Below, one piece after another: positions 1 to 64,000 of a stretch of DNA of 64,000 bases. How positions within the stretch are numbered: the stretch's first letter is position 1; each line of letters opens with the position of its first letter. The translations under genes were made by a program, and so were the position numbers. The notes under the pieces are model-generated. The model had not been told where the DNA came from. It searched no databases and was given only the letters and a program-made list of their open reading frames with translations. Source of the DNA: Peribacillus simplex (GTDB taxonomy: Bacteria; Bacillota; Bacilli; Bacillales; DSM-1321); the NCBI RefSeq assembly GCF_900156045.1, contig NZ_FTMX01000002.1, positions 1 through 64,000 of the forward strand, in the 5' to 3' direction.

Positions 1-255
1 CCTACTGCACAAAATGCTTGGCAAATGGGTGAGCTTGTTGGATACAACCTATATGCAGCATTTGAAGGCAAGAAACTTGAAGAATTTGCACCTGTGAACT
101 CAGGTACACTTGCGAGCCTTGGCCGTAAGGACGCGGTGGCAACCGTTGGGGCCAATAACACTTCCCTTAAAGGCCTGCCGGCTACATTGATGAAAGAAGC
201 AAGTAATGTTCGCTATCTATCACACATCAAGGCCCTATTCAGCCTAGCTTATTAA
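1..255 (+). CDS. Type II NADH dehydrogenase (NDH-2), C-terminal part
   Basis: Only the last 84 codons are in the window; the reading frame is open from base 1. The first residues read PTAQNAWQMG. PTAQ(N/H)A is the conserved segment near the C-terminus of type II NADH:quinone oxidoreductases (Ndh/YumB/YjlD family). It is followed by a typical tail (VNSGTLASLGRKDAVA, then an amphipathic end that helps membrane attachment). The family is a single-subunit, FAD-binding peripheral membrane protein that passes electrons from NADH to menaquinone without pumping protons. The two Rossmann domains lie outside the window, so the paralog cannot be named. A bidirectional hairpin follows at 286-314. Confidence 0.8.
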   Translation, partial: PTAQNAWQMGELVGYNLYAAFEGKKLEEFAPVNSGTLASLGRKDAVATVGANNTSLKGLPATLMKEASNVRYLSHIKALFSLAY

Positions 256-285
256 TTTTTAGATATAGCACTCATTGAATTTAAA

Positions 286-314
286 AGGACCATTCATCAT
301 TGATGAATGGTCCT
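286..314. terminator. Bidirectional intrinsic terminator
   Basis: A perfect 14-bp inverted repeat (AGGACCATTCATCA / TGATGAATGGTCCT) lies between the converging NADH dehydrogenase and chbG-like genes. On the minus strand the stem is followed by TTTTAAATTC. On the plus strand the T-tract is weak (CTCTTG). It most likely ends the chb-like operon and probably the NADH dehydrogenase gene too. Confidence 0.75.
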
Positions 315-332
315 CTCTTGTAATTAAAGAAA

Positions 333-1064
333 TCAAATCTTAACTTGGTTAATGCTGTATCTAAGGGAAAATCCCTCAGGTAATTTTGCATTAGTCAAAA
401 TCCGGGTTTCTTTCAAGCGTTTATCATTATAAGAGGAGACTTCCATTAATTCTTCATCCATATAAGCAGGATGGGTCATGATCTCCACGCTTGCCCCATC
501 CGTTACCCTCCCCTTCAAGTTTTGAAAATAATCTTCAACCACCATATCTCCATAAAAATCATCCAGGAATACATCTGTAACGGTTTGAATCCCAGCCAGG
601 TGCCTTCCGGCATTTCGCACTGGCAATCTGTATTTATCAGACAGCTTTTTTATTACAGGTAGAAATGCTGTGATCCCGTGTACATGATGATGGCTGTCAA
701 AATGAGTCGGAAATAGACCAAATTCCAAGAATCTTTCGATTTGTGCTGACCACTCCCTCTCCAATTCCCTCAAGGAAATACCAGCAGGGTCCCCATATAT
801 CACCCCTTGCTTTTTAAAAAAACCAGATTCGTCAACTAAACTCGGAACATCATTCAATAAAGGTTTACCCCATGTCAGCACTAAGTGTATACCTACCTTC
901 AATGAAGGTGTCTTCTTTGCGATTTCAATTGCATGCTCCGTTGCTTTAGCATTCATCATGATCGTTGCCGAATTGACAATTCCATATTTGTGGCTATCCA
1001 AAATCCCATAATTCACCGCTTTAGTTAACCCGAAATCATCTGCATTTACAAGGACTTCAATCAT
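333..1064 (-). CDS. chbG: YdjC/ChbG family carbohydrate deacetylase
   Basis: A 243-residue protein of the YdjC/ChbG family, which removes an N-acetyl group from chitooligosaccharides such as diacetylchitobiose (or its 6-phosphate). The metal-site motifs are visible: NADDFG at residues 7-12, His60 in VGIHL, and the histidine cluster HFDSHHHVH at 121-129, plus a later THPAY segment. It is the last gene of the operon, and its ATG overlaps the stop codon of the GH4 gene by 4 bases, which suggests translational coupling. In Enterobacteria chbG also closes the chb operon and makes the mono-deacetylated inducer/substrate. That parallel is the reason for the symbol; the substrate is inferred. Confidence 0.8.
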   Translation of the reverse strand: MIEVLVNADDFGLTKAVNYGILDSHKYGIVNSATIMMNAKATEHAIEIAKKTPSLKVGIHLVLTWGKPLLNDVPSLVDESGFFKKQGVIYGDPAGISLRELEREWSAQIERFLEFGLFPTHFDSHHHVHGITAFLPVIKKLSDKYRLPVRNAGRHLAGIQTVTDVFLDDFYGDMVVEDYFQNLKGRVTDGASVEIMTHPAYMDEELMEVSSYNDKRLKETRILTNAKLPEGFSLRYSINQVKI

Positions 1065-2404
1065 GATAAATTATCCTGCAACTCCTTTTTTTCAAAAAAC
1101 TGCGGCAAATAATCTTTATGCGCCTCTAGCATTTCGTCTAAGATAAGTTTTGCAACCCGATCACTTGGAACGAGTGGATTGATCGTCATGGCAAGCAGCG
1201 CAGTATCATAGTCCCCTGTAATTGCAGCTTCGATGGCTACCCTTTCAAAGGATTTGATTTGCTGAATTAAACCGCGGACTGCGACAGGAAGCTCACCTAC
1301 ATTGATTGGCTTAGGACCATCCTTAGTTATCACACAACTGGTTTCAATCGCCGAGCCATAGGGGATGCCTTCAATCGCACCGTGGTTTACGGTATTTACC
1401 GCTTGAATATCTCGCTTATCTGTATGCATCGAGCAAATCAACCGCACAGCAGCATCACTGTAGTACGCACCTCCGCGCTCTTCAAGCTGCGGCGGCTTGA
1501 TAGCCAGATCCTTGTCTTTGTATAGCTCGAATAAACCTGTTTCAAGTCTTTGAACGACCTCTGCACGCGTTTCCCCTTTTTCTGCATCCTCCAACTCTTG
1601 GGCTAGCACATCTCCCGTTTTATAATAGTAGTTGTGGTATGGACACGGAAACAGGTTTAACGCTCTTAGAAATTCCGGTTCCCAGCCCATTGCATGGATA
1701 TTCTTCATCGTTACAGCTTTAGATGGATCTGTAATCAAATGGATGATTTGATCTTTGACACTCTCGCCATCAACGAATACATCCAAGCCGTAAACCATAT
1801 GGTTCAAGCCAGCAAAGTCGATCCGGACTCTTGATGGCTCTACATCCATTAAATCCGCAACACCTCGTTCCATACCAATCGGCACATTGCAAAGGCCGAT
1901 GATTTTGGAAATATTACTGTGACGCAGAACTGCTTCCGTTACCATTCCTGCAGGATTCGTGAAGTTAATCAGCCATGCTTCCGGACATAATTCCTCCATT
2001 TCATGAGCAATATCCAGAATGACGGGAATCGTTCTAAAAGCCTTGAAAAGCCCGCCTGGTCCGTTCGTCTCCTGTCCGATCACTCCGTGTTTCAATGGTA
2101 TCTTTTCATCAAGTGCCCTTGCTGCGAGCTGGCCAACCCGCAGCTGGGTTGTTACATAATCAGCGCCTTTAAGCGCTTTCTTTCTGTCTAGCGTGAGATG
2201 GACTTCAATATTCACACCAGCCTTTTCAATCATCCTTTTTGCCAAATTCCCGACAATTTCTAGCTTTTCCTTTCCCGCATCAATGTCCACAAGCCAAATT
2301 TCACTCACAGGAAGTTTTTCATGATATTTGATGAAGCCTTCGATCAGTTCAGGCGTATAGCTCGAACCTCCGCCAATCGTGACAATCTTCAACCCCTTGC
2401 TCAT
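1061..2404 (-). CDS. chbF: GH4 6-phospho-beta-glucosidase / phospho-chitobiase
   Basis: A 447-residue glycoside hydrolase family 4 enzyme. The N-terminal NAD-binding loop GGGSSYTPE is at residues 11-19. The NFTNPAG segment and the LCNVP (metal-binding Cys) and GLNHM (His) motifs follow in the right order. GH4 enzymes cleave phosphorylated disaccharides in the cytoplasm by a redox mechanism that needs NAD+ and Mn2+. Close relatives are CelF/ChbF and LicH. Next to the IIB-IIC-IIA genes it would split the 6-phospho-disaccharide made during uptake. It overlaps chbA (upstream) and chbG (downstream) by 4 bases each. Specificity for chitobiose rather than cellobiose is inferred from chbG. Confidence 0.85.
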   Translation of the reverse strand: MSKGLKIVTIGGGSSYTPELIEGFIKYHEKLPVSEIWLVDIDAGKEKLEIVGNLAKRMIEKAGVNIEVHLTLDRKKALKGADYVTTQLRVGQLAARALDEKIPLKHGVIGQETNGPGGLFKAFRTIPVILDIAHEMEELCPEAWLINFTNPAGMVTEAVLRHSNISKIIGLCNVPIGMERGVADLMDVEPSRVRIDFAGLNHMVYGLDVFVDGESVKDQIIHLITDPSKAVTMKNIHAMGWEPEFLRALNLFPCPYHNYYYKTGDVLAQELEDAEKGETRAEVVQRLETGLFELYKDKDLAIKPPQLEERGGAYYSDAAVRLICSMHTDKRDIQAVNTVNHGAIEGIPYGSAIETSCVITKDGPKPINVGELPVAVRGLIQQIKSFERVAIEAAITGDYDTALLAMTINPLVPSDRVAKLILDEMLEAHKDYLPQFFEKKELQDNLS

Positions 2405-2754
2405 TCAGCAGTCCTCTCCTTCACAGCATCTGCATGTAAGAATTCTTCGCGTAGATCAATCATTTCAATTGCAAGATCCTTTATAGTCATCGCTGTCATT
2501 AAATGATCTTGTGCATGCACCAGGATAATGGGAAGATCAAATTGGTCCCCGCCCGCCTCAGCATGGATTAATTGGGTTTGGTATTTATGGGCTTGCAGTA
2601 ATTCCGTTTCAGCCTCGGCTATTTTCACGCGAGCAGCATCAAAATTCCTTTTCTTTGCTTCCTGCATCGCTTCCATTGCAAAGCTTCTCGCATTCCCGCT
2701 ATATAAAATCAATTGAAAGGATAGTTGGTATAATTCTTCTTTTTCCATTTTCAT
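2401..2754 (-). CDS. chbA: PTS lactose/cellobiose-type IIA component
   Basis: A 117-residue IIA protein of the lactose/chitobiose PTS family. It passes the phosphate from HPr to IIB. The phosphorylated His80 sits in LVHAQDHLM with the conserved Asp83 (HAQD), as in ChbA. AHKYQTQLIH precedes it. The product is all-helical and probably trimeric. The start is uncertain: GTG at 2757 and ATG at 2754 are adjacent, with only a weak purine stretch upstream, so ATG was chosen. The gene lies 10 bases after the IIC stop, and its stop overlaps the GH4 start, so it is an internal gene of the operon. Confidence 0.85.
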   Translation of the reverse strand: MKMEKEELYQLSFQLILYSGNARSFAMEAMQEAKKRNFDAARVKIAEAETELLQAHKYQTQLIHAEAGGDQFDLPIILVHAQDHLMTAMTIKDLAIEMIDLREEFLHADAVKERTAE

Positions 2755-2764
2755 CACTACTTTC

Positions 2765-4114
2765 TTAAACGCTTAGCGTTTCTGAATCTTTTGTAAGCTC
2801 TGTTTTATTTTTGGTGTCTATCTTCACTTGAGCATAAACGAATGGTAAATAAATCGCTGTTGAAATGACTAAGTTGATTGCAGCCAGGACCGCTCCGGAC
2901 ATATGCCCGCCAGTGGCCAGGAATCCACCCACGATGGGAGGGGTAACCCAAGGAATCTTAGCGACGATCGGGAAAACCATTCCGCTGCTTACCGCGATAT
3001 AAGAGATCACCGTTGTAATTACCGGGCCGAGAACAAATGGGATGAACCACATTGGATTCAGAACGATAGGCAATCCGAAAAGAATGGGTTCGTTAATCTG
3101 GAACACTCCTGGTGCCCCTCCGAGTGCAATCATCTGTTTATAGCGTTTCCGACCGGCAATGATCATTGCAATGATCAGGCCCAATGTTGCACCAGATCCG
3201 CCTAAATAAACAAATGCATCCAAGAAAGAACCCGCCAATACCCCGTATTGATCCATGTCTTTGACGCCTTTTGCATATAAATCGATATTTTTCACTCCTG
3301 AACTTTCAAAAAGCGGTGTCGTTATCCCGCCGAGGATATTCGGTCCATGCAAACCGATCATCCATAATAAATGAACAAGAAATACTAGTAAAATAGCGAA
3401 TGGCAATGAATCTACTGCACTTTGCAATGGAGATACAATCACTTTACTAAGCCAGTCATTCAGTACCTGCCCATCCGTAACTTTACGGAATAGCAGTCCG
3501 AATACACCAGCGATAAAGATCGTCGCCATACCCGGCACTAACTTTGCAAATGAACGTGCTACCGCTGGGGGTACTCCGTCAGGCAGCTTGATGACTAAAT
3601 ATTTCACTCGTGAAAGTCTCACAAAGATTTCAGTGGCAATTAAGGCAACGACAATTCCTGTAAATAAGGCTGTAGCATTAAAATAGTTAACGCTTACAAA
3701 ACCCCACGCCCCACCTGTTACATCCTTATCATCGATGGTTAAAGTGACATTTCCGATTTGAGGCAATAATAAGAAGAAACAGGCGGCTGAAACCAGCATC
3801 GCTTCAAAACCATCGTCACCGTATGATCGTGCTAATTTATAAGAGATGCCGAATACAGCGAATACCGTCATGAATGCAAAGGTTCCAAACCAAATATCAC
3901 CACCCAGCGTATTCCATGCAGGACCGAAGATGGCCTCCATAATTCTTCCGTAAGGCTTGATGACTTGCCCGAGATTATTAAACAGGACGGCGAATGATCC
4001 AATCATTGTAATCGCTATCATTCCAATCAATGCGTCACGAATTGCAAGCAAATGCCGGTTATTTCCTACCTTTACCGCCCCAGGCATAATATACTTATCA
4101 ATAAAAGTCATCAT
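2765..4114 (-). CDS. chbC: PTS cellobiose/chitobiose-type IIC permease
   Basis: A 449-residue integral membrane IIC of the lactose/cellobiose class with many hydrophobic helices and a short charged C-terminal tail. It carries the disaccharide across the membrane while IIB phosphorylates it. Typical segments are the long N-terminal amphipathic stretch (FIDKYIMPGAVKVGNNRHL) and the NEPILFGLPIVLNP motif near residue 340, which in this family lies at the sugar site. It starts 4 bases after the IIB stop, and an AGGAG-type ribosome site overlaps the end of the IIB gene. Substrate (chitobiose, cellobiose or another beta-diglucoside) cannot be read from the sequence alone. Confidence 0.87.
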   Translation of the reverse strand: MMTFIDKYIMPGAVKVGNNRHLLAIRDALIGMIAITMIGSFAVLFNNLGQVIKPYGRIMEAIFGPAWNTLGGDIWFGTFAFMTVFAVFGISYKLARSYGDDGFEAMLVSAACFFLLLPQIGNVTLTIDDKDVTGGAWGFVSVNYFNATALFTGIVVALIATEIFVRLSRVKYLVIKLPDGVPPAVARSFAKLVPGMATIFIAGVFGLLFRKVTDGQVLNDWLSKVIVSPLQSAVDSLPFAILLVFLVHLLWMIGLHGPNILGGITTPLFESSGVKNIDLYAKGVKDMDQYGVLAGSFLDAFVYLGGSGATLGLIIAMIIAGRKRYKQMIALGGAPGVFQINEPILFGLPIVLNPMWFIPFVLGPVITTVISYIAVSSGMVFPIVAKIPWVTPPIVGGFLATGGHMSGAVLAAINLVISTAIYLPFVYAQVKIDTKNKTELTKDSETLSV

Positions 4115-4118
4115 ATCC

Positions 4119-4427
4119 TTATTCTCCTTTTATTAAAGTAGTGGCTTGTTTCAGTACTTCTTCACCATTACATAGTCCATAGAACATTGGATTGATGGTT
4201 GCGACTGGAATACCCTTTTCTTTCCCCGCTTCCTGTAACTTGGAAAGAAGATATCTAACCTGCGGACCTAATAAAATCACATCGGCCTTATCTATTTCAT
4301 TGTTCACTTCTGTAGAACCCACAGCCCATATACGACATTCGATCCCTTGTTTTTTAGCGCTTTCCTCCATCTTGGTAACTAATAAACTAGTAGACATTCC
4401 CGCAGAACAACATAATAAGATATTCAT
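4119..4427 (-). CDS. chbB: PTS cellobiose-type IIB component
   Basis: A 102-residue IIB protein, the first gene of the operon. The phosphocysteine is Cys7 in CCSAGMSTS, the P-loop-like motif of this family. The rest has the expected alternating beta/alpha pattern ([11 protein letters not shown] in the middle). It receives phosphate from IIA and phosphorylates the sugar held by IIC. The start is well supported by a GGGGG ribosome site about 9 bases upstream. Gene order IIB-IIC-IIA-GH4-deacetylase matches the enterobacterial chb operon except that the araC-type regulator gene is missing and a divergent GntR gene is present instead. Confidence 0.88.
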
Positions 4428-4571
4428 TGAAATTACCCCCCTTTTAATGATTGATTATTCAGTATTTTTAAGTAAGACTAAACCGCATTTTTGTAATAAT
4501 CGATGTTGCTTTGTCTTATCACTTCCCTTTGAAAGGCTATATGAAATGGGCATTATTACCCTATACATACA

Positions 4572-4584
4572 TTGTAGTTACAAA
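4572..4584. promoter_or_regulatory. Candidate GntR operator 1
   Basis: TTGTAGTTACAAA, an imperfect inverted repeat, lies in the divergent region between the IIB gene and the GntR regulator. It matches the second site at 4612-4625 read on the other strand (TTTGTAGTAACAAA). Two copies about 40 bp apart next to a UTRA-type GntR gene suggest autoregulation and control of the PTS operon. The assignment is inference from position and symmetry. Confidence 0.45.
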
Positions 4585-4611
4585 TCAAGAAAATATCAAC
4601 ACAATTTTTAA

Positions 4612-4625
4612 TTTGTTACTACAAA
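4612..4625. promoter_or_regulatory. Candidate GntR operator 2
   Basis: TTTGTTACTACAAA is the second copy of the inverted repeat in the divergent intergenic region. It lies just upstream of the proposed promoter of the GntR gene, where a bound repressor could affect both directions. See the site at 4572-4584. Confidence 0.45.
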
Positions 4626-4646
4626 TTTTCGATTTAAAGTTGATTA

Positions 4647-4675
4647 TTGAACTTATCCGAGATAATCTATATGTA
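4647..4675 (+). promoter_or_regulatory. Possible sigma-A promoter of the GntR gene
   Basis: TTGAAC (4647-4652), a 17-base spacer and TATGTA (4670-4675) lie about 30 bases before the chosen GTG start. The -10 match is moderate. The TTG inside the -35 box opens a longer in-frame reading, but it lacks a ribosome site and is better read as promoter. Confidence 0.35.
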
Positions 4676-4706
4676 TAGATTGGGAATGAACATAGGAGGA
4701 ATCACT

Positions 4707-5432
4707 GTGGAGACCATGAATAAAGAAGCGGCATTGCATTCCATAGTCAAGGAATCGATTATCGATCTCATAAAAAATGGCGAATATCAACCAAATACAA
4801 AATTACCGACTGAGGCTGAATTTTGTAAAATATACGGAGTAAGCAGGACAACAGTTCGTACGGCCTTACAGCAATTGAACGTCGAAGGCTACATCTACCG
4901 TGTCCAAGGCAAAGGGACTTTCGTTGCGGAGAATAAAGTGAAGCAATTTCTTTCAAGCACGGTTGAAAAATTCTCTGAGCAAGTCACGATGCAAGGTAAA
5001 AACCCTTCTACAAAGGTCATTAGCTTAAAGGTGATTGAAGCAAACGCTACCCTTGCCAAGCTTTTCAAACAAAATATTGGAGACCCCGTAAACAAACTGG
5101 AACGGATACGTTACGTAAACGACATCCCCCTTCAATATGAAATTGCCTTTCTCCCTTGGTATAAAACACCCGGGCTTAATATCGAAGCCTGCGAAAAATC
5201 ACTCTTTAAAGTACTTGAAACACAATTCAATTTAAAAGTAAAAAAAACCGTCGAACACTTGGAGTTTTCACTTGCCGACGATTCCATTTCTGATAAATTG
5301 GATGTACCGAGCGGCTCACCTTGTTTTTCATTAGAAACTTACACATATGAGAATGATGGATCGGTCATTGAATTCTCTAAAACTCTCTTTAGAGGCGATC
5401 GTGCACACTTTGTCATCGAGCGGAACTATTGA
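4707..5432 (+). CDS. GntR family regulator with UTRA domain
   Basis: A 241-residue transcription regulator of the HutC/UTRA branch. Residues about 10-75 form the winged helix-turn-helix (LPTEAEFCKIYGVSRTTVR is the recognition part), followed by GKGTFVAE. Residues about 95-240 form the UTRA effector domain, which in this family binds sugar phosphates or similar metabolites. The GTG at 4707 is chosen because AGGAGGA ends 6 bases upstream. An ATG three codons later is 15 bases from that site. It is transcribed away from the PTS operon and most likely represses it until a phospho-disaccharide binds. It replaces the AraC-type ChbR of enterobacterial chb operons. Confidence 0.85.
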   Translation: METMNKEAALHSIVKESIIDLIKNGEYQPNTKLPTEAEFCKIYGVSRTTVRTALQQLNVEGYIYRVQGKGTFVAENKVKQFLSSTVEKFSEQVTMQGKNPSTKVISLKVIEANATLAKLFKQNIGDPVNKLERIRYVNDIPLQYEIAFLPWYKTPGLNIEACEKSLFKVLETQFNLKVKKTVEHLEFSLADDSISDKLDVPSGSPCFSLETYTYENDGSVIEFSKTLFRGDRAHFVIERNY

Positions 5433-5446
5433 TTATAAATATATAA

Positions 5447-5488
5447 AAGAAGACGGATGCCTTATTAATTAAGGCATCCGTCTTCTTT
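5447..5488 (+). terminator. Intrinsic terminator after the GntR gene
   Basis: AAGAAGACGGATGCCTTA pairs with TAAGGCATCCGTCTTCTT across a very short loop, giving an 18-bp stem that begins 14 bases after the GntR stop. Only a short T-rich tail (TTTC) follows, but the stem is very stable. Confidence 0.75.
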
Positions 5489-5566
5489 CAATATACTTTT
5501 TATACGGCAAATTGATTCTAATTCGGAACTCTCACACCGAATCATGATTTTTAAAAGGAGACATTT

Positions 5567-5692
5567 TTTACTGATGGAAACTCTCACAAGATTGAAGTAA
5601 TTTGCGATACTCCTGACGACAAGACTCCGCTGGATGCTTGCTTTGATGAGGCTCTGCAGACAGTCGGCGGAAAGGGAGAGAATTTCCTTTAA
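5567..5692 (+). pseudogene. Small ORF remnant without a start codon
   Basis: An open frame of about 41 codons ending at TAA 5690-5692 reads TDGNSHKIEVICDTPDDK, then PLDACFDEALQTVGGKGENFL. The acidic, protein-like composition suggests real coding sequence. AAAAGGAG (5553-5560) lies 6 bases before codon 5567, exactly where a start codon should be, but that codon is TTT. The in-frame stop upstream is at 5552. An ATG at 5544 (MIFKRRHF) would join the frame only if the T-run at 5564-5569 had one more base. A terminator follows at 5707. It is either a gene that lost its start, a homopolymer frameshift, or a sequencing error. The family is not recognised. Apart from this and two terminators the gap 5433-5783 holds nothing clear. 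Confidence 0.4.
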
Positions 5693-5706
5693 TGGCTTCA
5701 CTCATT

Positions 5707-5747
5707 GCAAGCAAGCACCAATGATTGCTTGCTTCGGTGTTTTTTTA
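5707..5747 (+). terminator. Intrinsic terminator after the startless ORF
   Basis: AAGCAAGC and GCTTGCTT form a stem around a 10-base loop, followed by CGGTG and then seven T residues on the plus strand. Its position 15 bases after the TAA at 5692 supports a plus-strand transcription unit here. Confidence 0.65.
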
Positions 5748-5783
5748 TATTTACTTGATCATCACAAAAAAACGAGTATCCAT

Positions 5784-6413
5784 TCAATTCAACAATTCGT
5801 ATATGACGAATTTCTCAAAAGGATTAGATTCAGTCAAGCCAGGTAACATCACTTCGTTTTTCAGCTCGAAGGCGGTTTGATTTTCGAGGAAAAAAATATA
5901 ATCCTGTGAAGCATAAAAAAATATAAGTTCGATTTGGCGCGGTTCTTTTTCAAAGGAAAGCAAAATGTTATTGATGATTTTCATGAAAATCTGTACAGAG
6001 AACGGATTAAAAAAATAAAAACGATTGTCTTTCGTATCAATATCATATTCTTCTGCCAAGCAACAGCGGAATTCTATATTGCCATTGTTGTTTTTCCTTT
6101 TCTTCATGTAGCCATTCAGATTCTCGATCGCTTCTTTATAGAAATTTTCATTCATCTCCACGCCAACCACGGCTGATTGAAATAAGTGATGGATAAAAAA
6201 ATTCAAGCGTCCTTTACCGCAGCCAAAATCCACAATGCGATCATCTCTTTTCAGAGCATATTTTTTGAATAAATGTTCTAATGCACTGTATGGCGTAGGT
6301 TCGTAGCGGTGATAATGCAAAGAATCATTGAAATTTTTTTGTTCGCCTACCGTCCTGATGTTGAGCATTTCATCATAATTCGTTTCTTCCATTGTTATTT
6401 GCACCTGCTTCAT
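5784..6413 (-). CDS. SAM-dependent class I methyltransferase
   Basis: A 209-residue protein with a Rossmann-type methyltransferase fold. Motif I is VDFGCGKGR at residues 61-69 (SAM binding), the acidic strand-2 end is VGVEMNE near 83-89, and FNPF at about 135-138 occupies the motif IV position. An NPF there resembles N-methyltransferases that act on bases or side-chain amides, but no substrate can be given. It stands alone: the SDR gene upstream has its own terminator and the next gene is on the other strand. The first ATG has a purine-rich site 15 bases upstream; an ATG seven codons later (6392) has AGGTG at better spacing, so the start is uncertain. Confidence 0.7.
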   Translation of the reverse strand: MKQVQITMEETNYDEMLNIRTVGEQKNFNDSLHYHRYEPTPYSALEHLFKKYALKRDDRIVDFGCGKGRLNFFIHHLFQSAVVGVEMNENFYKEAIENLNGYMKKRKNNNGNIEFRCCLAEEYDIDTKDNRFYFFNPFSVQIFMKIINNILLSFEKEPRQIELIFFYASQDYIFFLENQTAFELKNEVMLPGLTESNPFEKFVIYELLN

Positions 6414-6444
6414 GTTTTTAAATATAGGTCTTCCTAACTGAAAA

Positions 6445-6472
6445 CCCCGGATAAGCTTGATCTTATCCAGGG
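6445..6472 (-). terminator. Intrinsic terminator after the SDR gene
   Basis: On the minus strand CCCTGGATAAG pairs with CTTATCCGGGG around a 6-base loop, followed by TTTTC. It lies about 30 bases after the SDR stop codon and separates that gene from the methyltransferase. Confidence 0.75.
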
Positions 6473-6502
6473 TAAGGTTTTGATATAAGAATGTCCAGAC
6501 AA

Positions 6503-7312
6503 TTAATTGGATTTTGCTTTAGTTACATAATCATTAAAATCAGAGATGCTTGGGTTGGATATATAATGACCGCCTTCCACTTGGATCGTCTGACCTGTAA
6601 TGAATTTGGACTCGTCAGAAGCAAGGAATAGAACGGTATAACCTATATCATCCGCATCACCATGATATGGCAATGCATTAAATTTGGCAAAAATATCGAG
6701 TACGGCAGGAGGCATATTATTTTTCGCTGCAGGAGTTAAAATAAGGCCCGGTGCCACTCCATTACAACGAATATGATCTTTACCATACTGTGCAGCGATA
6801 TAACGAGTCAAATTCACTACCCCCGCTTTGGACGCACCATATGCAGATCGTACGGAGTCACCTGTAAATCCAGCCATGGAGGCCGTATTGATTATCGAAC
6901 CCCCTCCCGCTTTAATCATGTGAGGAATCGCAAACCTGCTTCCCAAGAGGACACTTTTTAAATTCACATCCATAAGTCGGTCCCATTCTTCCAAATCTAA
7001 ATTCACGACATCCAGATCTTTATGCAGATTAGTTAAACCCACATTATTAACAAGTACCGTAACCGTTCCATATTGTTCAATTGTAAAGTCGACTGCTGCC
7101 TGGATAGAATCTGCTAGTCCAGCATCCAAGAATACTCCTGCCGCTTCCCCACCTTGTTTTTTAATGTTTTCGGCCGCTTCCTTTGCTCCTGCTTCATTAA
7201 AATCAGCAATCACGACTTTTGCGCCTTCTTTAGCCATTAGTGTGGATATGGATAATCCTATACCTGAAGCTCCACCTGTCACTAATGCTACTTTACCTTG
7301 TACTCTTCCCAT
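6503..7312 (-). CDS. SDR family NAD(P)-dependent oxidoreductase
   Basis: A 269-residue classical short-chain dehydrogenase/reductase. TGGASGIG at residues 12-19 binds the cofactor, NNVG is at 89-92, and the catalytic Ser145, Tyr158 and Lys162 (YGASK) are all in place. Asp37 at the end of strand 2 (VIADF) suggests a preference for NAD(H), as is usual for this position. The substrate is unknown; similar proteins are annotated as hydroxysteroid or glucose dehydrogenases, but that is not evidence of function. The start at 7312 is preferred over an upstream ATG because AGGTGGG lies 5 bases before it. It is transcribed alone. Confidence 0.8.
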   Translation of the reverse strand: MGRVQGKVALVTGGASGIGLSISTLMAKEGAKVVIADFNEAGAKEAAENIKKQGGEAAGVFLDAGLADSIQAAVDFTIEQYGTVTVLVNNVGLTNLHKDLDVVNLDLEEWDRLMDVNLKSVLLGSRFAIPHMIKAGGGSIINTASMAGFTGDSVRSAYGASKAGVVNLTRYIAAQYGKDHIRCNGVAPGLILTPAAKNNMPPAVLDIFAKFNALPYHGDADDIGYTVLFLASDESKFITGQTIQVEGGHYISNPSISDFNDYVTKAKSN

Positions 7313-7490
7313 AATAACCCACCTGCTCTTCAAAATTGAATATTACTGTTATTACTCATGACTAACGGTACAAGAATACAATGTTTATAAAGTTATTACA
7401 AATAATTATACTCTCATTCCATTTTTGTAAAATGGAGATGATTAAAATGTCATGAACCTAATGAAAATCTTGTTTTCAAATCCAAAACAG

Positions 7491-7523
7491 AAAAAAGCTG
7501 AAGCATCAAAAAGAGCTTCAGCT
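7491..7523 (-). terminator. Intrinsic terminator after the OPT/PqqD-like operon
   Basis: AAGCTGAAGC and GCTTCAGCTT form the stem. On the minus strand a run of T follows (CTTTTTTC). It begins a few bases after the stop codon of the PqqD-like gene. The A-run on the other arm makes it potentially bidirectional. Confidence 0.8.
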
Positions 7524-7528
7524 TTTTT

Positions 7529-7894
7529 TCATTTTTCTTCTTCATCATCCCATATGATCCAATCATGAGCCTCAAGAATTTCCAGAAATTTCATCAACCG
7601 CGGTAAGGCTGGCTCTGCTTCCTCACCAAAATGTTCACTCATCGCTTCAGAAATCTGATTTACATTCCTTTGGAACTGCATCTGTTTAATGGCATATGCC
7701 CCAAACTTATCAAGCTTGATTTTACGGACTGATGGCTGTTTAAAGAAACGAATTGTAATTCGTTCCACAAAATTGGTCCTTTGAATGACCAGAAAAGTTG
7801 CTTCCGAAGATTCATGTACCATAGTGACGCGTCTTTCCAAAAGGGGAACCATAGTTAACAGGTTCCTCTTTTTTGATTGGCGTTTACGAAGCAT
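7529..7894 (-). CDS. PqqD-like (RRE-fold) protein
   Basis: A 121-residue protein whose C-terminal half fits the PqqD family: LDKFGAYAIKQM, then a helix with ISEAMSEHFG, then a final helix ending DWIIWDD. PqqD-fold domains are winged-helix peptide-binding modules (RiPP recognition elements) that bind leader peptides for modifying enzymes. No radical-SAM enzyme or precursor peptide is seen nearby. The ATG at 7894 is chosen because it gives a natural N-terminus (MLRKRQSKKR). It overlaps the last codons of the OPT transporter by 11 bases in another frame, so translation is probably coupled. The role may be tied to peptide transport, which is inference. Confidence 0.65.
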   Translation of the reverse strand: MLRKRQSKKRNLLTMVPLLERRVTMVHESSEATFLVIQRTNFVERITIRFFKQPSVRKIKLDKFGAYAIKQMQFQRNVNQISEAMSEHFGEEAEPALPRLMKFLEILEAHDWIIWDDEEEK

Positions 7895-9776
7895 CTTCTT
7901 TTTTCCCTTTGCTGGATACGAACCAAAGCAATCCAGCAAGAGCAAGGAATAGTAAGAATGGCAGCAAATTGCTGGCTAATTTAGCCGCAGCCGGAACTTG
8001 AACACCTGCTGCGATTAATATGGCAATAAGAACACCAATCAATGATTCACCTGCTATTAAACCAGAAGCAAATAATACACCTCTATCAACCCGTGCTTTA
8101 AGCGCTTCTTTTGTTTTCGAGAAGAACTCAACGAAGAATCGAATAAATCCACCGACCATGATTGGGGCACTAGTATGAACCGGCAAGTAAATGCCGACTG
8201 CAACAACAAGTGAATTCAGACCGAAAAATTCTAATGTGATGGAAATAGCTGCACCGATAAAGATGAGGGTCCAAGGTAAATCCCCCCCTAGAACACCTTC
8301 AGCAAGTATTTTCATTAGTGCCGCTTTAGGTGCAGGTAGTTCTGCAGATCCCATCGTATAGGCATTATCCATCAGAACCAGGATAAAACCAATTACGGAA
8401 GCGGAAGCAACAACACCGATCATCATGGCAACTTGTTGTTTCCATGGTGTCCCGCCGACGATATATCCTGTTTTTAGATCTTGTGAAACATCACCTGAAA
8501 CCGCAAGTGCTGTACAAATGATCGCAGCGACGGTTAATGCGGCTACCATTCCAGTCGTACCAGTAAAACCAGTAGCTTTATAGACAATGGCCACAATCAA
8601 CAGTGTAGCTATCGTCATTCCAGAAACAGGGGAAGAAGAACTTCCGACGATTCCAACAACCCTTGAAGCCACTGTCACGAATAAAAATCCAAAAATCGCA
8701 ATTGCAATCGCACCGATGATTCCGACATCTGTTATAGGTGTGAAAGCAATGATTAAAATTACGATGATCGTTCCCAACCAAACGTATTTAGCCGGCATGT
8801 CTTTTTCTGTACGGATCGAACCTGATTTTAGTTGTCCTTTATTGGCTTTTACGCCTTTAAGAGTATCAAAAACCGAACTGAAAAGTATTGGTAATGTTTT
8901 GATCAATGTGATCAATCCGCCAGTTGCCACGGCACCAGCACCAATATAGCGTATATAATTATCCCAAATTCCCCATGCATCCAATTCACCTATCGGTACA
9001 TCAGAAGGGAAAATGGCTGTTCCATTGCTTCCGCCAAAAAAGCTGATGGCCGGTATTAGAACGACCCAGGCTAATAAACCCCCACCTAGCATTTGTCCTG
9101 CAACACGCGGTCCAATAATATAACCTACACCCAAAAGGGAAGGAAAGGCATCAAGACCAACCACTGCATTTTTAAAATTCGTGATTCCTGTTTCAACCTC
9201 TGTCTTGAAAAGCTTAAACCCATCACCAAGCCCTTTAACGACACCGCCGATAACCAAACCGGCTCCGATTAGTTTCGCGCTTGTACCACCCTTTTCTCCT
9301 GACTTCAGGACCTCGGCACATGCCGTACCTTCAGGATATGGTAATGTTTCATGTTCCCTTACAATCAAAAGCTGGCGAAGGGGAACCATCATGAAGACCC
9401 CTAAAAATCCCCCAGTTAATACAACGAAAATGATGAACGCTTGACTCACGTCCATGTCCCACATGAATAATGCTGGTATGGTAAATACAGCACCGGCACC
9501 AATAGCCTCACCTGCCGTGGTCATCGTTTGCACAATATTGTTTTCTAATATTGAATCCCTGCGAAAAACCCCTCTTAAGATAGCCATTGAAATTACCGCT
9601 GCGGGTATTGAAGCAGAGACAGTTAAACCAATAAGTAGGCCTAAGTATGCATTTGCCGCCCCGAATACGATTGCAAGAATGATCCCTAGAATGATTGCAG
9701 TTGCAGTCAATTCCGGTAGAGATTTAGATGCAGATACGTACGGGACGAATTTACTCTCTTTTGAATTGTTCGACAA
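7884..9776 (-). CDS. OPT family oligopeptide transporter
   Basis: A 630-residue membrane protein with about 14-16 hydrophobic segments. It has the hallmarks of the OPT/YSL superfamily: an early AANAYLGLLIGLTVSASIPAA-like segment, LPYPEGTACAEVL near residue 150, and paired repeats of the fold. Bacterial members are proton-coupled importers of oligopeptides or metal chelates. The TTG at 9776 is preferred: AGGAAG lies 8 bases upstream, whereas the GTG three codons earlier overlaps that site. A sigma-A-like promoter precedes it at 9818-9847. It overlaps the PqqD-like gene downstream. Substrate unknown. Confidence 0.85.
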   Translation of the reverse strand: MSNNSKESKFVPYVSASKSLPELTATAIILGIILAIVFGAANAYLGLLIGLTVSASIPAAVISMAILRGVFRRDSILENNIVQTMTTAGEAIGAGAVFTIPALFMWDMDVSQAFIIFVVLTGGFLGVFMMVPLRQLLIVREHETLPYPEGTACAEVLKSGEKGGTSAKLIGAGLVIGGVVKGLGDGFKLFKTEVETGITNFKNAVVGLDAFPSLLGVGYIIGPRVAGQMLGGGLLAWVVLIPAISFFGGSNGTAIFPSDVPIGELDAWGIWDNYIRYIGAGAVATGGLITLIKTLPILFSSVFDTLKGVKANKGQLKSGSIRTEKDMPAKYVWLGTIIVILIIAFTPITDVGIIGAIAIAIFGFLFVTVASRVVGIVGSSSSPVSGMTIATLLIVAIVYKATGFTGTTGMVAALTVAAIICTALAVSGDVSQDLKTGYIVGGTPWKQQVAMMIGVVASASVIGFILVLMDNAYTMGSAELPAPKAALMKILAEGVLGGDLPWTLIFIGAAISITLEFFGLNSLVVAVGIYLPVHTSAPIMVGGFIRFFVEFFSKTKEALKARVDRGVLFASGLIAGESLIGVLIAILIAAGVQVPAAAKLASNLLPFLLFLALAGLLWFVSSKGKKEDAS

Positions 9777-9817
9777 TTTAGCCACTTCCTATGTTAAACT
9801 TTAAAATCACAGAGAAC

Positions 9818-9847
9818 ATTATATCACTGTAATTTAAAGTCACGCAA
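9818..9847 (-). promoter_or_regulatory. Likely sigma-A promoter of the OPT gene
   Basis: On the minus strand TTGCGT (9847-9842), an 18-base spacer and a perfect TATAAT (9823-9818) precede the OPT start by about 40 bases. The rest of the 339-base gap 9777-10115 holds two inverted repeats (9872-9894 and 10032-10050) and no ORF. Confidence 0.5.
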
Positions 9848-9871
9848 TGGAAAAATTCTGCTTATTAAAAG

Positions 9872-9894
9872 TCTGATTATATCCAATAATCAGA
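9872..9894. promoter_or_regulatory. Inverted repeat upstream of the OPT promoter
   Basis: TCTGATTAT and ATAATCAGA, perfect 9-bp arms around a 5-base spacer, lie about 25 bases upstream of the proposed -35 box of the OPT gene. It has no T-tract, so an operator is more likely than a terminator. The binding protein is unknown. Confidence 0.35.
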
Positions 9895-10031
9895 TTAGTG
9901 GTTCCGCTTTTAAATTATATAAAAATAACATTCATCTCATAACCATCAGTTATGGGCCTATTCGTTACATGAAATCATTGTATTTCATTCATTCGATGAC
10001 TGATCAGCACTCCTTATTAGCTCCATGAGCA

Positions 10032-10050
10032 AATAACCCACTGGGTTATT
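10032..10050. promoter_or_regulatory. Perfect palindrome upstream of the cupin gene
   Basis: AATAACCCA-C-TGGGTTATT, 9-bp arms around one base, is a 19-bp operator-like palindrome 65 bases upstream of the cupin ATG. No T-run follows and the loop is too short for a terminator hairpin. It is probably a protein-binding site; the regulator is not identified. Confidence 0.4.
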
Positions 10051-10115
10051 GCACATTAAAATGAGATCTAACATATCCTGAAAAATCAAGTCTTAAAAAA
10101 AGGAATGATAAATCC

Positions 10116-10769
10116 ATGGTCTCTTATATGGACTATACTTCACCATCCACACAATACTTTTTTGATATTAATAAAAGCAATTTAATGAAAAAAGACAATC
10201 AAAACTATATAAATATATTAGGTATCAAACAATTGAACACTCTCGAAAATGTTTCTTTATTAGATATTTACCTTAGTTCAAATAATGTCGTAGAACCGCA
10301 TTATCACCAAAATGCTGCAGAGCTAGTGTATTGCATTTCTGGAGCCGCAACCGTTTCATTACTGAATCCTTTTACTAAGCAAATCCAAAATTATCCCATT
10401 AAACCTGGCCAAGTAGCCAACGTTCCACAAGGTTGGTGGCATTATGAAGTGGCTAATACGGATAATACTCACCTGCTGGCCATTTTTAATGCACCGACAC
10501 CTGAGGTGATTCTAGGTTCGGATATCTTGAAATTGACACCTGCAAATATTATGGCGCATACGTATTGCATGGATGAAAACCAATGGAAAAAAGCGATTGC
10601 ACCGGTTCAACCCTCAACATTCATCGGTCCGCCAGCCAACTGCCATCGAGCGTCCGAAGAAGACATGCAGCAATATCCCCAATATAATAATCACTATGCT
10701 AACCAAATGTATAATGCCCCGGCATATAACTATCAATTCCAGCCCACCCCCCCATATTATTATTATTGA
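10116..10769 (+). CDS. Cupin-domain protein with Tyr/Pro-rich tail
   Basis: A 217-residue protein. Residues about 35-140 form a single cupin barrel: PHYHQNAAELVYCISG carries the first metal motif (His, His, Glu), and PGQVANVPQGWWHYEV carries the second (His). This is the bicupin half seen in oxalate decarboxylase-like and germin-like proteins. Residues about 185-217 form a low-complexity tail rich in Tyr, Asn, Pro and Gln that ends in PPYYYY. Such tails are common in spore coat or surface proteins of bacilli, but coat location is inference. AAAGGA lies about 12 bases before the ATG. It is flanked upstream by a perfect palindrome and downstream by a copy of the mutL terminator. Function unknown. 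Confidence 0.65.
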   Translation: MVSYMDYTSPSTQYFFDINKSNLMKKDNQNYINILGIKQLNTLENVSLLDIYLSSNNVVEPHYHQNAAELVYCISGAATVSLLNPFTKQIQNYPIKPGQVANVPQGWWHYEVANTDNTHLLAIFNAPTPEVILGSDILKLTPANIMAHTYCMDENQWKKAIAPVQPSTFIGPPANCHRASEEDMQQYPQYNNHYANQMYNAPAYNYQFQPTPPYYYY

Positions 10770-10834
10770 TGACCTTATCCATGGCCTGTTCAAGGCGTAT
10801 ACACCTTCATTGATGACGTCTAATAAATCGGAAG

Positions 10835-10900
10835 AAAAAAAGCAATGGAGAACCCCATAACATCAGGATTCTCCATTGCTTTTCACTACATGACCCGTTT
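10835..10900. repeat. Second copy of the mutL terminator and 3' end
   Basis: This 66-base stretch aligns without gaps to 12005-12070 (57 of 66 identical by eye). It contains the hairpin AGCAATGGAGAACC...TTCTCCATTGCT with A-run and T-run flanks, so it acts as the bidirectional terminator for the cupin gene. The similarity extends through TACATGA into what is the last codons of mutL in the other copy. Confidence 0.7.
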
Positions 10901-11181
10901 AAAAAGCCGATCTCATATACTTTCGCAACATCTTTCATTATGGTGTCACCCAATGTTGTTTATAGGTATTAAAATCCAACATAGACTTGGCAACTGAGAT
11001 TTACTTTTCTTATATATATTCTACCGAGTTTCTTCTTATAATATAAGAAATTTTCAAATTGATTGATTCCCCTTTATAACAACAGATCATTCACTTCAAT
11101 TTTGTGATTGGCCAGAACTTATCTTATCTTTAAAAGGAACCTACACTTTTCAAGATGTTGTTGAAACCAGTTCTATAAAAT

Positions 11182-11376
11182 TTAACTGCCTGACTCTTTG
11201 TAACACTCTGGAATTTTGTTTTTACATTTTAACATGTTCTTCAGATACGAAATACCTAACTTTAATTTTTCTTTTATAAACAAACTTCTTAGGGGGTATT
11301 CCCTTCCAACTCTAGGAATAAATATTATGAAAAGATTGTCAATTTCCAGTACGTTTAAATTTTTCTTTGAATTATA
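11182..11376 (-). pseudogene. Degenerate reading frame, unknown family
   Basis: An open minus-strand frame of about 64 codons with no ATG/GTG/TTG at a suitable place ends in TAA at 11184-11182. It reads FIPRVGREYPLRSLFIKEK in the middle and NKIPECYKESGS at the end. The composition is protein-like, but there is no start, no ribosome site and no recognised family. It is probably the 3' end of a decayed gene. Confidence 0.25.
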
Positions 11377-11588
11377 TTAATGTTAACAAAAAGAAAGATC
11401 ACCCGGCCATACTCCGAGCAACTCATTCAATAAAAGGGAATATAGTGTACAACTAAAAACACTCGCGCTATTTAGAAGACTTCTCCAAAACTTTCATATT
11501 ATCACTTTATCACAGGAAAAATGAATAATTGTCCGTTTATCGAACCCTTTATATTACGGATTTGTGTCTTCTTTTTTTCATACAGTTG

Positions 11589-11825
11589 CTAAAATGTTTC
11601 TTTTAATTTAAAATCTTTAATTTTATTATAAATCATAATCTGCATCCCTAAGAAAACCCCATTTAGAATTGCTATAATGAAAAATGGACCAGCATCTTCG
11701 CTTAAAATTGGAACTGAAGCATTACTTATTTTGAGGCTTGAACCTACAGAAATGGATTCTTTTAAGCGTATCAGTGCCAGTAAGGCCGACTGTTTGTATA
11801 ATGACTGTATGCGTTTGCACGGATG
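11589..11825 (-). pseudogene. Degenerate frame with one membrane segment
   Basis: A minus-strand frame of 78 codons follows a TGA and has no usual start codon. It reads ISNASVPILSEDAGPFFII and then a hydrophobic stretch AILNGVFLGMQIMIY with a basic end NKIKDFKLKETF, like the C-terminus of a small membrane protein. Upstream, protein-like text continues in other frames (for example DMKVIGYNAPPKNPNGYISC), which suggests frameshifts. The family is not recognised. Confidence 0.3.
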
Positions 11826-12004
11826 TCATTTTTGTTTCCTTTCTATACTTGCAAGAAATATAACCATTAGGATTTTTAGGTGGAGCATTATATCCAATTA
11901 CTTTCATATCAAACTTTTTAGCTGTCCCGACAGCACTTGGAGTTGTTGAAATAGCCCCAGTGCGTCTTGTTCTTCTGATACAGTTGATATTCTACTTGAC
12001 CATC

Positions 12005-12070
12005 AAAAAAAGCAATGGAGGACCCTATTACATAAGGGTTCTCCATTGCTTTTCATTACATGATCCTCTT
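12005..12070 (-). terminator. mutL intrinsic terminator (duplicated element)
   Basis: On the minus strand AGCAATGGAGAACCCT pairs with AGGGTCCTCCATTGCT around 8 bases and is followed by seven T residues. It starts about 3 bases after the mutL stop. The same sequence, including the end of mutL, is repeated at 10835-10900. Confidence 0.85.
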
Positions 12071-13990
12071 GAACATTTTCTCCATTTCATAAATGGAATA
12101 AGAGATGATGATAGGTCTTCCATGTGGGCATGTGAAGGGATCGGTTGTCCGCCTTAGTTCGTCCAATAGTGCTTGGATTTCATCATTGCGCAGATGACGG
12201 TTTGCCTTTATTGAGGCTTTACAGCTCATCATAATGGCTGCTTCTTCACGCAATTTTTTGATGTCGACCTTTTTCATCGATAGCAATTGCTCTATCATTT
12301 CTTCAAGGATTTCCTGTTCAATTCCTTTAGGGAACCATTGTGGATGCGATCGGACAATATAGGCGTTATAGCCAAACTCTTCTAAATAGACGCCGACTTT
12401 TTCCAATTCATGACGATATTCATTTATCCTGATGCATTGGTCTGTTGAAAATTCAAGGGTGATGGGAACCAGCATATCCTGTAGCTCGTTTTCAACGCGT
12501 CCGACCTTTTCTTTAAAATATTCGTATTTGATCCGTTCCTGGGCAGCATGTTGGTCTATGATGTACAAACCTTTTTCGTTTTGGGCGAAAATATAGGTAC
12601 CATGCATTTGCCCAATTGGGTACATGGGAGGGATGCGGCTATCCGGTTCATTCACCTCAATTTCATCCTCTTGTTCGACAGTGTAGGTTGTATACTTTTC
12701 AGCTGACTCGTAATTCGGTTTGCTTTCATCAACTTGTAAGACCGGAATATGGGCATCTTCCATTTGCTGCTGTTCATTGCTATAGATTATTTCCTTTATT
12801 GGTTCAAGATTGAAATCTTCATTATGATCCACGTGACTCTTTTGTTCCTGCTTTTCCCGAATCAAGGTGTCCTTCAAGAGTGAAGCTTCTTTCTTGGCTT
12901 CTTCAAGGACCCGCTTGCCGCTTTCGACAACATGGTCCAATTCCAGCGTAGTTTGCTCACTTTTCACCTGTTCCGGCTTTGGTGTATATCCACTTGGTAT
13001 TAGAGTCATCTTTTTAAACGAAGATTTAATCGTTTCCGATACAAGACTATACAATTCCAGTTCCTTGCTGAGCCTTACCTCCATTTTGGATGGATGTACA
13101 TTGACATCGACAAGAATCGGATCCATTTCAATATTCAACAAAGCAATTGGAAAACGCCCAATTGGAAGAAGTGTATGGTACCCATCCAGGATTGCTTTCA
13201 CGAGCGCATAGTTTTTAATGAAGCGGCCGTTAATCATTGTTGAAATATAATTCCTTGAAGCCCGGGTGACCTCAGGCATAACGATATATCCGGATAATTT
13301 GAAGTCCAAGGAGCTTGCCTGAACCGGAATCATTTTTTTGGCAATATTCGTACCATAGATTGCGGCTAGCACCTGCCTGACATCACCGTTACCATTCGTA
13401 TGCAGGATTCGCTTCTCGTTGTGTGATAACCGTATGGAAACATCCGGATGCGAAAGTGCGAGCCTGTTAGCGACATCCGTAATATTTCCTAGCTCGGTAT
13501 GAATGGTTTTCATATATTTCAACCTTGCAGGAGTATTGTAAAACAAATCGGAAACCAGGATATCCGTTCCTTTCCGGCTGGATGAAGCCTCGAGTTCCTT
13601 GACCATGCCGCCTTCAAGAAGTATGCGCGTTCCCACATCTTCGCCTGTGCTGCTTTTCATTTCAAAACGGGAAACTGAAGCAATACTGGGCATTGCTTCA
13701 CCGCGGAAGCCCAGTGTTCGAATTCGGAAAAGATCATTTTCATCTTTTATTTTACTTGTGGCGTGGCGTTTAAATGCCGCTTCTATGTCGTCAGCCAAAA
13801 TCCCATCGCCGTTATCCACGATCCGAATGGAGCCAAGTCCAGCCTCCACCAATTCAATCTCTATAATGGTACTGTTTGCATCTATTGCGTTTTCCACAAG
13901 TTCCTTAACGACTGAGGCTGGGCGTTCAACAACTTCGCCAGCTGCGATTTTATTAGATAAAGCCTCATCAAGCTGTATGATTTTTCCCAT
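12056..13990 (-). CDS. mutL: DNA mismatch repair protein MutL
   Basis: A 644-residue MutL. The GHKL ATPase domain shows ENAIDANS (33-40), DNGDGI near 59 and GFRGEA (94-99). A poorly conserved linker runs from about 335 to 450. The C-terminal endonuclease/dimer domain has [12 protein letters not shown] at 479-490, the metal-binding DQHA(X)2E(X)4E motif of nicking MutL proteins, plus CKASIKA and CPHGRP near the end. It is recruited by MutS and the sliding clamp and nicks the new strand. The start is 22 bases after the mutS stop, so mutS-mutL form an operon. A strong terminator follows. Confidence 0.97.
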
Positions 13991-14012
13991 TTTTATCGCC
14001 TCGCTTTAATTC

Positions 14013-16640
14013 TCATTTAAGTTTCTTTTGTAATTTATAAAGGGTATTCATTGCCTCAAGCGGCGTCATTTCAAGGATATCCAGTGATTTTATGTCATCC
14101 AGCACCTTTTTTTCCTTAGGTGAAGAATTCACTCTTCCTTTAGGAGCCTCTTCCCCAAAGAAGGAAAGCTGCGCTTCATTGACGGATGTAACCGGGTCAG
14201 CTTCGGCAATAGGTGCTTCTACAGCAACAGCAGGCTGTTCAGGCATCGTCTTTTCATGTCCATTTTCATTCTCTAGCTGCGCTAAAATAGCGGCCGCCCG
14301 ATCTATTAACTGCTCCGGTAAATCAGCTAGCTTAGCCACATGGATTCCATAGCTTTTATCTGCTGGCCCTTCTTTAATTTTATGAAGGAAAACGACATTT
14401 CCATTTTGCTCAATGGCACTGACATGGATATTTTTCAATTTTGGCAGTTCCGCTGCCAATACAGTCAATTCGTGATAGTGAGTCGAAAAGAGAGTCTTTG
14501 CCCCAATTTCCTCATGAATATATTCAATGATGGCCTGAGCAAGCGCCATCCCATCATAAGTTGATGTTCCCCGCCCTATTTCATCAAATAATATCAAACT
14601 GTTTTCTGACGCATTCATGATGGCATTTCTTGCTTCAAGCATCTCGACCATGAATGTACTTTGACCGGAAATCAAATCATCTGCCGCGCCAATCCTAGTA
14701 AACACCTTATCAAAAATAGGCAATTCAGCTATATTTGCGGATACGAAGCATCCAATTTGCGCTAGAATCGATGTTAGCGCAATTTGACGCATATACGTAC
14801 TTTTACCCGACATATTGGGCCCTGTGATCAAAAGTAACTCCCGGTCTCCATCCATAAAGCAGTCATTGGGGACATACTCCTGTGATTGAAGGACTTTCTC
14901 GACCACTGGATGCCGGCCTTCCTTCAGTACGATTCTTCGATCATCAGAAAAGACTGGCTTCACATAATGACGTTCTTCGCTAATCGTTGCAAAGCACTGC
15001 AGGACATCCAGTTCACTGACGCCTTTCGCTAAATCCTGTAAGCGCGGGATATAGCTTTTGACCTCTTCACGAAGATTGAGGAATAGGTCATACTCCAAAC
15101 TGATGCTTTTTTCTTCTGCTTGTAAAATCAAAGCTTCCTTTTCTTTCAATTCAGGTGTGATATAACGTTCGGCATTCGTCAAGGTCTGCTTCCGTTCATA
15201 CCGGCCTTCTTCAAGCAGATGCAAATTGGCTCGTGTGACTTCAATGTAATAGCCAAATACACGATTATATCCGATTTTCAATGATTTGATCCCGGTACGT
15301 TCCCGCTCTTCGCGTTCAAGCTGCGCAATCCAAGTTTTCCCGTTTCTGCTGGCATCCCTGTATGTATCCAGCTCCTTATGGAAACCATCCTGAATGATAT
15401 TCCCTTCCTTCACGGACAATGGCGGGTTTTCTACAAGCGCCGTTTCAAGCAAATCCGTCACTTCTTCGCAAGGATCCAATTTATCGGCGAGAATTGAAAT
15501 ATCCTGATTGGAAGCCATTGACTTCACGATTTCACGAATGATCGGCACTTGCTGCAATGAACGTTTCAGTTGAATCAAATCACGAGCGTTTACATTCCCG
15601 AAGGCCACCCTTCCGGCAAGCCGCTCCAAGTCGTACACTTCCTTAAGGCGTTCACGTAAGTCCTGCCGTTCGAAGTATTGACTTTTCAGGGTTTCAACAA
15701 GGTTTTGTCTCCGCTCGATCTGTTTTTTATTAATGAGCGGTCTATCAATCCATTGTTTCAACATCCTTCCGCCCATCGCTGTTTTCGTTTCATCAAGCAG
15801 CCATAATAATGAGCCTTTTTTACCTTTGGAACGAATGGTTTCAGTTAATTCCAAATTGCGTTTGCTATAATAATCAATTTTCATATATTGTGATGTTTCA
15901 TATGCCAGCACTGGCTGTAAATGATCCAAGCTGCGTTTTTGGGTACGGTAAAGATAATTCAATAAACGTGAGATCGTTGTCGCCAGTTTCTGGTCTTTTA
16001 ATAGATGAAGCAATGCAACGAATGACTCGCTTTGAACTAAATTACTCTCTAGTGAAAGAGCGGCAGCGCCCCGTTCTTGCAGCCTTTTTTTCCATTCTTC
16101 ATTGAAATCCTCGGCAATGACCACTTCACTCGCACCAAGGATGGCAAATTCATTCAGGACTTCCTCGAAACTCTCAATTAAAGTGACCTTATTTTCCCCT
16201 GTCGATAAATCATTGTATCCAAAGCCAAACTGTCCATCCGTGAAATAAGTGATGGTGGCAATATAATTATTTTCCTTTTCACGTAGACCCTTACTATCCA
16301 TTTTCGTTCCCGGAGTAATCAGCTGGACAACTTCCCTGCGTACCACACCTTTGGCTTGCTTCGGATCTTCGGTTTGTTCACAAATAGCTACTTTAAAACC
16401 TTTTTCTATCAATATATCAATATAATTAGCAGCCGAGTGATACGGAATGCCGCACATCGGAATTCGCTCTTCACTACCGCCTTCTCGGCTCGTTAATGTG
16501 ATTTCGAGCTCTTGTGATGCATTCAGTGCATCGTCAAAAAACATTTCATAAAAATCGCCTAAACGAAAAAATAAAAAGGCATCCTGATACTCTGCCTTAA
16601 TTTTTAAATATTGCTGTATCATCGGAGTATATCCAGCCAT
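14013..16640 (-). CDS. mutS: DNA mismatch repair protein MutS
   Basis: An 875-residue MutS that binds base mismatches and small loops. The mismatch-reading motif is in GDFYEMF (Phe30-x-Glu32). Connector, core and clamp domains follow. The C-terminal ABC-type ATPase has GPNMSGKST (Walker A, near residue 605) and [14 protein letters not shown] (Walker B and signature). The last 80 residues include a beta-clamp/MutL-interaction tail of low conservation. Length is close to the usual 850-880. It is the first gene of the mutSL operon, with an extended -10 promoter at 16690-16695, about 50 bases before the start. Confidence 0.97.
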
Positions 16641-16689
16641 TCCTTCAAAACCTTTCCAAACTAAAATCTATTACACATTTATGTCCTTC

Positions 16690-16698
16690 ATTATAACA
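16690..16698 (-). promoter_or_regulatory. Likely sigma-A promoter of mutSL (extended -10)
   Basis: On the minus strand TGTTATAAT combines an upstream TG with a perfect TATAAT. No good -35 box is seen, as is allowed with an extended -10. It lies about 50 bases before the mutS ATG. Confidence 0.45.
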
Positions 16699-16876
16699 TA
16701 CGGGAAAGCAACATTGCCTGTATTCGAAATTGCATGGAAAATCAATTATACTTTGAAATCAAACTTTTTTTGGGCTGCCTTTGCAAAGCCATACGCACGG
16801 ATATAGTTACACTCCATCCCTATTTTTAATTATGCCCAGGCCTGCACGGGGCTTGTCCCGCTTCAAATTAAATAAA

Positions 16877-16902
16877 ACCGGATGAAGGGAATGTCATCCG
16901 GT
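16877..16902 (-). terminator. Intrinsic terminator after cotE
   Basis: ACCGGATGA and TCATCCGGT form a 9-bp stem with an 8-base loop. On the minus strand TTTTATTT follows. It begins 16 bases after the cotE stop and separates cotE from mutS. Confidence 0.8.
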
Positions 16903-16917
16903 ATTAATTTCTAAATT

Positions 16918-17457
16918 CTATTCGTCTTCGAATTCATCAAGGAAATCCGGATCTAAATCTTCGAAATCCTCATCATCGAAATCAGAGCCCCAGTCATCCT
17001 CACAGCGGCCATCTGGACTAACAGCGACACAAATTTTCGTTTCGCCGACGACTTCCACAAAGAATTCCCTTTCCACATGGACAATGATTTTTTGTCCACA
17101 TGGGGAGATGCAAGCTTCTAAACAATTCGGCTGTTGGACAGCTTTTGCAACTATTTCATGGTCATCAAGACAATCGGGATCACGGTATTTCAGCGAAATA
17201 ACGTCGGTATATTGCACTTTTTCAGTTACAACTTCCGTCTTCGAATTTTGGTTATAAGAATACCAGACGTTGATTTCGTAGCTGCCGTGAATTTCTACCT
17301 TTTTGCCGACTTTCTTTGCATCGTATTTATGGTTGATGATCCAACAACCTAGAATGCTAGAAGGATGATGAGCCGGGCAAATGGTGTGAGAGGACTTTGT
17401 GAATTTACGTCCTTTTGCCACCACCGCTTTAGTAATTATCTCTCTATATTGTGACAT
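16918..17457 (-). CDS. cotE: Outer spore coat morphogenetic protein CotE
   Basis: A 179-residue CotE. The N-terminus [19 protein letters not shown] is characteristic. A long middle domain includes the conserved [11 protein letters not shown] segment, and the last 30 residues are almost all Asp, Glu and Phe (very acidic tail), as in the family. CotE assembles as a ring around the forespore and recruits most outer coat proteins. The N-terminal part drives oligomerisation and the C-terminal part client binding. The start has GGAGG 11 bases upstream. Two sporulation-type promoters are visible upstream. Its place between ymcA and mutS is the usual Bacillus order. Confidence 0.96.
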
Positions 17458-17488
17458 GCTAGCGAACCCTCCTCATACAGTTTCCATT

Positions 17489-17516
17489 CATCCTATGCGT
17501 GGTAAAAGTCTAGTGT
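17489..17516 (-). promoter_or_regulatory. Candidate sigma-K promoter of cotE
   Basis: On the minus strand ACA, about 16 bases, then CATAGGATG resembles the sigma-K pattern (AC, 16-17 bases, CATAnnnTA) and lies about 35 bases before the cotE start. In B. subtilis cotE is known to have both sigma-E and sigma-K promoters, which supports the reading. Confidence 0.4.
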
Positions 17517-17567
17517 GCGTAGAATTTTAATTGTTTGAAAACTGCTGTAATGTTTTAAACCTAGGTT

Positions 17568-17594
17568 ATTTTATGCGCAAGTTTTGGGATATGT
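17568..17594 (-). promoter_or_regulatory. Candidate sigma-E promoter of cotE
   Basis: On the minus strand CATAAAAT (7 of 8 to the sigma-E -10 consensus) is preceded by ACATATC at 12 bases, a little short of the usual spacing. It lies about 110 bases upstream of the cotE start. Confidence 0.4.
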
Positions 17595-17634
17595 GTCACG
17601 AATGGGCACTGTATAAGGATTTCCGCATATAAAA

Positions 17635-17664
17635 AAGCCCTTCAGAAATCAGAAGGGCTTTTTT
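17635..17664 (-). terminator. Intrinsic terminator after ymcA
   Basis: AAGCCCTTC and GAAGGGCTT pair around 8 bases, with A-run and T-run flanks on both sides. It lies just after the ymcA stop and ends the miaB-ymcA operon; it may work in both directions. Confidence 0.85.
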
Positions 17665-17669
17665 TATAT

Positions 17670-18098
17670 TCATGAACAGCTTCCGCCGCCTGCTTGTACC
17701 TGTGAACCTGTCTCACCGCGAAGGACGTCCCCTTCGGTCGATTCAATGATCAGGTCCGTCACCTTGTTCGATACTTGTGATGAGACCATTTGCAAAAGAT
17801 CATTTACATCCACTTGGGATTGTTTGAATTCCTGCACGATCGGAAGTTCATCCAATTGTTTTTCCAGTGCATCAATTTTGGCCTGAACTTGGCTGTATGC
17901 TTTCTCTTTACCGTAATGCTGGAAGTTTACAGCCTGTTTTTGCAAGCTCTTGATGCTGGCGATCATTTCACGGATTTTTTGGTTTTCATTGATGTGAGCT
18001 TCTGCCCGTTTAAAGAAATCGACTTCTTCCGTGCTGGCGATCATTTCAGCAAGCTCGGCCGCTTTGTTCAGAATGTCATCTTTAGTATATTTAGTCAT
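17670..18098 (-). CDS. ymcA: RicA/YmcA, RicAFT (Y-complex) subunit
   Basis: A 142-residue YmcA of the YlbF/YmcA family, mostly alpha-helical, starting MTKYTKDDILNKAAELAEMI. Together with YlbF and YaaT it forms the RicAFT complex, which directs RNase Y cleavage of polycistronic mRNAs and is needed for biofilm formation, competence and sporulation. The C-terminus GGGSCS keeps a terminal cysteine, fitting the Fe-S cluster ligands described for this complex. The start at 18098 is chosen because AGGTGGAG lies 4 bases upstream. The start overlaps nothing but sits directly at the miaB stop. RNase Y itself is encoded 9 kb away in this window. Confidence 0.93.
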   Translation of the reverse strand: MTKYTKDDILNKAAELAEMIASTEEVDFFKRAEAHINENQKIREMIASIKSLQKQAVNFQHYGKEKAYSQVQAKIDALEKQLDELPIVQEFKQSQVDVNDLLQMVSSQVSNKVTDLIIESTEGDVLRGETGSQVQAGGGSCS

Positions 18099-18099
18099 A

Positions 18100-19644
18100 T
18101 TACTCCACCTCAATCGCCGTTGCTTCTTCAACCATATCCCCATTTAATGACCAAGTTTTCGTTCCGGTGATTTTCACTTTTACTATTTGGCCGATAGCGG
18201 ATTTTGGTCCTTTGAAGTTCACGAGCTTATTTTTCGTTGTATAACCTGCTAATACTTCCGCATTCTTCTTGCTTTCTCCTTCAACGAGCACTTCAACAAT
18301 CTGTCCATCATACTCTTTCATTTTCAATGCACACGTTTCATTGACAAGGGCATTCAAGCGTTGCAGACGTTCCTTTTTCACTTCCATCGGTACATTATCC
18401 TGCATTTTCGCAGCCGGTGTTCCCTCACGTGGTGAATAGATATAGGTATAGGCCGCATCGAAACCAACTTCACGGTATAAAGACATCGTTTCTTCAAAGT
18501 GCTCTTCCGTTTCATTCGGATAGCCCACAATGATGTCAGTGGTTAGCGATGCACTTGGAATAGCTTCCCTGATCTTTTTTACGAGCTCTAAATATTGTTC
18601 ACGGGTATATTTACGGGCCATGATTTTAAGTGTGTCCGTACTTCCCGATTGAACTGGAAGATGGATATGGTCAACGAGATTGCCGCCTTTAGCCAATACT
18701 TCAATCAAGTGATCATCAAAATCACGGGGATGGCTTGTCGTAAAACGAATACGTGGAATATCGATTTTACGGATTTCATCCATCAAATCGCCGAAACGAT
18801 ATTCGATATCCGTAAAATCTTTACCGTAAGCATTAACATTCTGTCCAAGCAGGGTTATTTCCTTGTAACCCTGTGCCGCTAAATGACGGACTTCTTGGAT
18901 GATATCTTTAGGCCTGCGGCTTCTTTCTTTCCCCCTTGTGTAAGGTACGATGCAGTAAGTGCAAAACTTATCGCAGCCGTACATGATATTGACCCATGCC
19001 TTCGTTTTTCCTTTACGCACTTTCGGAAGGTTCTCGATTACATCACCTTCTTTGGACCAAACCTCAATGACCATTTCCTTGGAAAGATAAGCTTCATTAA
19101 GAATTTGCGGCAGCCGGTGGATATTATGCGTTCCGAAAATCATATCCACAAAATGGTGCTTCTCTAGAATCCGCTTTACAACTGACTCCTCTTGTGACAT
19201 ACAACCGCAAACCCCAAGCAGTAGATCCGGCTTTTCCAATTTCAATGATTTTAAATGCCCCAATTCACCGAACACTTTATTCTCTGCGCCTTCCCGAATC
19301 GCACAAGTGTTAAGTAAAATGACGTTAGCATCATCCACCGTGTCTGTCGGCTGATAACCAAGTGCCATAAAGATGCCCGCCATGACTTCTGTATCATGTT
19401 CGTTCATTTGACAGCCAAAAGTGCGGATGTAAAACTTTTTACCTTCTCCCATTCCACGGAAACCTTCAGGAATTGCAAAGTCATCATGATATTCTACTTC
19501 TTCTTTTCCTCGCTTTTTCGCATCTTTTAAGGAAGGTGGAATATAAACGGCTTGAAAGTACTTACTGAAGTCCTTTTCGGATTTTTTGTCCGCTGGGTTC
19601 TCAGCCTGTACTTGTTGTGATTCTAATCGTTGTTTCTCGTTCAT
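18100..19644 (-). CDS. miaB: tRNA methylthiotransferase MiaB
   Basis: A 514-residue radical-SAM methylthiotransferase that converts i6A37 to ms2i6A37 in tRNAs. The N-terminal UPF0004 domain supplies the auxiliary cluster cysteines (Cys78 in FGCQMN, Cys114 in NTCAIRE, and Cys148 in VCGCM). The radical-SAM cluster is Cys224, Cys228 and Cys231 in [12 protein letters not shown]-terminal TRAM domain binds RNA. The first 60 residues form the Bacillus-type N-terminal extension. GGAGA lies 7 bases before the ATG. It is co-transcribed with ymcA downstream. A hairpin with 8-bp arms (19661-19693) sits directly upstream of the ribosome site. Confidence 0.96.
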
Positions 19645-19780
19645 AGTTAATCTCCTTTCAAAATAGTTAGTTTATTTCTTTCACCAACTATTTCAAGACC
19701 TATCTTCAAATGGTTTTATACGGATTCCTTTTTAAGAATTACCAATAAATATTAGCTATTAAGTGTGATATATCCACATT

Positions 19781-19807
19781 ATTATAGTATAAAGCTTTTA
19801 ACTGCAA
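19781..19807 (-). promoter_or_regulatory. Possible miaB promoter
   Basis: On the minus strand TTGCAG, 15 bases and a perfect TATAAT lie about 135 bases before miaB. The spacing is short. The gap 19645-19982 also holds an inverted repeat AAATAGTT/AACTATTT (19661-19668 and 19686-19693) beside the miaB ribosome site and the tdh terminator; no ORF is seen. Confidence 0.35.
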
Positions 19808-19881
19808 GAAACAATCATTCTGTCATGGCTTCTTCAATTGTAAGAAATTTTTCACAAATGAGGAAAATAAGAACATGAAAA

Positions 19882-19908
19882 AAGAGGCTATTACAAAATT
19901 AGCCTCTT
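19882..19908 (-). terminator. Intrinsic terminator after tdh
   Basis: AAGAGGCTA and TAGCCTCTT pair around 9 bases; on the minus strand the stem runs into TTTTTTCATG. It lies 75 bases after the tdh stop. Confidence 0.75.
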
Positions 19909-19982
19909 CTCATTTTTGGATGACGATTTCTCCTTTCAAGATTTTTCAAATGTAAACAATGCAAGTTCCACCTTTTAGATGA

Positions 19983-21026
19983 TTAAGGAATAAGGAGAAC
20001 CTTACCGCACTGACCTTTGATCATCAGTTCAAATCCCTTTTCAAAATCGCTAAGTGAAAAACGGTGGGTAATCATTGGTTTTACATCAACCTTGCCACTT
20101 TCAAGCAGACTTGAAACCTGTTGCCAGGTTGCAAACATCTTCCTCCCGGTTATCCCTTGGACAGTAAGGCCCTTGAATACAATATCCTCCGTTATATCAA
20201 GCGTGACGGGCTTAGAAGGCAGACTTAGTATTGATATTCTTCCACCATTCGTCGCCATCTTAAACCCTTGTTGGATAGCTGCAGGATTACCGCTCATTTC
20301 GCAAACAACATCCACCCCATCCTCACTTGTGAGTCCTTTCGTGATTTCCAATGGATCCTGTTTAATTGAATGAATGAGGTCTGTAGCACCCATCTTTTTT
20401 GCAAGCTGAAGTCGATAATCATTAATATCCAGAGCGAATACTTTATCAGCTCCTGCGGCCTTTGCAACCGCAATTGCCATAAGCCCAATTGGACCACAGC
20501 CGATTATTGCCACCGTTTTACCCAGCACCTCCCCAGCCAGCACGGAATGGACTGCATTACCCATCGGTTCTTGGATGGTAGCTATATCGAGTGGCATATC
20601 ACTTGGATTTTTCCATAAATTTTTGGCTGGCAGAGCTATATACTCTGCAAAGCACCCTTGTTTATCAACACCGATAATGTTCGTTTTCTGACAAATATGG
20701 TATTTCCCAGTTAAACACTGCCTGCATGTACCGCAAACGATATGTGTTTCGGCAGATACACAATCACCAACTGAAACATTGCTGACCCTTGCCCCTATCT
20801 CGATTACTTCCCCAGCAAATTCGTGCCCAAATACGTATGGCGGACTCACTCTTCCCTGTGACCATTCATCCCACGTGAAAATATGAATATCCGTTCCGCA
20901 GATCGAGGTCATCTTCACTCGAATCAAGACCTCGTCATCACGAATATCCGGTATATCGACCACTTGTAATTGGGCCCCATAACCTCGGTGGTGTTTGACG
21001 ATGGCTTTCATTTTACCTCTCAACAT
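19983..21026 (-). CDS. tdh: L-threonine 3-dehydrogenase
   Basis: A 347-residue zinc-dependent medium-chain dehydrogenase that oxidises L-threonine to 2-amino-3-ketobutyrate with NAD+. Catalytic zinc ligands are Cys43 (SICGTD) and His68-Glu69 (FGHE); the structural zinc cysteines are 98, 101, 104 and 112 (CGTCRQCLTGKYHIC). The NAD-binding fold has GCGPIGLMA. The start at 21026 gives exactly the usual family length and has AGGGGGAA 7 bases upstream; a longer reading upstream lacks support. The partner gene kbl, normally directly downstream in B. subtilis, is not here, so the product must be cleaved by an enzyme encoded elsewhere or break down to aminoacetone. It is a single-gene unit. Confidence 0.88.
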   Translation of the reverse strand: MLRGKMKAIVKHHRGYGAQLQVVDIPDIRDDEVLIRVKMTSICGTDIHIFTWDEWSQGRVSPPYVFGHEFAGEVIEIGARVSNVSVGDCVSAETHIVCGTCRQCLTGKYHICQKTNIIGVDKQGCFAEYIALPAKNLWKNPSDMPLDIATIQEPMGNAVHSVLAGEVLGKTVAIIGCGPIGLMAIAVAKAAGADKVFALDINDYRLQLAKKMGATDLIHSIKQDPLEITKGLTSEDGVDVVCEMSGNPAAIQQGFKMATNGGRISILSLPSKPVTLDITEDIVFKGLTVQGITGRKMFATWQQVSSLLESGKVDVKPMITHRFSLSDFEKGFELMIKGQCGKVLLIP

Positions 21027-21256
21027 GTACATTCCCCCTGAAATAGGGCTGCTCTCTTCATCTACCTTAATATGTAAAGATATGAAAAATGAATCACAAA
21101 AATACCATAATCGCTTTTGTACCGGCCTTTTCACATTAATAATGATGATTTTTAGGGCGTTCGTACATTTTTGTTAAATGGGGCATGTTTCTATAGCATC
21201 TCGTCCACTCTCGAATAAGATATCTTGTACAACAAAATTATTAAGGAGTGACTTAT

Positions 21257-21589
21257 ATGTCATGTGGATGCAATAATCACGATCATCATGATCGGGACCG
21301 CGACCGGGACAGAGATAACGATAGAATCGCAAATGATTTTTGTCGTGCTGTAAGGGGCTGCAATAGGCGCGACCGCGATCGGCACCACGATCGGGACCGC
21401 GATCGGGATAACGATAGAATCGCAGACGATTTTTGTCGTGCTGTGAGAGGCTGTAATAGGCGCGACCGCGACCGCGATCGGGACCGGGATCGCGACCGGG
21501 ATCGTGACCGGGATCGCCACCGCCATTGTCGCAGAAGGAATCGTTGCAATCTCTTCTCATTCGGCTGTGGATGCAATAACGGTTTTTAA
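21257..21589 (+). CDS. Arg/Asp-repeat, Cys-rich protein, possible spore coat protein
   Basis: A 110-residue protein of very unusual composition. It begins MSCGCNNHDHHDRD and ends SFGCGCNNGF, with Cys pairs at both ends. Between them are two tandem 31-residue units (residues 21-51 and 52-82), each NDRIA(N/D)DFCRAVRGCNRR followed by alternating Asp-Arg; the second Arg-Asp run extends to about residue 87 and grades into RHRHCRRRNRC. The DNA period is 93 bases. AAGGAG lies 8 bases before the ATG, and a 15-bp terminator stem follows. MSCG(C) starts and Cys-rich ends resemble CotY/CotZ/ExsY-type spore surface proteins, but no family can be assigned. GC content is well above that of its neighbours because of the GAC/CGC/GAT/CGG codons. 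Long antisense frames here are by-products of the repeat. Confidence 0.7.
   Translation: MSCGCNNHDHHDRDRDRDRDNDRIANDFCRAVRGCNRRDRDRHHDRDRDRDNDRIADDFCRAVRGCNRRDRDRDRDRDRDRDRDRDRHRHCRRRNRCNLFSFGCGCNNGF
21311..21500 (+). repeat. 93-bp tandem repeat and GAC-CGN repeat tract
   Basis: Two 93-base units start at about 21314 and 21407 (GATAACGATAGAATCGCA in both), followed by a stretch of alternating Asp and Arg codons to about 21520. The two units differ at only a few positions. It encodes the repeat region of the Arg/Asp protein and is likely to vary in copy number. Confidence 0.75.
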
Positions 21590-21647
21590 TAAGTTAATAT
21601 TGAGAGGATAGTGATTCTCTCTACTTGAGCTTTCCAATTAATCACAA

Positions 21648-21681
21648 AAAAGGTTCACCCCTCTTAAGGGGTGAACCTTTT
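21648..21681. terminator. Bidirectional terminator between the repeat gene and korB
   Basis: AAAAGGTTCACCCCT and AGGGGTGAACCTTTT form a perfect 15-bp stem with a 4-base loop, T-rich on the plus side (TTTTAATTTTTT) and A-rich on the other side. It serves both converging genes. Confidence 0.88.
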
Positions 21682-21687
21682 AATTTT

Positions 21688-22554
21688 TTACATAAATTCC
21701 GCAACAAGCTTATCAAAGTGCGCTTGATCCAGTGTCAAATCTGATTTATTTAACGCTTTTTCAGCATACCCTGGCACTAATTCCTGGTACGAAGGGCGTG
21801 AAGAGTCTTGATAAATAATCCCTGTCACTAGGCTGTCATGTTGCATCAAAGTCTGCATGGCCTGTTCTTTATTTGATGAATCATAGCCTTCGATCGTGTT
21901 CAATTTAGTTAAGTTTTGTTTAAACCAATCATACGTATTGATCTTATTATATGTTACGCAAGGAGAGAAAACATTGATAAAGGAGAACCCTTTATGGTTT
22001 ATCCCTGCTTCAATGATCGCCGTCAGGTCTTTCAAGTCAGTGGAAAAGCTTTGGGCGACAAACGTAGCACCAGCTGACAATGCTAATTCCATAGGTGAAA
22101 CAGCTTGTTCTATTGATCCTTCTGGAGTGGATTTGGTTTTAAATCCAGCAGCGGATCTAGGGGAAGTCTGGCCTTTTGTCAATCCATAAATCTGGTTATC
22201 CATGACGATATACGTAATGTCGATATTACGGCGGATCGCATGGATTGTGTGTCCCATCCCGATTGCAAAACCATCTCCGTCACCGCCTGAAGCTATAACG
22301 GTCAATTCACGGTTGGCCATTTTTACTCCTTGGGCAATTGGCAGTGAGCGGCCATGGATGCCATGAAAACCATAGGACTTGATGTAACCCGATATACGAC
22401 CTGAACAGCCGATACCGGAAACTACGGCCAAATTCTCCGGCTCCAATCCTACATTCGCTGCCGCACGCTGCATGGCAGCCTGAACGGAGAAATCTCCGCA
22501 GCCAGGACACCAGTTAGGTTTTACATCATTCCGAAATTCTTTAAACGTTGCCAT
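21688..22554 (-). CDS. korB: 2-oxoacid:ferredoxin oxidoreductase, beta subunit
   Basis: A 288-residue thiamine-diphosphate subunit. Cluster cysteines are visible in WCPGCG (Cys16, Cys19) and SGIGCSG (Cys50), and the TPP/Mg site is GGDGDGFAIG at 90-99 followed by NQIYGLTKGQTSP. With KorA it catalyses reversible oxidative decarboxylation of a 2-oxoacid (2-oxoglutarate or pyruvate type) to the acyl-CoA with reduction of ferredoxin. The ATG at 22554 overlaps the end of korA by 14 bases and has AAGGAG 10-11 bases upstream. A longer in-frame reading inside korA is not credible. The exact substrate is not certain; 2-oxoglutarate is the usual annotation in bacilli. Confidence 0.92.
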   Translation of the reverse strand: MATFKEFRNDVKPNWCPGCGDFSVQAAMQRAAANVGLEPENLAVVSGIGCSGRISGYIKSYGFHGIHGRSLPIAQGVKMANRELTVIASGGDGDGFAIGMGHTIHAIRRNIDITYIVMDNQIYGLTKGQTSPRSAAGFKTKSTPEGSIEQAVSPMELALSAGATFVAQSFSTDLKDLTAIIEAGINHKGFSFINVFSPCVTYNKINTYDWFKQNLTKLNTIEGYDSSNKEQAMQTLMQHDSLVTGIIYQDSSRPSYQELVPGYAEKALNKSDLTLDQAHFDKLVAEFM

Positions 22555-24298
22555 ATTCGAACATCTCCTTGCATTGTGTGTGAATTTCATGCGGGAGGAA
22601 TGGGTTGCCATCATATTTTAGGATGCTTTTAATTTTATTAACATGTCCAACATTCATCTTGATAATATTAGCCAATTGTCCAGTCGCATTATTTTCAATA
22701 ACTACTACTTTCTTAGCACTTTGCACCAATGATAGGACTTCATCTGCTGGGAAAGGATGAATCAAACGGATATGCGCATGATTCACTTTCATTCCATCCG
22801 TTTCTAACCGGCCGATCGCTTCATCAATCGTCCCGCGTGTTGAGTTAAAGCCAAGAATTAATAAATCCGCTTCTTCATGCGGTGTGTTTTTATATACTGG
22901 TGTTTGGAATGTGTTAGTTAAATTATTCAACTTACGCATCCGTTTATCCATTTGCAATTTACGATTCAATGCCGTCTCGGAAGGTCTGCCCGTTTCATCA
23001 TGTTCAACACCTGTAACGTGGTGAATTCCATTTTTCATACCAGGCACTACACGTGGTGAGACTCCGTCTTCCGTTACTTCATAACGTTTGAAGTAAGATT
23101 TGTTTTCAGACTCTTCAATTTCAAAGTCAACCAATTTTCCGCGTCTTATCTCCACTTTGCCGTAATCAAGCGGCTGAACCGTTTGTTTACCTAATGATAG
23201 CTGTAGGTCGGATAAAACGATAACTGGACATTGATATTCCTCTGCAAGGTTGAATGCTTCTGCCGTATCATAAAAAGCTTCCTCAACAGTACTCGGAGCC
23301 ATGACGATTTTAGGTATTTCACCATGTGTACCATAAATCATCGCCATTAAATCGGATTGCTCCTGTTTTGTAGGAAGTCCCGTAGATGGACCGCCACGTT
23401 GAGTATCGACGATGACAATTGGCGTTTCGGTAATGCCCGCTAAACCAATCGCTTCCATTTTCAAGGAAAGTCCAGGTCCAGCTGAAGCTGTGATGGCACG
23501 TACACCACCGTAGTTTGCACCGATTGCCATTGTAGCCGCCGCGATTTCATCTTCAGTCTGTATGACCGTCCCACCAAATTGAGGAAGTTTTTTAATTAAG
23601 TATTCCATAATTTCAGAGGCCGGAGTAATCGGGTAAGCTGCCATGAAGCGGCAACCGCCTGCAACTGCGCCTAAAGCGATGGCATCGTTACCGATCATGA
23701 ACATTCGTTTTTGGCCGTCTGCCTTTTCCAGTTCCATTGCTCCCAGTTTTTCTCCAAGCAACACTTCCATTGCCTTATAGCCAGCAGTAATGGCATCCAT
23801 ATTCTTCTTAACGATTTCTTCACCTTTACGGCCGAATATTTCATCAACCACATCGTTGAATACGGAAATTTCCATTCCTAGCACAGCACATGTCGCGCCG
23901 ATGGCCACCATATTTTTCATTAATGATGTTCCTAATTCGGCTGCTATTTCCGTAAATGGAACAATATATAATTCTGCCTTTGTATCTTCTGGGCAGACAG
24001 GTTTGAATTTTGCATCCGCGATTATGATGCCACCCTCATGTAATTCTTTATAATTGACGTCAATTGTTTCTTGGTCAAAAGCAACTAAGATGTCTAAATC
24101 ATCAGAGATAGCACGAGTTTCCGTAGTACTTACACGAATTTTGTTATTCGTGTGTCCACCCTTGATTCGGGATGAGAAATGACGGTAGCCATACAAGTAA
24201 TAACCTAAGCGATTGAGGGCAATACAGAATATTTCTCCTGTACTTTCAATACCTTCACCTTGTTGTCCGCCAACTTTCCATGAAAGTTGATTGATCAT
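22541..24298 (-). CDS. korA: 2-oxoacid:ferredoxin oxidoreductase, alpha (gamma-alpha fusion)
   Basis: A 585-residue fusion. Residues about 1-180 form the gamma domain (GGQQGEGIESTGE at the start). Residues about 200-585 form the alpha (pyrimidine-binding) part, with YPITPASEIMEYL, the conserved glutamate region TEDEIAAATMAIGA, and GGPSTGLPTKQEQSDL. It pairs with KorB to make the complete enzyme. The gene starts the korAB operon: AAAGGAG precedes the ATG by 8 bases. In many bacilli the pair sits between spoVS and miaB, as here, apart from the inserted tdh and repeat-protein genes. Link to the Fe-S rich MiaB neighbour is positional only. Confidence 0.93.
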   Translation of the reverse strand: MINQLSWKVGGQQGEGIESTGEIFCIALNRLGYYLYGYRHFSSRIKGGHTNNKIRVSTTETRAISDDLDILVAFDQETIDVNYKELHEGGIIIADAKFKPVCPEDTKAELYIVPFTEIAAELGTSLMKNMVAIGATCAVLGMEISVFNDVVDEIFGRKGEEIVKKNMDAITAGYKAMEVLLGEKLGAMELEKADGQKRMFMIGNDAIALGAVAGGCRFMAAYPITPASEIMEYLIKKLPQFGGTVIQTEDEIAAATMAIGANYGGVRAITASAGPGLSLKMEAIGLAGITETPIVIVDTQRGGPSTGLPTKQEQSDLMAMIYGTHGEIPKIVMAPSTVEEAFYDTAEAFNLAEEYQCPVIVLSDLQLSLGKQTVQPLDYGKVEIRRGKLVDFEIEESENKSYFKRYEVTEDGVSPRVVPGMKNGIHHVTGVEHDETGRPSETALNRKLQMDKRMRKLNNLTNTFQTPVYKNTPHEEADLLILGFNSTRGTIDEAIGRLETDGMKVNHAHIRLIHPFPADEVLSLVQSAKKVVVIENNATGQLANIIKMNVGHVNKIKSILKYDGNPFLPHEIHTQCKEMFEYGNV

Positions 24299-24515
24299 GT
24301 CTTACACTCCTTTAGGACGTTCGTATATAAATGCATTTAACCGCACCTCTCTTCAGAACATTCAACTATGTATAATTAATCGTTCTAATTTAGGAAAGGT
24401 GTACTAAACGCTTTCAATTCTATCGGTTAAATCATGAAATTGCAACCTTTTTGCTTTTATTTTTTATATTTTCAGAATATTTATTCATATCTATATAGTA
24501 TGAATTGAAAATCAC

Positions 24516-25451
24516 TTAAGATATTACCTTTTCAAGCGGAAAATTACGAGTGAAATTATCAAAAAGGAGACCTTTTACAAACTCACTGGAATAAAGCCTG
24601 TTCAGTTCATTGATTAAGTTATGATAATCATTATAAGACATTAAATTTTCTACCATATGTTCGATTCCATCGAAGTCAGACCCTAATCCAATTTGTCTTT
24701 CCCCTCCCAAACTGCATATATGCTCTATATGTTTCAAGATATCCTTAATCGTAGCCGAACCGCCATTTGAAAGAAATTGCGGGACAAAGGTTACGCCAAT
24801 CACCCCATTTTTCTGCAAAAGGGCCTTTATCTGCCCGTCCTTTAAATTTCGTGGATGCGGACAAAGATGATAAGCATTCGAATGGGAGGCAATTGGGAAT
24901 TCCGCCAACTTTAGGGTGTCCCAAAATCCAGCTTCAGATAAATGGGATAAATCACACCAAATTGATTTCTCATTCAATAGGACCACTACCTCTGTTCCAA
25001 ACCCTGTCAAGCCGCCTCCTCTTGTTTCTAATGCCCCATCCGCTACCAAGTTAGCGTAATTCCAAGTTAGACCTACGGAGGACACTCCAAGATGAATAAG
25101 TGTTTTCAGTTTTAACAAATCATTCCCAATGCAATCGCACCCTTCCAAAGTTAGCATTGCACCTATTTCCTGTTCTTTTAAAGATTCGATGTCTGCCCTG
25201 GTCTTGATAAATTTCATATCCGGCTCTGATAAAATCTTTTCATGAAAAATATCCACCATTGCCAAAGCCGCTTGAAACCTCATATCAGGGTGGACTTTTT
25301 CAGGAATATATATTGCAAAACATTGGACTTTTCCCCCTTCATCCAATAATCCCCGCTTTGTTATATGTAATTTATCACTATTCGTAAAAGAAATATCCGG
25401 ATCGATGAACATTTTCATCAGCACATCACAATGTGCATCAAAAATCGCCAA
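24516..25451 (-). CDS. Membrane dipeptidase (renal dipeptidase family M19)
   Basis: A 311-residue zinc dipeptidase of family M19. The first metal motif is FDAHCDVL (His7-x-Asp9), followed by the bridging Glu in LTLEGCDC, histidines in ASHSNAYHLCPHPRN, and GLGSDFDGI near the end. The family hydrolyses dipeptides, including those with D-residues, in the cytoplasm. The TTG at 25451 is chosen because AAGGGG lies 7 bases before it and the family motif begins right after; a longer ATG reading from 25577 would add 42 unlikely residues. It lies between korA and spoVS on the same strand, a common order outside B. subtilis. Confidence 0.87.
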   Translation of the reverse strand: MAIFDAHCDVLMKMFIDPDISFTNSDKLHITKRGLLDEGGKVQCFAIYIPEKVHPDMRFQAALAMVDIFHEKILSEPDMKFIKTRADIESLKEQEIGAMLTLEGCDCIGNDLLKLKTLIHLGVSSVGLTWNYANLVADGALETRGGGLTGFGTEVVVLLNEKSIWCDLSHLSEAGFWDTLKLAEFPIASHSNAYHLCPHPRNLKDGQIKALLQKNGVIGVTFVPQFLSNGGSATIKDILKHIEHICSLGGERQIGLGSDFDGIEHMVENLMSYNDYHNLINELNRLYSSEFVKGLLFDNFTRNFPLEKVIS

Positions 25452-25585
25452 TGTAATTCCCCTTCCTGTATCTTTTTTAAGATTATATATTCCATTATAA
25501 AGGGACATTGATTTTCCGTCATTGGATTTCAGGACAAAAAAGAGCCTGCTCGCCTTTCCGACAAACAGGGCATCCAAACATGAAA

Positions 25586-25846
25586 TTATCTTGGTTCAAT
25601 GATTAGTTTTATTGCCGTTCTCTCTTCGCCATCAATAAGTATATCTGTAAAGGCAGGAATACAAATCAAGTCGACTCCACTAGGTGCGACAAACCCTCTC
25701 GCGATTGCTACTGCCTTGACGGCTTGATTTAACGCACCTGCACCGATTGCTTGAATTTCGGCTGCTCCTCTTTCCCTGAGCACTCCCGCTAGTGCGCCTG
25801 CTACAGAATTAGGATTAGATTTTGCTGAAACTTTTAATATTTCCAT
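25586..25846 (-). CDS. spoVS: Stage V sporulation protein S
   Basis: An 86-residue SpoVS, a small Alba-like nucleic-acid-binding protein that is almost invariant in spore formers. It starts MEILKVSAKSNPNSVAGALAG and has the GAGALNQAVKAVAIARGFV core. Mutants are blocked in spore coat/cortex stages and affect septation timing. AAGGAGG is 7 bases upstream of the ATG. It lies between ymdB and the dipeptidase gene, its usual location next to rny-ymdB. Confidence 0.97.
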   Translation of the reverse strand: MEILKVSAKSNPNSVAGALAGVLRERGAAEIQAIGAGALNQAVKAVAIARGFVAPSGVDLICIPAFTDILIDGEERTAIKLIIEPR

Positions 25847-25984
25847 TCCTAGTCCTCCTTGTTTTCCCTGCCGATTCTAACTTGGCTCAATAGTTATAAC
25901 ACTTTCCACTGCTACTATATTCATCAAGTAAAACTTGTATGACAAAGAAAACCGTGATTGTCCACCATTTATTAATGAATGGAA

Positions 25985-26017
25985 AAACGGATGGACAGTT
26001 TGACTGTCCATCCGTTT
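25985..26017 (-). terminator. Intrinsic terminator after ymdB
   Basis: AAACGGATGGACAG and CTGTCCATCCGTTT form a perfect 14-bp stem around 5 bases; on the minus strand it runs into TTTCC. It begins directly after the ymdB stop. Confidence 0.85.
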
Positions 26018-26020
26018 GAA

Positions 26021-26818
26021 TCATTGATAAAAAGGATGATCTTCGTTAATCAGTATCCTTTCTATTTTTATTGCCTTGCCGGTTTTATCATCAATTTCAA
26101 GGAGAACCCCACTTAATAGGGTCCGACCCTCTTTTGGCACTTCAAAACGAACAGGAAGGCTAGTTAGGAACCGATGGATGACTGCCCCTCTTTCCATACC
26201 AAGGATGCCATCATAGGGTCCTGTCATGCCTACATCTGATATGTAAGCGGTGCCTGCAGGTAATATACGGTTATCGGCTGTCTGGACGTGTGTGTGTGTA
26301 CCGACAACGGCTGTAACCTTCCCATCCAGGAACCACCCCATAGCTTGCTTTTCACTCGTAGCTTCTCCATGAAAATCGACAAAGATGATCGGTGTCTTTT
26401 TTCGAGCCTCCGCCACGAGTTCTTCCGCCTTTTTGAACGGGCAGTCCAAATCAGGCATGAACGTTCTCGCTTGCAAATTGATGATCGCTATTTCATGATG
26501 GTTCAATTTTAAAAATTTCATTCCTTCTCCAGGTGCCCCGTCTGGAAAGTTAGCTGGACGGACGAGATATTTCGCTTCATCGATAAAGTTGAAAATATCA
26601 CGATTATCCCATGTATGGTTTCCCATGGTCACCGCCTGCGCTCCCCACTCTAAAAAACTGCGGTATATCTTTTCTGTAATTCCCCGGCCGCTTGCTGCAT
26701 TCTCGCCATTGATGACCGTGATATGCGGACGATACTTTTCTTTTAACTTAGGAAGGTATTCTTGGATCATGTCACGACCGGGAGACCCTACTACATCTCC
26801 AATAAATAGCAATTTCAT
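26021..26818 (-). CDS. ymdB: Metallophosphodiesterase YmdB
   Basis: A 265-residue calcineurin-like phosphodiesterase of the YmdB family, acting on 2',3'-cyclic nucleotides. Metal-site motifs appear in order: FIGDVVGSPGR (Asp8), NGENAA, MGNHTWDN, VDFHGEA and VGTHTHVQTADN. In B. subtilis it influences the switch between motility and biofilm and nanotube formation. GATTTTACAATG has AGAAAGG about 8 bases before the start. It follows rny on the same strand with rny ending in its own terminator. Confidence 0.94.
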   Translation of the reverse strand: MKLLFIGDVVGSPGRDMIQEYLPKLKEKYRPHITVINGENAASGRGITEKIYRSFLEWGAQAVTMGNHTWDNRDIFNFIDEAKYLVRPANFPDGAPGEGMKFLKLNHHEIAIINLQARTFMPDLDCPFKKAEELVAEARKKTPIIFVDFHGEATSEKQAMGWFLDGKVTAVVGTHTHVQTADNRILPAGTAYISDVGMTGPYDGILGMERGAVIHRFLTSLPVRFEVPKEGRTLLSGVLLEIDDKTGKAIKIERILINEDHPFYQ

Positions 26819-26929
26819 TGTAAAATCCTTTCTAGATTCACCTAATTATATGAATTATTCAAGTATGTATTGTAACATAATTTGGGGTAATTATCGGAAT
26901 TACGCTTAACGACTAATATCGAAAATAGA

Positions 26930-26961
26930 AAAGACGAAGTGGTTTGCACCACTTCGTCTTT
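26930..26961 (-). terminator. Intrinsic terminator after rny
   Basis: AAAGACGAAGTGG and CCACTTCGTCTTT form a 13-bp stem with a 6-base loop, with T-rich sequence after the stem on the minus strand (CTTTTCTATTTT). Confidence 0.85.
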
Positions 26962-26970
26962 CATTTACAA

Positions 26971-28530
26971 TTATTTAGCGTATTCGACTGCTCTTGTTTC
27001 ACGGATGACCGTGACTTTTATATGACCTGGGTAATCGAGCTCTTCTTCAATCCTTTTCCGGATATCACGTGCGAGTCGATGGGCCGAAAGATCATCGATT
27101 TGTTCTGGTTTCACTAGAATCCGCACTTCTCGTCCGGCTTGAATCGCAAAAGATTTTTCCACTCCATCATAGGATTCGGAAATTTCCTCAAGTTTTTCAA
27201 GTCTTCTAATGTAATTTTCAAGCGTTTCACTTCTAGCTCCCGGTCTTGCAGCTGATAATGCATCAGCGGCAGCCACAAGCACTGATATGATGGAAGTTGG
27301 TTCCGTATCGCCATGATGTGAAGCGATGCTGTTAATGACAGTTGGATGCTCTTTATATTTGGTTGCTAATTCAACGCCAATTTCAACATGACTGCCTTCC
27401 ACTTCATGATCAATCGCTTTCCCAATATCATGCAATAAACCTGCACGGCGGGCAAGAACTTCATCCTCACCAAGCTCAGCTGCCAGTAAACCTGAAAGCT
27501 GGGCCACTTCAATTGAATGTTTAAGTACGTTTTGCCCATAACTGGTACGGAACTTCAAACGTCCTAGTATTTTGATGAGATCTGGATGGAGACCGTGAAC
27601 TCCAACTTCAAAAGTTGTTTGTTCACCAATTTCACGAATATGTTCGTCTACCTCACGTCTTGCTTTGTCAACCATTTCTTCAATGCGAGCCGGATGGATC
27701 CGTCCGTCCTGAACAAGTTTCTCAAGAGCCAAGCGTGCCGTTTCCCGTCTAATTGGATCGAATCCGGATAAAATGACAGCTTCAGGAGTATCATCAATAA
27801 TAAGGTCAATACCTGTTAGCGTTTCTAACGTCCGGATATTTCGTCCTTCACGTCCGATTATCCGTCCTTTCATTTCATCGTTTGGAAGATTTACTACAGA
27901 AACGGTGGTTTCTGCAACATGATCAGCCGCACAACGCTGAATGGCAAGAGAAAGGACTTCTTTTGCTTTTTTATCAGCTTCTTCTTTGGCACGGGTATCA
28001 CTTTCTTTAATCATAAGCGCTACATCGTGAGCCAGCTCGTTTTCCATTCGGTCGATAATGATTGCTTTAGCTTCTTCACGAGTTAAACCGGAAACACGTT
28101 CAAGCTCTGTTTGCTGCTTACGAACCGTCTCGTCCACTTTGCTTTCCATCTCTTCAATATGCTGTTGTCTTTGGTTTAGAGAATCTTCTTTTTTCTCCAA
28201 AAGGCTCTCACGTTTGTCTAACGTTTCATCCTTGCGGTCCAGATTCTCTTCTCTTTGCAATAACCGATTTTCTTGTTTTTGTAATTCGTTCCTTCTTTCA
28301 CGGGCTTCCCGATCCGAATCGGCACGAACTTTATGAATTTCATCTTTTGCTTCCAACAAGGCTTCTTTCTTAAGTGCTTCCGCTTCACGTTTCGCATCCT
28401 CAAGGATGTGTTCTGCAGAGCCCTTTGCCCCTGCTATTTTACTCTCAAATTTTGATTTGTGAATAAAATAACCAACAACTGCACCGACGATTAGGCCAAG
28501 CAAAGTGAAGATGATTGTCATGGGTTCCAT
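26971..28530 (-). CDS. rny: Ribonuclease Y
   Basis: A 519-residue RNase Y, the main membrane-bound endoribonuclease that starts mRNA decay in Firmicutes. Residues 5-25 are a transmembrane helix ([18 protein letters not shown]). Residues about 30-200 are a charged coiled coil. A KH domain ([10 protein letters not shown]) and an HD domain ([12 protein letters not shown], then LLHDIGKA with the metal-binding His-Asp) follow. The ATG at 28530 is set by GGGGAGG at 6-7 bases; an ORF reading from 28596 is too long. A near-consensus sigma-A promoter lies at 28664-28692. The partner YmcA (RicA) is encoded at 17670-18098. Confidence 0.97.
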
Positions 28531-28663
28531 CGTTTCACCTCCCCTTGCTATGAACTTTTTACATAAAATGTTGAACTGTCGGCAAGTACATTGCACATAA
28601 ATTCAATATACAGCACTTAATTTTCAAAATTTTAGTTTGAAAAATTGTAAAATATACATATTA

Positions 28664-28692
28664 ATTGTATAGTTGAGAATTTTTATTGTCAA
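28664..28692 (-). promoter_or_regulatory. Sigma-A promoter of rny
   Basis: On the minus strand TTGACA (28692-28687), 17 bases, TACAAT (28669-28664): a near-perfect consensus. Transcription should start about 125 bases before the rny ATG. The 353-base gap 28531-28883 otherwise holds the recA terminator and no supported ORF. Confidence 0.75.
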
Positions 28693-28834
28693 GCGTTTGT
28701 CCCTTATGTATCAATGATTATTCAAGTTTTCTTTATATCAACCATCATAATCTACAGCATTCATTATGGAAGAAGTCTGTAAATCTGATTTCAATGCCAT
28801 TTAATCCGCTGAAAATTTCGCACTTTTCTCAAAA

Positions 28835-28880
28835 TATACATAAAAGGCCTAAGCGAACAAGCTTAGGCCTTTTATGTATA
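28835..28880 (-). terminator. Intrinsic terminator after recA
   Basis: TATACATAAAAGGCCTAAGC and its perfect 20-base complement enclose a 6-base loop right after the recA stop. The stem includes the U-rich end (CTTTTATGTATA). It may work in both directions. Confidence 0.85.
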
Positions 28881-28883
28881 TCA

Positions 28884-29930
28884 TTAATCAAGCAATTCAA
28901 AATGCTCTTCTGGTTCATTTTCTTCTGGCGGTAGTTCATGCTCTCCATCAAGATTATAGTGATCTCTGATTTTCTGAGAAATTTCCTTAGCGATATCCTG
29001 GTTTTCTTTCAAGAACAGCTTCGCATTTTCGCGACCTTGTCCGACACGCTCTTCATTGTATGAATACCACGAGCCGCTTTTAAGGACGATATCAAGATCT
29101 GCACCCATATCGATTATTTCACCTTCTTGTGAAATCCCTTGACCATACATGATGTCAACCTCTGCTTGACGGAATGGTGGAGCAACCTTGTTTTTTACAA
29201 CCTTGATTTTCGTTTTATTACCGACGATTTCATTACCTTGTTTTAATTGTTCCGCACGGCGCACTTCCAGACGAACAGTTGAATAGAACTTCAATGCCCG
29301 GCCTCCCGGAGTCGTTTCCGGATTCCCAAACATAACACCGATTTTTTCACGGACTTGGTTGATGAAAATGGCAATGGTATTTGATTTATTAATGGAACCA
29401 GACAGTTTTCTAAGTGCCTGAGACATCATTCGGGCTTGAAGACCCATATGGGAATCTCCCATTTCGCCTTCGATTTCAGCTTTAGGAACAAGTGCTGCCA
29501 CCGAGTCAATGACAATGATATCCACCGCTCCACTTCGAACTAACGCTTCAGCAATCTCTAAGGCTTGTTCACCCGTATCAGGCTGTGAAAGCAGTAACTC
29601 ATCGATATTCACACCAAGTTTTTCTGAATATGCTGGATCTAAAGCATGCTCGGCATCAATGAATGCAGCCGTGCCGCCAGTCTTTTGTACCTCTGCAATA
29701 GCATGTAATGCAACAGTCGTTTTACCGGAGCTTTCAGGTCCATATATCTCAATGACCCGGCCTCTTGGATATCCGCCCACTCCCAATGCTACGTCCAATG
29801 CTAAAGAACCGCTTGAAATCGTTGAAATCCTACGATCAGACTGTTCCCCAAGTTTCATAATGGAACCTTTACCAAATTGTTTTTCAATTTGTTTTAACGC
29901 CATATCTAAAGCCGCTTGACGATCACTCAC
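28884..29930 (-). CDS. recA: Recombinase RecA
   Basis: A 348-residue RecA with Walker [10 protein letters not shown] at 64-72, the VIDSVAAL Walker B, loop L1/L2 sequences ([12 protein letters not shown] and [12 protein letters not shown]) and a short acidic C-terminal tail. It forms filaments on single-stranded DNA for homologous recombination and triggers LexA self-cleavage in the SOS response. The start codon is GTG at 29930 with GGAGGA 7 bases before it. Promoter and LexA box lie at 30038-30089. No intein or interruption is present. It follows cinA, the usual order. Confidence 0.98.
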
Positions 29931-30037
29931 TCAATTTCCTCCTCTATATTCAAATAATCGGCTGCCCGATTAAAGGTGTACTTACGTTAGCAATTATTTG
30001 AGATCAAGGTTTGTACCCTGTCTCAAAACCTATCTTT

Positions 30038-30066
30038 ACTATATACTCTTTTTACAATTTTGCCAA
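30038..30066 (-). promoter_or_regulatory. Sigma-A promoter of recA
   Basis: On the minus strand TTGGCA (30066-30061), 17 bases, TATAGT (30043-30038). It lies about 105 bases before the recA start codon, and the LexA box is immediately upstream of the -35. The 349-base gap 29931-30279 holds this, the LexA box and the cinA terminator. Confidence 0.75.
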
Positions 30067-30075
30067 GCAAAAAGT

Positions 30076-30089
30076 CGAACATTCATTCG
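30076..30089 (-). promoter_or_regulatory. LexA (SOS/Cheo) box of recA
   Basis: Minus-strand CGAATGAATGTTCG fits the Gram-positive SOS operator CGAACnnnnGTTCG with one change in one half-site. A similar half-site change is remembered from the B. subtilis recA box. It sits directly upstream of the recA -35 element. Confidence 0.75.
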
Positions 30090-30246
30090 TTTTTTTCTTT
30101 CGGGATATTCTTTGTAAAAAAGCGTTTTATCTAAAGGAAATCTCCATTTCGTTTCACTTACTCCCTCAAAAAAACATTTTCATTGAATTAACTTTTTTCT
30201 TTTTTTCCCTATTTTTCAAGAAACAAACTTCTAAAAACAAAATAAA

Positions 30247-30272
30247 AAGCAGAGCTGTAAAAAGCTCTGCTT
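30247..30272 (-). terminator. Intrinsic terminator after cinA
   Basis: AAGCAGAGCT and AGCTCTGCTT form a 10-bp stem with a 6-base loop; TTTTATTTTG follows on the minus strand. It starts 8 bases after the cinA stop. Confidence 0.85.
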
Positions 30273-30279
30273 ATAGCGT

Positions 30280-31512
30280 TTATAAATCCCTTAATAGGTA
30301 ATGGCAGCCGTATTTCACACTCCGAATACGGTTTTGCGCCCTGCTTCCTGAAAGATTCAACTCCTTGAAATGAGTGTTTCCATCCCGATAGGAAATGCCA
30401 ATAAATACTGTACCTACAGGCTTGCCTTCTTGTTCATCCGGCCCTGCAACGCCCGTAAAGCTTATGCCTACATCCGCATCGAGCTTGCTCCGGACATTAG
30501 AGGCCATTTCCATAGCACACTCACCGCTGACCACCCCATACTCGGATATGGTATCATCACTGACGCCGAGGACATTGGACTTCGCATCATTCGTATAGCA
30601 GACAATCCCGCCTTTGAAGACTTTACCGGCGCCAGGGATGGTTGTCAGCTGTTCTTGGAACATCCCTCCGGTCAAGCTTTCAGCTGCCGCAATTGAAAGC
30701 TTGCGGACCGTTAATTCTTTTACAAGTTCCTTTATTAGCGAAGTATTATCACTTCCATAATGGAACTTGCCGACCCTGCTAAGAATTTCTTTTTCCGCTT
30801 CCAATATAAGCTCTTCGCATTTTTCTTTAGATGAGTCTTTAGCGGTGATCCTTAACGTCACTTCCCCTTCGGCTGCCAGAGGGGCAATTGTCGGATTCGT
30901 TTGATTGACAAGGAGATCTTCAATCACCGTTTCCAGTTCGGCTTCACCTATACCGTAGAACCGTAGAACCTTGGAATCGATCCGTTCATGCTTTTCCAAT
31001 TTACTCATGATCTTTTCATAACCATAACTTAAAAACATCGGCTCCATTTCACTTGGCGGTCCAGGTAGAAGCATATATGTAATCCCAGATTTGGACAAGA
31101 CCATTCCCGGTGCCATTCCATGATCGTTTGCCAACACTTCACTGCCTTCTAAGACAAGGGCCTGCTTTTTGTTGTTTTCCGTCATCGGACGTTCCCGTTT
31201 TTGGAAGTAAGCTTCAATGGATTGCAAAGCTTCATCATTAAAAACGAGCTTTTTCCCTATATGGCGGGCAATCGTTTCTTTCGTCAAATCATCTTTGGTA
31301 GGACCAAGTCCACCGGTAAAAACAATCAAGTTCGCCCTTGATTCAGCAATTTCTATGGCTTGTTGTAAACGGCGGTCGTTATCCCCGACCACAGTATGGT
31401 AAAAAACGTTGATCCCCATTTCCGCAAACTGCTGCGATAAGAATCTTCCATTAGTGTTATTGATTTGCCCTAAAAGAAGCTCTGAGCCCACTGCAATGAT
31501 TTCTGCATCCAT
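30280..31512 (-). CDS. cinA: CinA family protein (competence/damage-inducible)
   Basis: A 410-residue CinA. The N-terminal MoaB-like molybdopterin-binding domain starts MDAEIIAVGSELLLGQINNTN and has FTGGLGPTKDDLT. The C-terminal domain has AAAESLTGGMFQEQLT and SFTGVAGP and in characterised members is a nicotinamide-mononucleotide deamidase; N-terminal domains can hydrolyse ADP-ribose. In bacilli and streptococci it accompanies recA and is competence-linked. The ATG at 31512 is chosen for the family start; GGTGG lies about 9 bases upstream. It is 22 bases after pgsA and ends before the recA promoter in its own terminator. Confidence 0.94.
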   Translation of the reverse strand: MDAEIIAVGSELLLGQINNTNGRFLSQQFAEMGINVFYHTVVGDNDRRLQQAIEIAESRANLIVFTGGLGPTKDDLTKETIARHIGKKLVFNDEALQSIEAYFQKRERPMTENNKKQALVLEGSEVLANDHGMAPGMVLSKSGITYMLLPGPPSEMEPMFLSYGYEKIMSKLEKHERIDSKVLRFYGIGEAELETVIEDLLVNQTNPTIAPLAAEGEVTLRITAKDSSKEKCEELILEAEKEILSRVGKFHYGSDNTSLIKELVKELTVRKLSIAAAESLTGGMFQEQLTTIPGAGKVFKGGIVCYTNDAKSNVLGVSDDTISEYGVVSGECAMEMASNVRSKLDADVGISFTGVAGPDEQEGKPVGTVFIGISYRDGNTHFKELNLSGSRAQNRIRSVKYGCHYLLRDL

Positions 31513-31534
31513 CTTTTCAAAACCACCATTCGTT

Positions 31535-32119
31535 TTACTTTGAATTAACAAATACTTCTTTGTTTTTTATAAAATAATCCAAACCTGACCAGATTGTAAA
31601 GATTAATGCAATCCATAATGCGATATTTGCAAAAGGAAGTGAAATGAGGGCAAATGGAAGGTTATGCAGCAATAAAGCCGAAATGGAAACAATTTGTGCC
31701 CATGTTTTAATTTTTCCAAGCTGGTTCGCTGCTACCACTTCCCCAGTACCCGCTAACACCAAACGCAATCCGGTGACTGCAAACTCGCGACTTATGATCA
31801 CGATGGCAATCCAAGATTGACCGTACATTAAATCTAGATCAACCAAAACGATTAAGGCAGCCGAAACCAGAAGTTTATCAGCCAATGGATCTAAAAATTT
31901 CCCTAAATCAGTAATCATATTATATTTTCTGGCAAAATGGCCATCGATCCAATCCGTAGTGGAAGCGATAATAAAGAGGATGGCTCCAGCCAGGTGTGCC
32001 ACTGGCAAACTGTATTCTCCCCAAGTTAGCGTCCCCCATGAAAAAGGAACGAGCATGATGATTAAAAATACAGGTATTAAACAGATTCTTGCTACTGTAA
32101 TCTTATTAGGCAGATTCAA
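31535..32119 (-). CDS. pgsA: Phosphatidylglycerophosphate synthase PgsA
   Basis: A 194-residue CDP-diacylglycerol-glycerol-3-phosphate phosphatidyltransferase with about six membrane helices. The CDP-alcohol transferase signature DG(x)2AR(x)8G(x)3D(x)3D is complete in DWIDGHFARKYN...GKFLDPLAD. It makes phosphatidylglycerophosphate, the precursor of phosphatidylglycerol and cardiolipin, and is essential. The start is TTG at 32119: GGAGG is 8 bases upstream and the protein then begins MNLPNKITVARI, like its relatives. It lies upstream of cinA and after the ymfM terminator. Confidence 0.96.
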   Translation of the reverse strand: MNLPNKITVARICLIPVFLIIMLVPFSWGTLTWGEYSLPVAHLAGAILFIIASTTDWIDGHFARKYNMITDLGKFLDPLADKLLVSAALIVLVDLDLMYGQSWIAIVIISREFAVTGLRLVLAGTGEVVAANQLGKIKTWAQIVSISALLLHNLPFALISLPFANIALWIALIFTIWSGLDYFIKNKEVFVNSK

Positions 32120-32263
32120 AACTTTTACCTCCAAAATTTACGCCTGCCATTCGGGCAATGCGTCTTAGACTAAAATAATGCTTATATGTATAATTTAACT
32201 CAAAATCCAATCTTATATGCCGGGTAAACCATTTCACGCCGCCTTACTATTAAATAGAGCAAA

Positions 32264-32288
32264 AATAGTCATCTATAAGATGACTATT
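32264..32288 (-). terminator. Intrinsic terminator at the end of ymfM
   Basis: AATAGTCATC and GATGACTATT pair around TATAA, and TTTTTGC follows on the minus strand. The first arm overlaps the ymfM stop codon (32284-32286). Confidence 0.7.
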
Positions 32289-33183
32289 CGGCTTTCGTAA
32301 ATTGTATCGTAACCAATTGCGTATTCACTTCAGTCGGTGAAATGGAATACTCCAGCTTCTCATCATTCACATAAATCTCAGTTTCATATGCTCTGCCTAT
32401 ATTGATGACAGCTTCTTTCTCATTGGTGAAATCAATTTCCTGGCTTTTGTCCTTGTCGATAGTGCCCTGGAAAAGTAATTTACCTTCACCATTTTTAATG
32501 CCTACCCATGGTGAGCCTTTGGAGGTCACCTTTAATTTAAAGGTATCGGTATTTTTTAATTCATACGTACTATTTTTACCGCTGGAACTGGTGACGGCAA
32601 GTTTTTGCTCTTTCTTTTCATCTTTGACAACTGCATCATCTTCATTCTTCTCATCAGATGAATCCGATTTTTCTTCATTCTGTTTTTGGTCTGCATTCTC
32701 TTTTTCTTCGTTAAACCCATCACTTTTATTGTAGCCCACGGCTTCATTCTCTTTAGCGTTCTTTTTGTCATCATTATCCGGGTTACTCATATAGTTCGAT
32801 ACCAGCACCCAAATCAATATGGCAGCACCAATTACTAAAACGACAGCCAATATCTTCGGTAACATTTCTACAACCTTCGAATCCCCTGCCGGTATCGTTT
32901 TTCTGGATTGGACCCTTGAAAGCTGTTCTGGCAATTCCTCGCTATAGACCGATGGTATTTCACTCTTATATTGTTCGAAAATCTCATCCGAATCCAGTCT
33001 GACCGCTTCACAATATTGCTTTATGAATGCACGTACATAGAACTTTCCAGGCATCATGCTGTAATTTCCCTCTTCAATGCCAATGAGGTAACGCTTTTGA
33101 ATCTTAGTTAATTCCTGCAAATCATCCAAGCTAAGACCTTTGGCTTCCCTAGCTTCCTTTAATCGATTACCTAACTCAGTCAA
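32284..33183 (-). CDS. ymfM: RodZ-like protein YmfM (HTH, membrane, DUF4115)
   Basis: A 299-residue protein: an N-terminal HTH_25-type helix-turn-helix (residues 1-70, LGNRLKEAREAKGLSLDDLQ), a transmembrane helix at about 109-131 (MLPKILAVVLVIGAAILIWV), a Lys/Glu/Asp-rich flexible linker to about 205, and a C-terminal DUF4115 beta domain outside the cell. RodZ anchors MreB to the membrane and keeps rod shape. The start is TTG at 33183 with AGGTG 6-7 bases upstream; the ORF's GTG overlaps that site. It is in the ymf cluster between ymfK and pgsA. Confidence 0.9.
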   Translation of the reverse strand: MTELGNRLKEAREAKGLSLDDLQELTKIQKRYLIGIEEGNYSMMPGKFYVRAFIKQYCEAVRLDSDEIFEQYKSEIPSVYSEELPEQLSRVQSRKTIPAGDSKVVEMLPKILAVVLVIGAAILIWVLVSNYMSNPDNDDKKNAKENEAVGYNKSDGFNEEKENADQKQNEEKSDSSDEKNEDDAVVKDEKKEQKLAVTSSSGKNSTYELKNTDTFKLKVTSKGSPWVGIKNGEGKLLFQGTIDKDKSQEIDFTNEKEAVINIGRAYETEIYVNDEKLEYSISPTEVNTQLVTIQFTKAE

Positions 33184-33200
33184 ATAAAACACCTGCCATT

Positions 33201-33992
33201 TTAAAAGTCAAAGGAACCAAAATCGGACCCTGAAAACTGGTCTTTTTGGTCGACAACTTCATATGTTATTTCTTCTTCAGGATTGTTTCGCAATTCAATA
33301 ATATAATCAAAGTCGTCAAGGGTATACTCCGTATTTTGGACAAAGACATCCGGATGTTCGATTACTTTGACAGCATCAAGCCTCATGATTTCGCGAATCA
33401 ATTGCCAATGACGCTCATTTGCACGGCGAGTGGAAACAATTCCATCTAAAATGAACAAATTATCATTATTATATTCATCCTCAATTAGCTGACTGCGGAT
33501 AGTCTGCTTTAAAAGGGTCGATGACACAAACAACCATCTCTTATTAGCACATACACTCGAGGCTACGATAGATTCAGTTTTCCCGACACGAGGCATCCCT
33601 CGTATCCCAATTAATTTATGACCTTCCTGTTTAAATAGCTCGGCCAGGAAATCGACAAGCAAGCCTAGTTCATCACGAACAAACCTAAAGGTGTTTTTCT
33701 CATCGGCATCGCGTTGAATATAACGTCCATGCCTGACTGCGAGGCGATCACGCAATTTAGGTTCCCTAAGCTTAATGACCTTAATCGTATCCATCGTACG
33801 GAGGATTGACTCGAATCTTTCTATATTACGGCTGTCTTTCGCCAACAAAAGTAAACCACGCCTGCCTTCATCGACCCCGTTGATGGTGATGATATTAATG
33901 GAAAGCATACCCAGAAGGGAAGAAATATCCCCTAATAAACCAGGACGGTTGACTTGAATTTCATATTCAAAATACCATTCTTTATTATCCAC
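33201..33992 (-). CDS. ymfK: YmfK family protein (DUF3388)
   Basis: A 263-residue conserved Bacillaceae protein. The N-terminal 75 residues look like an ACT-type domain (WYFEYEIQVNRPGLLGDISSLLGML). The rest, from about residue 110, resembles a P-loop-like region (LIGIRGMPRVGKTES at about 130-145) but the function is unknown. Length and sequence match YmfK of B. subtilis. It lies 17 bases upstream of ymfM, so the two are probably co-transcribed. Confidence 0.85.
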   Translation of the reverse strand: MDNKEWYFEYEIQVNRPGLLGDISSLLGMLSINIITINGVDEGRRGLLLLAKDSRNIERFESILRTMDTIKVIKLREPKLRDRLAVRHGRYIQRDADEKNTFRFVRDELGLLVDFLAELFKQEGHKLIGIRGMPRVGKTESIVASSVCANKRWLFVSSTLLKQTIRSQLIEDEYNNDNLFILDGIVSTRRANERHWQLIREIMRLDAVKVIEHPDVFVQNTEYTLDDFDYIIELRNNPEEEITYEVVDQKDQFSGSDFGSFDF

Positions 33993-34183
33993 GATAACAC
34001 TCCTTAAGCCTAAAAGTCTTTACCCTCTCAGGGGCAAAAAACTTATCCATCGTAAATTTTCAAGGTCTGAACACTTTAATATTAATTGTCTAGCTTCTAT
34101 AATATAGCATTTCGTGATAAGTTAAAAGGAAAAACCCTAGAAAAATATTCATTTTTATATAAGGGGATAAATAGTCATCCACT

Positions 34184-34230
34184 TCAATCCAAAAGGCCCT
34201 GTTAATTAATAACAGGGCCTTTTGGATTGA
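34184..34230 (-). terminator. Long perfect terminator after ymfJ
   Basis: TCAATCCAAAAGGCCCTGTTA and its complement form a perfect 21-bp stem with a 5-base loop directly after the ymfJ stop. On the minus strand the second arm contains CTTTTGGATTGA as the T-tract. It is likely bidirectional. Confidence 0.8.
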
Positions 34231-34234
34231 TATT

Positions 34235-34492
34235 TTACTTCGTTGCATTGTTCTCGACTAACTTGACCATGACGCTTGCCATGGCATGCTTTTCTTCATC
34301 GCTTGCGACCGACCAAAGATCAGCAAGCACTTTCTCTTGATCATTCTGGGGCTCAACCTGATTAGCCAGGTAATCACCGATTTCGAAAGCCAAGTTGTTA
34401 ACAGCACCTTCTGACAAACCTTGTTGTTCACCTTGATTTAATCTGTCGCCTAAGAAATTTTTCCATTGATCCCAATTGTCCAGTACAGACAT
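34235..34492 (-). CDS. ymfJ: DUF3243 family protein YmfJ
   Basis: An 85-residue helical protein of the DUF3243 family (MSVLDNWDQWKNFLGDRLNQ start; central DYLANQVEPQNDQEKVL). No activity is known. AAGGGTGACC lies about 8 bases before the ATG. It sits between ymfI and ymfK as in B. subtilis and is followed by a long perfect terminator, so ymfF-H-I-J may form a unit separate from ymfK-ymfM. Confidence 0.9.
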   Translation of the reverse strand: MSVLDNWDQWKNFLGDRLNQGEQQGLSEGAVNNLAFEIGDYLANQVEPQNDQEKVLADLWSVASDEEKHAMASVMVKLVENNATK

Positions 34493-34571
34493 GAATGGTC
34501 ACCCTTTCCTTCAAAATAGTACATAGATATTTTGTGAAGGAACCGATAAAATTATACATGTCTAAAAAAAA

Positions 34572-35297
34572 TCATGTGTACCATCCGCCATTTACGCCTA
34601 AAATTTGCCCGGTTATATAAGACGACTTGTCGGAAAGCAAATAGTATACGGCCTCGGCGACTTCTTTGGAATGCCCCATCCTGCCCATCGGGATATCGCC
34701 TTTGATGATCTCCAGATCTTCCGCACTGAATGATTCGAGCATGGAAGTGGAAATCGCACCGGGGGCAACGGCATTCACCCGGATCCCATTGAGCGATACC
34801 TCTTTGCTAAGTGCCTTGATAAAAGCATTTTGACTGCCCTTGACCATAGAATATAATACTTCACAAGATGCACCTGTCTGCCCCCAAATCGATGTGACCG
34901 CAACGATGGCAGCCTGTTCTTGGTACATAAGCTTTGGAAGCAGTTCCTTTGTTAATTGGAAAGGGCTCGTTACATGCAGCTGGACCATTTCATTAACGAT
35001 TGTCTCATCCATGTCCGATATAAGCCCATAATAGCTATTGCCACTATTAAGGACGATTGCATGGAGGGCAAAAATATTTTCCGCCAATTTCTTGTATCCA
35101 TCCGCTGCAGCCAAATCCGCTTGAACAGGAATAAGTTCGACTTGATGAGGCTTCAGTTCTTCAATCAGTTCAAGTATCGCTTCTTCATTGCTGTTATAAT
35201 GTAAATAAAGTGAGTAACTCTCCTCGGCGAGCTTTATTGCGATTTCCCTGCCGATTCCTCCGCTGGCTCCAGTAATAAGGGCAAAACGTTTCCCCAC
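34572..35297 (-). CDS. ymfI: SDR protein YmfI, EF-P 5-aminopentanone reductase
   Basis: A 241-residue short-chain dehydrogenase: TGASGGIG at residues 9-16, NSGNSYYG (replacing the usual NNAG), the catalytic Ser in VTSIWG and Tyr/Lys in YSMVK. In B. subtilis YmfI is reported to reduce the 5-aminopentanone group on Lys32 of elongation factor P to 5-aminopentanol. The neighbouring M16-type proteins YmfF and YmfH belong to the same modification pathway. It starts 19 bases after the ymfH stop in the same operon. Confidence 0.9.
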   Translation of the reverse strand: MGKRFALITGASGGIGREIAIKLAEESYSLYLHYNSNEEAILELIEELKPHQVELIPVQADLAAADGYKKLAENIFALHAIVLNSGNSYYGLISDMDETIVNEMVQLHVTSPFQLTKELLPKLMYQEQAAIVAVTSIWGQTGASCEVLYSMVKGSQNAFIKALSKEVSLNGIRVNAVAPGAISTSMLESFSAEDLEIIKGDIPMGRMGHSKEVAEAVYYLLSDKSSYITGQILGVNGGWYT

Positions 35298-35316
35298 ATT
35301 GCCGCCCCCCTTTATA

Positions 35317-36603
35317 TTATTTAGGAAGTACCTGGCAGACAGTCATCCGTTGATCGGATATTAAGTCCTTGGCGATCTCCCTGATATCTTCGATCGTTAG
35401 TTTTTCCAATACCGATACAACATCGAACAAGTTCATATCATTGAATGCATATCTGGTGAATTGATTCGCTATATATTCCGGCGAATTCAGGGAACGAAGG
35501 AAAGAACCGATTTTTTTCTTGATTGTCCTTTGCAGGCTTTCTTCATTCAGTCCGGTTCCTGCTTTTGATTTTTGCAGGATAGCAAATAAAGACTCCGTCA
35601 ACTCATCAGGTTTGGCACTGTCCCCGCCAATTAACGCAAACCCAAAGCCTTGTTCCTGTGTATAATCATAAGAGAAGCTTTGATCGATCAACCCTTCCTC
35701 ATATAGCTCCTCATGTAAAGGTGAACTCTTGCCAAACAGCATTTCCAAATAAATATTGGTCGCCAATTCCCTTTTCAAAAGCTGTAAACCGGATTGTTGC
35801 ACATTGATGGCCTTGATGCCCAGCATCACTTTTGGTGTCTGGACATTCATCCTTAAGACTTCTTTATCCTTGGCAACGCCTTCCGGCTCTTCGTCAAATT
35901 TACGTTCCACTGCAGGTTGTTCGTTGTACCCTTTATTATTTTGATTATCCCGAATCAGTTTCATGGTGCTTTCGACATCTACCGGTCCTACAACGAATAG
36001 GAGCATGTTGCTAGGATGGTAAAACGTATTATAACATTCGTAAAGCATATCTTTCGTAATATCCGCAATCGATTCCACAGTTCCGGCAATATCGATTTTC
36101 ACTGGGTGTTGATGATACATATTGGCTATCGTACCGAAATATAATCGCCAGTCTGAATTATCATCATACATATTGATTTCCTGCCCAATGATTCCTTTTT
36201 CCTTCTCTACCGTCTTTTCCGAAAAGTAAGGATCCTGGACAAAGTCGATTAATGTAGTTAGATTCCTATCGAAATCGGACGTGCTGGAAAATAAATATGC
36301 TGTACGGGTGAAAGAAGTAAAGGCATTTGCAGATGCGCCCTGCTTTGAAAATTGCTGAAAAACATCACCATCTTCCTTTTCAAATAGCTTATGTTCAAGA
36401 AAATGGGCGATCCCATCAGGTACTTTAGAAAATTCCGTTCCATTCAATGGTTTGAAATGGTTGTCGATTGAACCATAATTCGTCGTGAAAGTCGCAAATG
36501 ATTTATTGAACCCACTTTTCGGAAGAATATATACTTCGAGACCATTATCCATTTTTTCATGGAAAAGTTCTTCTTTCAATTGAGTGAATGTTATTTTTTC
36601 CAT
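35317..36603 (-). CDS. ymfH: M16 family peptidase-like protein YmfH
   Basis: A 428-residue insulinase/M16 protein with the inverted zinc motif HFLEH at about 67-71 followed by the second ligand Glu about 75 residues later (KEKGIIGQEINMY). Probable partner of YmfF in a heterodimeric peptidase-like unit; both are implicated in EF-P 5-aminopentanol modification. The ATG at 36603 overlaps the ymfF stop (ATGA-type, 1-base shift) and gives the same N-terminus as relatives. A GTG one codon upstream has slightly better spacing to GGAGG, so the start is not certain. Confidence 0.92.
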   Translation of the reverse strand: MEKITFTQLKEELFHEKMDNGLEVYILPKSGFNKSFATFTTNYGSIDNHFKPLNGTEFSKVPDGIAHFLEHKLFEKEDGDVFQQFSKQGASANAFTSFTRTAYLFSSTSDFDRNLTTLIDFVQDPYFSEKTVEKEKGIIGQEINMYDDNSDWRLYFGTIANMYHQHPVKIDIAGTVESIADITKDMLYECYNTFYHPSNMLLFVVGPVDVESTMKLIRDNQNNKGYNEQPAVERKFDEEPEGVAKDKEVLRMNVQTPKVMLGIKAINVQQSGLQLLKRELATNIYLEMLFGKSSPLHEELYEEGLIDQSFSYDYTQEQGFGFALIGGDSAKPDELTESLFAILQKSKAGTGLNEESLQRTIKKKIGSFLRSLNSPEYIANQFTRYAFNDMNLFDVVSVLEKLTIEDIREIAKDLISDQRMTVCQVLPK

Positions 36604-37883
36604 CACCCTTGCACCTCCGCTTCCGTTAGGAAATAAATCGTATCAAGCTGAATCTTTTGACCGACTGCAATGATTTCTTCCTTTGTCGTCCGCTCTGTTT
36701 TTGCAAACCAATCGTCGAGTGATATATCCTGCCCGGAAACCACATTATGATATAAAATTTCCACAAGCCCTCTCGAAACGTCAATGGTTTCAAGGAGTTG
36801 GTTCTTAACGACCGCCTTTGTCTGTGCCAGTTCTTCTTCGGAAAAGTTACCTTGCTTCATTTCCTTCATTTGTGCATGGATGATATCCAATGCCTGCTTG
36901 TAGTTGGCATTTTCAATGCCGGCCATGACCATTAAAAGTCCTTTATGACTTTCGAGCCTTGAAGCTGCATAATAAGCAAGGCTAGCTTTCTCCCTGACAT
37001 TAATGAAAAGTTTCGAATGTGAAAAGCCACCAAAAATCCCATTGAATAGCTGAAGAGCATAATAATCCGGATCACCGTATGCAACTTGGGTTCGATAACC
37101 GATATTCAATTTACCTTGTTTCACATCCGAATTTTCAATGATTTCTTTTTCCTTCTCCACTACCTTGCCCGGCTTCCTTGACAGTCTCACAGGCACTCGT
37201 TCTTGCAACGACACATACTTGTCAGATAGAGCCTCCACTTCCGATTCATTGATGTCACCGATTACATATAAATCGATTTCATCCTCGGTCAGCACTTTTT
37301 TATAATAGGCGTATAGGGATTCTGGAGTTATCGTTTCCAAGTCTTGAAGATTGCCGCTCGCTTCTAAAGCATATGGTTCGTTTTTGCACATTTCCTCTAC
37401 GAGGCGTGTAGCTGAATATCGCATCTTGTCATCGGAAATGGATTGAATCCGCTGTTTTAAAGAACGGATTTCATTGGAAACCGTTTTAGCGTCAAAGGCT
37501 TCGCCGTTCTTCTTCGGATTAAAGATCACCTCTGATAATAACCCAAAAGCCTTTTCGAGAAGCGGGGTTGAATCACTAAGGAATTTTTCATTGACGATAT
37601 CGATCGTAAAACTTATGATTTGATATTCTCCTTTTTTAGCTACATCGACATAAAACCCTGCTCCATATAAATCATCAAGATAAGATCGAAGCTCGGGTGT
37701 TGTAGGGTATTTACTTGTATTGCTTTGTAACACATATGGCAGCAATGCACGATATGTAACGTCCTCTTTTGTCAACGGGGCTTTCATCTTCAGCACGAGA
37801 GTATTCGTTTTATATTTATCCGTCTTGACCACATGAAGCTTATAGCCGCTTTTTTCCGTAATTGTATCGGAAGCAATAGACAT
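36603..37883 (-). CDS. ymfF: M16-like protein YmfF
   Basis: A 426-residue M16-fold protein without the HxxEH zinc motif (the matching region reads PYVLQSNTSKYPTTPEL), so it is the non-catalytic partner of YmfH. The two genes overlap by a few bases. GAGGAGG precedes the ATG. A sigma-A-like promoter lies at 37963-37992, about 70 bases upstream, making it the first gene of the ymfFHIJ unit. Confidence 0.9.
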   Translation of the reverse strand: MSIASDTITEKSGYKLHVVKTDKYKTNTLVLKMKAPLTKEDVTYRALLPYVLQSNTSKYPTTPELRSYLDDLYGAGFYVDVAKKGEYQIISFTIDIVNEKFLSDSTPLLEKAFGLLSEVIFNPKKNGEAFDAKTVSNEIRSLKQRIQSISDDKMRYSATRLVEEMCKNEPYALEASGNLQDLETITPESLYAYYKKVLTEDEIDLYVIGDINESEVEALSDKYVSLQERVPVRLSRKPGKVVEKEKEIIENSDVKQGKLNIGYRTQVAYGDPDYYALQLFNGIFGGFSHSKLFINVREKASLAYYAASRLESHKGLLMVMAGIENANYKQALDIIHAQMKEMKQGNFSEEELAQTKAVVKNQLLETIDVSRGLVEILYHNVVSGQDISLDDWFAKTERTTKEEIIAVGQKIQLDTIYFLTEAEVQG

Positions 37884-37962
37884 GAATAATCCTCCTCATT
37901 ATATAAATCACCTTTATTAGCTTATTGTTTGTAGATTGGAACCCTTTTAAACATCTACTTAA

Positions 37963-37992
37963 AATATACATGTGAAAGGAAAAATCATGCAA
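37963..37992 (-). promoter_or_regulatory. Sigma-A promoter of ymfF
   Basis: On the minus strand TTGCAT (37992-37987), 18 bases, TATATT (37968-37963). It lies between the nupQ terminator and ymfF and would drive the ymfFHIJ unit. Confidence 0.5.
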
Positions 37993-38058
37993 GTTACAGC
38001 TACTTTTTTTGGTATTTCACCAGCTCACCATCACTTATGGCTCAATCTCAAAAGAAAA

Positions 38059-38087
38059 AACCGGCCAGCATAGTTTGCTGACCGGTT
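38059..38087 (-). terminator. Intrinsic terminator after nupQ
   Basis: AACCGGCCAGCA pairs with TGCTGACCGGTT with one mismatch and a short loop; TTTTTTCTTTT follows on the minus strand. It ends the nup operon. Confidence 0.85.
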
Positions 38088-38093
38088 AAATAC

Positions 38094-39053
38094 TTATCTT
38101 TTCCCTTTGATGTATGGCTGTCCGGATGCTTTCGGAGCATCTGCACGTCCAATGAATCCAGTTAGTGCAATGATCGTCAGAACATAAGGAGCGATCAAGA
38201 GGTAAACCGATGGAATATCCTTGAAGAAGGGAAGGCTCGATCCAACGATACTTAAACTTTGAGCCAAACCAAAGAATAAGGCAGCACCCATTGCCCCGAT
38301 CGGGTGCCACTTACCAAAAATCATGGCTGCAATGGCCATGAAACCTTGACCATTAATTGTCGCATGATTGAATTCATTCGAAAAGATGGTAGCGTAAATC
38401 GCTCCGCCGATACCGCCAAAAGCACCTGATAATAAAACGGCAGCATAGCGGATTTTCGTAACATTGACACCCATCGTGTCAGCAGCCATCGGATGCTCAC
38501 CCACTGCACGGATCCTTAACCCGAATGGTGTTTTATAAAGTACATACCAAACGACAAAGGATATTAGGATCGCTATATATACGATATAATAACCATTTGC
38601 GAAAAAGATGGGTCCTATAAATGGAATATCACTTAGTAACGGAACATCAATCCTTGGGAATGTTTCTGTGATTCTATCAGTTTGACCTTTGTCAAAAATC
38701 AGCTTCACCAAAAACATGGTCAGACCTACTGCCAGCAAGTTGATGGCGACCCCACTGACAGTTTGGTCCGCCCTGAACGTAATGCATGCAACAGCATGCA
38801 GAATGGAAAACAGCAAGCCGGCAATCATTGCCGCCAAGACAGCGAGCCAAGGAGTCCATTCCCCAAATACATCAGCAAACATTAAGTTAAAAACAATCCC
38901 TGTAAAGGCACCAATGACCATCAAGCCTTCTAAACCGATGTTTATGACACCTGCCCGTTCAGAAAACACTCCCCCGAGTGAAGTAAAAATAAGTGGAGCA
39001 GCTAGAGCAATCATAGATGGAATAATAATTTGTAATACTTGGTAAAAATCCAC
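38094..39053 (-). CDS. nupQ: Nucleoside ABC transporter permease NupQ
   Basis: A 319-residue permease of the BPD_transp_2 family, with about eight membrane helices, the N-terminal APLIFTSLGGVFSERAGVINIGLEGLM motif of this family and GVNVTKIRYAAVLLSGAFGGIGG. With NupP it forms the channel of the guanosine/nucleoside importer NupNOPQ. The start codon is GTG; GGGGTGAAATAA precedes it. It begins 1 base after the nupP stop. Confidence 0.94.
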   Translation of the reverse strand: MDFYQVLQIIIPSMIALAAPLIFTSLGGVFSERAGVINIGLEGLMVIGAFTGIVFNLMFADVFGEWTPWLAVLAAMIAGLLFSILHAVACITFRADQTVSGVAINLLAVGLTMFLVKLIFDKGQTDRITETFPRIDVPLLSDIPFIGPIFFANGYYIVYIAILISFVVWYVLYKTPFGLRIRAVGEHPMAADTMGVNVTKIRYAAVLLSGAFGGIGGAIYATIFSNEFNHATINGQGFMAIAAMIFGKWHPIGAMGAALFFGLAQSLSIVGSSLPFFKDIPSVYLLIAPYVLTIIALTGFIGRADAPKASGQPYIKGKR

Positions 39054-40097
39054 TTATTTCACCCCTTTCTTAAATCGAGCGGCAATCCAACGAATAAAAT
39101 AACTGGATGCAACGAAGAAAATGATCAATGCTATGACAATATCAACGATTTCACTTGGTATGCCGGTTTCTAGCGGCATATTTAAGGCACCTGCTTTCAG
39201 TCCCCCAAATAATAAAGCTGCCAGCACAACACCAATAGCCGTATTCGCTCCTAGTAAGGCTACTGCAATCCCGTCAAAGCCCATGCCTGTGAACCCGCCT
39301 TTGACAGCAGCATAACCGAAAGTTCCAAGGCCTTCCATCGCACCTGCAAGCCCTGCAAACGCACCTGAAATAACCATGGAAAGTATGATGTTCTTATTTA
39401 CACTCATCCCTGCATATTCGGATGCGTGCTGATTGAAACCTACCGCTTTCAGTTCAAAACCAGTTTTTGTTCTTTCAAGAAGGAACCACATGATGATCAC
39501 GCAAATAATTGCTACCACTATTCCCCAATGCATCCGGGAAAAATCCGTAATGCTTTCAAAAAAAGGAGACCGGAGTGATGCTGTATCAGCAATTCTTTCT
39601 GTTTTATCCAGTTTTTCAGTCATTACATTCCTAATTAAATAATTCGTCACATATAAAGCTGTATAATTCAACATGATAGAAACGATTACTTCATGTACGC
39701 GAAACTTAGCTTTTAAATAACCAGGGATAAATGCCCACAACGCGCCAGCAGCTGCACCAGCTAAGATGGCAAATGGCAAATGGATGATCCTTGGAAGATC
39801 AAAAGCAATACCGACCCAAACTGCCGCCAGCCATCCTACAATTAATTGCCCTTCCACACCGATATTGAATAGGCCCGTACGGAAAGCAAAAGCCACTGCC
39901 AAACCAGCAAGGATATAAGGAATGATTGTCCTGACGGATTCCCCTACATAATAAGAATCCCCAATAATTCCATTTATCATGGAGCCATAGCCTGCAACTG
40001 GGTCATAGCCGCTTACTAACATAATAATTGCCCCAACGACTAAGCCGAGGATAACTGCTATTAACGGACTCGTTAATTTAGATAAATACTTAGACAT
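39054..40097 (-). CDS. nupP: Nucleoside ABC transporter permease NupP
   Basis: A 347-residue permease with about ten membrane helices and the family stretch FRTGLFNIGVEGQLIVGWLAA, then the cytoplasmic coupling loop KAVGFNQHASEYAGMSVNKN. It pairs with NupQ and receives energy from NupO. The ATG at 40097 overlaps the nupO end by 8 bases and has AGGTGG upstream, so translation is coupled; a longer reading inside nupO is not credible. Confidence 0.94.
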   Translation of the reverse strand: MSKYLSKLTSPLIAVILGLVVGAIIMLVSGYDPVAGYGSMINGIIGDSYYVGESVRTIIPYILAGLAVAFAFRTGLFNIGVEGQLIVGWLAAVWVGIAFDLPRIIHLPFAILAGAAAGALWAFIPGYLKAKFRVHEVIVSIMLNYTALYVTNYLIRNVMTEKLDKTERIADTASLRSPFFESITDFSRMHWGIVVAIICVIIMWFLLERTKTGFELKAVGFNQHASEYAGMSVNKNIILSMVISGAFAGLAGAMEGLGTFGYAAVKGGFTGMGFDGIAVALLGANTAIGVVLAALLFGGLKAGALNMPLETGIPSEIVDIVIALIIFFVASSYFIRWIAARFKKGVK

Positions 40098-41625
40098 TTT
40101 GTTTTCCACCTGCTTCCGTCCGTTTACTGCCGGCCATAAGAAGGCCAAGCTCCTGTTCAGTCGTTTCTTTCGGATCGACAATTGCGACGATTTCCCCTTC
40201 GTATATAACGGCAATTCTATCGCTCACATTCATGATTTCTTCCAATTCAAATGATATGAGAAGTACCGCTTTTCCTGCATCACGCTGTTCAATCAGACGT
40301 TTATGGATAAACTCGATCGCTCCGACATCAAGCCCGCGTGTTGGCTGTGCGGCAATCAATAAATCCGGGTTCCTATCAACTTCCCGGCCGATGATCGCTT
40401 TTTGCTGATTCCCTCCAGAAAGCGCCCTTGCCGGGGTATATTCACTCGGGGTGCGAACATCGTAACTTTTGATCAATGAACGGGCTTTTTCGAATATTTT
40501 CTTTGAGTTCAAGATACCGGCTTTTGAAAAAGGCTTTTGATAGTAAGTTTGCAAGACAATATTTTCACCAATGCTGTAATCCAGAACCAAACCATGCTTA
40601 TGTCTGTCTTCTGGAATATGGCCGACACCTGCTTCAGTGATTTTACGCGGCTTAAGATTCCTGATCTCTTTTCCGTTTAGCTTTATCGAACCTGCTGTTG
40701 TCTTCCTTAGGCCAGCCAATGCTTCAATTAATTCGGATTGACCATTCCCATCTACACCAGCGATACCGACAATTTCTCCTGCCCGGACAGTTAAATCCAA
40801 ATTCCGAACAGCTGAAACGCCCCGGGAATCCTTGACTTCCAGTTCCTGAACCTCGAGAACTACATCCGAAGGAGTAGCTGCCGTTTTTTCCGTCTTGAAT
40901 AGAACTTCCCTACCGACCATTAAGCTGGCCAATTCGGCAGGGTTCGTTTCGTTGACATTCACTGTACCGATTCCTTGCCCTTTGCGTATAACCGTTACCC
41001 GGTCACAAACCTCCATGATTTCCTTAAGTTTGTGTGTAATTAAAATGATAGATTTCCCCTCTTTGATAAGGGCTTTCATAATATATATCAATTCCTTGAT
41101 TTCTTGAGGGGTCAATACAGCGGTCGGTTCATCAAAAATCAATATCTCCGCACCGCGGTAAAGAGTTTTAAGAATCTCGACACGCTGCTGCATCCCTATT
41201 GATATATCGGCAATTTTTGCATAGGGGTCAACACGAAGCTGATATTGTTCTGATAGTTTCCTAACTTCCTCGCTCGCTTCTTTCAAATCGATCTTACCCG
41301 CTTTTGATGGTTCTTTTCCTAAAATGATATTTTCCGTTACTGTAAAAGGGTCAACGAGCATGAAATGCTGATGGACCATCCCAATCCCTAAATCATTGGC
41401 AATGTTAGGACTGGTAATCTTGACTGGTTTGCCATTCACACGGATTTCTCCCTGCTCAGGCTGATATAAGCCGAATAAAACGTTCATCAAAGTGGATTTA
41501 CCCGCACCATTTTCACCTAATAATGCGTGAATCTCCCCTTTTTTAACCTGAAGGGTAACGTTATCATTTGCGACGATGCCGGGGAACTCCTTACGGATAT
41601 TGAGCATCTCAATTACATATTCCAC
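40090..41625 (-). CDS. nupO: Nucleoside ABC transporter ATPase NupO
   Basis: A 511-residue protein with two ABC ATPase domains. The first has Walker A GENGAGKST (37-45) and signature ISIGMQQRVEI; the second has GVDGNGQSE, in which the P-loop lysine is missing, and LSGGNQQK. A degenerate second site is usual for this sugar/nucleoside ATPase type. Start codon GTG with AGGAG upstream. It energises NupPQ. Between it and nupN lies a hairpin at 41764-41801 that may lower expression relative to the binding protein. Confidence 0.95.
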   Translation of the reverse strand: MEYVIEMLNIRKEFPGIVANDNVTLQVKKGEIHALLGENGAGKSTLMNVLFGLYQPEQGEIRVNGKPVKITSPNIANDLGIGMVHQHFMLVDPFTVTENIILGKEPSKAGKIDLKEASEEVRKLSEQYQLRVDPYAKIADISIGMQQRVEILKTLYRGAEILIFDEPTAVLTPQEIKELIYIMKALIKEGKSIILITHKLKEIMEVCDRVTVIRKGQGIGTVNVNETNPAELASLMVGREVLFKTEKTAATPSDVVLEVQELEVKDSRGVSAVRNLDLTVRAGEIVGIAGVDGNGQSELIEALAGLRKTTAGSIKLNGKEIRNLKPRKITEAGVGHIPEDRHKHGLVLDYSIGENIVLQTYYQKPFSKAGILNSKKIFEKARSLIKSYDVRTPSEYTPARALSGGNQQKAIIGREVDRNPDLLIAAQPTRGLDVGAIEFIHKRLIEQRDAGKAVLLISFELEEIMNVSDRIAVIYEGEIVAIVDPKETTEQELGLLMAGSKRTEAGGKQNV

Positions 41626-41763
41626 GTATTATCAACTCCTAAAATGAGTGTAAATATTCTTAAATCATTTAATTGCTTCTACTAGCTTATTGATTTTTAA
41701 AAAAACCAAATGAAAAACTACGATTCTATCATAGTTTTTCATTCGATATTTTTCAGTTGGGAA

Positions 41764-41801
41764 AAGAAAGAATAGAGGGCACTTCTGCCTCCCTATTCTT
41801 T
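41764..41801 (-). terminator. Terminator-like hairpin between nupN and nupO
   Basis: On the minus strand AAAGAATAGGGAGG pairs with CCCTCTATTCTTTC around about 8 bases, followed by TTTTCCC. It lies inside the nup operon, after the binding-protein gene, and can act as a partial terminator or mRNA stabiliser. Confidence 0.65.
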
Positions 41802-41814
41802 CTGGCATTAAAGC

Positions 41815-42903
41815 TTATAAACCAAGTTTTTTGAATTCTTCATCCGTGCCCGGAACTACGAATTCACCTGATTTAATTTTTTCTGTCCACTCTTCGACCG
41901 CTTTTAAAGATTCTTCTGTTACGTTATCTTTTGTATCGGAAATGCCTACACCATTTTCTTCGATACCGTACTCAATTACTTTTCCGCCTGGGAAGTTTCC
42001 TTCTTTCGCTTTCTCGGAAAGGTCTTTAACTGCTACGTCAACACGTTTTAACATGGAAGTCAGCGTGATGTTGTCGTCAGTTCCAGGAACTGCCCCTAAT
42101 TTAGCTTGGTCGCTATCTACACCGATAACATAGATTTCCCTCTTTGGATCTTTTTGCTTTTGCTCGACAGCTTCAGTGAATACACCTTTTCCAGTTCCGC
42201 CAGCAGCATGATAAATGATATCGATACCAGAAGAATACATGGAGCCTGCAGTTGATTTACCGATATCAGCTTTATTGAAATCCCCGGCATATTTAACTTC
42301 AACTTTCGCATCCGGATTTACAGATAAAACCCCAGCCTTAAAGCCAACTTCGAATTTCTTGATTAATTCAGATTCAACTCCGCCGATAAAACCGACCTTG
42401 TTTGTTTTCGTTTGCAATCCGGCAATAACACCTACAAGGAATGAACCTTGCTGCTCTTTAAAATTAATGCTGGCTACGTTCTTTTTATCAACAACAGTAT
42501 CCACGATAGCAAAGTTTGAATCCGGACGTTGGTCAGCCACTTCACCAACAGATTCGGCTAAAAGAAAACCGATCCCATAAATAAGTTGGTAATCTTCACG
42601 TACAAGCGTATTCAGGTTTTTAGCGTAATCGGCATCTGATTTAGATTGCAGATAGTTATAGCCATCTTTACCTTTTTCCAGACCATTATCCTTACCGAAT
42701 TCCTGAATGCCCTTCCATGCGGATTGGTTGAACGACTCGTCATCCACGCCGCCAGTATCAGTTACCATCGCAACCGTGAAGTTATCTTTGTTTTTCCCGT
42801 TTGAAGATTCTTTATCATCATTCTCTGAATTACCACATGCCCCTAGTAGCGTACCGGCTGCAAGAACAAGTGAAAGAGCTAATCCTAATTTGCGCTTTTT
42901 CAA
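41815..42903 (-). CDS. nupN: Nucleoside-binding lipoprotein NupN
   Basis: A 362-residue BMP/PnrA-type substrate-binding lipoprotein. The signal peptide ends in the lipobox LLGAC with Cys23 as the lipid-modified residue. The mature part has [20 protein letters not shown] and [11 protein letters not shown], typical of purine-nucleoside binding proteins. The start codon is TTG at 42903 with AGGGGGA 8 bases upstream. First gene of nupNOPQ. A CodY-like box lies at 42941-42955. Confidence 0.94.
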
Positions 42904-42940
42904 TTTTTATCCCCCTAATTTACATAGTTTTTTGAGCAGG

Positions 42941-42955
42941 AATGTTCTGAAAAGT
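42941..42955. promoter_or_regulatory. CodY-like box upstream of nupN
   Basis: AATGTTCTGAAAAGT matches 13 of 15 positions of the CodY motif AATTTTCWGAAAATT. It is about 40 bases upstream of the nupN start. CodY control of the nupNOPQ operon is reported in B. subtilis, so repression during nutrient sufficiency is likely. Confidence 0.55.
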
Positions 42956-42994
42956 CATTTATGTTTGCGTTTTCACTTCTCGTTAATTTTTTTT

Positions 42995-43054
42995 GCATAC
43001 GTTTGATTTGACTTTTACGGAATCCAAAACAAACGCTTGCATTCACACGTATGC
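42995..43054. promoter_or_regulatory. Long-range inverted repeat near nupN
   Basis: GCATACGT (42995-43002) and ACGTATGC (43047-43054) are 8-bp complementary arms 44 bases apart between the ymfC stop and nupN. On the minus strand the second arm is followed by a run of A, so it is not a terminator. It could be a pair of binding half-sites or chance. Confidence 0.2.
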
Positions 43055-43064
43055 AGAGCAAGGC

Positions 43065-43790
43065 CTACACACGTTTACGAAGAACATGAAAGCTGAACAT
43101 ATTGGCTTTAAAGTAGTTAACAGAATACAGGATAGGCTGGTCCCAATCATCCAGATGCATCTGCTTTAGAACGAGCAGTGCGGCTTCTGGAGAGCATTCA
43201 AGGATAGGAGAAACTTTCTCATGATATCCAATAGGCTCAATTTCCGCTACGGCATGCGTAATTTTCCGATGCGCATCTCTTTCCAAAATATCAAAAAGAG
43301 ACTCATCATTACGGTCAAAATTTTCTGATAGTATAGATTCAGGAATTTTGTCAATACAGTAGACAACTGGCTCCCCATTCGCTGTCCTTACTCGCTCGAT
43401 GATGACGATGCGTTCATCTGTTGAACAAGAAAACCTGCGAATATCCTCTTCTGTAGGTTCTAGGGCCGTCGAGCTTAAGAAAATCGTACCCGGTTTCATT
43501 CCTGCCTCTTCAATCATGTTCGTGACACTTTTTAATTGCTCGATACCTGAAGTGAACCGAGGTTTCGGATTGACGAAAGTCCCAACTCCATGGCGGCGAA
43601 TGATGATGTTTTCTTCTTCTAAAATTCGCAGCGCTTCTCGAAGTGTCGCCCTACTCACTCCCAATTTTTTTGCAAGATCGAATTCTGAAGGGAATTTTTC
43701 ATTTTCCTGATAGACCCCTGCTTCAATATCCTGCTTCAGGTAATCAATGACCTGCAAATATAAATGTCGACTATCTGATTTTATTGACAT
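43065..43790 (-). CDS. ymfC: GntR/HutC family regulator YmfC
   Basis: A 241-residue regulator: winged HTH in residues about 10-75 ([28 protein letters not shown], then RRHGVGTFV) and a UTRA effector domain in 95-235. Position directly upstream of nupNOPQ and downstream of spoIIIE matches ymfC of B. subtilis, whose ligand is not known. A perfect 18-bp palindrome at 43818-43835, 28 bases upstream of the ATG, suggests autoregulation. No copy of the palindrome was seen before nupN. Confidence 0.9.
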
Positions 43791-43817
43791 ACAGTTTCCC
43801 CCAGCTAATTTCTTAAG

Positions 43818-43835
43818 ACATCAGACCTCTGATGT
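43818..43835. promoter_or_regulatory. Perfect palindrome at the ymfC promoter
   Basis: ACATCAGA-CC-TCTGATGT is perfectly symmetric and close upstream of the ymfC start, the usual place for a GntR autoregulatory operator. The gap 43791-44093 (303 bases) also holds the promoter of the plus-strand gene at 44055; nothing else was recognised. Confidence 0.5.
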
Positions 43836-44031
43836 TGAATCATTCCTACTAATCGAAAATAATATAACATTTTTTTTGACATAAATAAATAGTGTTTTAC
43901 TATTTACTTTAAAAGAATTTAGGAAAAATTACCCTTCCCTGTGTCTTTCAATCTAGATACAGCTGCGGAATTTGTACGATTATTCTCCTAAATCAGATAA
44001 ATTCATTTGAAAATGCAAAATGAATGCAGCT

Positions 44032-44060
44032 CTGTTCAAGATGATGTTTTCCTGTATAAT
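44032..44060 (+). promoter_or_regulatory. Promoter of the DUF6509-like gene
   Basis: A perfect TATAAT at 44055-44060, with only a weak -35 (TGTTCA or similar) about 16-17 bases upstream. It lies 34 bases before the start codon. Confidence 0.4.
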
Positions 44061-44093
44061 AGGATTTATCTTCTTTGAAGGGATGTACACAAG

Positions 44094-44393
44094 ATGTTAA
44101 AGATTACAGAATACACTATTGAAAAATTGAATGATCCATTTGGTATTTTGTCCGGGGAACGTTACGAGTTGTTCTTGGATATCGAAGTGCCTGAAGAGGA
44201 TGAGCTCTTTTCAGAAAATGGTTTATATATCCGGGTGCTTTTTGCCGTGGAAGAACAAAAAGGCAAATTGATTAAATATGATATTTTTGAAAAAGGGAAC
44301 GAAGGCGCACTCGAATTCGATTTAGAAGAAGATGAAGAAGCGATGATTACCGACTTCTGCCTTAAACATTTAGACGAAGCGATGAATAATTAA
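44094..44393 (+). CDS. Small acidic protein, DUF6509-like
   Basis: A 99-residue, strongly acidic protein (MLKITEYTIEKLNDPFGILSG start; LEFDLEEDEEAMITDF near the end). It resembles a Bacillus family annotated as DUF6509; the match is from memory. A beta-rich fold is suggested by the alternating hydrophobic pattern. It is the only plus-strand gene in the region, between ymfC and spoIIIE, with its own promoter and a terminator shared with spoIIIE. Function unknown. Confidence 0.7.
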   Translation: MLKITEYTIEKLNDPFGILSGERYELFLDIEVPEEDELFSENGLYIRVLFAVEEQKGKLIKYDIFEKGNEGALEFDLEEDEEAMITDFCLKHLDEAMNN

Positions 44394-44419
44394 AAAACCG
44401 GGCTGCTGCCCGGTTTTTT
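44392..44419. terminator. Bidirectional terminator between DUF6509-like gene and spoIIIE
   Basis: AAAAAACCGGGC and GCCCGGTTTTTT form a 12-bp stem with loop TGCT, with T-runs on both strands. It overlaps the DUF6509-like stop and lies just after the spoIIIE stop. Confidence 0.9.
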
Positions 44420-44423
44420 TCAA

Positions 44424-46754
44424 CTATGATGAATGAGCTTCATCCTGTTCATCTTTAGTAACCAATACATTTCGTGGTTTACTGCCTTCATATGGACCGA
44501 CAATTCCCCTCGCTTCCATTTCATCAATCAATCTTGCTGCCCGGGTATAGCCAATCCTGAAACGGCGCTGCAGCATGGAAACAGATGCAGTCTGCATTTC
44601 TACGATCAAGGACACCGCATCCCCGTATAAATTATCTTCGACTTCACCATTTGAAGTTTCTGCAATTTCATCCGGTATCATCTCTTCGTTATATTGTGCT
44701 TTTTGCTGTGAAATGACATATGTGACAACTTCCTCGACTTCATTGTCGGATAAAAAGGCCCCTTGAACGCGAACCGGTTTTGAAGCTCCTGCAGGCAGGA
44801 AGAGCATGTCACCCCGTCCTAACAGTTTTTCGGCTCCGCCCATGTCGAGGATCGTTCTCGAATCGGTCATTGATGAGACACTAAAAGCAATCCGAGATGG
44901 GATGTTCGCTTTAATGACCCCTGTAATTACATCTACGGATGGCCGCTGAGTGGCAATAATCAAGTGGATGCCCGCGGCACGTGCCATTTGTGCAAGCCGT
45001 GTGATGGCATCCTCTACATCATTTGAGGCGACCATCATCAAATCTGCCAGCTCATCGACAATGACTACGATATAAGGCAAGAGCGGTTGTTTGGCATCTT
45101 CTTCAATGTTATACCGGTTAATATAATCATTGTAGCCTTCAATATTACGGGTACCGGAATGAGAAAATAGCTCGTAGCGCCTTTCCATTTCACTGACCAC
45201 TTTTTGCAAAGCCTGTGCAGCTTTCTTTGGATTGGTCACTACAGGTGCGAGTAAGTGGGGAATCCCATTATAGACATTCAACTCCACCATTTTTGGATCG
45301 ATCATCATCATTTTCACTTCATGCGGTTTTGCCCGCATCAGAATACTCGTGATAATCCCGTTAATACAAACGGATTTCCCGCTGCCGGTAGCACCAGCCA
45401 CTAGTAAATGCGGCATTTTATTAAGCTCCGCCTTAACCGCTTCACCAGAAATATTCCGCCCTAAGCCTATTTGCAGTTTTGCGTCAGGCTTGTCAACTTC
45501 TTTGGCCTCTAATACTTCCCTTAATGACACCATTGCCACTTCGGAGTTAGGCACTTCTATTCCGATAGCCGATTTTCCGGGAATCGGCGCTTCGATCCTA
45601 ATATCCTTTGCGGCAAGTGCAAGGGCCAAGTCATCGGATAGGCTGACAATTTTACTTACCTTCACCCCTACATCCGGATGGACCTCATATTTGGTTACGG
45701 CTGGGCCTAAATGAACTTGAGTGACCCTCGCTTTCACTCCAAAGCTATGAAAGGTGCGCTCAAGCTTTGCCGCATTTTCATGGATCAATTGGTACTCTCC
45801 GCTTTGGTCCGTTTTTTTGGGCTGCAGTAACAAGGAAAGAGGCGGTAAAAGGTATTCTTTATTCTCCACTTCCGTAAAATTCATTGGCGGAACGGCATCA
45901 TCCTGTTCCTCTGCACTTTCAGCTGCAGGTTCCGTAACTACGGGAATTATTTCGTTTTCGTCGCTATATGCTTTATCAGCAAAGCTGGAAATGATTCGTT
46001 CGGTCGCCATTTGCTGTGTTTCCTCTTCTTGATGAAGGGGCTGATCCATTTCCTCCACACGATCTTTTTCCCGTTTCTTCTTTTTCACGGGATTCTTTTT
46101 CTTTTCTTTTTTGTCGTCATTCCACGTTTTCATATCATCTCTGAATGCGGACCATTGCTGTTTGAAAAAGCCGCCAAGACCCCTGAAAAACTTCCCGAGG
46201 GTTTCACCTAACGTTTTCCCGGTCAATAGGACGGCACCTACAATGATAAAAAGGAATGAAACGATTTTCGATCCAGCTTCGTCGAATAAAAAGTATGAGG
46301 CTGCAAATAATATCGCTCCAATCATACCGCCCCCAAGGTCCTTTGTGCTGGCCTTGCCGGTCACTTCCATCCAGAATAGTTCCCAAGTATTCGAAATGAC
46401 GCTTGGCTTCGTAAACGGTCCTCCATCTGCTAGCATGTTAAACAGTGTCACATGACTTAACAGGAGCATGCTCGCGACAAGAAAGTACATCCCGACGAAT
46501 TGCCGTTTTAGCAGGTAAGGGACCTCCCTCTTTATCATCAAATAGAAGCCAGCTGCAATTGCTCCCAACAAAAGCAGGATATACCATTCCCCCATGAAGA
46601 AGCGGATTAAAAAGACCGTCCCGTTTCCCACTGCTCCAAGCTTGGCAATGGCAATGATGGCCAAACCAATTAAAGTGAGGCCGATCAATTCATATTTAAG
46701 CGTTAGTTTTAACTTCTCTGTACTATTCTTTTTTCTGCGTTTCTTCTTTGCCAT
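44424..46754 (-). CDS. spoIIIE: DNA translocase SpoIIIE (FtsK family)
   Basis: A 776-residue FtsK/SpoIIIE translocase. Residues about 20-175 hold four or five membrane helices. Residues 200-310 are a charged linker. The motor domain has [13 protein letters not shown] (Walker A) and [11 protein letters not shown] (Walker B). The C-terminal winged gamma domain ([19 protein letters not shown]) reads polarity sequences (SRS). It pumps the chromosome into the forespore and clears trapped DNA from division septa. A promoter at 46846-46874 carries a LexA-like box directly downstream of the -10. Confidence 0.95.
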
Positions 46755-46824
46755 AATATCACCTGATTCTTCATGAAACTATTCTAACTTTCCTATTCAA
46801 CATCACTACATGTTTTCCCTTCTC

Positions 46825-46838
46825 GAAACAAACGTTCG
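46825..46838. promoter_or_regulatory. LexA-like box at the spoIIIE promoter
   Basis: On the minus strand CGAACGTTTGTTTC fits CGAACrnryGTTyC at 13 of 14 positions. It starts 7 bases after the spoIIIE -10 box and covers the likely start of transcription, a typical repressor position. Assignment to LexA is inference. Confidence 0.4.
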
Positions 46839-46845
46839 CTCACTG

Positions 46846-46874
46846 ATTATATCAAATATATATGGACATGTCCT
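46846..46874 (-). promoter_or_regulatory. Sigma-A promoter of spoIIIE
   Basis: On the minus strand AGGACA (46874-46869), 17 bases, a perfect TATAAT (46851-46846). The palindrome GGACATGTCC overlaps the -35. The start codon is about 90 bases downstream. Confidence 0.55.
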
Positions 46875-46928
46875 TGTTATATATACCATTTATTATTTAG
46901 ACGAACATTTTGCCCATATAATGAATAA

Positions 46929-46946
46929 AGCAGCCAAGCGGCTGCT
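46929..46946 (-). terminator. Intrinsic terminator after ylzJ
   Basis: AGCAGCC and GGCTGCT pair around GCTT; on the minus strand TTATTCATT follows. It is short but well placed, about 30 bases after the ylzJ stop. Confidence 0.55.
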
Positions 46947-46976
46947 GATTTTCATTCCAGTATATCATAATTTACC

Positions 46977-47222
46977 TCAGTTAGTCGTTTTTACTAAATG
47001 ATTCATCTGTTCGAACACATTTATGACAGCCCCCGGCTGAATGTGTACATTCATATAATCTTCAGGATTTGTGCTTACAATCCGATCGATGCGAAACGTG
47101 CGGCCACCGTCATGTTCAACCATTACATGTACACCATTATAGATCATTTCAATTAAATTTGCCGTCTTCTCATGGTGATGAGGGAAAATTATTTCTTCAG
47201 GAACGATCGTATAAAGCGTCAT
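46977..47222 (-). CDS. ylzJ: YlzJ-like protein
   Basis: An 81-residue protein of the YlzJ family ([14 protein letters not shown] start), found next to tepA in bacilli. It is mainly beta, with a conserved [19 protein letters not shown] segment. No function is known. Its ATG overlaps the tepA stop by 4 bases, so the two are translated together. Confidence 0.9.
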
Positions 47223-47965
47223 TGCAGAAGCCCCTCCTCTTCCCCGGCAATTTTTGGCCTTCTTTCTTCCATGAAGCTATTTAGTTTTCTCATGGCCTGG
47301 CCTACTCCTCCTACATCATCGATCATACCGATTTCAACTGCCTCGGCTCCGATTACATTCGTGCCGATATCACGAGTTAAATTTCCTTTAGCAAACATCA
47401 AGTCCTTAAAACTTTCTTCCGAAACGTTGGAGTGCCGTGTAACAAATTTAATGACTCTTTCCTGCATTTTATCCAAGTATTCAAAGGTTTGAGGCACGCC
47501 GATGACTAGCCCTGTCAAACGAATGGGATGAATCGTCATCGTTGCTGTTTCTGCTATATAGCTATGGTCACACGAAACCGCAATCGGCACACCGATCGAG
47601 TGACCTCCCCCTAGTACAATCGAGACGGATGGCTTTGAAAGGGAAGCCAGCATTTCTGCGATGGCCAGTCCCGCTTCGACATCTCCTCCGACTGTATTTA
47701 AAATGACAAGCAGCCCCTCTATATTGGGATTTTGTTCAATTGCCACAATTTGCGGAATAACATGTTCATATTTGGTCGTTTTATTTTGAGGAGGCAGCTG
47801 CATATGTCCTTCAATTTGTCCAATGATCGTCAAACAATGGATTTTTGAGTCCTGAGATAGTTGCGGAACATTAGTAGCCCCCAGCTGCTGGATCTTTTCG
47901 ATTAAAGTTGAATTCTTACCTTCCTGCTTGCCTTCATTTTCATTTGGTAATGGTGCATTATCCAC
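47219..47965 (-). CDS. tepA: TepA, ClpP-like protease
   Basis: A 248-residue protein of the ClpP/crotonase fold. The putative nucleophile is Ser123 in [11 protein letters not shown] with His146 in MTIHPIR. TepA (YmfB) was described as a translocation-enhancing protein and has a role in spore outgrowth protein turnover. The start codon is GTG, with AAGGGG about 8 bases upstream. It forms an operon with ylzJ. Confidence 0.9.
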
Positions 47966-48059
47966 TATGCCAACCCCTTTCTCTTAAGCCTATAGCTTTA
48001 TTATGTCTCGAGTCTCGGACTTCATTCTTCAAGATATAAGAGGTTCGACACAGAAAAAA

Positions 48060-48088
48060 GAACCCCTGACTGTTTAAACCAGGGGTTC
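48060..48088 (-). terminator. Intrinsic terminator after rnjB
   Basis: GAACCCCTG and CAGGGGTTC form a 9-bp stem with an 11-base loop; TTTTTTCTG follows on the minus strand. It begins just after the rnjB stop. Confidence 0.8.
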
Positions 48089-48093
48089 CTTAC

Positions 48094-49764
48094 TTAATAT
48101 TCCATGATTATTGGTAAAATCATTGGGCGGCGTTTCGTTTTTTCATAGAAGAATTGGTTTAACGCATCACGCATTTCCTGCTTCAGCGTGGACCAATCAA
48201 AAGGTTGGCGCGACCCATTTTTCTTTACGATTTCACTTACTATTTCAGTTGCTTCCCCAATCATTTTTTCTGATTCGCGGACATATACGAAGCCCCGTGA
48301 AATGATTTCAGGTCCTGCTGCAATGCTTTTATCCTGACGGTTCAACGTGACCACCACAATCAAAATGCCATCCTGGGATAACAAGCGCCGATCACGAAGA
48401 ACGATATTGCCCACATCTCCAACACCGCTGCCATCTATCAAGATATTCCCTGCAGAGACTTTGCCGGAAAGACCCATTTTATTGCCCTTTAGTTCGATGA
48501 CATCACCTTTTTCGGCAATTATGATGTTTTCACGTTTAATTCCCGCAGCAACCCCAACTTTTTGATGGGCATATAAATGGCGGTATTCCCCATGTACAGG
48601 GATCAAGAATTTAGGATTCATCAAATTGATCATCATTTTAAGTTCTTCCTGGCTGCCATGCCCTGTTACGTGCACTTTATATTTATTTGCAGATACCACT
48701 TCAGCACCTACCCTGTAAAGCAAATCGACGGTTTTGGATAGAATAAGTTCGCCGCCCTGTAGGGGTGAGGCACTGATCAAAACTGTGTCTCCCTTTTTGA
48801 TCGTTACCTGCTTGTGGGTCTGTTTTGCCATTTTTTGAAGTGCCGCAATGGGCTCCCCCTGATGACCTGTCGATAACACGACGATTTCACGGTCGTCATA
48901 CTGGCTAATTTCATTAATCGGGATTATCAGCTCTTCTTCGACCTTTAAGTAGCCAAGGTTCAAGGCTGTTTCATAAACGCGCTGCAGGCTTTTTCCTACA
49001 ACTGCCACTCTTCTGCGACTTGCTGCCGCTGCATTGAAAACATGTTGAATCCGGTTGATATTCGAAGCGAAGCACGCTACGATGATCCTTCCGGAGGCTG
49101 CGTGAAAAACCTCTCTAATATCTTTGGCCACAACTGCTTCTGATGTCGTATAACCTGGCCTCTCGGCACCGGTACTATCCGAAAGCAAGCATAGGACACC
49201 TTCTTCACCGATACCAGCCATTTTACCGATTTCAGGTTTATATAGATCTGTTGCTGCTTGATCGAATTTAAAATCCCCAGTATAAACGATTGCACCTTCA
49301 CGAGTGTGGATCACGACTCCGACGGAATCGGGAATACTATGGTTTGTCCGAAAAAAAGACACGGCCGCTTGAGGGAAACTTAAAAGGGAATCCGAATCGA
49401 TTTCAGTGAATGTTGCCCTGCCGTTAAAGCCATCTTCCTTTAATTTCGTTTTGATTAAAGCTAGTGTAAGCTTTGTTCCATAAACAGGTGCTGGTAAATA
49501 TTTCAAGACATAAGCAAGCGCTCCCATATGGTCTTCATGACCATGGGTAATGAATATCCCCTGCACCCGTTCCTTATTATCCATCAAATAAGAAATATCA
49601 GGGATAACCGCATCGATTCCGAGCATTTCGTCTTCTGGCAGCATTAACCCTGCATCAAGAAGGTAGATGTCCTCGTTCACCTCAACGACGTACATATTTT
49701 TACCAAGTTCCCCTTGTCCTCCAAGAGAAATGACTTTTATTCCATTATTTTTATCTTTACCCAA
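48094..49764 (-). CDS. rnjB: Ribonuclease J2
   Basis: A 556-residue RNase J of the metallo-beta-lactamase/beta-CASP group. HGHEDHMGA at residues 74-82 is the zinc motif, followed by the beta-CASP insertion and a C-terminal dimerisation domain. It works in a complex with RNase J1 in 5' exonuclease and endonuclease mRNA processing. Position between dapA and tepA identifies it as J2 (YmfA). Start codon TTG with AAGGAGG 8 bases upstream, and a good promoter at 49813-49842. Confidence 0.94.
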   Translation of the reverse strand: MGKDKNNGIKVISLGGQGELGKNMYVVEVNEDIYLLDAGLMLPEDEMLGIDAVIPDISYLMDNKERVQGIFITHGHEDHMGALAYVLKYLPAPVYGTKLTLALIKTKLKEDGFNGRATFTEIDSDSLLSFPQAAVSFFRTNHSIPDSVGVVIHTREGAIVYTGDFKFDQAATDLYKPEIGKMAGIGEEGVLCLLSDSTGAERPGYTTSEAVVAKDIREVFHAASGRIIVACFASNINRIQHVFNAAAASRRRVAVVGKSLQRVYETALNLGYLKVEEELIIPINEISQYDDREIVVLSTGHQGEPIAALQKMAKQTHKQVTIKKGDTVLISASPLQGGELILSKTVDLLYRVGAEVVSANKYKVHVTGHGSQEELKMMINLMNPKFLIPVHGEYRHLYAHQKVGVAAGIKRENIIIAEKGDVIELKGNKMGLSGKVSAGNILIDGSGVGDVGNIVLRDRRLLSQDGILIVVVTLNRQDKSIAAGPEIISRGFVYVRESEKMIGEATEIVSEIVKKNGSRQPFDWSTLKQEMRDALNQFFYEKTKRRPMILPIIMEY

Positions 49765-49812
49765 TCGAATATCCTCCTTAAAAATTCCCGTTCATAATTT
49801 CCCAATGAATTC

Positions 49813-49842
49813 ATTATAACCGATGTTCAAAAAACATGACAA
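49813..49842 (-). promoter_or_regulatory. Sigma-A promoter of rnjB
   Basis: On the minus strand TTGTCA (49842-49837), 18 bases, TATAAT (49818-49813), about 45 bases before the start codon. Confidence 0.6.
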
Positions 49843-50006
49843 CACTTACCATTTTCAGAGGGACTTTTTCATTTAATTTAATAAAACAACCCTTTATGTA
49901 AGAAACATTCGGTACTTTTATCCTATTTCGGTTGATAATTAAAAAATTCAATATTTTCATCCCGAAATCGGAAAGGATAACCCATTCATATACATCATTA
50001 TGTAAA

Positions 50007-50036
50007 AACAAGCCAATCTTCAACGATCAGCTTGTT
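50007..50036 (-). terminator. Intrinsic terminator after dapA
   Basis: AACAAGC and GCTTGTT, with further weak pairing inside, are followed by TTTTACAT on the minus strand, about 10 bases after the dapA stop. Confidence 0.65.
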
Positions 50037-50046
50037 CCGTGTCTTT

Positions 50047-50913
50047 TTATTTATTTAATACCTTGGTTAATGCAAGGCGCTCCTGTTCAGTCAATGGCAC
50101 GATTGGAAGTCTTACCGAGCCAACGTCAATTCCATTTAACTGAAGCGCTGTTTTGACAGGTGCAGGGCTTGGCGCTGCAAATAAACCTTTTATAAGCGGT
50201 AACAGTTCCTGATGCAGCCTGGCTGCCTCTTTCAAATTCCCACTGATGAAGGCCTCAACTATTTTCTGCAGCTCATTACCAGCAATATGTGAAGCAACCG
50301 AAACTACACCCACACCACCAATCGCCAATACTGGGAGTGTTAAAGCGTCGTCCCCACTATATAACGCAAAATCTTCATCCGTGCCAGCTATGATTTGGGT
50401 CATAGCGTTTAAATCCCCGCTCGCTTCCTTAACGGCTACAATATTAGGAATTTTTGAAAGGCGGATGATCGTTTCCGGTTCAATGTTAATCGAAGCGCGC
50501 CCAGGGATATTATATATCATAACAGGAAGAGTCGTACTAGCGGCAATAGCCTTAAAATGCTGGTACAGACCTTCTTGATTCGTTTTACTATAATACGGGG
50601 CCACCAGCATTATCGCATCGGCGCCATTTTGTTCCGCTTTTTTTGTCAACTCGATGGAAGCATACGTATTGTTGCTTCCTGTACCCATGATGATGGGCAC
50701 ACGCTTTTCTACAACCTTAGAAACATGACGCAATAACGCAATTTTCTCCTCCGAAGATAAAGTTGGAGATTCCCCTGTCGTTCCCGAAATTACAAGCGAA
50801 TCGGTTCCATTCGTTAATAAATAATTAACCAATGAAGTCGTTTTTTGAAAATCGACATTTCCCTTGCCATCGAAAGGGGTGACCATTGCGGTTGATACTC
50901 TACCAAATATCAT
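50047..50913 (-). CDS. dapA: 4-hydroxy-tetrahydrodipicolinate synthase
   Basis: A 288-residue DapA that condenses pyruvate and aspartate semialdehyde, the first committed step to DAP, lysine and dipicolinate. It is a TIM barrel with the Schiff-base Lys162 (VAVKEASGD), Tyr134 (MIYNIPGR) and the GTTGE motif near 44-48. The ATG at 50913 matches relatives and has GAGGTG 7 bases upstream; an ATG one codon earlier is possible. Last gene of asd-dapG-dapA. Confidence 0.96.
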   Translation of the reverse strand: MIFGRVSTAMVTPFDGKGNVDFQKTTSLVNYLLTNGTDSLVISGTTGESPTLSSEEKIALLRHVSKVVEKRVPIIMGTGSNNTYASIELTKKAEQNGADAIMLVAPYYSKTNQEGLYQHFKAIAASTTLPVMIYNIPGRASINIEPETIIRLSKIPNIVAVKEASGDLNAMTQIIAGTDEDFALYSGDDALTLPVLAIGGVGVVSVASHIAGNELQKIVEAFISGNLKEAARLHQELLPLIKGLFAAPSPAPVKTALQLNGIDVGSVRLPIVPLTEQERLALTKVLNK

Positions 50914-50964
50914 CATCTAACACCTCTTTAATTTTTAAAACCTTTATTCATTAAAAAACCCTGA

Positions 50965-52191
50965 TCATTGGACTTCCATTTCATGCAATTGAAATGCATA
51001 GTGCAGGGAATTAACAGCTTCTATTAAATCTTCCTCTTTTACGAGTACCCATATTGTCGTATGGCTATCCGCTGACTGGAGAATGGCAATTTCCTTTTCG
51101 GAAAGCGCTGTGACAATCTTCGCTGCAACGCCTGGCACTCCATTTATACCTGCACCGACTACTGAAACCTTGGCACAATTTCTTTCAATGACCGGTTCAT
51201 GACCAAGCTCGGCCAAAATCGAGAGGGCAAGTTCTGTCATCTCTTCCGAAACGGTATACACTACGCCGCTTGGATATATATTTATAAAGTCCACTGAAAT
51301 AGAGGCATTGGCCATTGCTTTGAAAACCTCTGCCTGCAGATTATATTGATCTTTTTTCGCACGGACCTTGATTTGAGTGATCTTTGGTACATGGGCAATC
51401 CCGGTCACGAGCCTTTCACGTATGTCACTGCCCTGGCTTCCCTTGTTCATGCTTGTAACAAGGGTCCCCAAACCTTCGCTGTATGTTGACCTTATCCGAA
51501 TCGGGACTTTCGCCTGCATCGCAATTTCAACAGCTCTCGGATGAATGACCTTCGCCCCTTGATATGCCATATTGCAAACTTCCGTATATGAAACGATTGA
51601 TAATGGACGAGCTTGATCGGCAATACGTGGATCTGCCGTCATGATTCCTTCCACATCCGTAAAAATATCGACCCGTTCAGCTTGCAATGCCGCACCTAAT
51701 GCAGCGGCTGAAGTATCACTTCCCCCACGGCCGATGGTCGTGATGTCCCCGTTTTTAGCCGCTCCCTGGAAACCTGCTACAACGACTACATCCTTCACTT
51801 CAAGTTCTTTCATGAGACGGTCGCATTTCATTTCGATAATTTTCGCACTTGAATAGTCGGTATTCGTCAAGAATCCCGCTTGGGCTCCAGTATAAGCGAC
51901 CGCATCAATACCATGTTCCAGGAGCATGTTCGTAAATACGACTGATGATATCGTTTCTCCAACTGACATAAGTAAATCCTGTTCCCGTTTTGAAAGGCTG
52001 GCTTTCGCTCCATTTACAAGGGAAAGTAAAGTATCCGTTGCATAAGGATCGCCTTTTCTTCCCATTGCTGAAACCACAACCACCACTTTATAGCCTTCTT
52101 TAATCGCATTTTCTATATGCCCCTTGGCAAATGAACGGCTTTCCTCATCGCGAACGGATGTCCCACCGTACTTCTGGACGATAATTTTCAT
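50965..52191 (-). CDS. dapG: Aspartokinase I (DAP-sensitive)
   Basis: A 408-residue monofunctional aspartate kinase: KYGGTS at residues 6-11, the catalytic FQGAAKNGDITTIGRGGSDTSA region near 130-150, and two C-terminal ACT domains for allosteric control. In B. subtilis this isozyme is inhibited by meso-diaminopimelate and supplies cell wall and spore DAP and dipicolinate. The ATG at 52191 is used because GGGGTG lies 6 bases before it. It lies between asd and dapA. Confidence 0.95.
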   Translation of the reverse strand: MKIIVQKYGGTSVRDEESRSFAKGHIENAIKEGYKVVVVVSAMGRKGDPYATDTLLSLVNGAKASLSKREQDLLMSVGETISSVVFTNMLLEHGIDAVAYTGAQAGFLTNTDYSSAKIIEMKCDRLMKELEVKDVVVVAGFQGAAKNGDITTIGRGGSDTSAAALGAALQAERVDIFTDVEGIMTADPRIADQARPLSIVSYTEVCNMAYQGAKVIHPRAVEIAMQAKVPIRIRSTYSEGLGTLVTSMNKGSQGSDIRERLVTGIAHVPKITQIKVRAKKDQYNLQAEVFKAMANASISVDFINIYPSGVVYTVSEEMTELALSILAELGHEPVIERNCAKVSVVGAGINGVPGVAAKIVTALSEKEIAILQSADSHTTIWVLVKEEDLIEAVNSLHYAFQLHEMEVQ

Positions 52192-52296
52192 AATAAGCAC
52201 CCCAAATATAAGCCAGCCTCCCAATCAGGGAAGCTGACAAAAACTCTCTATCCTATTGGAATTTAATTTTTTATCTAGTTCATTAAAAATAAGTTA

Positions 52297-53352
52297 TTAC
52301 TTAACGGTAACCAAACCTAATTTTAAAAGGCTCTCAGCAATTTGAACGGAATTCCAAGCTGCTCCTTTTAATAGATTATCGGAAACAACCCATAAATGGA
52401 AGCCTTTATCTTCATCCAAATCTTTGCGAATCCGACCGACGAATACATCATTCTTGCCGACGGATGAAGCAGGCGTAGGGTAAACTTGTTGTTCCGGTTC
52501 ATCTTCTAACACAATTCCAGGTGCCGTTTTCATTAAATCTTTGATTTGAGAAGCCGCAATGCCTTCGTTTTCAACTTCAATGTATACAGATTCCGAATGA
52601 CCTGTTACGACAGGAAGCCTCACGCAAGTTGCAGCCACTGGAAGGTCTTGCATGTGCATGATTTTCTTTGTTTCATTAATCATTTTCATCTCTTCGAATG
52701 TGTACCCGTTATCTTGAAATTTATCGATTTGGGGAATGACGTTAAATGCGATTTGATAATGCTTTTCGTCCCCTTTTACCGGTAAAATCTTCGGATCTAT
52801 TTCTTTATCATCAAGCAAGTCGCGAGCCTGTTCCTTTAATTCATTTATCGCTGCTGCACCTGCACCGGAGACAGCCTGATACGTGGAAACAACAATTTTT
52901 GATAAGCCGTATGACTTACGGATAGGTTCTAATGCCACAACCATTTGGATAGTTGAACAATTCGGGTTTGCAATGATCCCATTATGCTGTTTCAAGTCTT
53001 CCTCATTTACTTCAGGAACGACTAGCGGCACATTTTCATCCATGCGGAATGCACTTGTATTATCCACCACTATCGCACCGCGTTTCACTGCTTCTGGAGC
53101 CAATTCCTTAGACACGCTTCCTCCAGCACTGAATAAAGCGATATCGATGCCTTCAAAGCTTTCAGGTTTTGCTTCCTGCACTTCGATTTCTTCGCCCTTA
53201 AACGTAAGTTTGATTCCAGCGGAACGAGCCGATGATAAGAAGATGATATTCTTAATCGGTAAGTCCCTTTGTTCGAGTGTTGAAATCATTTGTTGTCCTA
53301 CCGCTCCAGTTGCTCCCACAACTGCAATACGCAATCCCTGTGTCTCAGTCAT
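52297..53352 (-). CDS. asd: Aspartate-semialdehyde dehydrogenase
   Basis: A 351-residue ASADH. The NADP loop is VGATGAVGQ at 12-20 and the catalytic Cys132 lies in [10 protein letters not shown]; the acid/base His is in VTGHSESV near the C-terminal third. It makes aspartate semialdehyde for DAP, threonine and methionine. AAGGAG precedes the ATG by 8 bases. It starts the asd-dapG-dapA run about 210 bases after spoVFB; no L-box riboswitch was seen in the gap. Confidence 0.96.
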
Positions 53353-53565
53353 TTATCCATACTCCTTTTCTATCTCTTAAATTAGTTATTTATTGGATTT
53401 ACTGCTTCTTGTTCAGAATATCATTTATTTTATCACATTAACATTCCAAAGGGTCGCACTTTAACAAAATATTCTGGTAGTGGAGTGGTTTTTCATAACT
53501 TCAACCTACAAATTTATGCATATATGTCAGTCGTTAGAAGGAGGGATGAAGGCAGAAATACTAGT

Positions 53566-54168
53566 TCAGGCTAAATCATCCTTGAATCTTTCGACGATGA
53601 CAGGTTGAATCTGTTCCCTTTCCAGTGCAGCTATGATCGTATCCCTTATCATGCTCATCCTTGCAACCATGGAACTTGGTTTGCCTGTGGGATTATCTTG
53701 GCCATATGGAACGAAATAAATATCTTTTGCAGCCATCAGCCTCATTAGATTGACACCATTTAACCCAAGTGCATCATTCGTTGATATTGCGACCACGACT
53801 GGACGGTGATTTCTCATCGTCGCTTTTGCAGCCATAAGTACTGGCGAATCGGTAAGAGCATTTGCCATCTTACTCATTGAGTTACCCGTTAAAGGAGCGA
53901 TCACCATGCAATCAAGTGGCAATTTAGGTCCTAATGGCTCTGCTTTGACGATTGTATCAACGACATGATTCCCCGTCAATTTTTCTATTCTTTCGACCCA
54001 ATCCTCGCCCTTTCCAAAACGGGTCTCCGTGTTTTGAACTGTCGATGTTACGATTGGAATGACTTCCGCCCCTTCATCTACAAGTTTTTCTATTTCCGGG
54101 AATACTTCATCATATGTGCAATGAGATCCTGTTAATCCGAAACCAATCCGTTTACCTTTGAGACTCAT
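53566..54168 (-). CDS. spoVFB: Dipicolinate synthase subunit B
   Basis: A 200-residue flavoprotein-like protein (FMN-dependent decarboxylase fold): GFGLTGSHCTYDEVFPEIEKL at the start and IAPLTGNSMSKMANALTDSPV in the middle. With SpoVFA it oxidises dihydrodipicolinate to dipicolinic acid in the mother cell; the product is loaded into the spore core with calcium. The ATG overlaps the spoVFA stop by 4 bases. Confidence 0.96.
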   Translation of the reverse strand: MSLKGKRIGFGLTGSHCTYDEVFPEIEKLVDEGAEVIPIVTSTVQNTETRFGKGEDWVERIEKLTGNHVVDTIVKAEPLGPKLPLDCMVIAPLTGNSMSKMANALTDSPVLMAAKATMRNHRPVVVAISTNDALGLNGVNLMRLMAAKDIYFVPYGQDNPTGKPSSMVARMSMIRDTIIAALEREQIQPVIVERFKDDLA

Positions 54169-55067
54169 ATCATTTTCCCCTTCCTTTTCGTGAACTCGCC
54201 TTGTATCAATAGTCCCAGTGCATTCGCTAATATCTGACCAGCTGTTTTCGGGGCAACTATACCCGGCAGGCTCGGTGCCAACAGCGCCTTAATTCCCCTT
54301 TTTTCAGCGTAACGAAAATCCGTCCCCCCCGGTTTTGAAGCAAGGTCGATGATTAATGTATGAACGGGCATTTTAGCTATAACTTGTGCGGTAATTATCG
54401 GAAAAGGAATCGTATTGATACATATATCAACATTTTTCATTTCAGCAGCAAGATCATTTAAATGAAAAGGGTCTAATGCCATTTCACTGATTCTCGCAAT
54501 ATCTTCGCTTTTTCTTGCTCCCACCTTCACTTTTGCACCCAGTGCATGGAATGACCGGGCTACACTCATACCGACCCTTCCCAGTCCGAGAACTGCTACA
54601 TTCGATCCATGGATCGTAAAATCCGTATGTTGGATGGCCATCATGATCGCACCCTCCACAGTGGGAATCGAATTATAAATAGCCACATCATCACGTTCGA
54701 ACAATAGTACGAGTTTGCGATCCACTTTCTTGAATATCTCATCTAGGTAATCGTTACTGATTCCTGCATAAAATGTGCAATGCGCCGGGGTCTTTTTTAT
54801 CATTTCTTCAGTTAAGACAACCTCTTCACTGGAAAAAATCGTTTCTACTTTCCCATCTGAATCCGTGCCCCGGACAGGTAAAATAACTGAATCTAATTCC
54901 TTGAAATTTATATCCTCCATTTTTTCCTTAACCGCTCCGGTAAAAGCATGGTCGAGCTGTTCAAAACCTACCAATAATAGCTTTGCATCAAGCTCCGTCA
55001 GTTTACGGACAACTTCAAGCTGACGCGCATCTCCACCAATTACAGCGATTTGCATGCCTGTGAGCAT
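54165..55067 (-). CDS. spoVFA: Dipicolinate synthase subunit A
   Basis: A 300-residue subunit with an N-terminal domain starting MLTGMQIAVIGGDARQLEVV and a C-terminal NADP-binding Rossmann fold (VAVLGLGRVGMSVA). It forms the DPA synthase with SpoVFB. The ATG at 55067 matches the usual start; AAGGTGACGG is about 10 bases upstream. A sigma-K-like promoter lies about 110 bases upstream, as expected for a late mother-cell gene. Confidence 0.96.
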   Translation of the reverse strand: MLTGMQIAVIGGDARQLEVVRKLTELDAKLLLVGFEQLDHAFTGAVKEKMEDINFKELDSVILPVRGTDSDGKVETIFSSEEVVLTEEMIKKTPAHCTFYAGISNDYLDEIFKKVDRKLVLLFERDDVAIYNSIPTVEGAIMMAIQHTDFTIHGSNVAVLGLGRVGMSVARSFHALGAKVKVGARKSEDIARISEMALDPFHLNDLAAEMKNVDICINTIPFPIITAQVIAKMPVHTLIIDLASKPGGTDFRYAEKRGIKALLAPSLPGIVAPKTAGQILANALGLLIQGEFTKRKGKMI

Positions 55068-55174
55068 TAAAACCGTCACCTTCTTTATATAAAAGATCCT
55101 AAACATTCCTTGCCCCGTGATACAATCCCTTCAGGAAGCAATTCGGTTTTTGCTACATTCTCTAGTTACCCTGC

Positions 55175-55202
55175 CATCTTATGTTTTTAGTTAAAAAACG
55201 GT
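55175..55202 (-). promoter_or_regulatory. Candidate sigma-K promoter of spoVFA
   Basis: On the minus strand ACC, about 16 bases, CATAAGATG (CATAnnnTA with one change). spoVF is known to be sigma-K dependent in B. subtilis, but the match here is modest. Confidence 0.35.
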
Positions 55203-55215
55203 GATAAGAAATCAA

Positions 55216-55249
55216 AAAACGCCTTAGCTATTGCCAGCTAAGGCGTTTT
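55216..55249 (-). terminator. Intrinsic terminator between ymxH and spoVFA
   Basis: AAAACGCCTTAGCT and AGCTAAGGCGTTTT form a perfect 14-bp stem with a 6-base loop; on the minus strand TTTTTTGATTTC follows. It ends ymxH transcription. Confidence 0.85.
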
Positions 55250-55294
55250 CGGGATTGCATTTCGAGAAATTCCACGGAGTGGGCGCGAACGTCA

Positions 55295-55564
55295 TTATCC
55301 GTCCATTTGCTCTCCGTCTTTAAGTGAAAGTCCTTCTTGAAAATCAATGATGACCATATCCGCACCGATTTTTTTTATGTGATCCCATGGCACTCTTATT
55401 TCACTGCCATTCCTTAAAAGGCCGAACCATTTGACAGATGGGATGATCAACGAGGTAATTTGTCCAGTTTCATCTATTTCCAAATCCGTCTGACCAAGGA
55501 TTCCTAATCTTTCCGCCCTATTCACATCGACTATTTCCTTACCGCTCAGTTCGCTTAACCTCAA
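55295..55564 (-). CDS. ymxH: YlmC/YmxH family PRC-barrel protein
   Basis: An 89-residue PRC-barrel domain protein (MRLSELSGKEIVDVNRAERLG start, then DLEIDETGQI and VPWDHIKKIGADMVII). The YlmC/YmxH family is found in spore formers near mlpA and spoVF; its role is not clear. It lies between mlpA and spoVFA and ends in its own terminator. Confidence 0.9.
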   Translation of the reverse strand: MRLSELSGKEIVDVNRAERLGILGQTDLEIDETGQITSLIIPSVKWFGLLRNGSEIRVPWDHIKKIGADMVIIDFQEGLSLKDGEQMDG

Positions 55565-55678
55565 AATTGGTTCCCCCTTTTTCGCCTTCTATTCAATCTA
55601 TATCCGAAAAAGGTAAACTTAGAAGGCATTTATCCAAATATTGTCCAAAACACTGGACCCTCCCACATTCAAAGAAAA

Positions 55679-55718
55679 AAAGCCTGACCTCCCTTTAATA
55701 AAAGGAAGGTTCAGGCTT
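55679..55718 (-). terminator. Intrinsic terminator after mlpA
   Basis: On the minus strand AAGCCTGAACCTTCC pairs with GGGAGGTCAGGCTT with a small bulge, followed by TTTTTTTC. It starts just after the mlpA stop. Confidence 0.75.
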
Positions 55719-55726
55719 AGTCGTTA

Positions 55727-56953
55727 TTATTTGTCCCAGTTTTCCAGCGGGCTCACTAATGACAAGGAATGCTCCGTAAAGATCTGATTTGCCAATTCAT
55801 TGACGGTATCCTCTGTTACTTCGTCAATCTTGATGATGATATCATCAAGGGAACGGTGCTCACCCAACATTAGCTCATTTTTTCCGTTCCGGCTCATGCG
55901 GCTATTCGTGCTTTCAAGGCTGAGCATCAAACTTCCTTTAAGCTGCTCTTTACTATTCCTTAATTCCTTTTCCGTAATGCCATCCCTTTTTAAAGTATCC
56001 AATGTTTCCTGAATGGTTTCATAAAGGCTGTCAAGCTGGTTTGTGCCTGTCCCCCCATATACTGTCACCATACCGCTATCTTGATAGCTGGAATGATAGG
56101 AGTAAACGGAATAGGCAAGGCCGCGTTGCTCCCTGACGTCCTGGAATAGGCGGCTACTCATGCTCCCTCCAAGAATATTATTTAAGGTGATCAGGCTGTA
56201 TGTTTTATCATTGCCGATTTCCAAGCCTTTATAACCAAGGCATAAGTGGGCTTGTTCGGTATCTTTCTTACGGGTGATCCTATTTTCATGGAAGGAAGGT
56301 TTGACCAATTCAAGACGGTCTGCCCCTCCTTGATATGAGCCAAAATAGTTTTCGACTTCCTGGATCAATTTTTCATCCACATTCCCAGCAATGGACACTA
56401 CTACTTTATCGGGTGTATACATGTCATGGACGTATTTTTTTAATGTATCACTATTGAAGGTTTCAAGCGTATTTTCCGTCCCAAGTATAGGATAGCCAAG
56501 GGGGTGGTTTTCATAAACCGCCTTGCTTAAGAGGTCATGGACAATGTCATCGGGTGTATCTTCGTACATTTTGATTTCTTCGTAGACGACATTTTTTTCT
56601 TTTTTCAATTCTTCCCCATCAAATGTTGAGTTGAAGAACATATCAGCAAGGATTTCAAGCGCATAGCTTGCATGGTTATCCATCACTTTGGCATAGTAGC
56701 ATGTATATTCCTTTGAAGTGAATGCATTCACCTGTCCACCAATACTATCGAACGACTCGGCAATTTCCCGCGCATTTCTCGTAGTTGTCCCTTTGAAGAA
56801 CATATGCTCCAGGAAATGTGAAACCCCATTCAATTCTGGTGTTTCATTTCTTGAACCTGTCTTAATCCATACTCCAATTGCTGCTGAGCGTACAGTTGGA
56901 ATATTCTCCAATACAATTCTAACTCCATTTTGACACGTGTATTTCTTAATCAA
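55727..56953 (-). CDS. mlpA: M16 family processing peptidase MlpA (YmxG)
   Basis: A 408-residue zinc peptidase of family M16 with the inverted motif HFLEH at 46-50 and the third ligand Glu in VVYEEIKMYEDTPDD. Related to mitochondrial processing peptidase beta. In B. subtilis it is linked to regulation of extracellular protease expression. GGGAGGA lies upstream of the ATG. It lies between ylxY and ymxH, and a second, unrelated M16 pair (ymfFH) is 18 kb away. Confidence 0.94.
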   Translation of the reverse strand: MIKKYTCQNGVRIVLENIPTVRSAAIGVWIKTGSRNETPELNGVSHFLEHMFFKGTTTRNAREIAESFDSIGGQVNAFTSKEYTCYYAKVMDNHASYALEILADMFFNSTFDGEELKKEKNVVYEEIKMYEDTPDDIVHDLLSKAVYENHPLGYPILGTENTLETFNSDTLKKYVHDMYTPDKVVVSIAGNVDEKLIQEVENYFGSYQGGADRLELVKPSFHENRITRKKDTEQAHLCLGYKGLEIGNDKTYSLITLNNILGGSMSSRLFQDVREQRGLAYSVYSYHSSYQDSGMVTVYGGTGTNQLDSLYETIQETLDTLKRDGITEKELRNSKEQLKGSLMLSLESTNSRMSRNGKNELMLGEHRSLDDIIIKIDEVTEDTVNELANQIFTEHSLSLVSPLENWDK

Positions 56954-56999
56954 CTAACATTCCTCCCAATCATTCTATGCTGCTATCGTTACCAATGTT

Positions 57000-57959
57000 T
57001 TATGGATTCGATCGCTCTTCATCTACTGCTTCCGAAACGGTAACAACATCTAAATCTTTCTTTTTTATTTCAATTATTAACGTCTCCAATGATTTTGCGG
57101 TAGATTCCGTCGGATGCATCAATATAAATGCTCCAGGGTGTATCTTAGAAAGCACTCTTTGTTGAAGGACTTCAGGGCTTGGCTTTTGCCAGTCGATCGT
57201 ATCCACACTCCACATGGCGGTCTCCATACCGAAAGAATCCGCGATTTTCACCGTTTCATCCCGGTAGCTTCCACTTGGTGGTGCGAACCATTTCATTTTC
57301 AAACCTGTAACCGCTTCAATGACTTCATTCGTTTTTCGAATCTCCTCACGTGTAGCTTGTGCGGATATGTTTTTCATATCGGGATGTGAATAAGAATGAT
57401 TTCCAATTTCATGCCCGCCGCCCTTAATCATCTTGGCCAAATCAGGATTTTTCTTGGTCCAATTCCCTTCAAGGAAAAAAGTGGCCTTGACATTATTCTT
57501 TTTTAACACGGCAAGCATATCTTGTAAGTATTCATTCCCCCAGGCCACATTGATTAAAAATGAAACCACTGGCTTTTCGGGGTGGGCCCGGTAAATCGGG
57601 GCCGGATCCAGATCCTCCATATGAATCTTTGCAGGGACCTGCTGAAATACCAGCTTATCCTTATCGAACACGCCCTCCTTCTTCATGGCTTTATACGATT
57701 CATCAATATTTACCTTCAGGCCGTTATATGCAGGAACGGTTTTCCAAACAGAATCTATTCGTGCATCCTGTGGTGCAATCTCATATTTTTTTGTTGATTC
57801 TTTTATTTGTAAAAGAAGCTCGTCTTCTTGCTTCATTGAAGCAACTGAATCATTGGTTAATTGGGTCAAATAAACTTGTGTATATGGATTTTGCACTAAT
57901 AACCATGATATACCTGCAATGGCACTTATCGCAACTATCTGCTTCCATTTATTATTCAT
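57000..57959 (-). CDS. ylxY: YlxY, NodB-like polysaccharide deacetylase
   Basis: A 319-residue protein with an N-terminal signal anchor (IVAISAIAGISWLLV) and a C-terminal NodB domain from about residue 130. The metal histidines are present (EIGNHSYSHPDM; His187 and His191), but the first motif, normally TFDDG, reads INVAWG (136-141), so the catalytic Asp pair is missing. It is probably exported and may bind or weakly process peptidoglycan or be inactive. Position between pnpA and mlpA is conserved in bacilli. Confidence 0.9.
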   Translation of the reverse strand: MNNKWKQIVAISAIAGISWLLVQNPYTQVYLTQLTNDSVASMKQEDELLLQIKESTKKYEIAPQDARIDSVWKTVPAYNGLKVNIDESYKAMKKEGVFDKDKLVFQQVPAKIHMEDLDPAPIYRAHPEKPVVSFLINVAWGNEYLQDMLAVLKKNNVKATFFLEGNWTKKNPDLAKMIKGGGHEIGNHSYSHPDMKNISAQATREEIRKTNEVIEAVTGLKMKWFAPPSGSYRDETVKIADSFGMETAMWSVDTIDWQKPSPEVLQQRVLSKIHPGAFILMHPTESTAKSLETLIIEIKKKDLDVVTVSEAVDEERSNP

Positions 57960-58065
57960 TTTTTACGCCCCCTTCATACCAAAATGTATGAAGAAAACGG
58001 ACAAGGTAGAACATGACATGCTTATAACGCCATTCGCATAATGGATATTCCAATACTTTCAAACA

Positions 58066-58108
58066 AAAAAAGCATGCAGATTCACAAGGAATCGCATGCC
58101 GGATTTTC
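58066..58108 (-). terminator. Intrinsic terminator after pnpA
   Basis: On the minus strand GGCATGCGATTCC pairs with AATCTGCATGC (imperfect) around about 5 bases, followed by a run of seven T. It lies just after the pnpA stop. Confidence 0.75.
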
Positions 58109-58116
58109 ATTTTCCA

Positions 58117-60234
58117 TTACGATTGAGAAGGGTTGGCTGCCTCTTTTTGCTCTTTCAAGACCGCTTTACGGGAAAGGTTCACCCTTCCTTGCTTATCGAT
58201 CTCAGTAACTTTGACCAATAATTCATCGCCAAGTGAAACGACATCTTCCACTTTTCCGACTCTTTCTTCAGCCAGTTCAGAAATATGTACCAAACCGTCT
58301 TTACCATTGAAGATTTCAACGAAGGCACCGAACTTTTCGATACGTTTAACTTTACCTAAGTATAGTTCGCCCACTACGACTTCACGTACGATATCCTCAA
58401 TGATTTTCTTCGCTTTTTGAATCATTGGTTCATCAGTAGAAGAAATGAATACCGTTCCATCCTGTTCGATGTCGATTTTCACACCAGTTTCTTCAATGAT
58501 TTTGTTGATATGTTTTCCGCTCGGTCCAATTACATCACGGATCTTATCCGGATTTATGGACATTGTAACGATTTTTGGAGCATATTTGGATAACTGCTCA
58601 CGCGGTTGATTGATTGTTGACATCATTGATTCCAAAATATGCATCCGGCCATGTTTGGCTTGTAGTAAAGCTTCTTCAAGAATCTCTCTTGAAAGACCCT
58701 CAATCTTAATATCCATTTGTAGGGCAGTAACACCTTTTGAAGTCCCTGCGACTTTAAAGTCCATGTCTCCCAGATGATCTTCCATACCTTGAATATCCGT
58801 TAAGATTGTATAGTGCTCACCTGTTTTGACAAGACCCATAGCAATACCGGCAACTGGAGCTTTCAATGGAACACCGGCATCCATCATTGCCAAAGTGCTT
58901 GCACAGATACTTGCTTGTGAAGTTGAACCGTTTGATTCAAGGACTTCAGAAACAAGTCTGATTGTATACGGGAAGTCTTTATCGTTTGGAATGACAGGCT
59001 CCAATGCTCTTTCACCAAGTGCACCATGACCGATTTCACGGCGTCCTGCCCCACGGATAGGGCCAGTTTCACCAACACTGAAATGCGGGAAATTATAGTG
59101 GTGCATAAAACGTTTTGACTCTTCGGTTCCAAGTCCGTCCAGAATCTGCACATCACCGAGAGCACCTAATGTACAGATGGATAGCGCTTGAGTTTGTCCG
59201 CGCGTGAACAATCCGGAACCATGTGTACGGGGCAGAATGGTAACTTCCGATGATAATGGTCTGATTTCGTCAGGATTACGGCCATCCGGACGCACTTTTT
59301 CTTCCGTGATTAAACGGCGGACTTCGGATTTGACCAATTTATTCAGGATTTCCTTGATTTGCTTTAATTTTTCTTCATCAGTTTCTTCTTCATAATGAAC
59401 CAACACACGATCTTTTACTGCTTTGATCGCGTCTTCACGAGCATGTTTTTCCTGAACTTGTACAGCTTTGTTCAAGTCTGCTTCACATAGGCCTTTCACT
59501 TCTGCTTCCAGTTCAGCATTCACTTGATATAAAGTGACCTGCATTTTTTCCTTGCCGATTTCAGCAACGATTTTCTCTTGGAATGCAATGATCTTCTTGA
59601 TTTCATCATGTCCAAACATGATTGCTTCAAGCATGGTTTCCTCTGGTACTTCATTTGCTCCGGCTTCAACCATGTTGATAGCATCTTTAGTGCCGGCAAC
59701 CGTCAGATTGATGTCACTTTTGGCCAGTTGGTCAACAGTAGGGTTAATAATGAATTCATTATTGATTCTCCCCACCACAACTCCAGCAATTGGACCTTCG
59801 AACGGAATATCGGAAACTGAAAGTGCAAGGGAAGAACCTAGCATAGCTGCCATTTCCGTAGAGCAATCTTGATCGACACTCATGACCATGCTGATGATCT
59901 GAACATCGTTCCTGAAACCATCGGCGAAAAGCGGACGGATTGGACGATCGATTAAACGGCTTGCAAGAATTGCCCTTTCACTTGGTCGTCCTTCACGTTT
60001 GATGAAGCCTCCCGGAATTTTACCGACTGCATAAAGTCTTTCTTCATAGTTTACTGTCAAAGGGAAGAAGTCGACATTTCTAGGTTCCTTTGACGCTGTC
60101 GCAGTACTTAATACAGCAGTTTCTCCATAACGGACTAAAACTGCCCCGTTCGCTTGTTTGGCTAATTGCCCTATCTCTACCGTTACATTACGGCCGGCCC
60201 AGTCAAATGAATACGTATGTTTTTCCTGTCCCAT
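58117..60234 (-). CDS. pnpA: Polynucleotide phosphorylase
   Basis: A 705-residue PNPase: two RNase PH domains (about 1-230 and 310-540; the second carries the active site), a linking helical domain, a KH domain ([12 protein letters not shown] near 560) and an S1 domain ([18 protein letters not shown], about 620-690). It degrades RNA from the 3' end with phosphate in the cytoplasm and works with RNase Y. GAGAGGG precedes the ATG by about 9 bases. Tandem terminators separate it from rpsO upstream. Confidence 0.97.
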
Positions 60235-60433
60235 TTATTAAACCCCTCTCTGGATCTTCACTTAGAGGCTTAGTTTACCTAAACCTGTATTGGATTAAAT
60301 CATTTATATGTGAAAGTAACTGAACTCGAGTTAAAACCAAACTATTCCTATTATGCACGAAAAAAACAAGCATTAACAGTAAAATGAATAAAAATTTCAT
60401 TCATTTGATTATGTATATCCTGATCATTTATAA

Positions 60434-60463
60434 ATGGAAAAGGACCCGGCTCCTGCCGAGTCC
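60434..60463 (-). terminator. Second terminator between rpsO and pnpA
   Basis: On the minus strand GGACTCGGC pairs with GCCGGGTCC (one G-T pair) around a 4-base loop, followed by TTTTCCATTT. It lies about 60 bases beyond the rpsO terminator. The 319-base gap 60235-60553 also contains the pnpA leader and no ORF. Confidence 0.6.
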
Positions 60464-60524
60464 CAAGGACGAAGGCCCAGCCTTAAGTAGAACACGTCCA
60501 AATCATTTGATTAACATCAAAAAA

Positions 60525-60540
60525 GCGGGAAATTTCCCGC
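60525..60540 (-). terminator. Intrinsic terminator after rpsO
   Basis: GCGGGAAATTTCCCGC is a self-complementary stem followed on the minus strand by TTTTTTGATG, right after the rpsO stop. Confidence 0.8.
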
Positions 60541-60553
60541 CTTCCTGAAAAAA

Positions 60554-60823
60554 TTATCTACGTAGACCTAATTTGTTAATTAGTGTACGGTAACGAGTAA
60601 CGTCTTTGTTACGTAGGTAAGTTAAAAGATTACGACGTTTACCTACCATTTTTAGAAGACCGCGACGTGAATGGTGGTCTTTTTTGTGTGTGCGTAAGTG
60701 ACCGTTCAAGTTGTTGATTTCTTCTGTTAATACTGCGATTTGAACTTCTGGAGATCCAGTGTCAGTATCGTGAGTTCTGAACTCAGCGATAAGTTCGTTT
60801 TTGCGTACTTGTGTAATTGCCAT
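60554..60823 (-). CDS. rpsO: 30S ribosomal protein S15
   Basis: An 89-residue S15, starting [19 protein letters not shown] and containing [19 protein letters not shown], the 16S rRNA contact region. It binds early to the 30S platform. The ATG at 60823 is set by AGGAGG 8 bases upstream; a longer reading from 60856 is not credible. It stands between ribC and pnpA, the usual location. Confidence 0.98.
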
Positions 60824-60958
60824 GTTATTATTCCTCCTAAAATTCTGTAAAATCACCTATTACCGAGCCAGCGTCGGAGTCTCGACTAGCCAAGCAATGG
60901 TTATTTTCATACATACAATAGAATACATGTTTTTCATTAAAATTGCAAGTCTTGTCTT

Positions 60959-61909
60959 TTATGCTCCAAGCTTTGCAAAATAGGCTATTGCATTTTGCTT
61001 ATCCGTTTCGATCTGTGCGACCAATGCTTCAAGTCCGGAAAATTTTTGTTCACTCCGAAGTCTTGTATGCCATTCCACCGATACCTGGTTGCCATAAATA
61101 TCTCCCGAGAACTCCAATACATGAACCTCTACAGTGGGATACTTAGGCTTTTCTTCGTGGAACGTAGGTTTGTACCCGACATTGCAAACACCATTATACC
61201 ATTTACCGCTTATTTTGATCCTGACGGCATATACGCCTGCAGCCGGGAAGATATAATCGTCACTTACTTCAATATTAGCGGTGGGGAAACCCAACTTCCT
61301 GCCCCGCTTTTCACCGTGTACGACATGACCTTTCGTTAAATAGCGGCGGCCAGCCAAATGATAAAAGTCGGAAAAGTTGCCATTACCGAGAGTTTCCCTG
61401 ATTCTCGTCGAGCTAACCTTTTCATCCTCAAGTGTCTGTTTTTCAACGACTGTCTGCGAGAACCTTCCCTGTGCATAAACAGGCAAATCTTCCATCGTTC
61501 CTTGACCATAGCGACCGTATGAATAATCAAAGCCAGCAACTACGTGACGGACATTCAGCCCGGCAATGTATTCGTCAACGAACCGTTCCGGCAGTACCGA
61601 AGCAAATTCCTTGCTGAAATGGACAATGAATAAATAATCGATCTCCATCGACTCTATGATATCCACCTTATCTTCAAGTGGAGTGATATAGCGGATATTT
61701 TCCGTTTTCCTACCCAGTACTGCAGAAGGATGCGGGTCAAATGTCATGACTGCTGACTTAAGATTCATTTCATCGGCTTTTTTCTTGGCGGTTTGAATGA
61801 CAATCTGATGACCTTTATGTATACCATCAAAAAATCCAAGCGCCATTACAAGCTCGGGAAAATCATCCGAATTAAATTGATGAGGATGCTCTATTGCGAT
61901 CACTTTCAC
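60959..61909 (-). CDS. ribC: Bifunctional riboflavin kinase/FMN adenylyltransferase
   Basis: A 316-residue RibC/RibF. The N-terminal FAD synthetase domain has ALGFFDGIHKGHQ (about 24-36) and SSTRIRETL. The C-terminal riboflavin kinase domain has GKRGRKLGFPTANIE (about 200-215). It makes FMN and FAD from riboflavin. It follows truB on the same strand with a short gap; no FMN riboswitch was seen. Confidence 0.96.
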   Translation of the reverse strand: MKVIAIEHPHQFNSDDFPELVMALGFFDGIHKGHQIVIQTAKKKADEMNLKSAVMTFDPHPSAVLGRKTENIRYITPLEDKVDIIESMEIDYLFIVHFSKEFASVLPERFVDEYIAGLNVRHVVAGFDYSYGRYGQGTMEDLPVYAQGRFSQTVVEKQTLEDEKVSSTRIRETLGNGNFSDFYHLAGRRYLTKGHVVHGEKRGRKLGFPTANIEVSDDYIFPAAGVYAVRIKISGKWYNGVCNVGYKPTFHEEKPKYPTVEVHVLEFSGDIYGNQVSVEWHTRLRSEQKFSGLEALVAQIETDKQNAIAYFAKLGA

Positions 61910-61942
61910 CTTTCAATCTCCTCTTTCCGGCGGTAAAACGGT

Positions 61943-62863
61943 CTATAATTCTTGTGCCAATACTTTTACAGGTTTAATTAATCCCACTTTTGTCGGATGT
62001 ATTTGATAAATGGCAATGGCCTTATCTGCTGGATCGACCATCACAAAAGGCTTCCCTTTTTCAACAACAACATCCTTTGTTTGTTCCAATACCGCACCGT
62101 TAAGTACTTTCTTTGCTACTTTATCACTAATCTGAAATTTGGGCAAATGAAATAATCCCCGCTCCAAAGGCAACAGAAATTCATCCGTTTGTCCACTTTC
62201 CATGAAATCTTCCACTTCAGCAAATGTGAAACAGTCCTCCTGCTTAAAACCTGCTGATTCAATACGTGTCAAGTCTGACATGTGGGCAGGAAAACCCAGT
62301 TCTTCACCCATCATGACTGCAAGAGTCCGAATATACGTTCCTTTGCTGCATTTGACCCGAAAACGAAAAGAAATGGTTTCCCCTTTAAATTCAGAACGAT
62401 CATCGAGAAGGGTGATTTCATAGATGGACACCTCCCTTGTCGGCCTCTCCACTTCTATCCCTGCACGGGCATATTCATATAACTTCTTCCCGTTTACTTT
62501 TACCGCTGAAAACATCGGCGGCGTCTGTTCAATTTTCCCAGTCAATGTTTCCAGTACTTCAAGAATCCGTTTACGCTGAATCACTTGATCAATCTTCTTC
62601 TCTTCCACTTTTTCACCGCTAGCGTCTTCAGTTGTCGTTGAAAAACCAAGGGTCACTTCCCCTTCATACGCTTTACCGGCTTCTGTCAAATATTCGGCTA
62701 TCTTAGTTGCCCTGCCAATGCAAATAGGCAATACCCCTGTTACCTCAGGATCTAAAGTACCTGTATGCCCAACCTTTTTTGTCTTTAAAATCTTTCTTAA
62801 TTTAAAAACACAATCATGGGATGTCAATCCCTTGGGTTTCCATAATGGAAGAATACCGTTCAC
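61943..62863 (-). CDS. truB: tRNA pseudouridine(55) synthase TruB
   Basis: A 306-residue TruB. The catalytic Asp38 is in GHTGTLDPEVTGVL. A C-terminal PUA-like region follows. It forms pseudouridine 55 in the T-loop of tRNAs and acts as an RNA chaperone. GAGGTG is upstream of the ATG. It sits between rbfA and ribC. Confidence 0.97.
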   Translation of the reverse strand: MNGILPLWKPKGLTSHDCVFKLRKILKTKKVGHTGTLDPEVTGVLPICIGRATKIAEYLTEAGKAYEGEVTLGFSTTTEDASGEKVEEKKIDQVIQRKRILEVLETLTGKIEQTPPMFSAVKVNGKKLYEYARAGIEVERPTREVSIYEITLLDDRSEFKGETISFRFRVKCSKGTYIRTLAVMMGEELGFPAHMSDLTRIESAGFKQEDCFTFAEVEDFMESGQTDEFLLPLERGLFHLPKFQISDKVAKKVLNGAVLEQTKDVVVEKGKPFVMVDPADKAIAIYQIHPTKVGLIKPVKVLAQEL

Positions 62864-62958
62864 ACTTTCACCTCATCATTTATAAAACACCCTAAACAAC
62901 TATCATAAAGCAAAATGAATTCCAATTCCGAAAGGTGTTTTTCCTTTTTCAAAAAAAA

Positions 62959-63002
62959 GAGACCGACTTCAAGAAGTGCAAAGCACTTATTGAGTCGGCC
63001 TC
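62959..63002 (-). terminator. Intrinsic terminator after rbfA
   Basis: On the minus strand GGCCGACT pairs with AGTCGGTC, with an inner hairpin AAGTGC/GCACTT, followed by TTTTTTTT. It begins about 15 bases after the rbfA stop. Confidence 0.8.
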
Positions 63003-63016
63003 CTTTTACTGCTTGC

Positions 63017-63385
63017 TTATTCCTCGTCTTTTTCAGCCGGTTTATCCTCTGAATTGATTTGGGAAATCAACGACTCGATACGATTACCATAATCGACCGA
63101 TTCATCAAATTCAAAAAACAGCTCAGGGGTTTTGCGCAGGCGGATTCTCTGCCCAATTTCTGAACGCATGAATCCTTTCGCCTTAGCAAGACCTTGCAGG
63201 GTTTTCTCCCTTTGTTCCTGGTCACCCAAAACGGAAATATAAACTGTTGCCTGTTGTAAATCGCCTGTAACCGCGACATCCGTCACTGTTACAAATCCGA
63301 TTCTTGGATCTTTAATTTTTCGGCCGATAATTTCACTCAGCTCTTTTTTCATTTGTTCGCCAACACGATTTGAACGAAGGCTCAT
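63017..63385 (-). CDS. rbfA: 30S ribosome-binding factor A
   Basis: A 122-residue RbfA with the KH-like fold ([18 protein letters not shown]) and an acidic C-terminal tail. It binds the 30S subunit during late 16S rRNA maturation. GAGGTG is about 6 bases before the ATG. It lies between ylxP and truB. Confidence 0.97.
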
Positions 63386-63402
63386 AATATCACCTCGATA
63401 GC

Positions 63403-63684
63403 CTAAAGCCAGTCTATATCTGTTATTGTTCGCTCTAGTTCCGGAAAAGAATCTAGAAATTTAAGGGCATTCTGAAGTTCCCGTTCAGTAGCCTTCCTTG
63501 AGGATGTTACGGTTACGATAGTAATCTTTGTCCGCTGCCATAAATCCTGAAAATCGGTCTCTGCTACAGAAATATTGAACTTCTGCTTAAGCCGTGTCAT
63601 GACACGCTGAAGCACGGCCCTTTTTTCTTTCAAAGAATGGGTGTCATGGATGATGCATTCACATTGGACAGAGCCAACGATCAT
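63403..63684 (-). CDS. ylxP: YlxP (DUF503) protein
   Basis: A 93-residue ferredoxin-like fold protein ([25 protein letters not shown] start). A role in ribosome assembly has been suggested from its position between infB and rbfA. The ATG overlaps the infB stop by 4 bases (ATGA), so translation is coupled. Confidence 0.94.
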
Positions 63685-64000
63685 TTACGTTCGATCTCTT
63701 CCATTACAAACGCTTCAATTACATCGCCTTCTTTAAGGTCGTTGTAATTTTTAATCGTAATACCGCACTCATAGTTCGTTGCCACTTCTTTTACATCATC
63801 TTTAAAACGTTTCAATGCATCAATTTCCCCTTCGTAAATGACGACACCTTGACGAATTAAGCGAATTCCGCTATCACGTGTAATTTTTCCTTCTGTAACG
63901 TAAGAACCGGCAATCGTACCAACTTTGGATACTTTGAAAGTCGTACGGACTTCAGCCTGACCGATGATTTTTTCTTCGAATTCAGGATCAAGCATCCCTT
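63681..64000 (-). CDS. infB: Translation initiation factor IF-2, C-terminal end
   Basis: The last 106 codons of infB are in the window; the frame runs open to the window edge. The sequence [38 protein letters not shown] and [17 protein letters not shown] belongs to domain IV (C2), which binds the formyl-methionyl end of the initiator tRNA. The GTPase domain lies outside. First gene of the block with ylxP and rbfA. Confidence 0.95.

Follow-up and report, generated by a model that had tools for sequence, protein, structure and literature searches.

The gene considered here lies within the window (the whole 64-kb stretch of DNA that was analysed) in a neighbourhood where the open reading frames (ORFs) between 16 and 27 kb are, as we take them to be, mutS, cotE (16918-17457), a ymcA-like gene, miaB and threonine dehydrogenase, followed by ORF 21257-21589 and, downstream of it, by what presumably are korB, korA, a dipeptidase gene, spoVS (25586-25846), ymdB and rny. 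According to its translation, ORF 21257-21589 on the forward strand encodes a protein of 110 aa that starts with MSCGCNNHDHHD, ends with CRRRNRCNLFSFGCGCNNGF and comprises two 31-residue units, a run of (Arg-Asp)9 and 10 Cys. The features assigned to the locus are the following.

21195-21222, forward strand: putative sigma-K-type promoter AGC-N16-AATAAGATA with internal element CGTCC (29-gene upstream alignment; weak 6/8 score)
21243-21248, forward strand: ribosome-binding site AAGGAG before ATG 21257 (sequence; aligned upstream regions)
21257-21589, forward strand: ORF with N-cap MSCGC, two units with core [D/N]DFCRAVRGCNRRD, (RD)n linker and C-cap CRRRNRC...FGCGCNNGF (translation, repeats, homologs, coding test)
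21317-21373, forward strand: core copy 1, NDRIANDFCRAVRGCNRRD (profile match)
21410-21466, forward strand: core copy 2, NDRIADDFCRAVRGCNRRD (profile match)
21461-21514, forward strand: longest unbroken linker run, (Arg-Asp)9 (run count)
21648-21681, both strands: terminator-like hairpin of 15 pairs, common to convergent korB (terminator listing)

Most of what the initial annotation had read from the letters of the gene itself was recovered. Its two 31-residue tandem units correspond to a 93-bp repeat (31 codons, 2.3 copies, 80% matches) detected by Tandem Repeats Finder, which found shorter units, of 12 and 24 bp, in the RD run as well; its long alternating Asp-Arg tract is the (Arg-Asp)9 run, and in all six frames of the 64-kb window there are two (R/K)(D/E) runs of at least four pairs, both inside this ORF. 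The proposed GC-rich tract in AT-richer DNA is evident from GC contents of 73% in the terminal RD tract, 54% in the ORF and 41% in the window, and the good ribosome site is the AAGGAG preceding the start codon. Two further statements need amendment: the terminator ascribed to the gene exists as a 15-pair hairpin, but is listed on both strands and is therefore common to convergent korB, and Cys residues do close both ends of the protein, but not the ends only, as four of the ten are found in mid-protein as a C-x5-C pair, one per repeat. Each repeat contains the core [D/N]DFCRAVRGC, the first copy reading NDFCRAV. Net charge of the protein is +7, Ser and Thr together account for 2 of the 110 residues, and the longest His run does not exceed 2.

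Homologs at the korB locus and the variable linker

Comparison of genomes reveals homologs of this gene in which the anchors, the locus and a promoter-like element are conserved and the linker is variable. A core-bearing homolog adjoins korB in 23 of 36 Peribacillus genomes. The family profile matches 22 of the 36 at E 0.001, the best match lying no more than 0.4 kb from korB in 22 of 22, while the 23rd core-bearing genome (G021) was found by position beside korB, not by profile, among the 11 genomes with korB but without a profile match that were inspected at the locus (G021 and 10 others). An additional weak profile match of 18 residues is located away from the korB locus in G006. Seven congeners (G004, G014, G015, G018, G019, G043, and G051) carry at this place a different hydrophilic Cys-containing ORF devoid of the core; its C-terminus is Arg-rich and ends with WF or WI in five of the seven, and net charge ranges from +5 to -18, three ORFs being strongly acidic (-9, -15, and -18), so that near-neutrality is restricted to the core-bearing form. 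In three genomes of the 36 (G002, G003, and G023) korB is present and no locus ORF was recognised, the corresponding loci (L087, L081, and L085) containing no recognisable hydrophilic Cys-capped ORF, which looks like apparent loss or extreme divergence; in three more (G008, G009, and G044) the korB search gave no korB match, and the gene thus seems to be dispensable within the genus. Search for plasmid copies of the gene gave no match. Two side observations concern korB and its vicinity: a 454-aa ORF, presumably transposase-like, is situated between the locus gene and korB in G015 (L080), suggesting insertion of a mobile element into this intergenic region, and the window's own genome has a second korB-like gene, 78% identical (G000:C8:14682-15539).

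As judged from these homologs, ORF 21257-21589 is a real conserved gene under selection. Counted over 25 copies of the core (the motif employed excluded 4 further ones of greater divergence, in L013, L037, and L079), minor alleles number 17 at the first codon position, 10 at the second and 71 at the third, and this excess at the third position points to coding and to purifying selection on the core. In the RD runs, Arg is encoded by six different codons and Asp by two. Frames are open in all 23 core-bearing homologs; the TAA inside one G001 match is that protein's own earlier stop, two of the proteins (L002 and L033) stop before the last Cys pair, and those of L010 and L019 are identical. Of the findings which, according to the initial annotation, would speak against the gene, absence of any homolog and random stop codons in close relatives, neither was made: homologs do exist, and the 23 with the core are open. 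Antisense ORFs overlap the gene, and the frame of one of them (21174-21560) has no stops across it in 18 of the 23 homologs, which might be taken to mean that ORF 21257-21589 arose as junk from a GC-rich repeat and yields no product. Such an origin is highly improbable in view of the 23 open homologs with their third-position bias, the codon-position test already contradicting it, the conservation of the ribosome site and promoter element, and the existence of relatives without the long RD repeat. The antisense frame sharing its third positions with forward position 3 is interrupted by stops in 23 of 23 homologs, and the remaining antisense frame in 21 of 23. As to the 21174-21560 frame, it was rejected as the selected one since its third positions fall on forward position 2, the least variable of the three.

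Besides the core, aligned homologs keep a Cys close to the N-terminus and an aromatic C-terminus rich in Cys and Arg, and the tract between core and C-cap passes in the 23 homologs from pure RD through RD with His to mostly Asn. Composition of the same proteins is confined to a net charge of +2 to +8, a charged fraction of 0.25-0.58, 9-19% of hydrophobic residues, 8-14 Cys and 1-5 Ser/Thr. Variation of linker chemistry at steady net charge argues that exact charge alternation would not be the conserved property. The gel or condensate formed by alternating charge, which the initial annotation put forward, is consequently unlikely as the essential function, since in orthologs Asn and His tracts take the place of much of the RD tract, and hydrophilic spacing would fit better. 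As to the suggested comparison of repeat number in relatives, the core is present twice in 6 of the 23 homologs, and in G047, labelled as the same species, the protein has 120 aa instead of 110 and more RD. Duplication has taken place on more than one occasion, since in G011, as well as in G264 from the sister genus, flanks distinct from those of the others surround the duplicated unit.

Amino acid content of this kind invites two further explanations. Cys pairs together with His and Asp tracts could chelate metal ions, so that the product might be a metal-binding or metal-storing protein of spores or of the stress response; the 8-14 Cys mentioned above, His runs of 6-8 residues in 9 of the 23 homologs and CCC in several of them speak for this. 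Nevertheless, His runs of the window protein never exceed two residues and no metallothionein family scored above cut-off, the only one to appear being MymT (E 0.88, for a core-less locus ORF), and we regard such a role as improbable. A small, Cys-rich, variable product of low complexity may also resemble the precursor of a RiPP or bacteriocin with a Cys-rich core, though hardly any credit can be given to this idea, since both ends and the core are conserved and no modification or export gene was recognised among the ORFs at 16-27 kb, as we presume their identities.

Relatives in other genera and the upstream element

The window protein matches no Pfam family at E up to 10, and its NCBIfam matches, limited to SdrD (E 0.24) and ClfB (E 0.39), fall far short of the cut-off; seven relatives and locus ORFs likewise gave no Pfam or NCBIfam match near cut-off, the relatives' profile matched no solved structure, and no description or family name of this protein was found in the literature as judged from listings. 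The initial remark that no family is recognised holds in this sense for Pfam and NCBIfam, but relatives do exist in other genera, and the window protein, which contains the [D/E]DFCRAVxxC-type core twice, is by its sequence a member of a small-protein family marked by this core and not an orphan. Searches for relatives covered the genus, the order and the class, and beyond the class two named-genome pattern scans. One named-genome pattern scan had P. frigoritolerans FJAT-2396 as the only one among the matches listed, and another gave no match.

A profile derived from Peribacillus cores alone (A5) finds short ORFs in other genera: of 299 genomes of the order, 4 that do not belong to the genus gave matches, with E from 2.9e-5 to 4.8e-4 per genome (about 0.15 expected at the weakest E, by arithmetic), one of the four belonging to the sister genus. 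With the joint profile, matches at E 0.003 were obtained in 22 of the 397 genomes of the order, of which 17 are outside the genus, and in 9 of 11 genomes of one other genus. The relatives' profile (A4) matched 4 of 398 genomes of the class-wide sample, where the window gene was not recovered at E 0.001, and all three genomes of the sister genus. Twenty measured relatives are 61-114 aa long. They share with the window protein the core motif, Cys residues and an Arg-rich aromatic C-terminus, and many have a sigma-K-like promoter; in most of them the ends are rich in Cys/Arg and Trp/Phe. Unlike the window protein, most possess NNVAGxSD-type repeats and, ahead of the core, an F(R/K)VxV(R/K)AxI-type stretch, with no long RD or Asn tracts. 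In the sister genus the family gene is convergent with korB in 3 of 3 genomes, which connects the RD protein with the family by position, without recourse to sequence, and intermediate forms occur there, namely RDDRRDDRRDDRRDDRRRRCCWSWI and a core unit repeated twice with RDRDRD. Two nearby DFCRAV profile matches were met both in G139 (L105/L121), where two tandem genes are read, and in G028 (L110/L120), where one gene is read, and in G137 (L109), which belongs to another genus, the family gene sits between a response-regulator gene, presumably spo0A-like, and another one that we take to be glycerophosphodiesterase-like.

Upstream of the start codon, at a similar distance, every one of the 30 locus genes, with or without the core, carries the loose element GTC[C/A/T]-N6..9-TA-N3-T[A/G] or a tighter version of it, a count that is descriptive as the pattern was written after viewing the 29-gene upstream alignment. 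Its typical form is TTGTCC-N7-[C/A]ATANNNTA; TTGTCC occurs in most orthologs, the window copy reads CGTCC, and a similar element precedes the core-less locus ORFs of the seven congeners. Outside the genus a TTGTCC-type element is present in 8 of the 20 relatives and absent from 12, and was seen by eye in the sister genus. The strict pattern TTGTCC-N8-ATANNATA gave 4 matches in 5 whole genomes versus 10 for the reversed-pattern control; two of the four are upstream of a locus gene (G011 and G015), one is inside an ORF of the window's genome, and the window copy does not match. Being that rare, the element was discarded as a marker of a large regulon. The GerE site, scored with the consensus RWWTRGGYNNYY, was rejected as well: 20 of the 30 locus genes reach 11 of 12 positions, but so do 37% of shuffles (3% reach 12), and the exact word RWWTRGGY is absent from the window copy.

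The element resembles promoters of late mother-cell (sigma-K) genes, best in the relatives and weakly in the window copy. When AC-N15..17-CATANNNTA was scored within 100 bp, 8 of 8 positions were found in 9 of the 20 relatives from other genera (1.4% of shuffles), and the 30 locus genes distributed as 2 with 8 of 8, 9 with 7 and 19 with 6 (0.6%, 11%, and 56% of shuffles, respectively), the scored genes being related to each other and the trials not independent. The window copy, AGC-N16-AATAAGATA, has 6 of 8, a score that 75% of its 40 shuffles equal or exceed. For comparison, the sigma-K consensus is described as consisting of a -35 block of five bases and a -10 block of ten, with a gap of 14-16 between them (PMC517825), and bclA and bclB of B. 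thuringiensis, as reported in PMC4750369, have sigK-dependent, 16-nt-spaced SigK-like promoters, that of bclB (AGC-N16-CATATAATT) agreeing with the window copy in -35 letters and in spacing. Comparative data thereby suggest late mother-cell expression, with good ground for the family and less for the window copy. The weak match of this copy would be compatible with a forespore or vegetative protein of stress or desiccation rather than a surface one, and so would a very hydrophilic, charge-balanced composition, given that hydrophilin-like proteins act as desiccation protectants. This assignment nonetheless has a low probability in our estimation, because the promoter of relatives matches the sigma-K type (the one type scored) and the Cys-rich Arg/aromatic caps are unlike those we associate with hydrophilins.

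Probable role at the spore surface and comparison with known coat proteins

Taken together, the sigma-K-like promoter in relatives, the Cys-rich ends and the fast-evolving modular build make spore coat or exosporium the best-supported placement that sequences suggest, and this part of the initial interpretation may be retained on account of the promoter and ends, whereas an essential role of alternating charge is unlikely, as the alternation is not conserved. We consider it reasonably probable that the gene is expressed late in the mother cell and that its product is a small structural protein of the outer spore layers, be it coat, crust or exosporium, which is probably disordered and serves as a spacer between anchors. 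The course of events that we infer, including expression time, location, crosslinking, disorder and function, is as follows. In the mother cell, RNA polymerase with sigma-K would transcribe the gene. The caps at the N- and C-terminus, with their Cys, Arg and aromatic residues, and the DFCRAVxxC core may bind one another or further proteins of the surface, and Cys content suggests that disulfides could fix this anchoring once oxidised. The hydrophilic, nearly charge-balanced tract might then act as a spacer that separates the anchors and lets the mesh stay hydrated and permeable. It would grow by slippage on DNA repeats and turn over between RD, Asn, and His because mainly its length and hydrophilicity matter.

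A broader reading, conceivable yet doubtful, regards this as one spore-surface locus where promoter and position are kept and the product is almost completely renewed, its proteins being interchangeable tethers and the RD version forming a zwitterionic and strongly hydrated layer on the spore that is antifouling. Turnover would in that case occur because selection sees the physical properties, i.e., hydrophilic, disordered and capped by Cys, Arg and aromatic residues, and not the sequence. Only tentatively can the tether series which this broader reading supposes in related species be arranged as RD polyampholyte, poly-Asn, poly-His, acidic and mixed-charge. Be that as it may, the window gene is real, conserved and fast-evolving and probably encodes a spore-surface spacer. 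It illustrates how a protein that looks like an orphan because of its unusual RD repeat can turn out to be a rapidly evolving ortholog of a small protein of ordinary kind. Low-complexity proteins of the spore coat have sequences that defeat homology search, and position, promoter element and a short core make one such protein traceable across genera. A comparative set is ready for asking whether length, charge pattern or chemistry of the tether sets spore permeability.

Among known surface proteins, CotY, CotZ, and ExsY are Cys-rich components of crust and exosporium with a short MSC-type N-terminus and many Cys, and the window protein is similar in both respects. It differs from them in that no Pfam or NCBIfam profile of CotY/CotZ/ExsY, or of another curated family, matches it. 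One of the three genes, exsY, is described as sigK-dependent in B. thuringiensis (PMC4750369).

A parallel in architecture is offered by CotG, also small and modular with central repeats between the ends (PMC9765600), and central tandem repeats between conserved ends are found in the window protein. Identity with CotG is ruled out by charge, Ser content, gene position and a separate CotG-like ORF. Most CotG-like proteins have a strong positive net charge, and they are Ser-rich substrates of the CotH kinase. Net charge is +57 in CotG, according to PMC9765600, and +2 to +8 in the 23 core-bearing homologs, which moreover have only 1-5 Ser/Thr and no repeated CotH phosphorylation sites. The window protein is Cys-rich, has the DFCRAVxxC core, and its gene is not beside cotH: the best CotH match (C15:424531-425457) is about 400 kb away and is itself adjoined by the CotG-like ORF (L136:3751-4212, forward strand, contig C15 of the window's genome G000) with RRTSRRRST repeats and the N-terminus VDRANSFGLGDFMHNDPC. 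Two more CotH-domain genes, one of them seen as two matches, are located elsewhere in the same genome. As presented in PMC9765600, deletion of the central CotG repeats, but not their replacement, affects lysozyme resistance and germination, effects attributed, probably, to permeability; the repeats are spacers between interacting ends and arise by gene elongation, and no homology links the CotG-like proteins of one species to those of another. By analogy, the window protein fits the logic of CotG, with its ends and core as likely anchors and the hydrophilic tract between them as a replaceable spacer.
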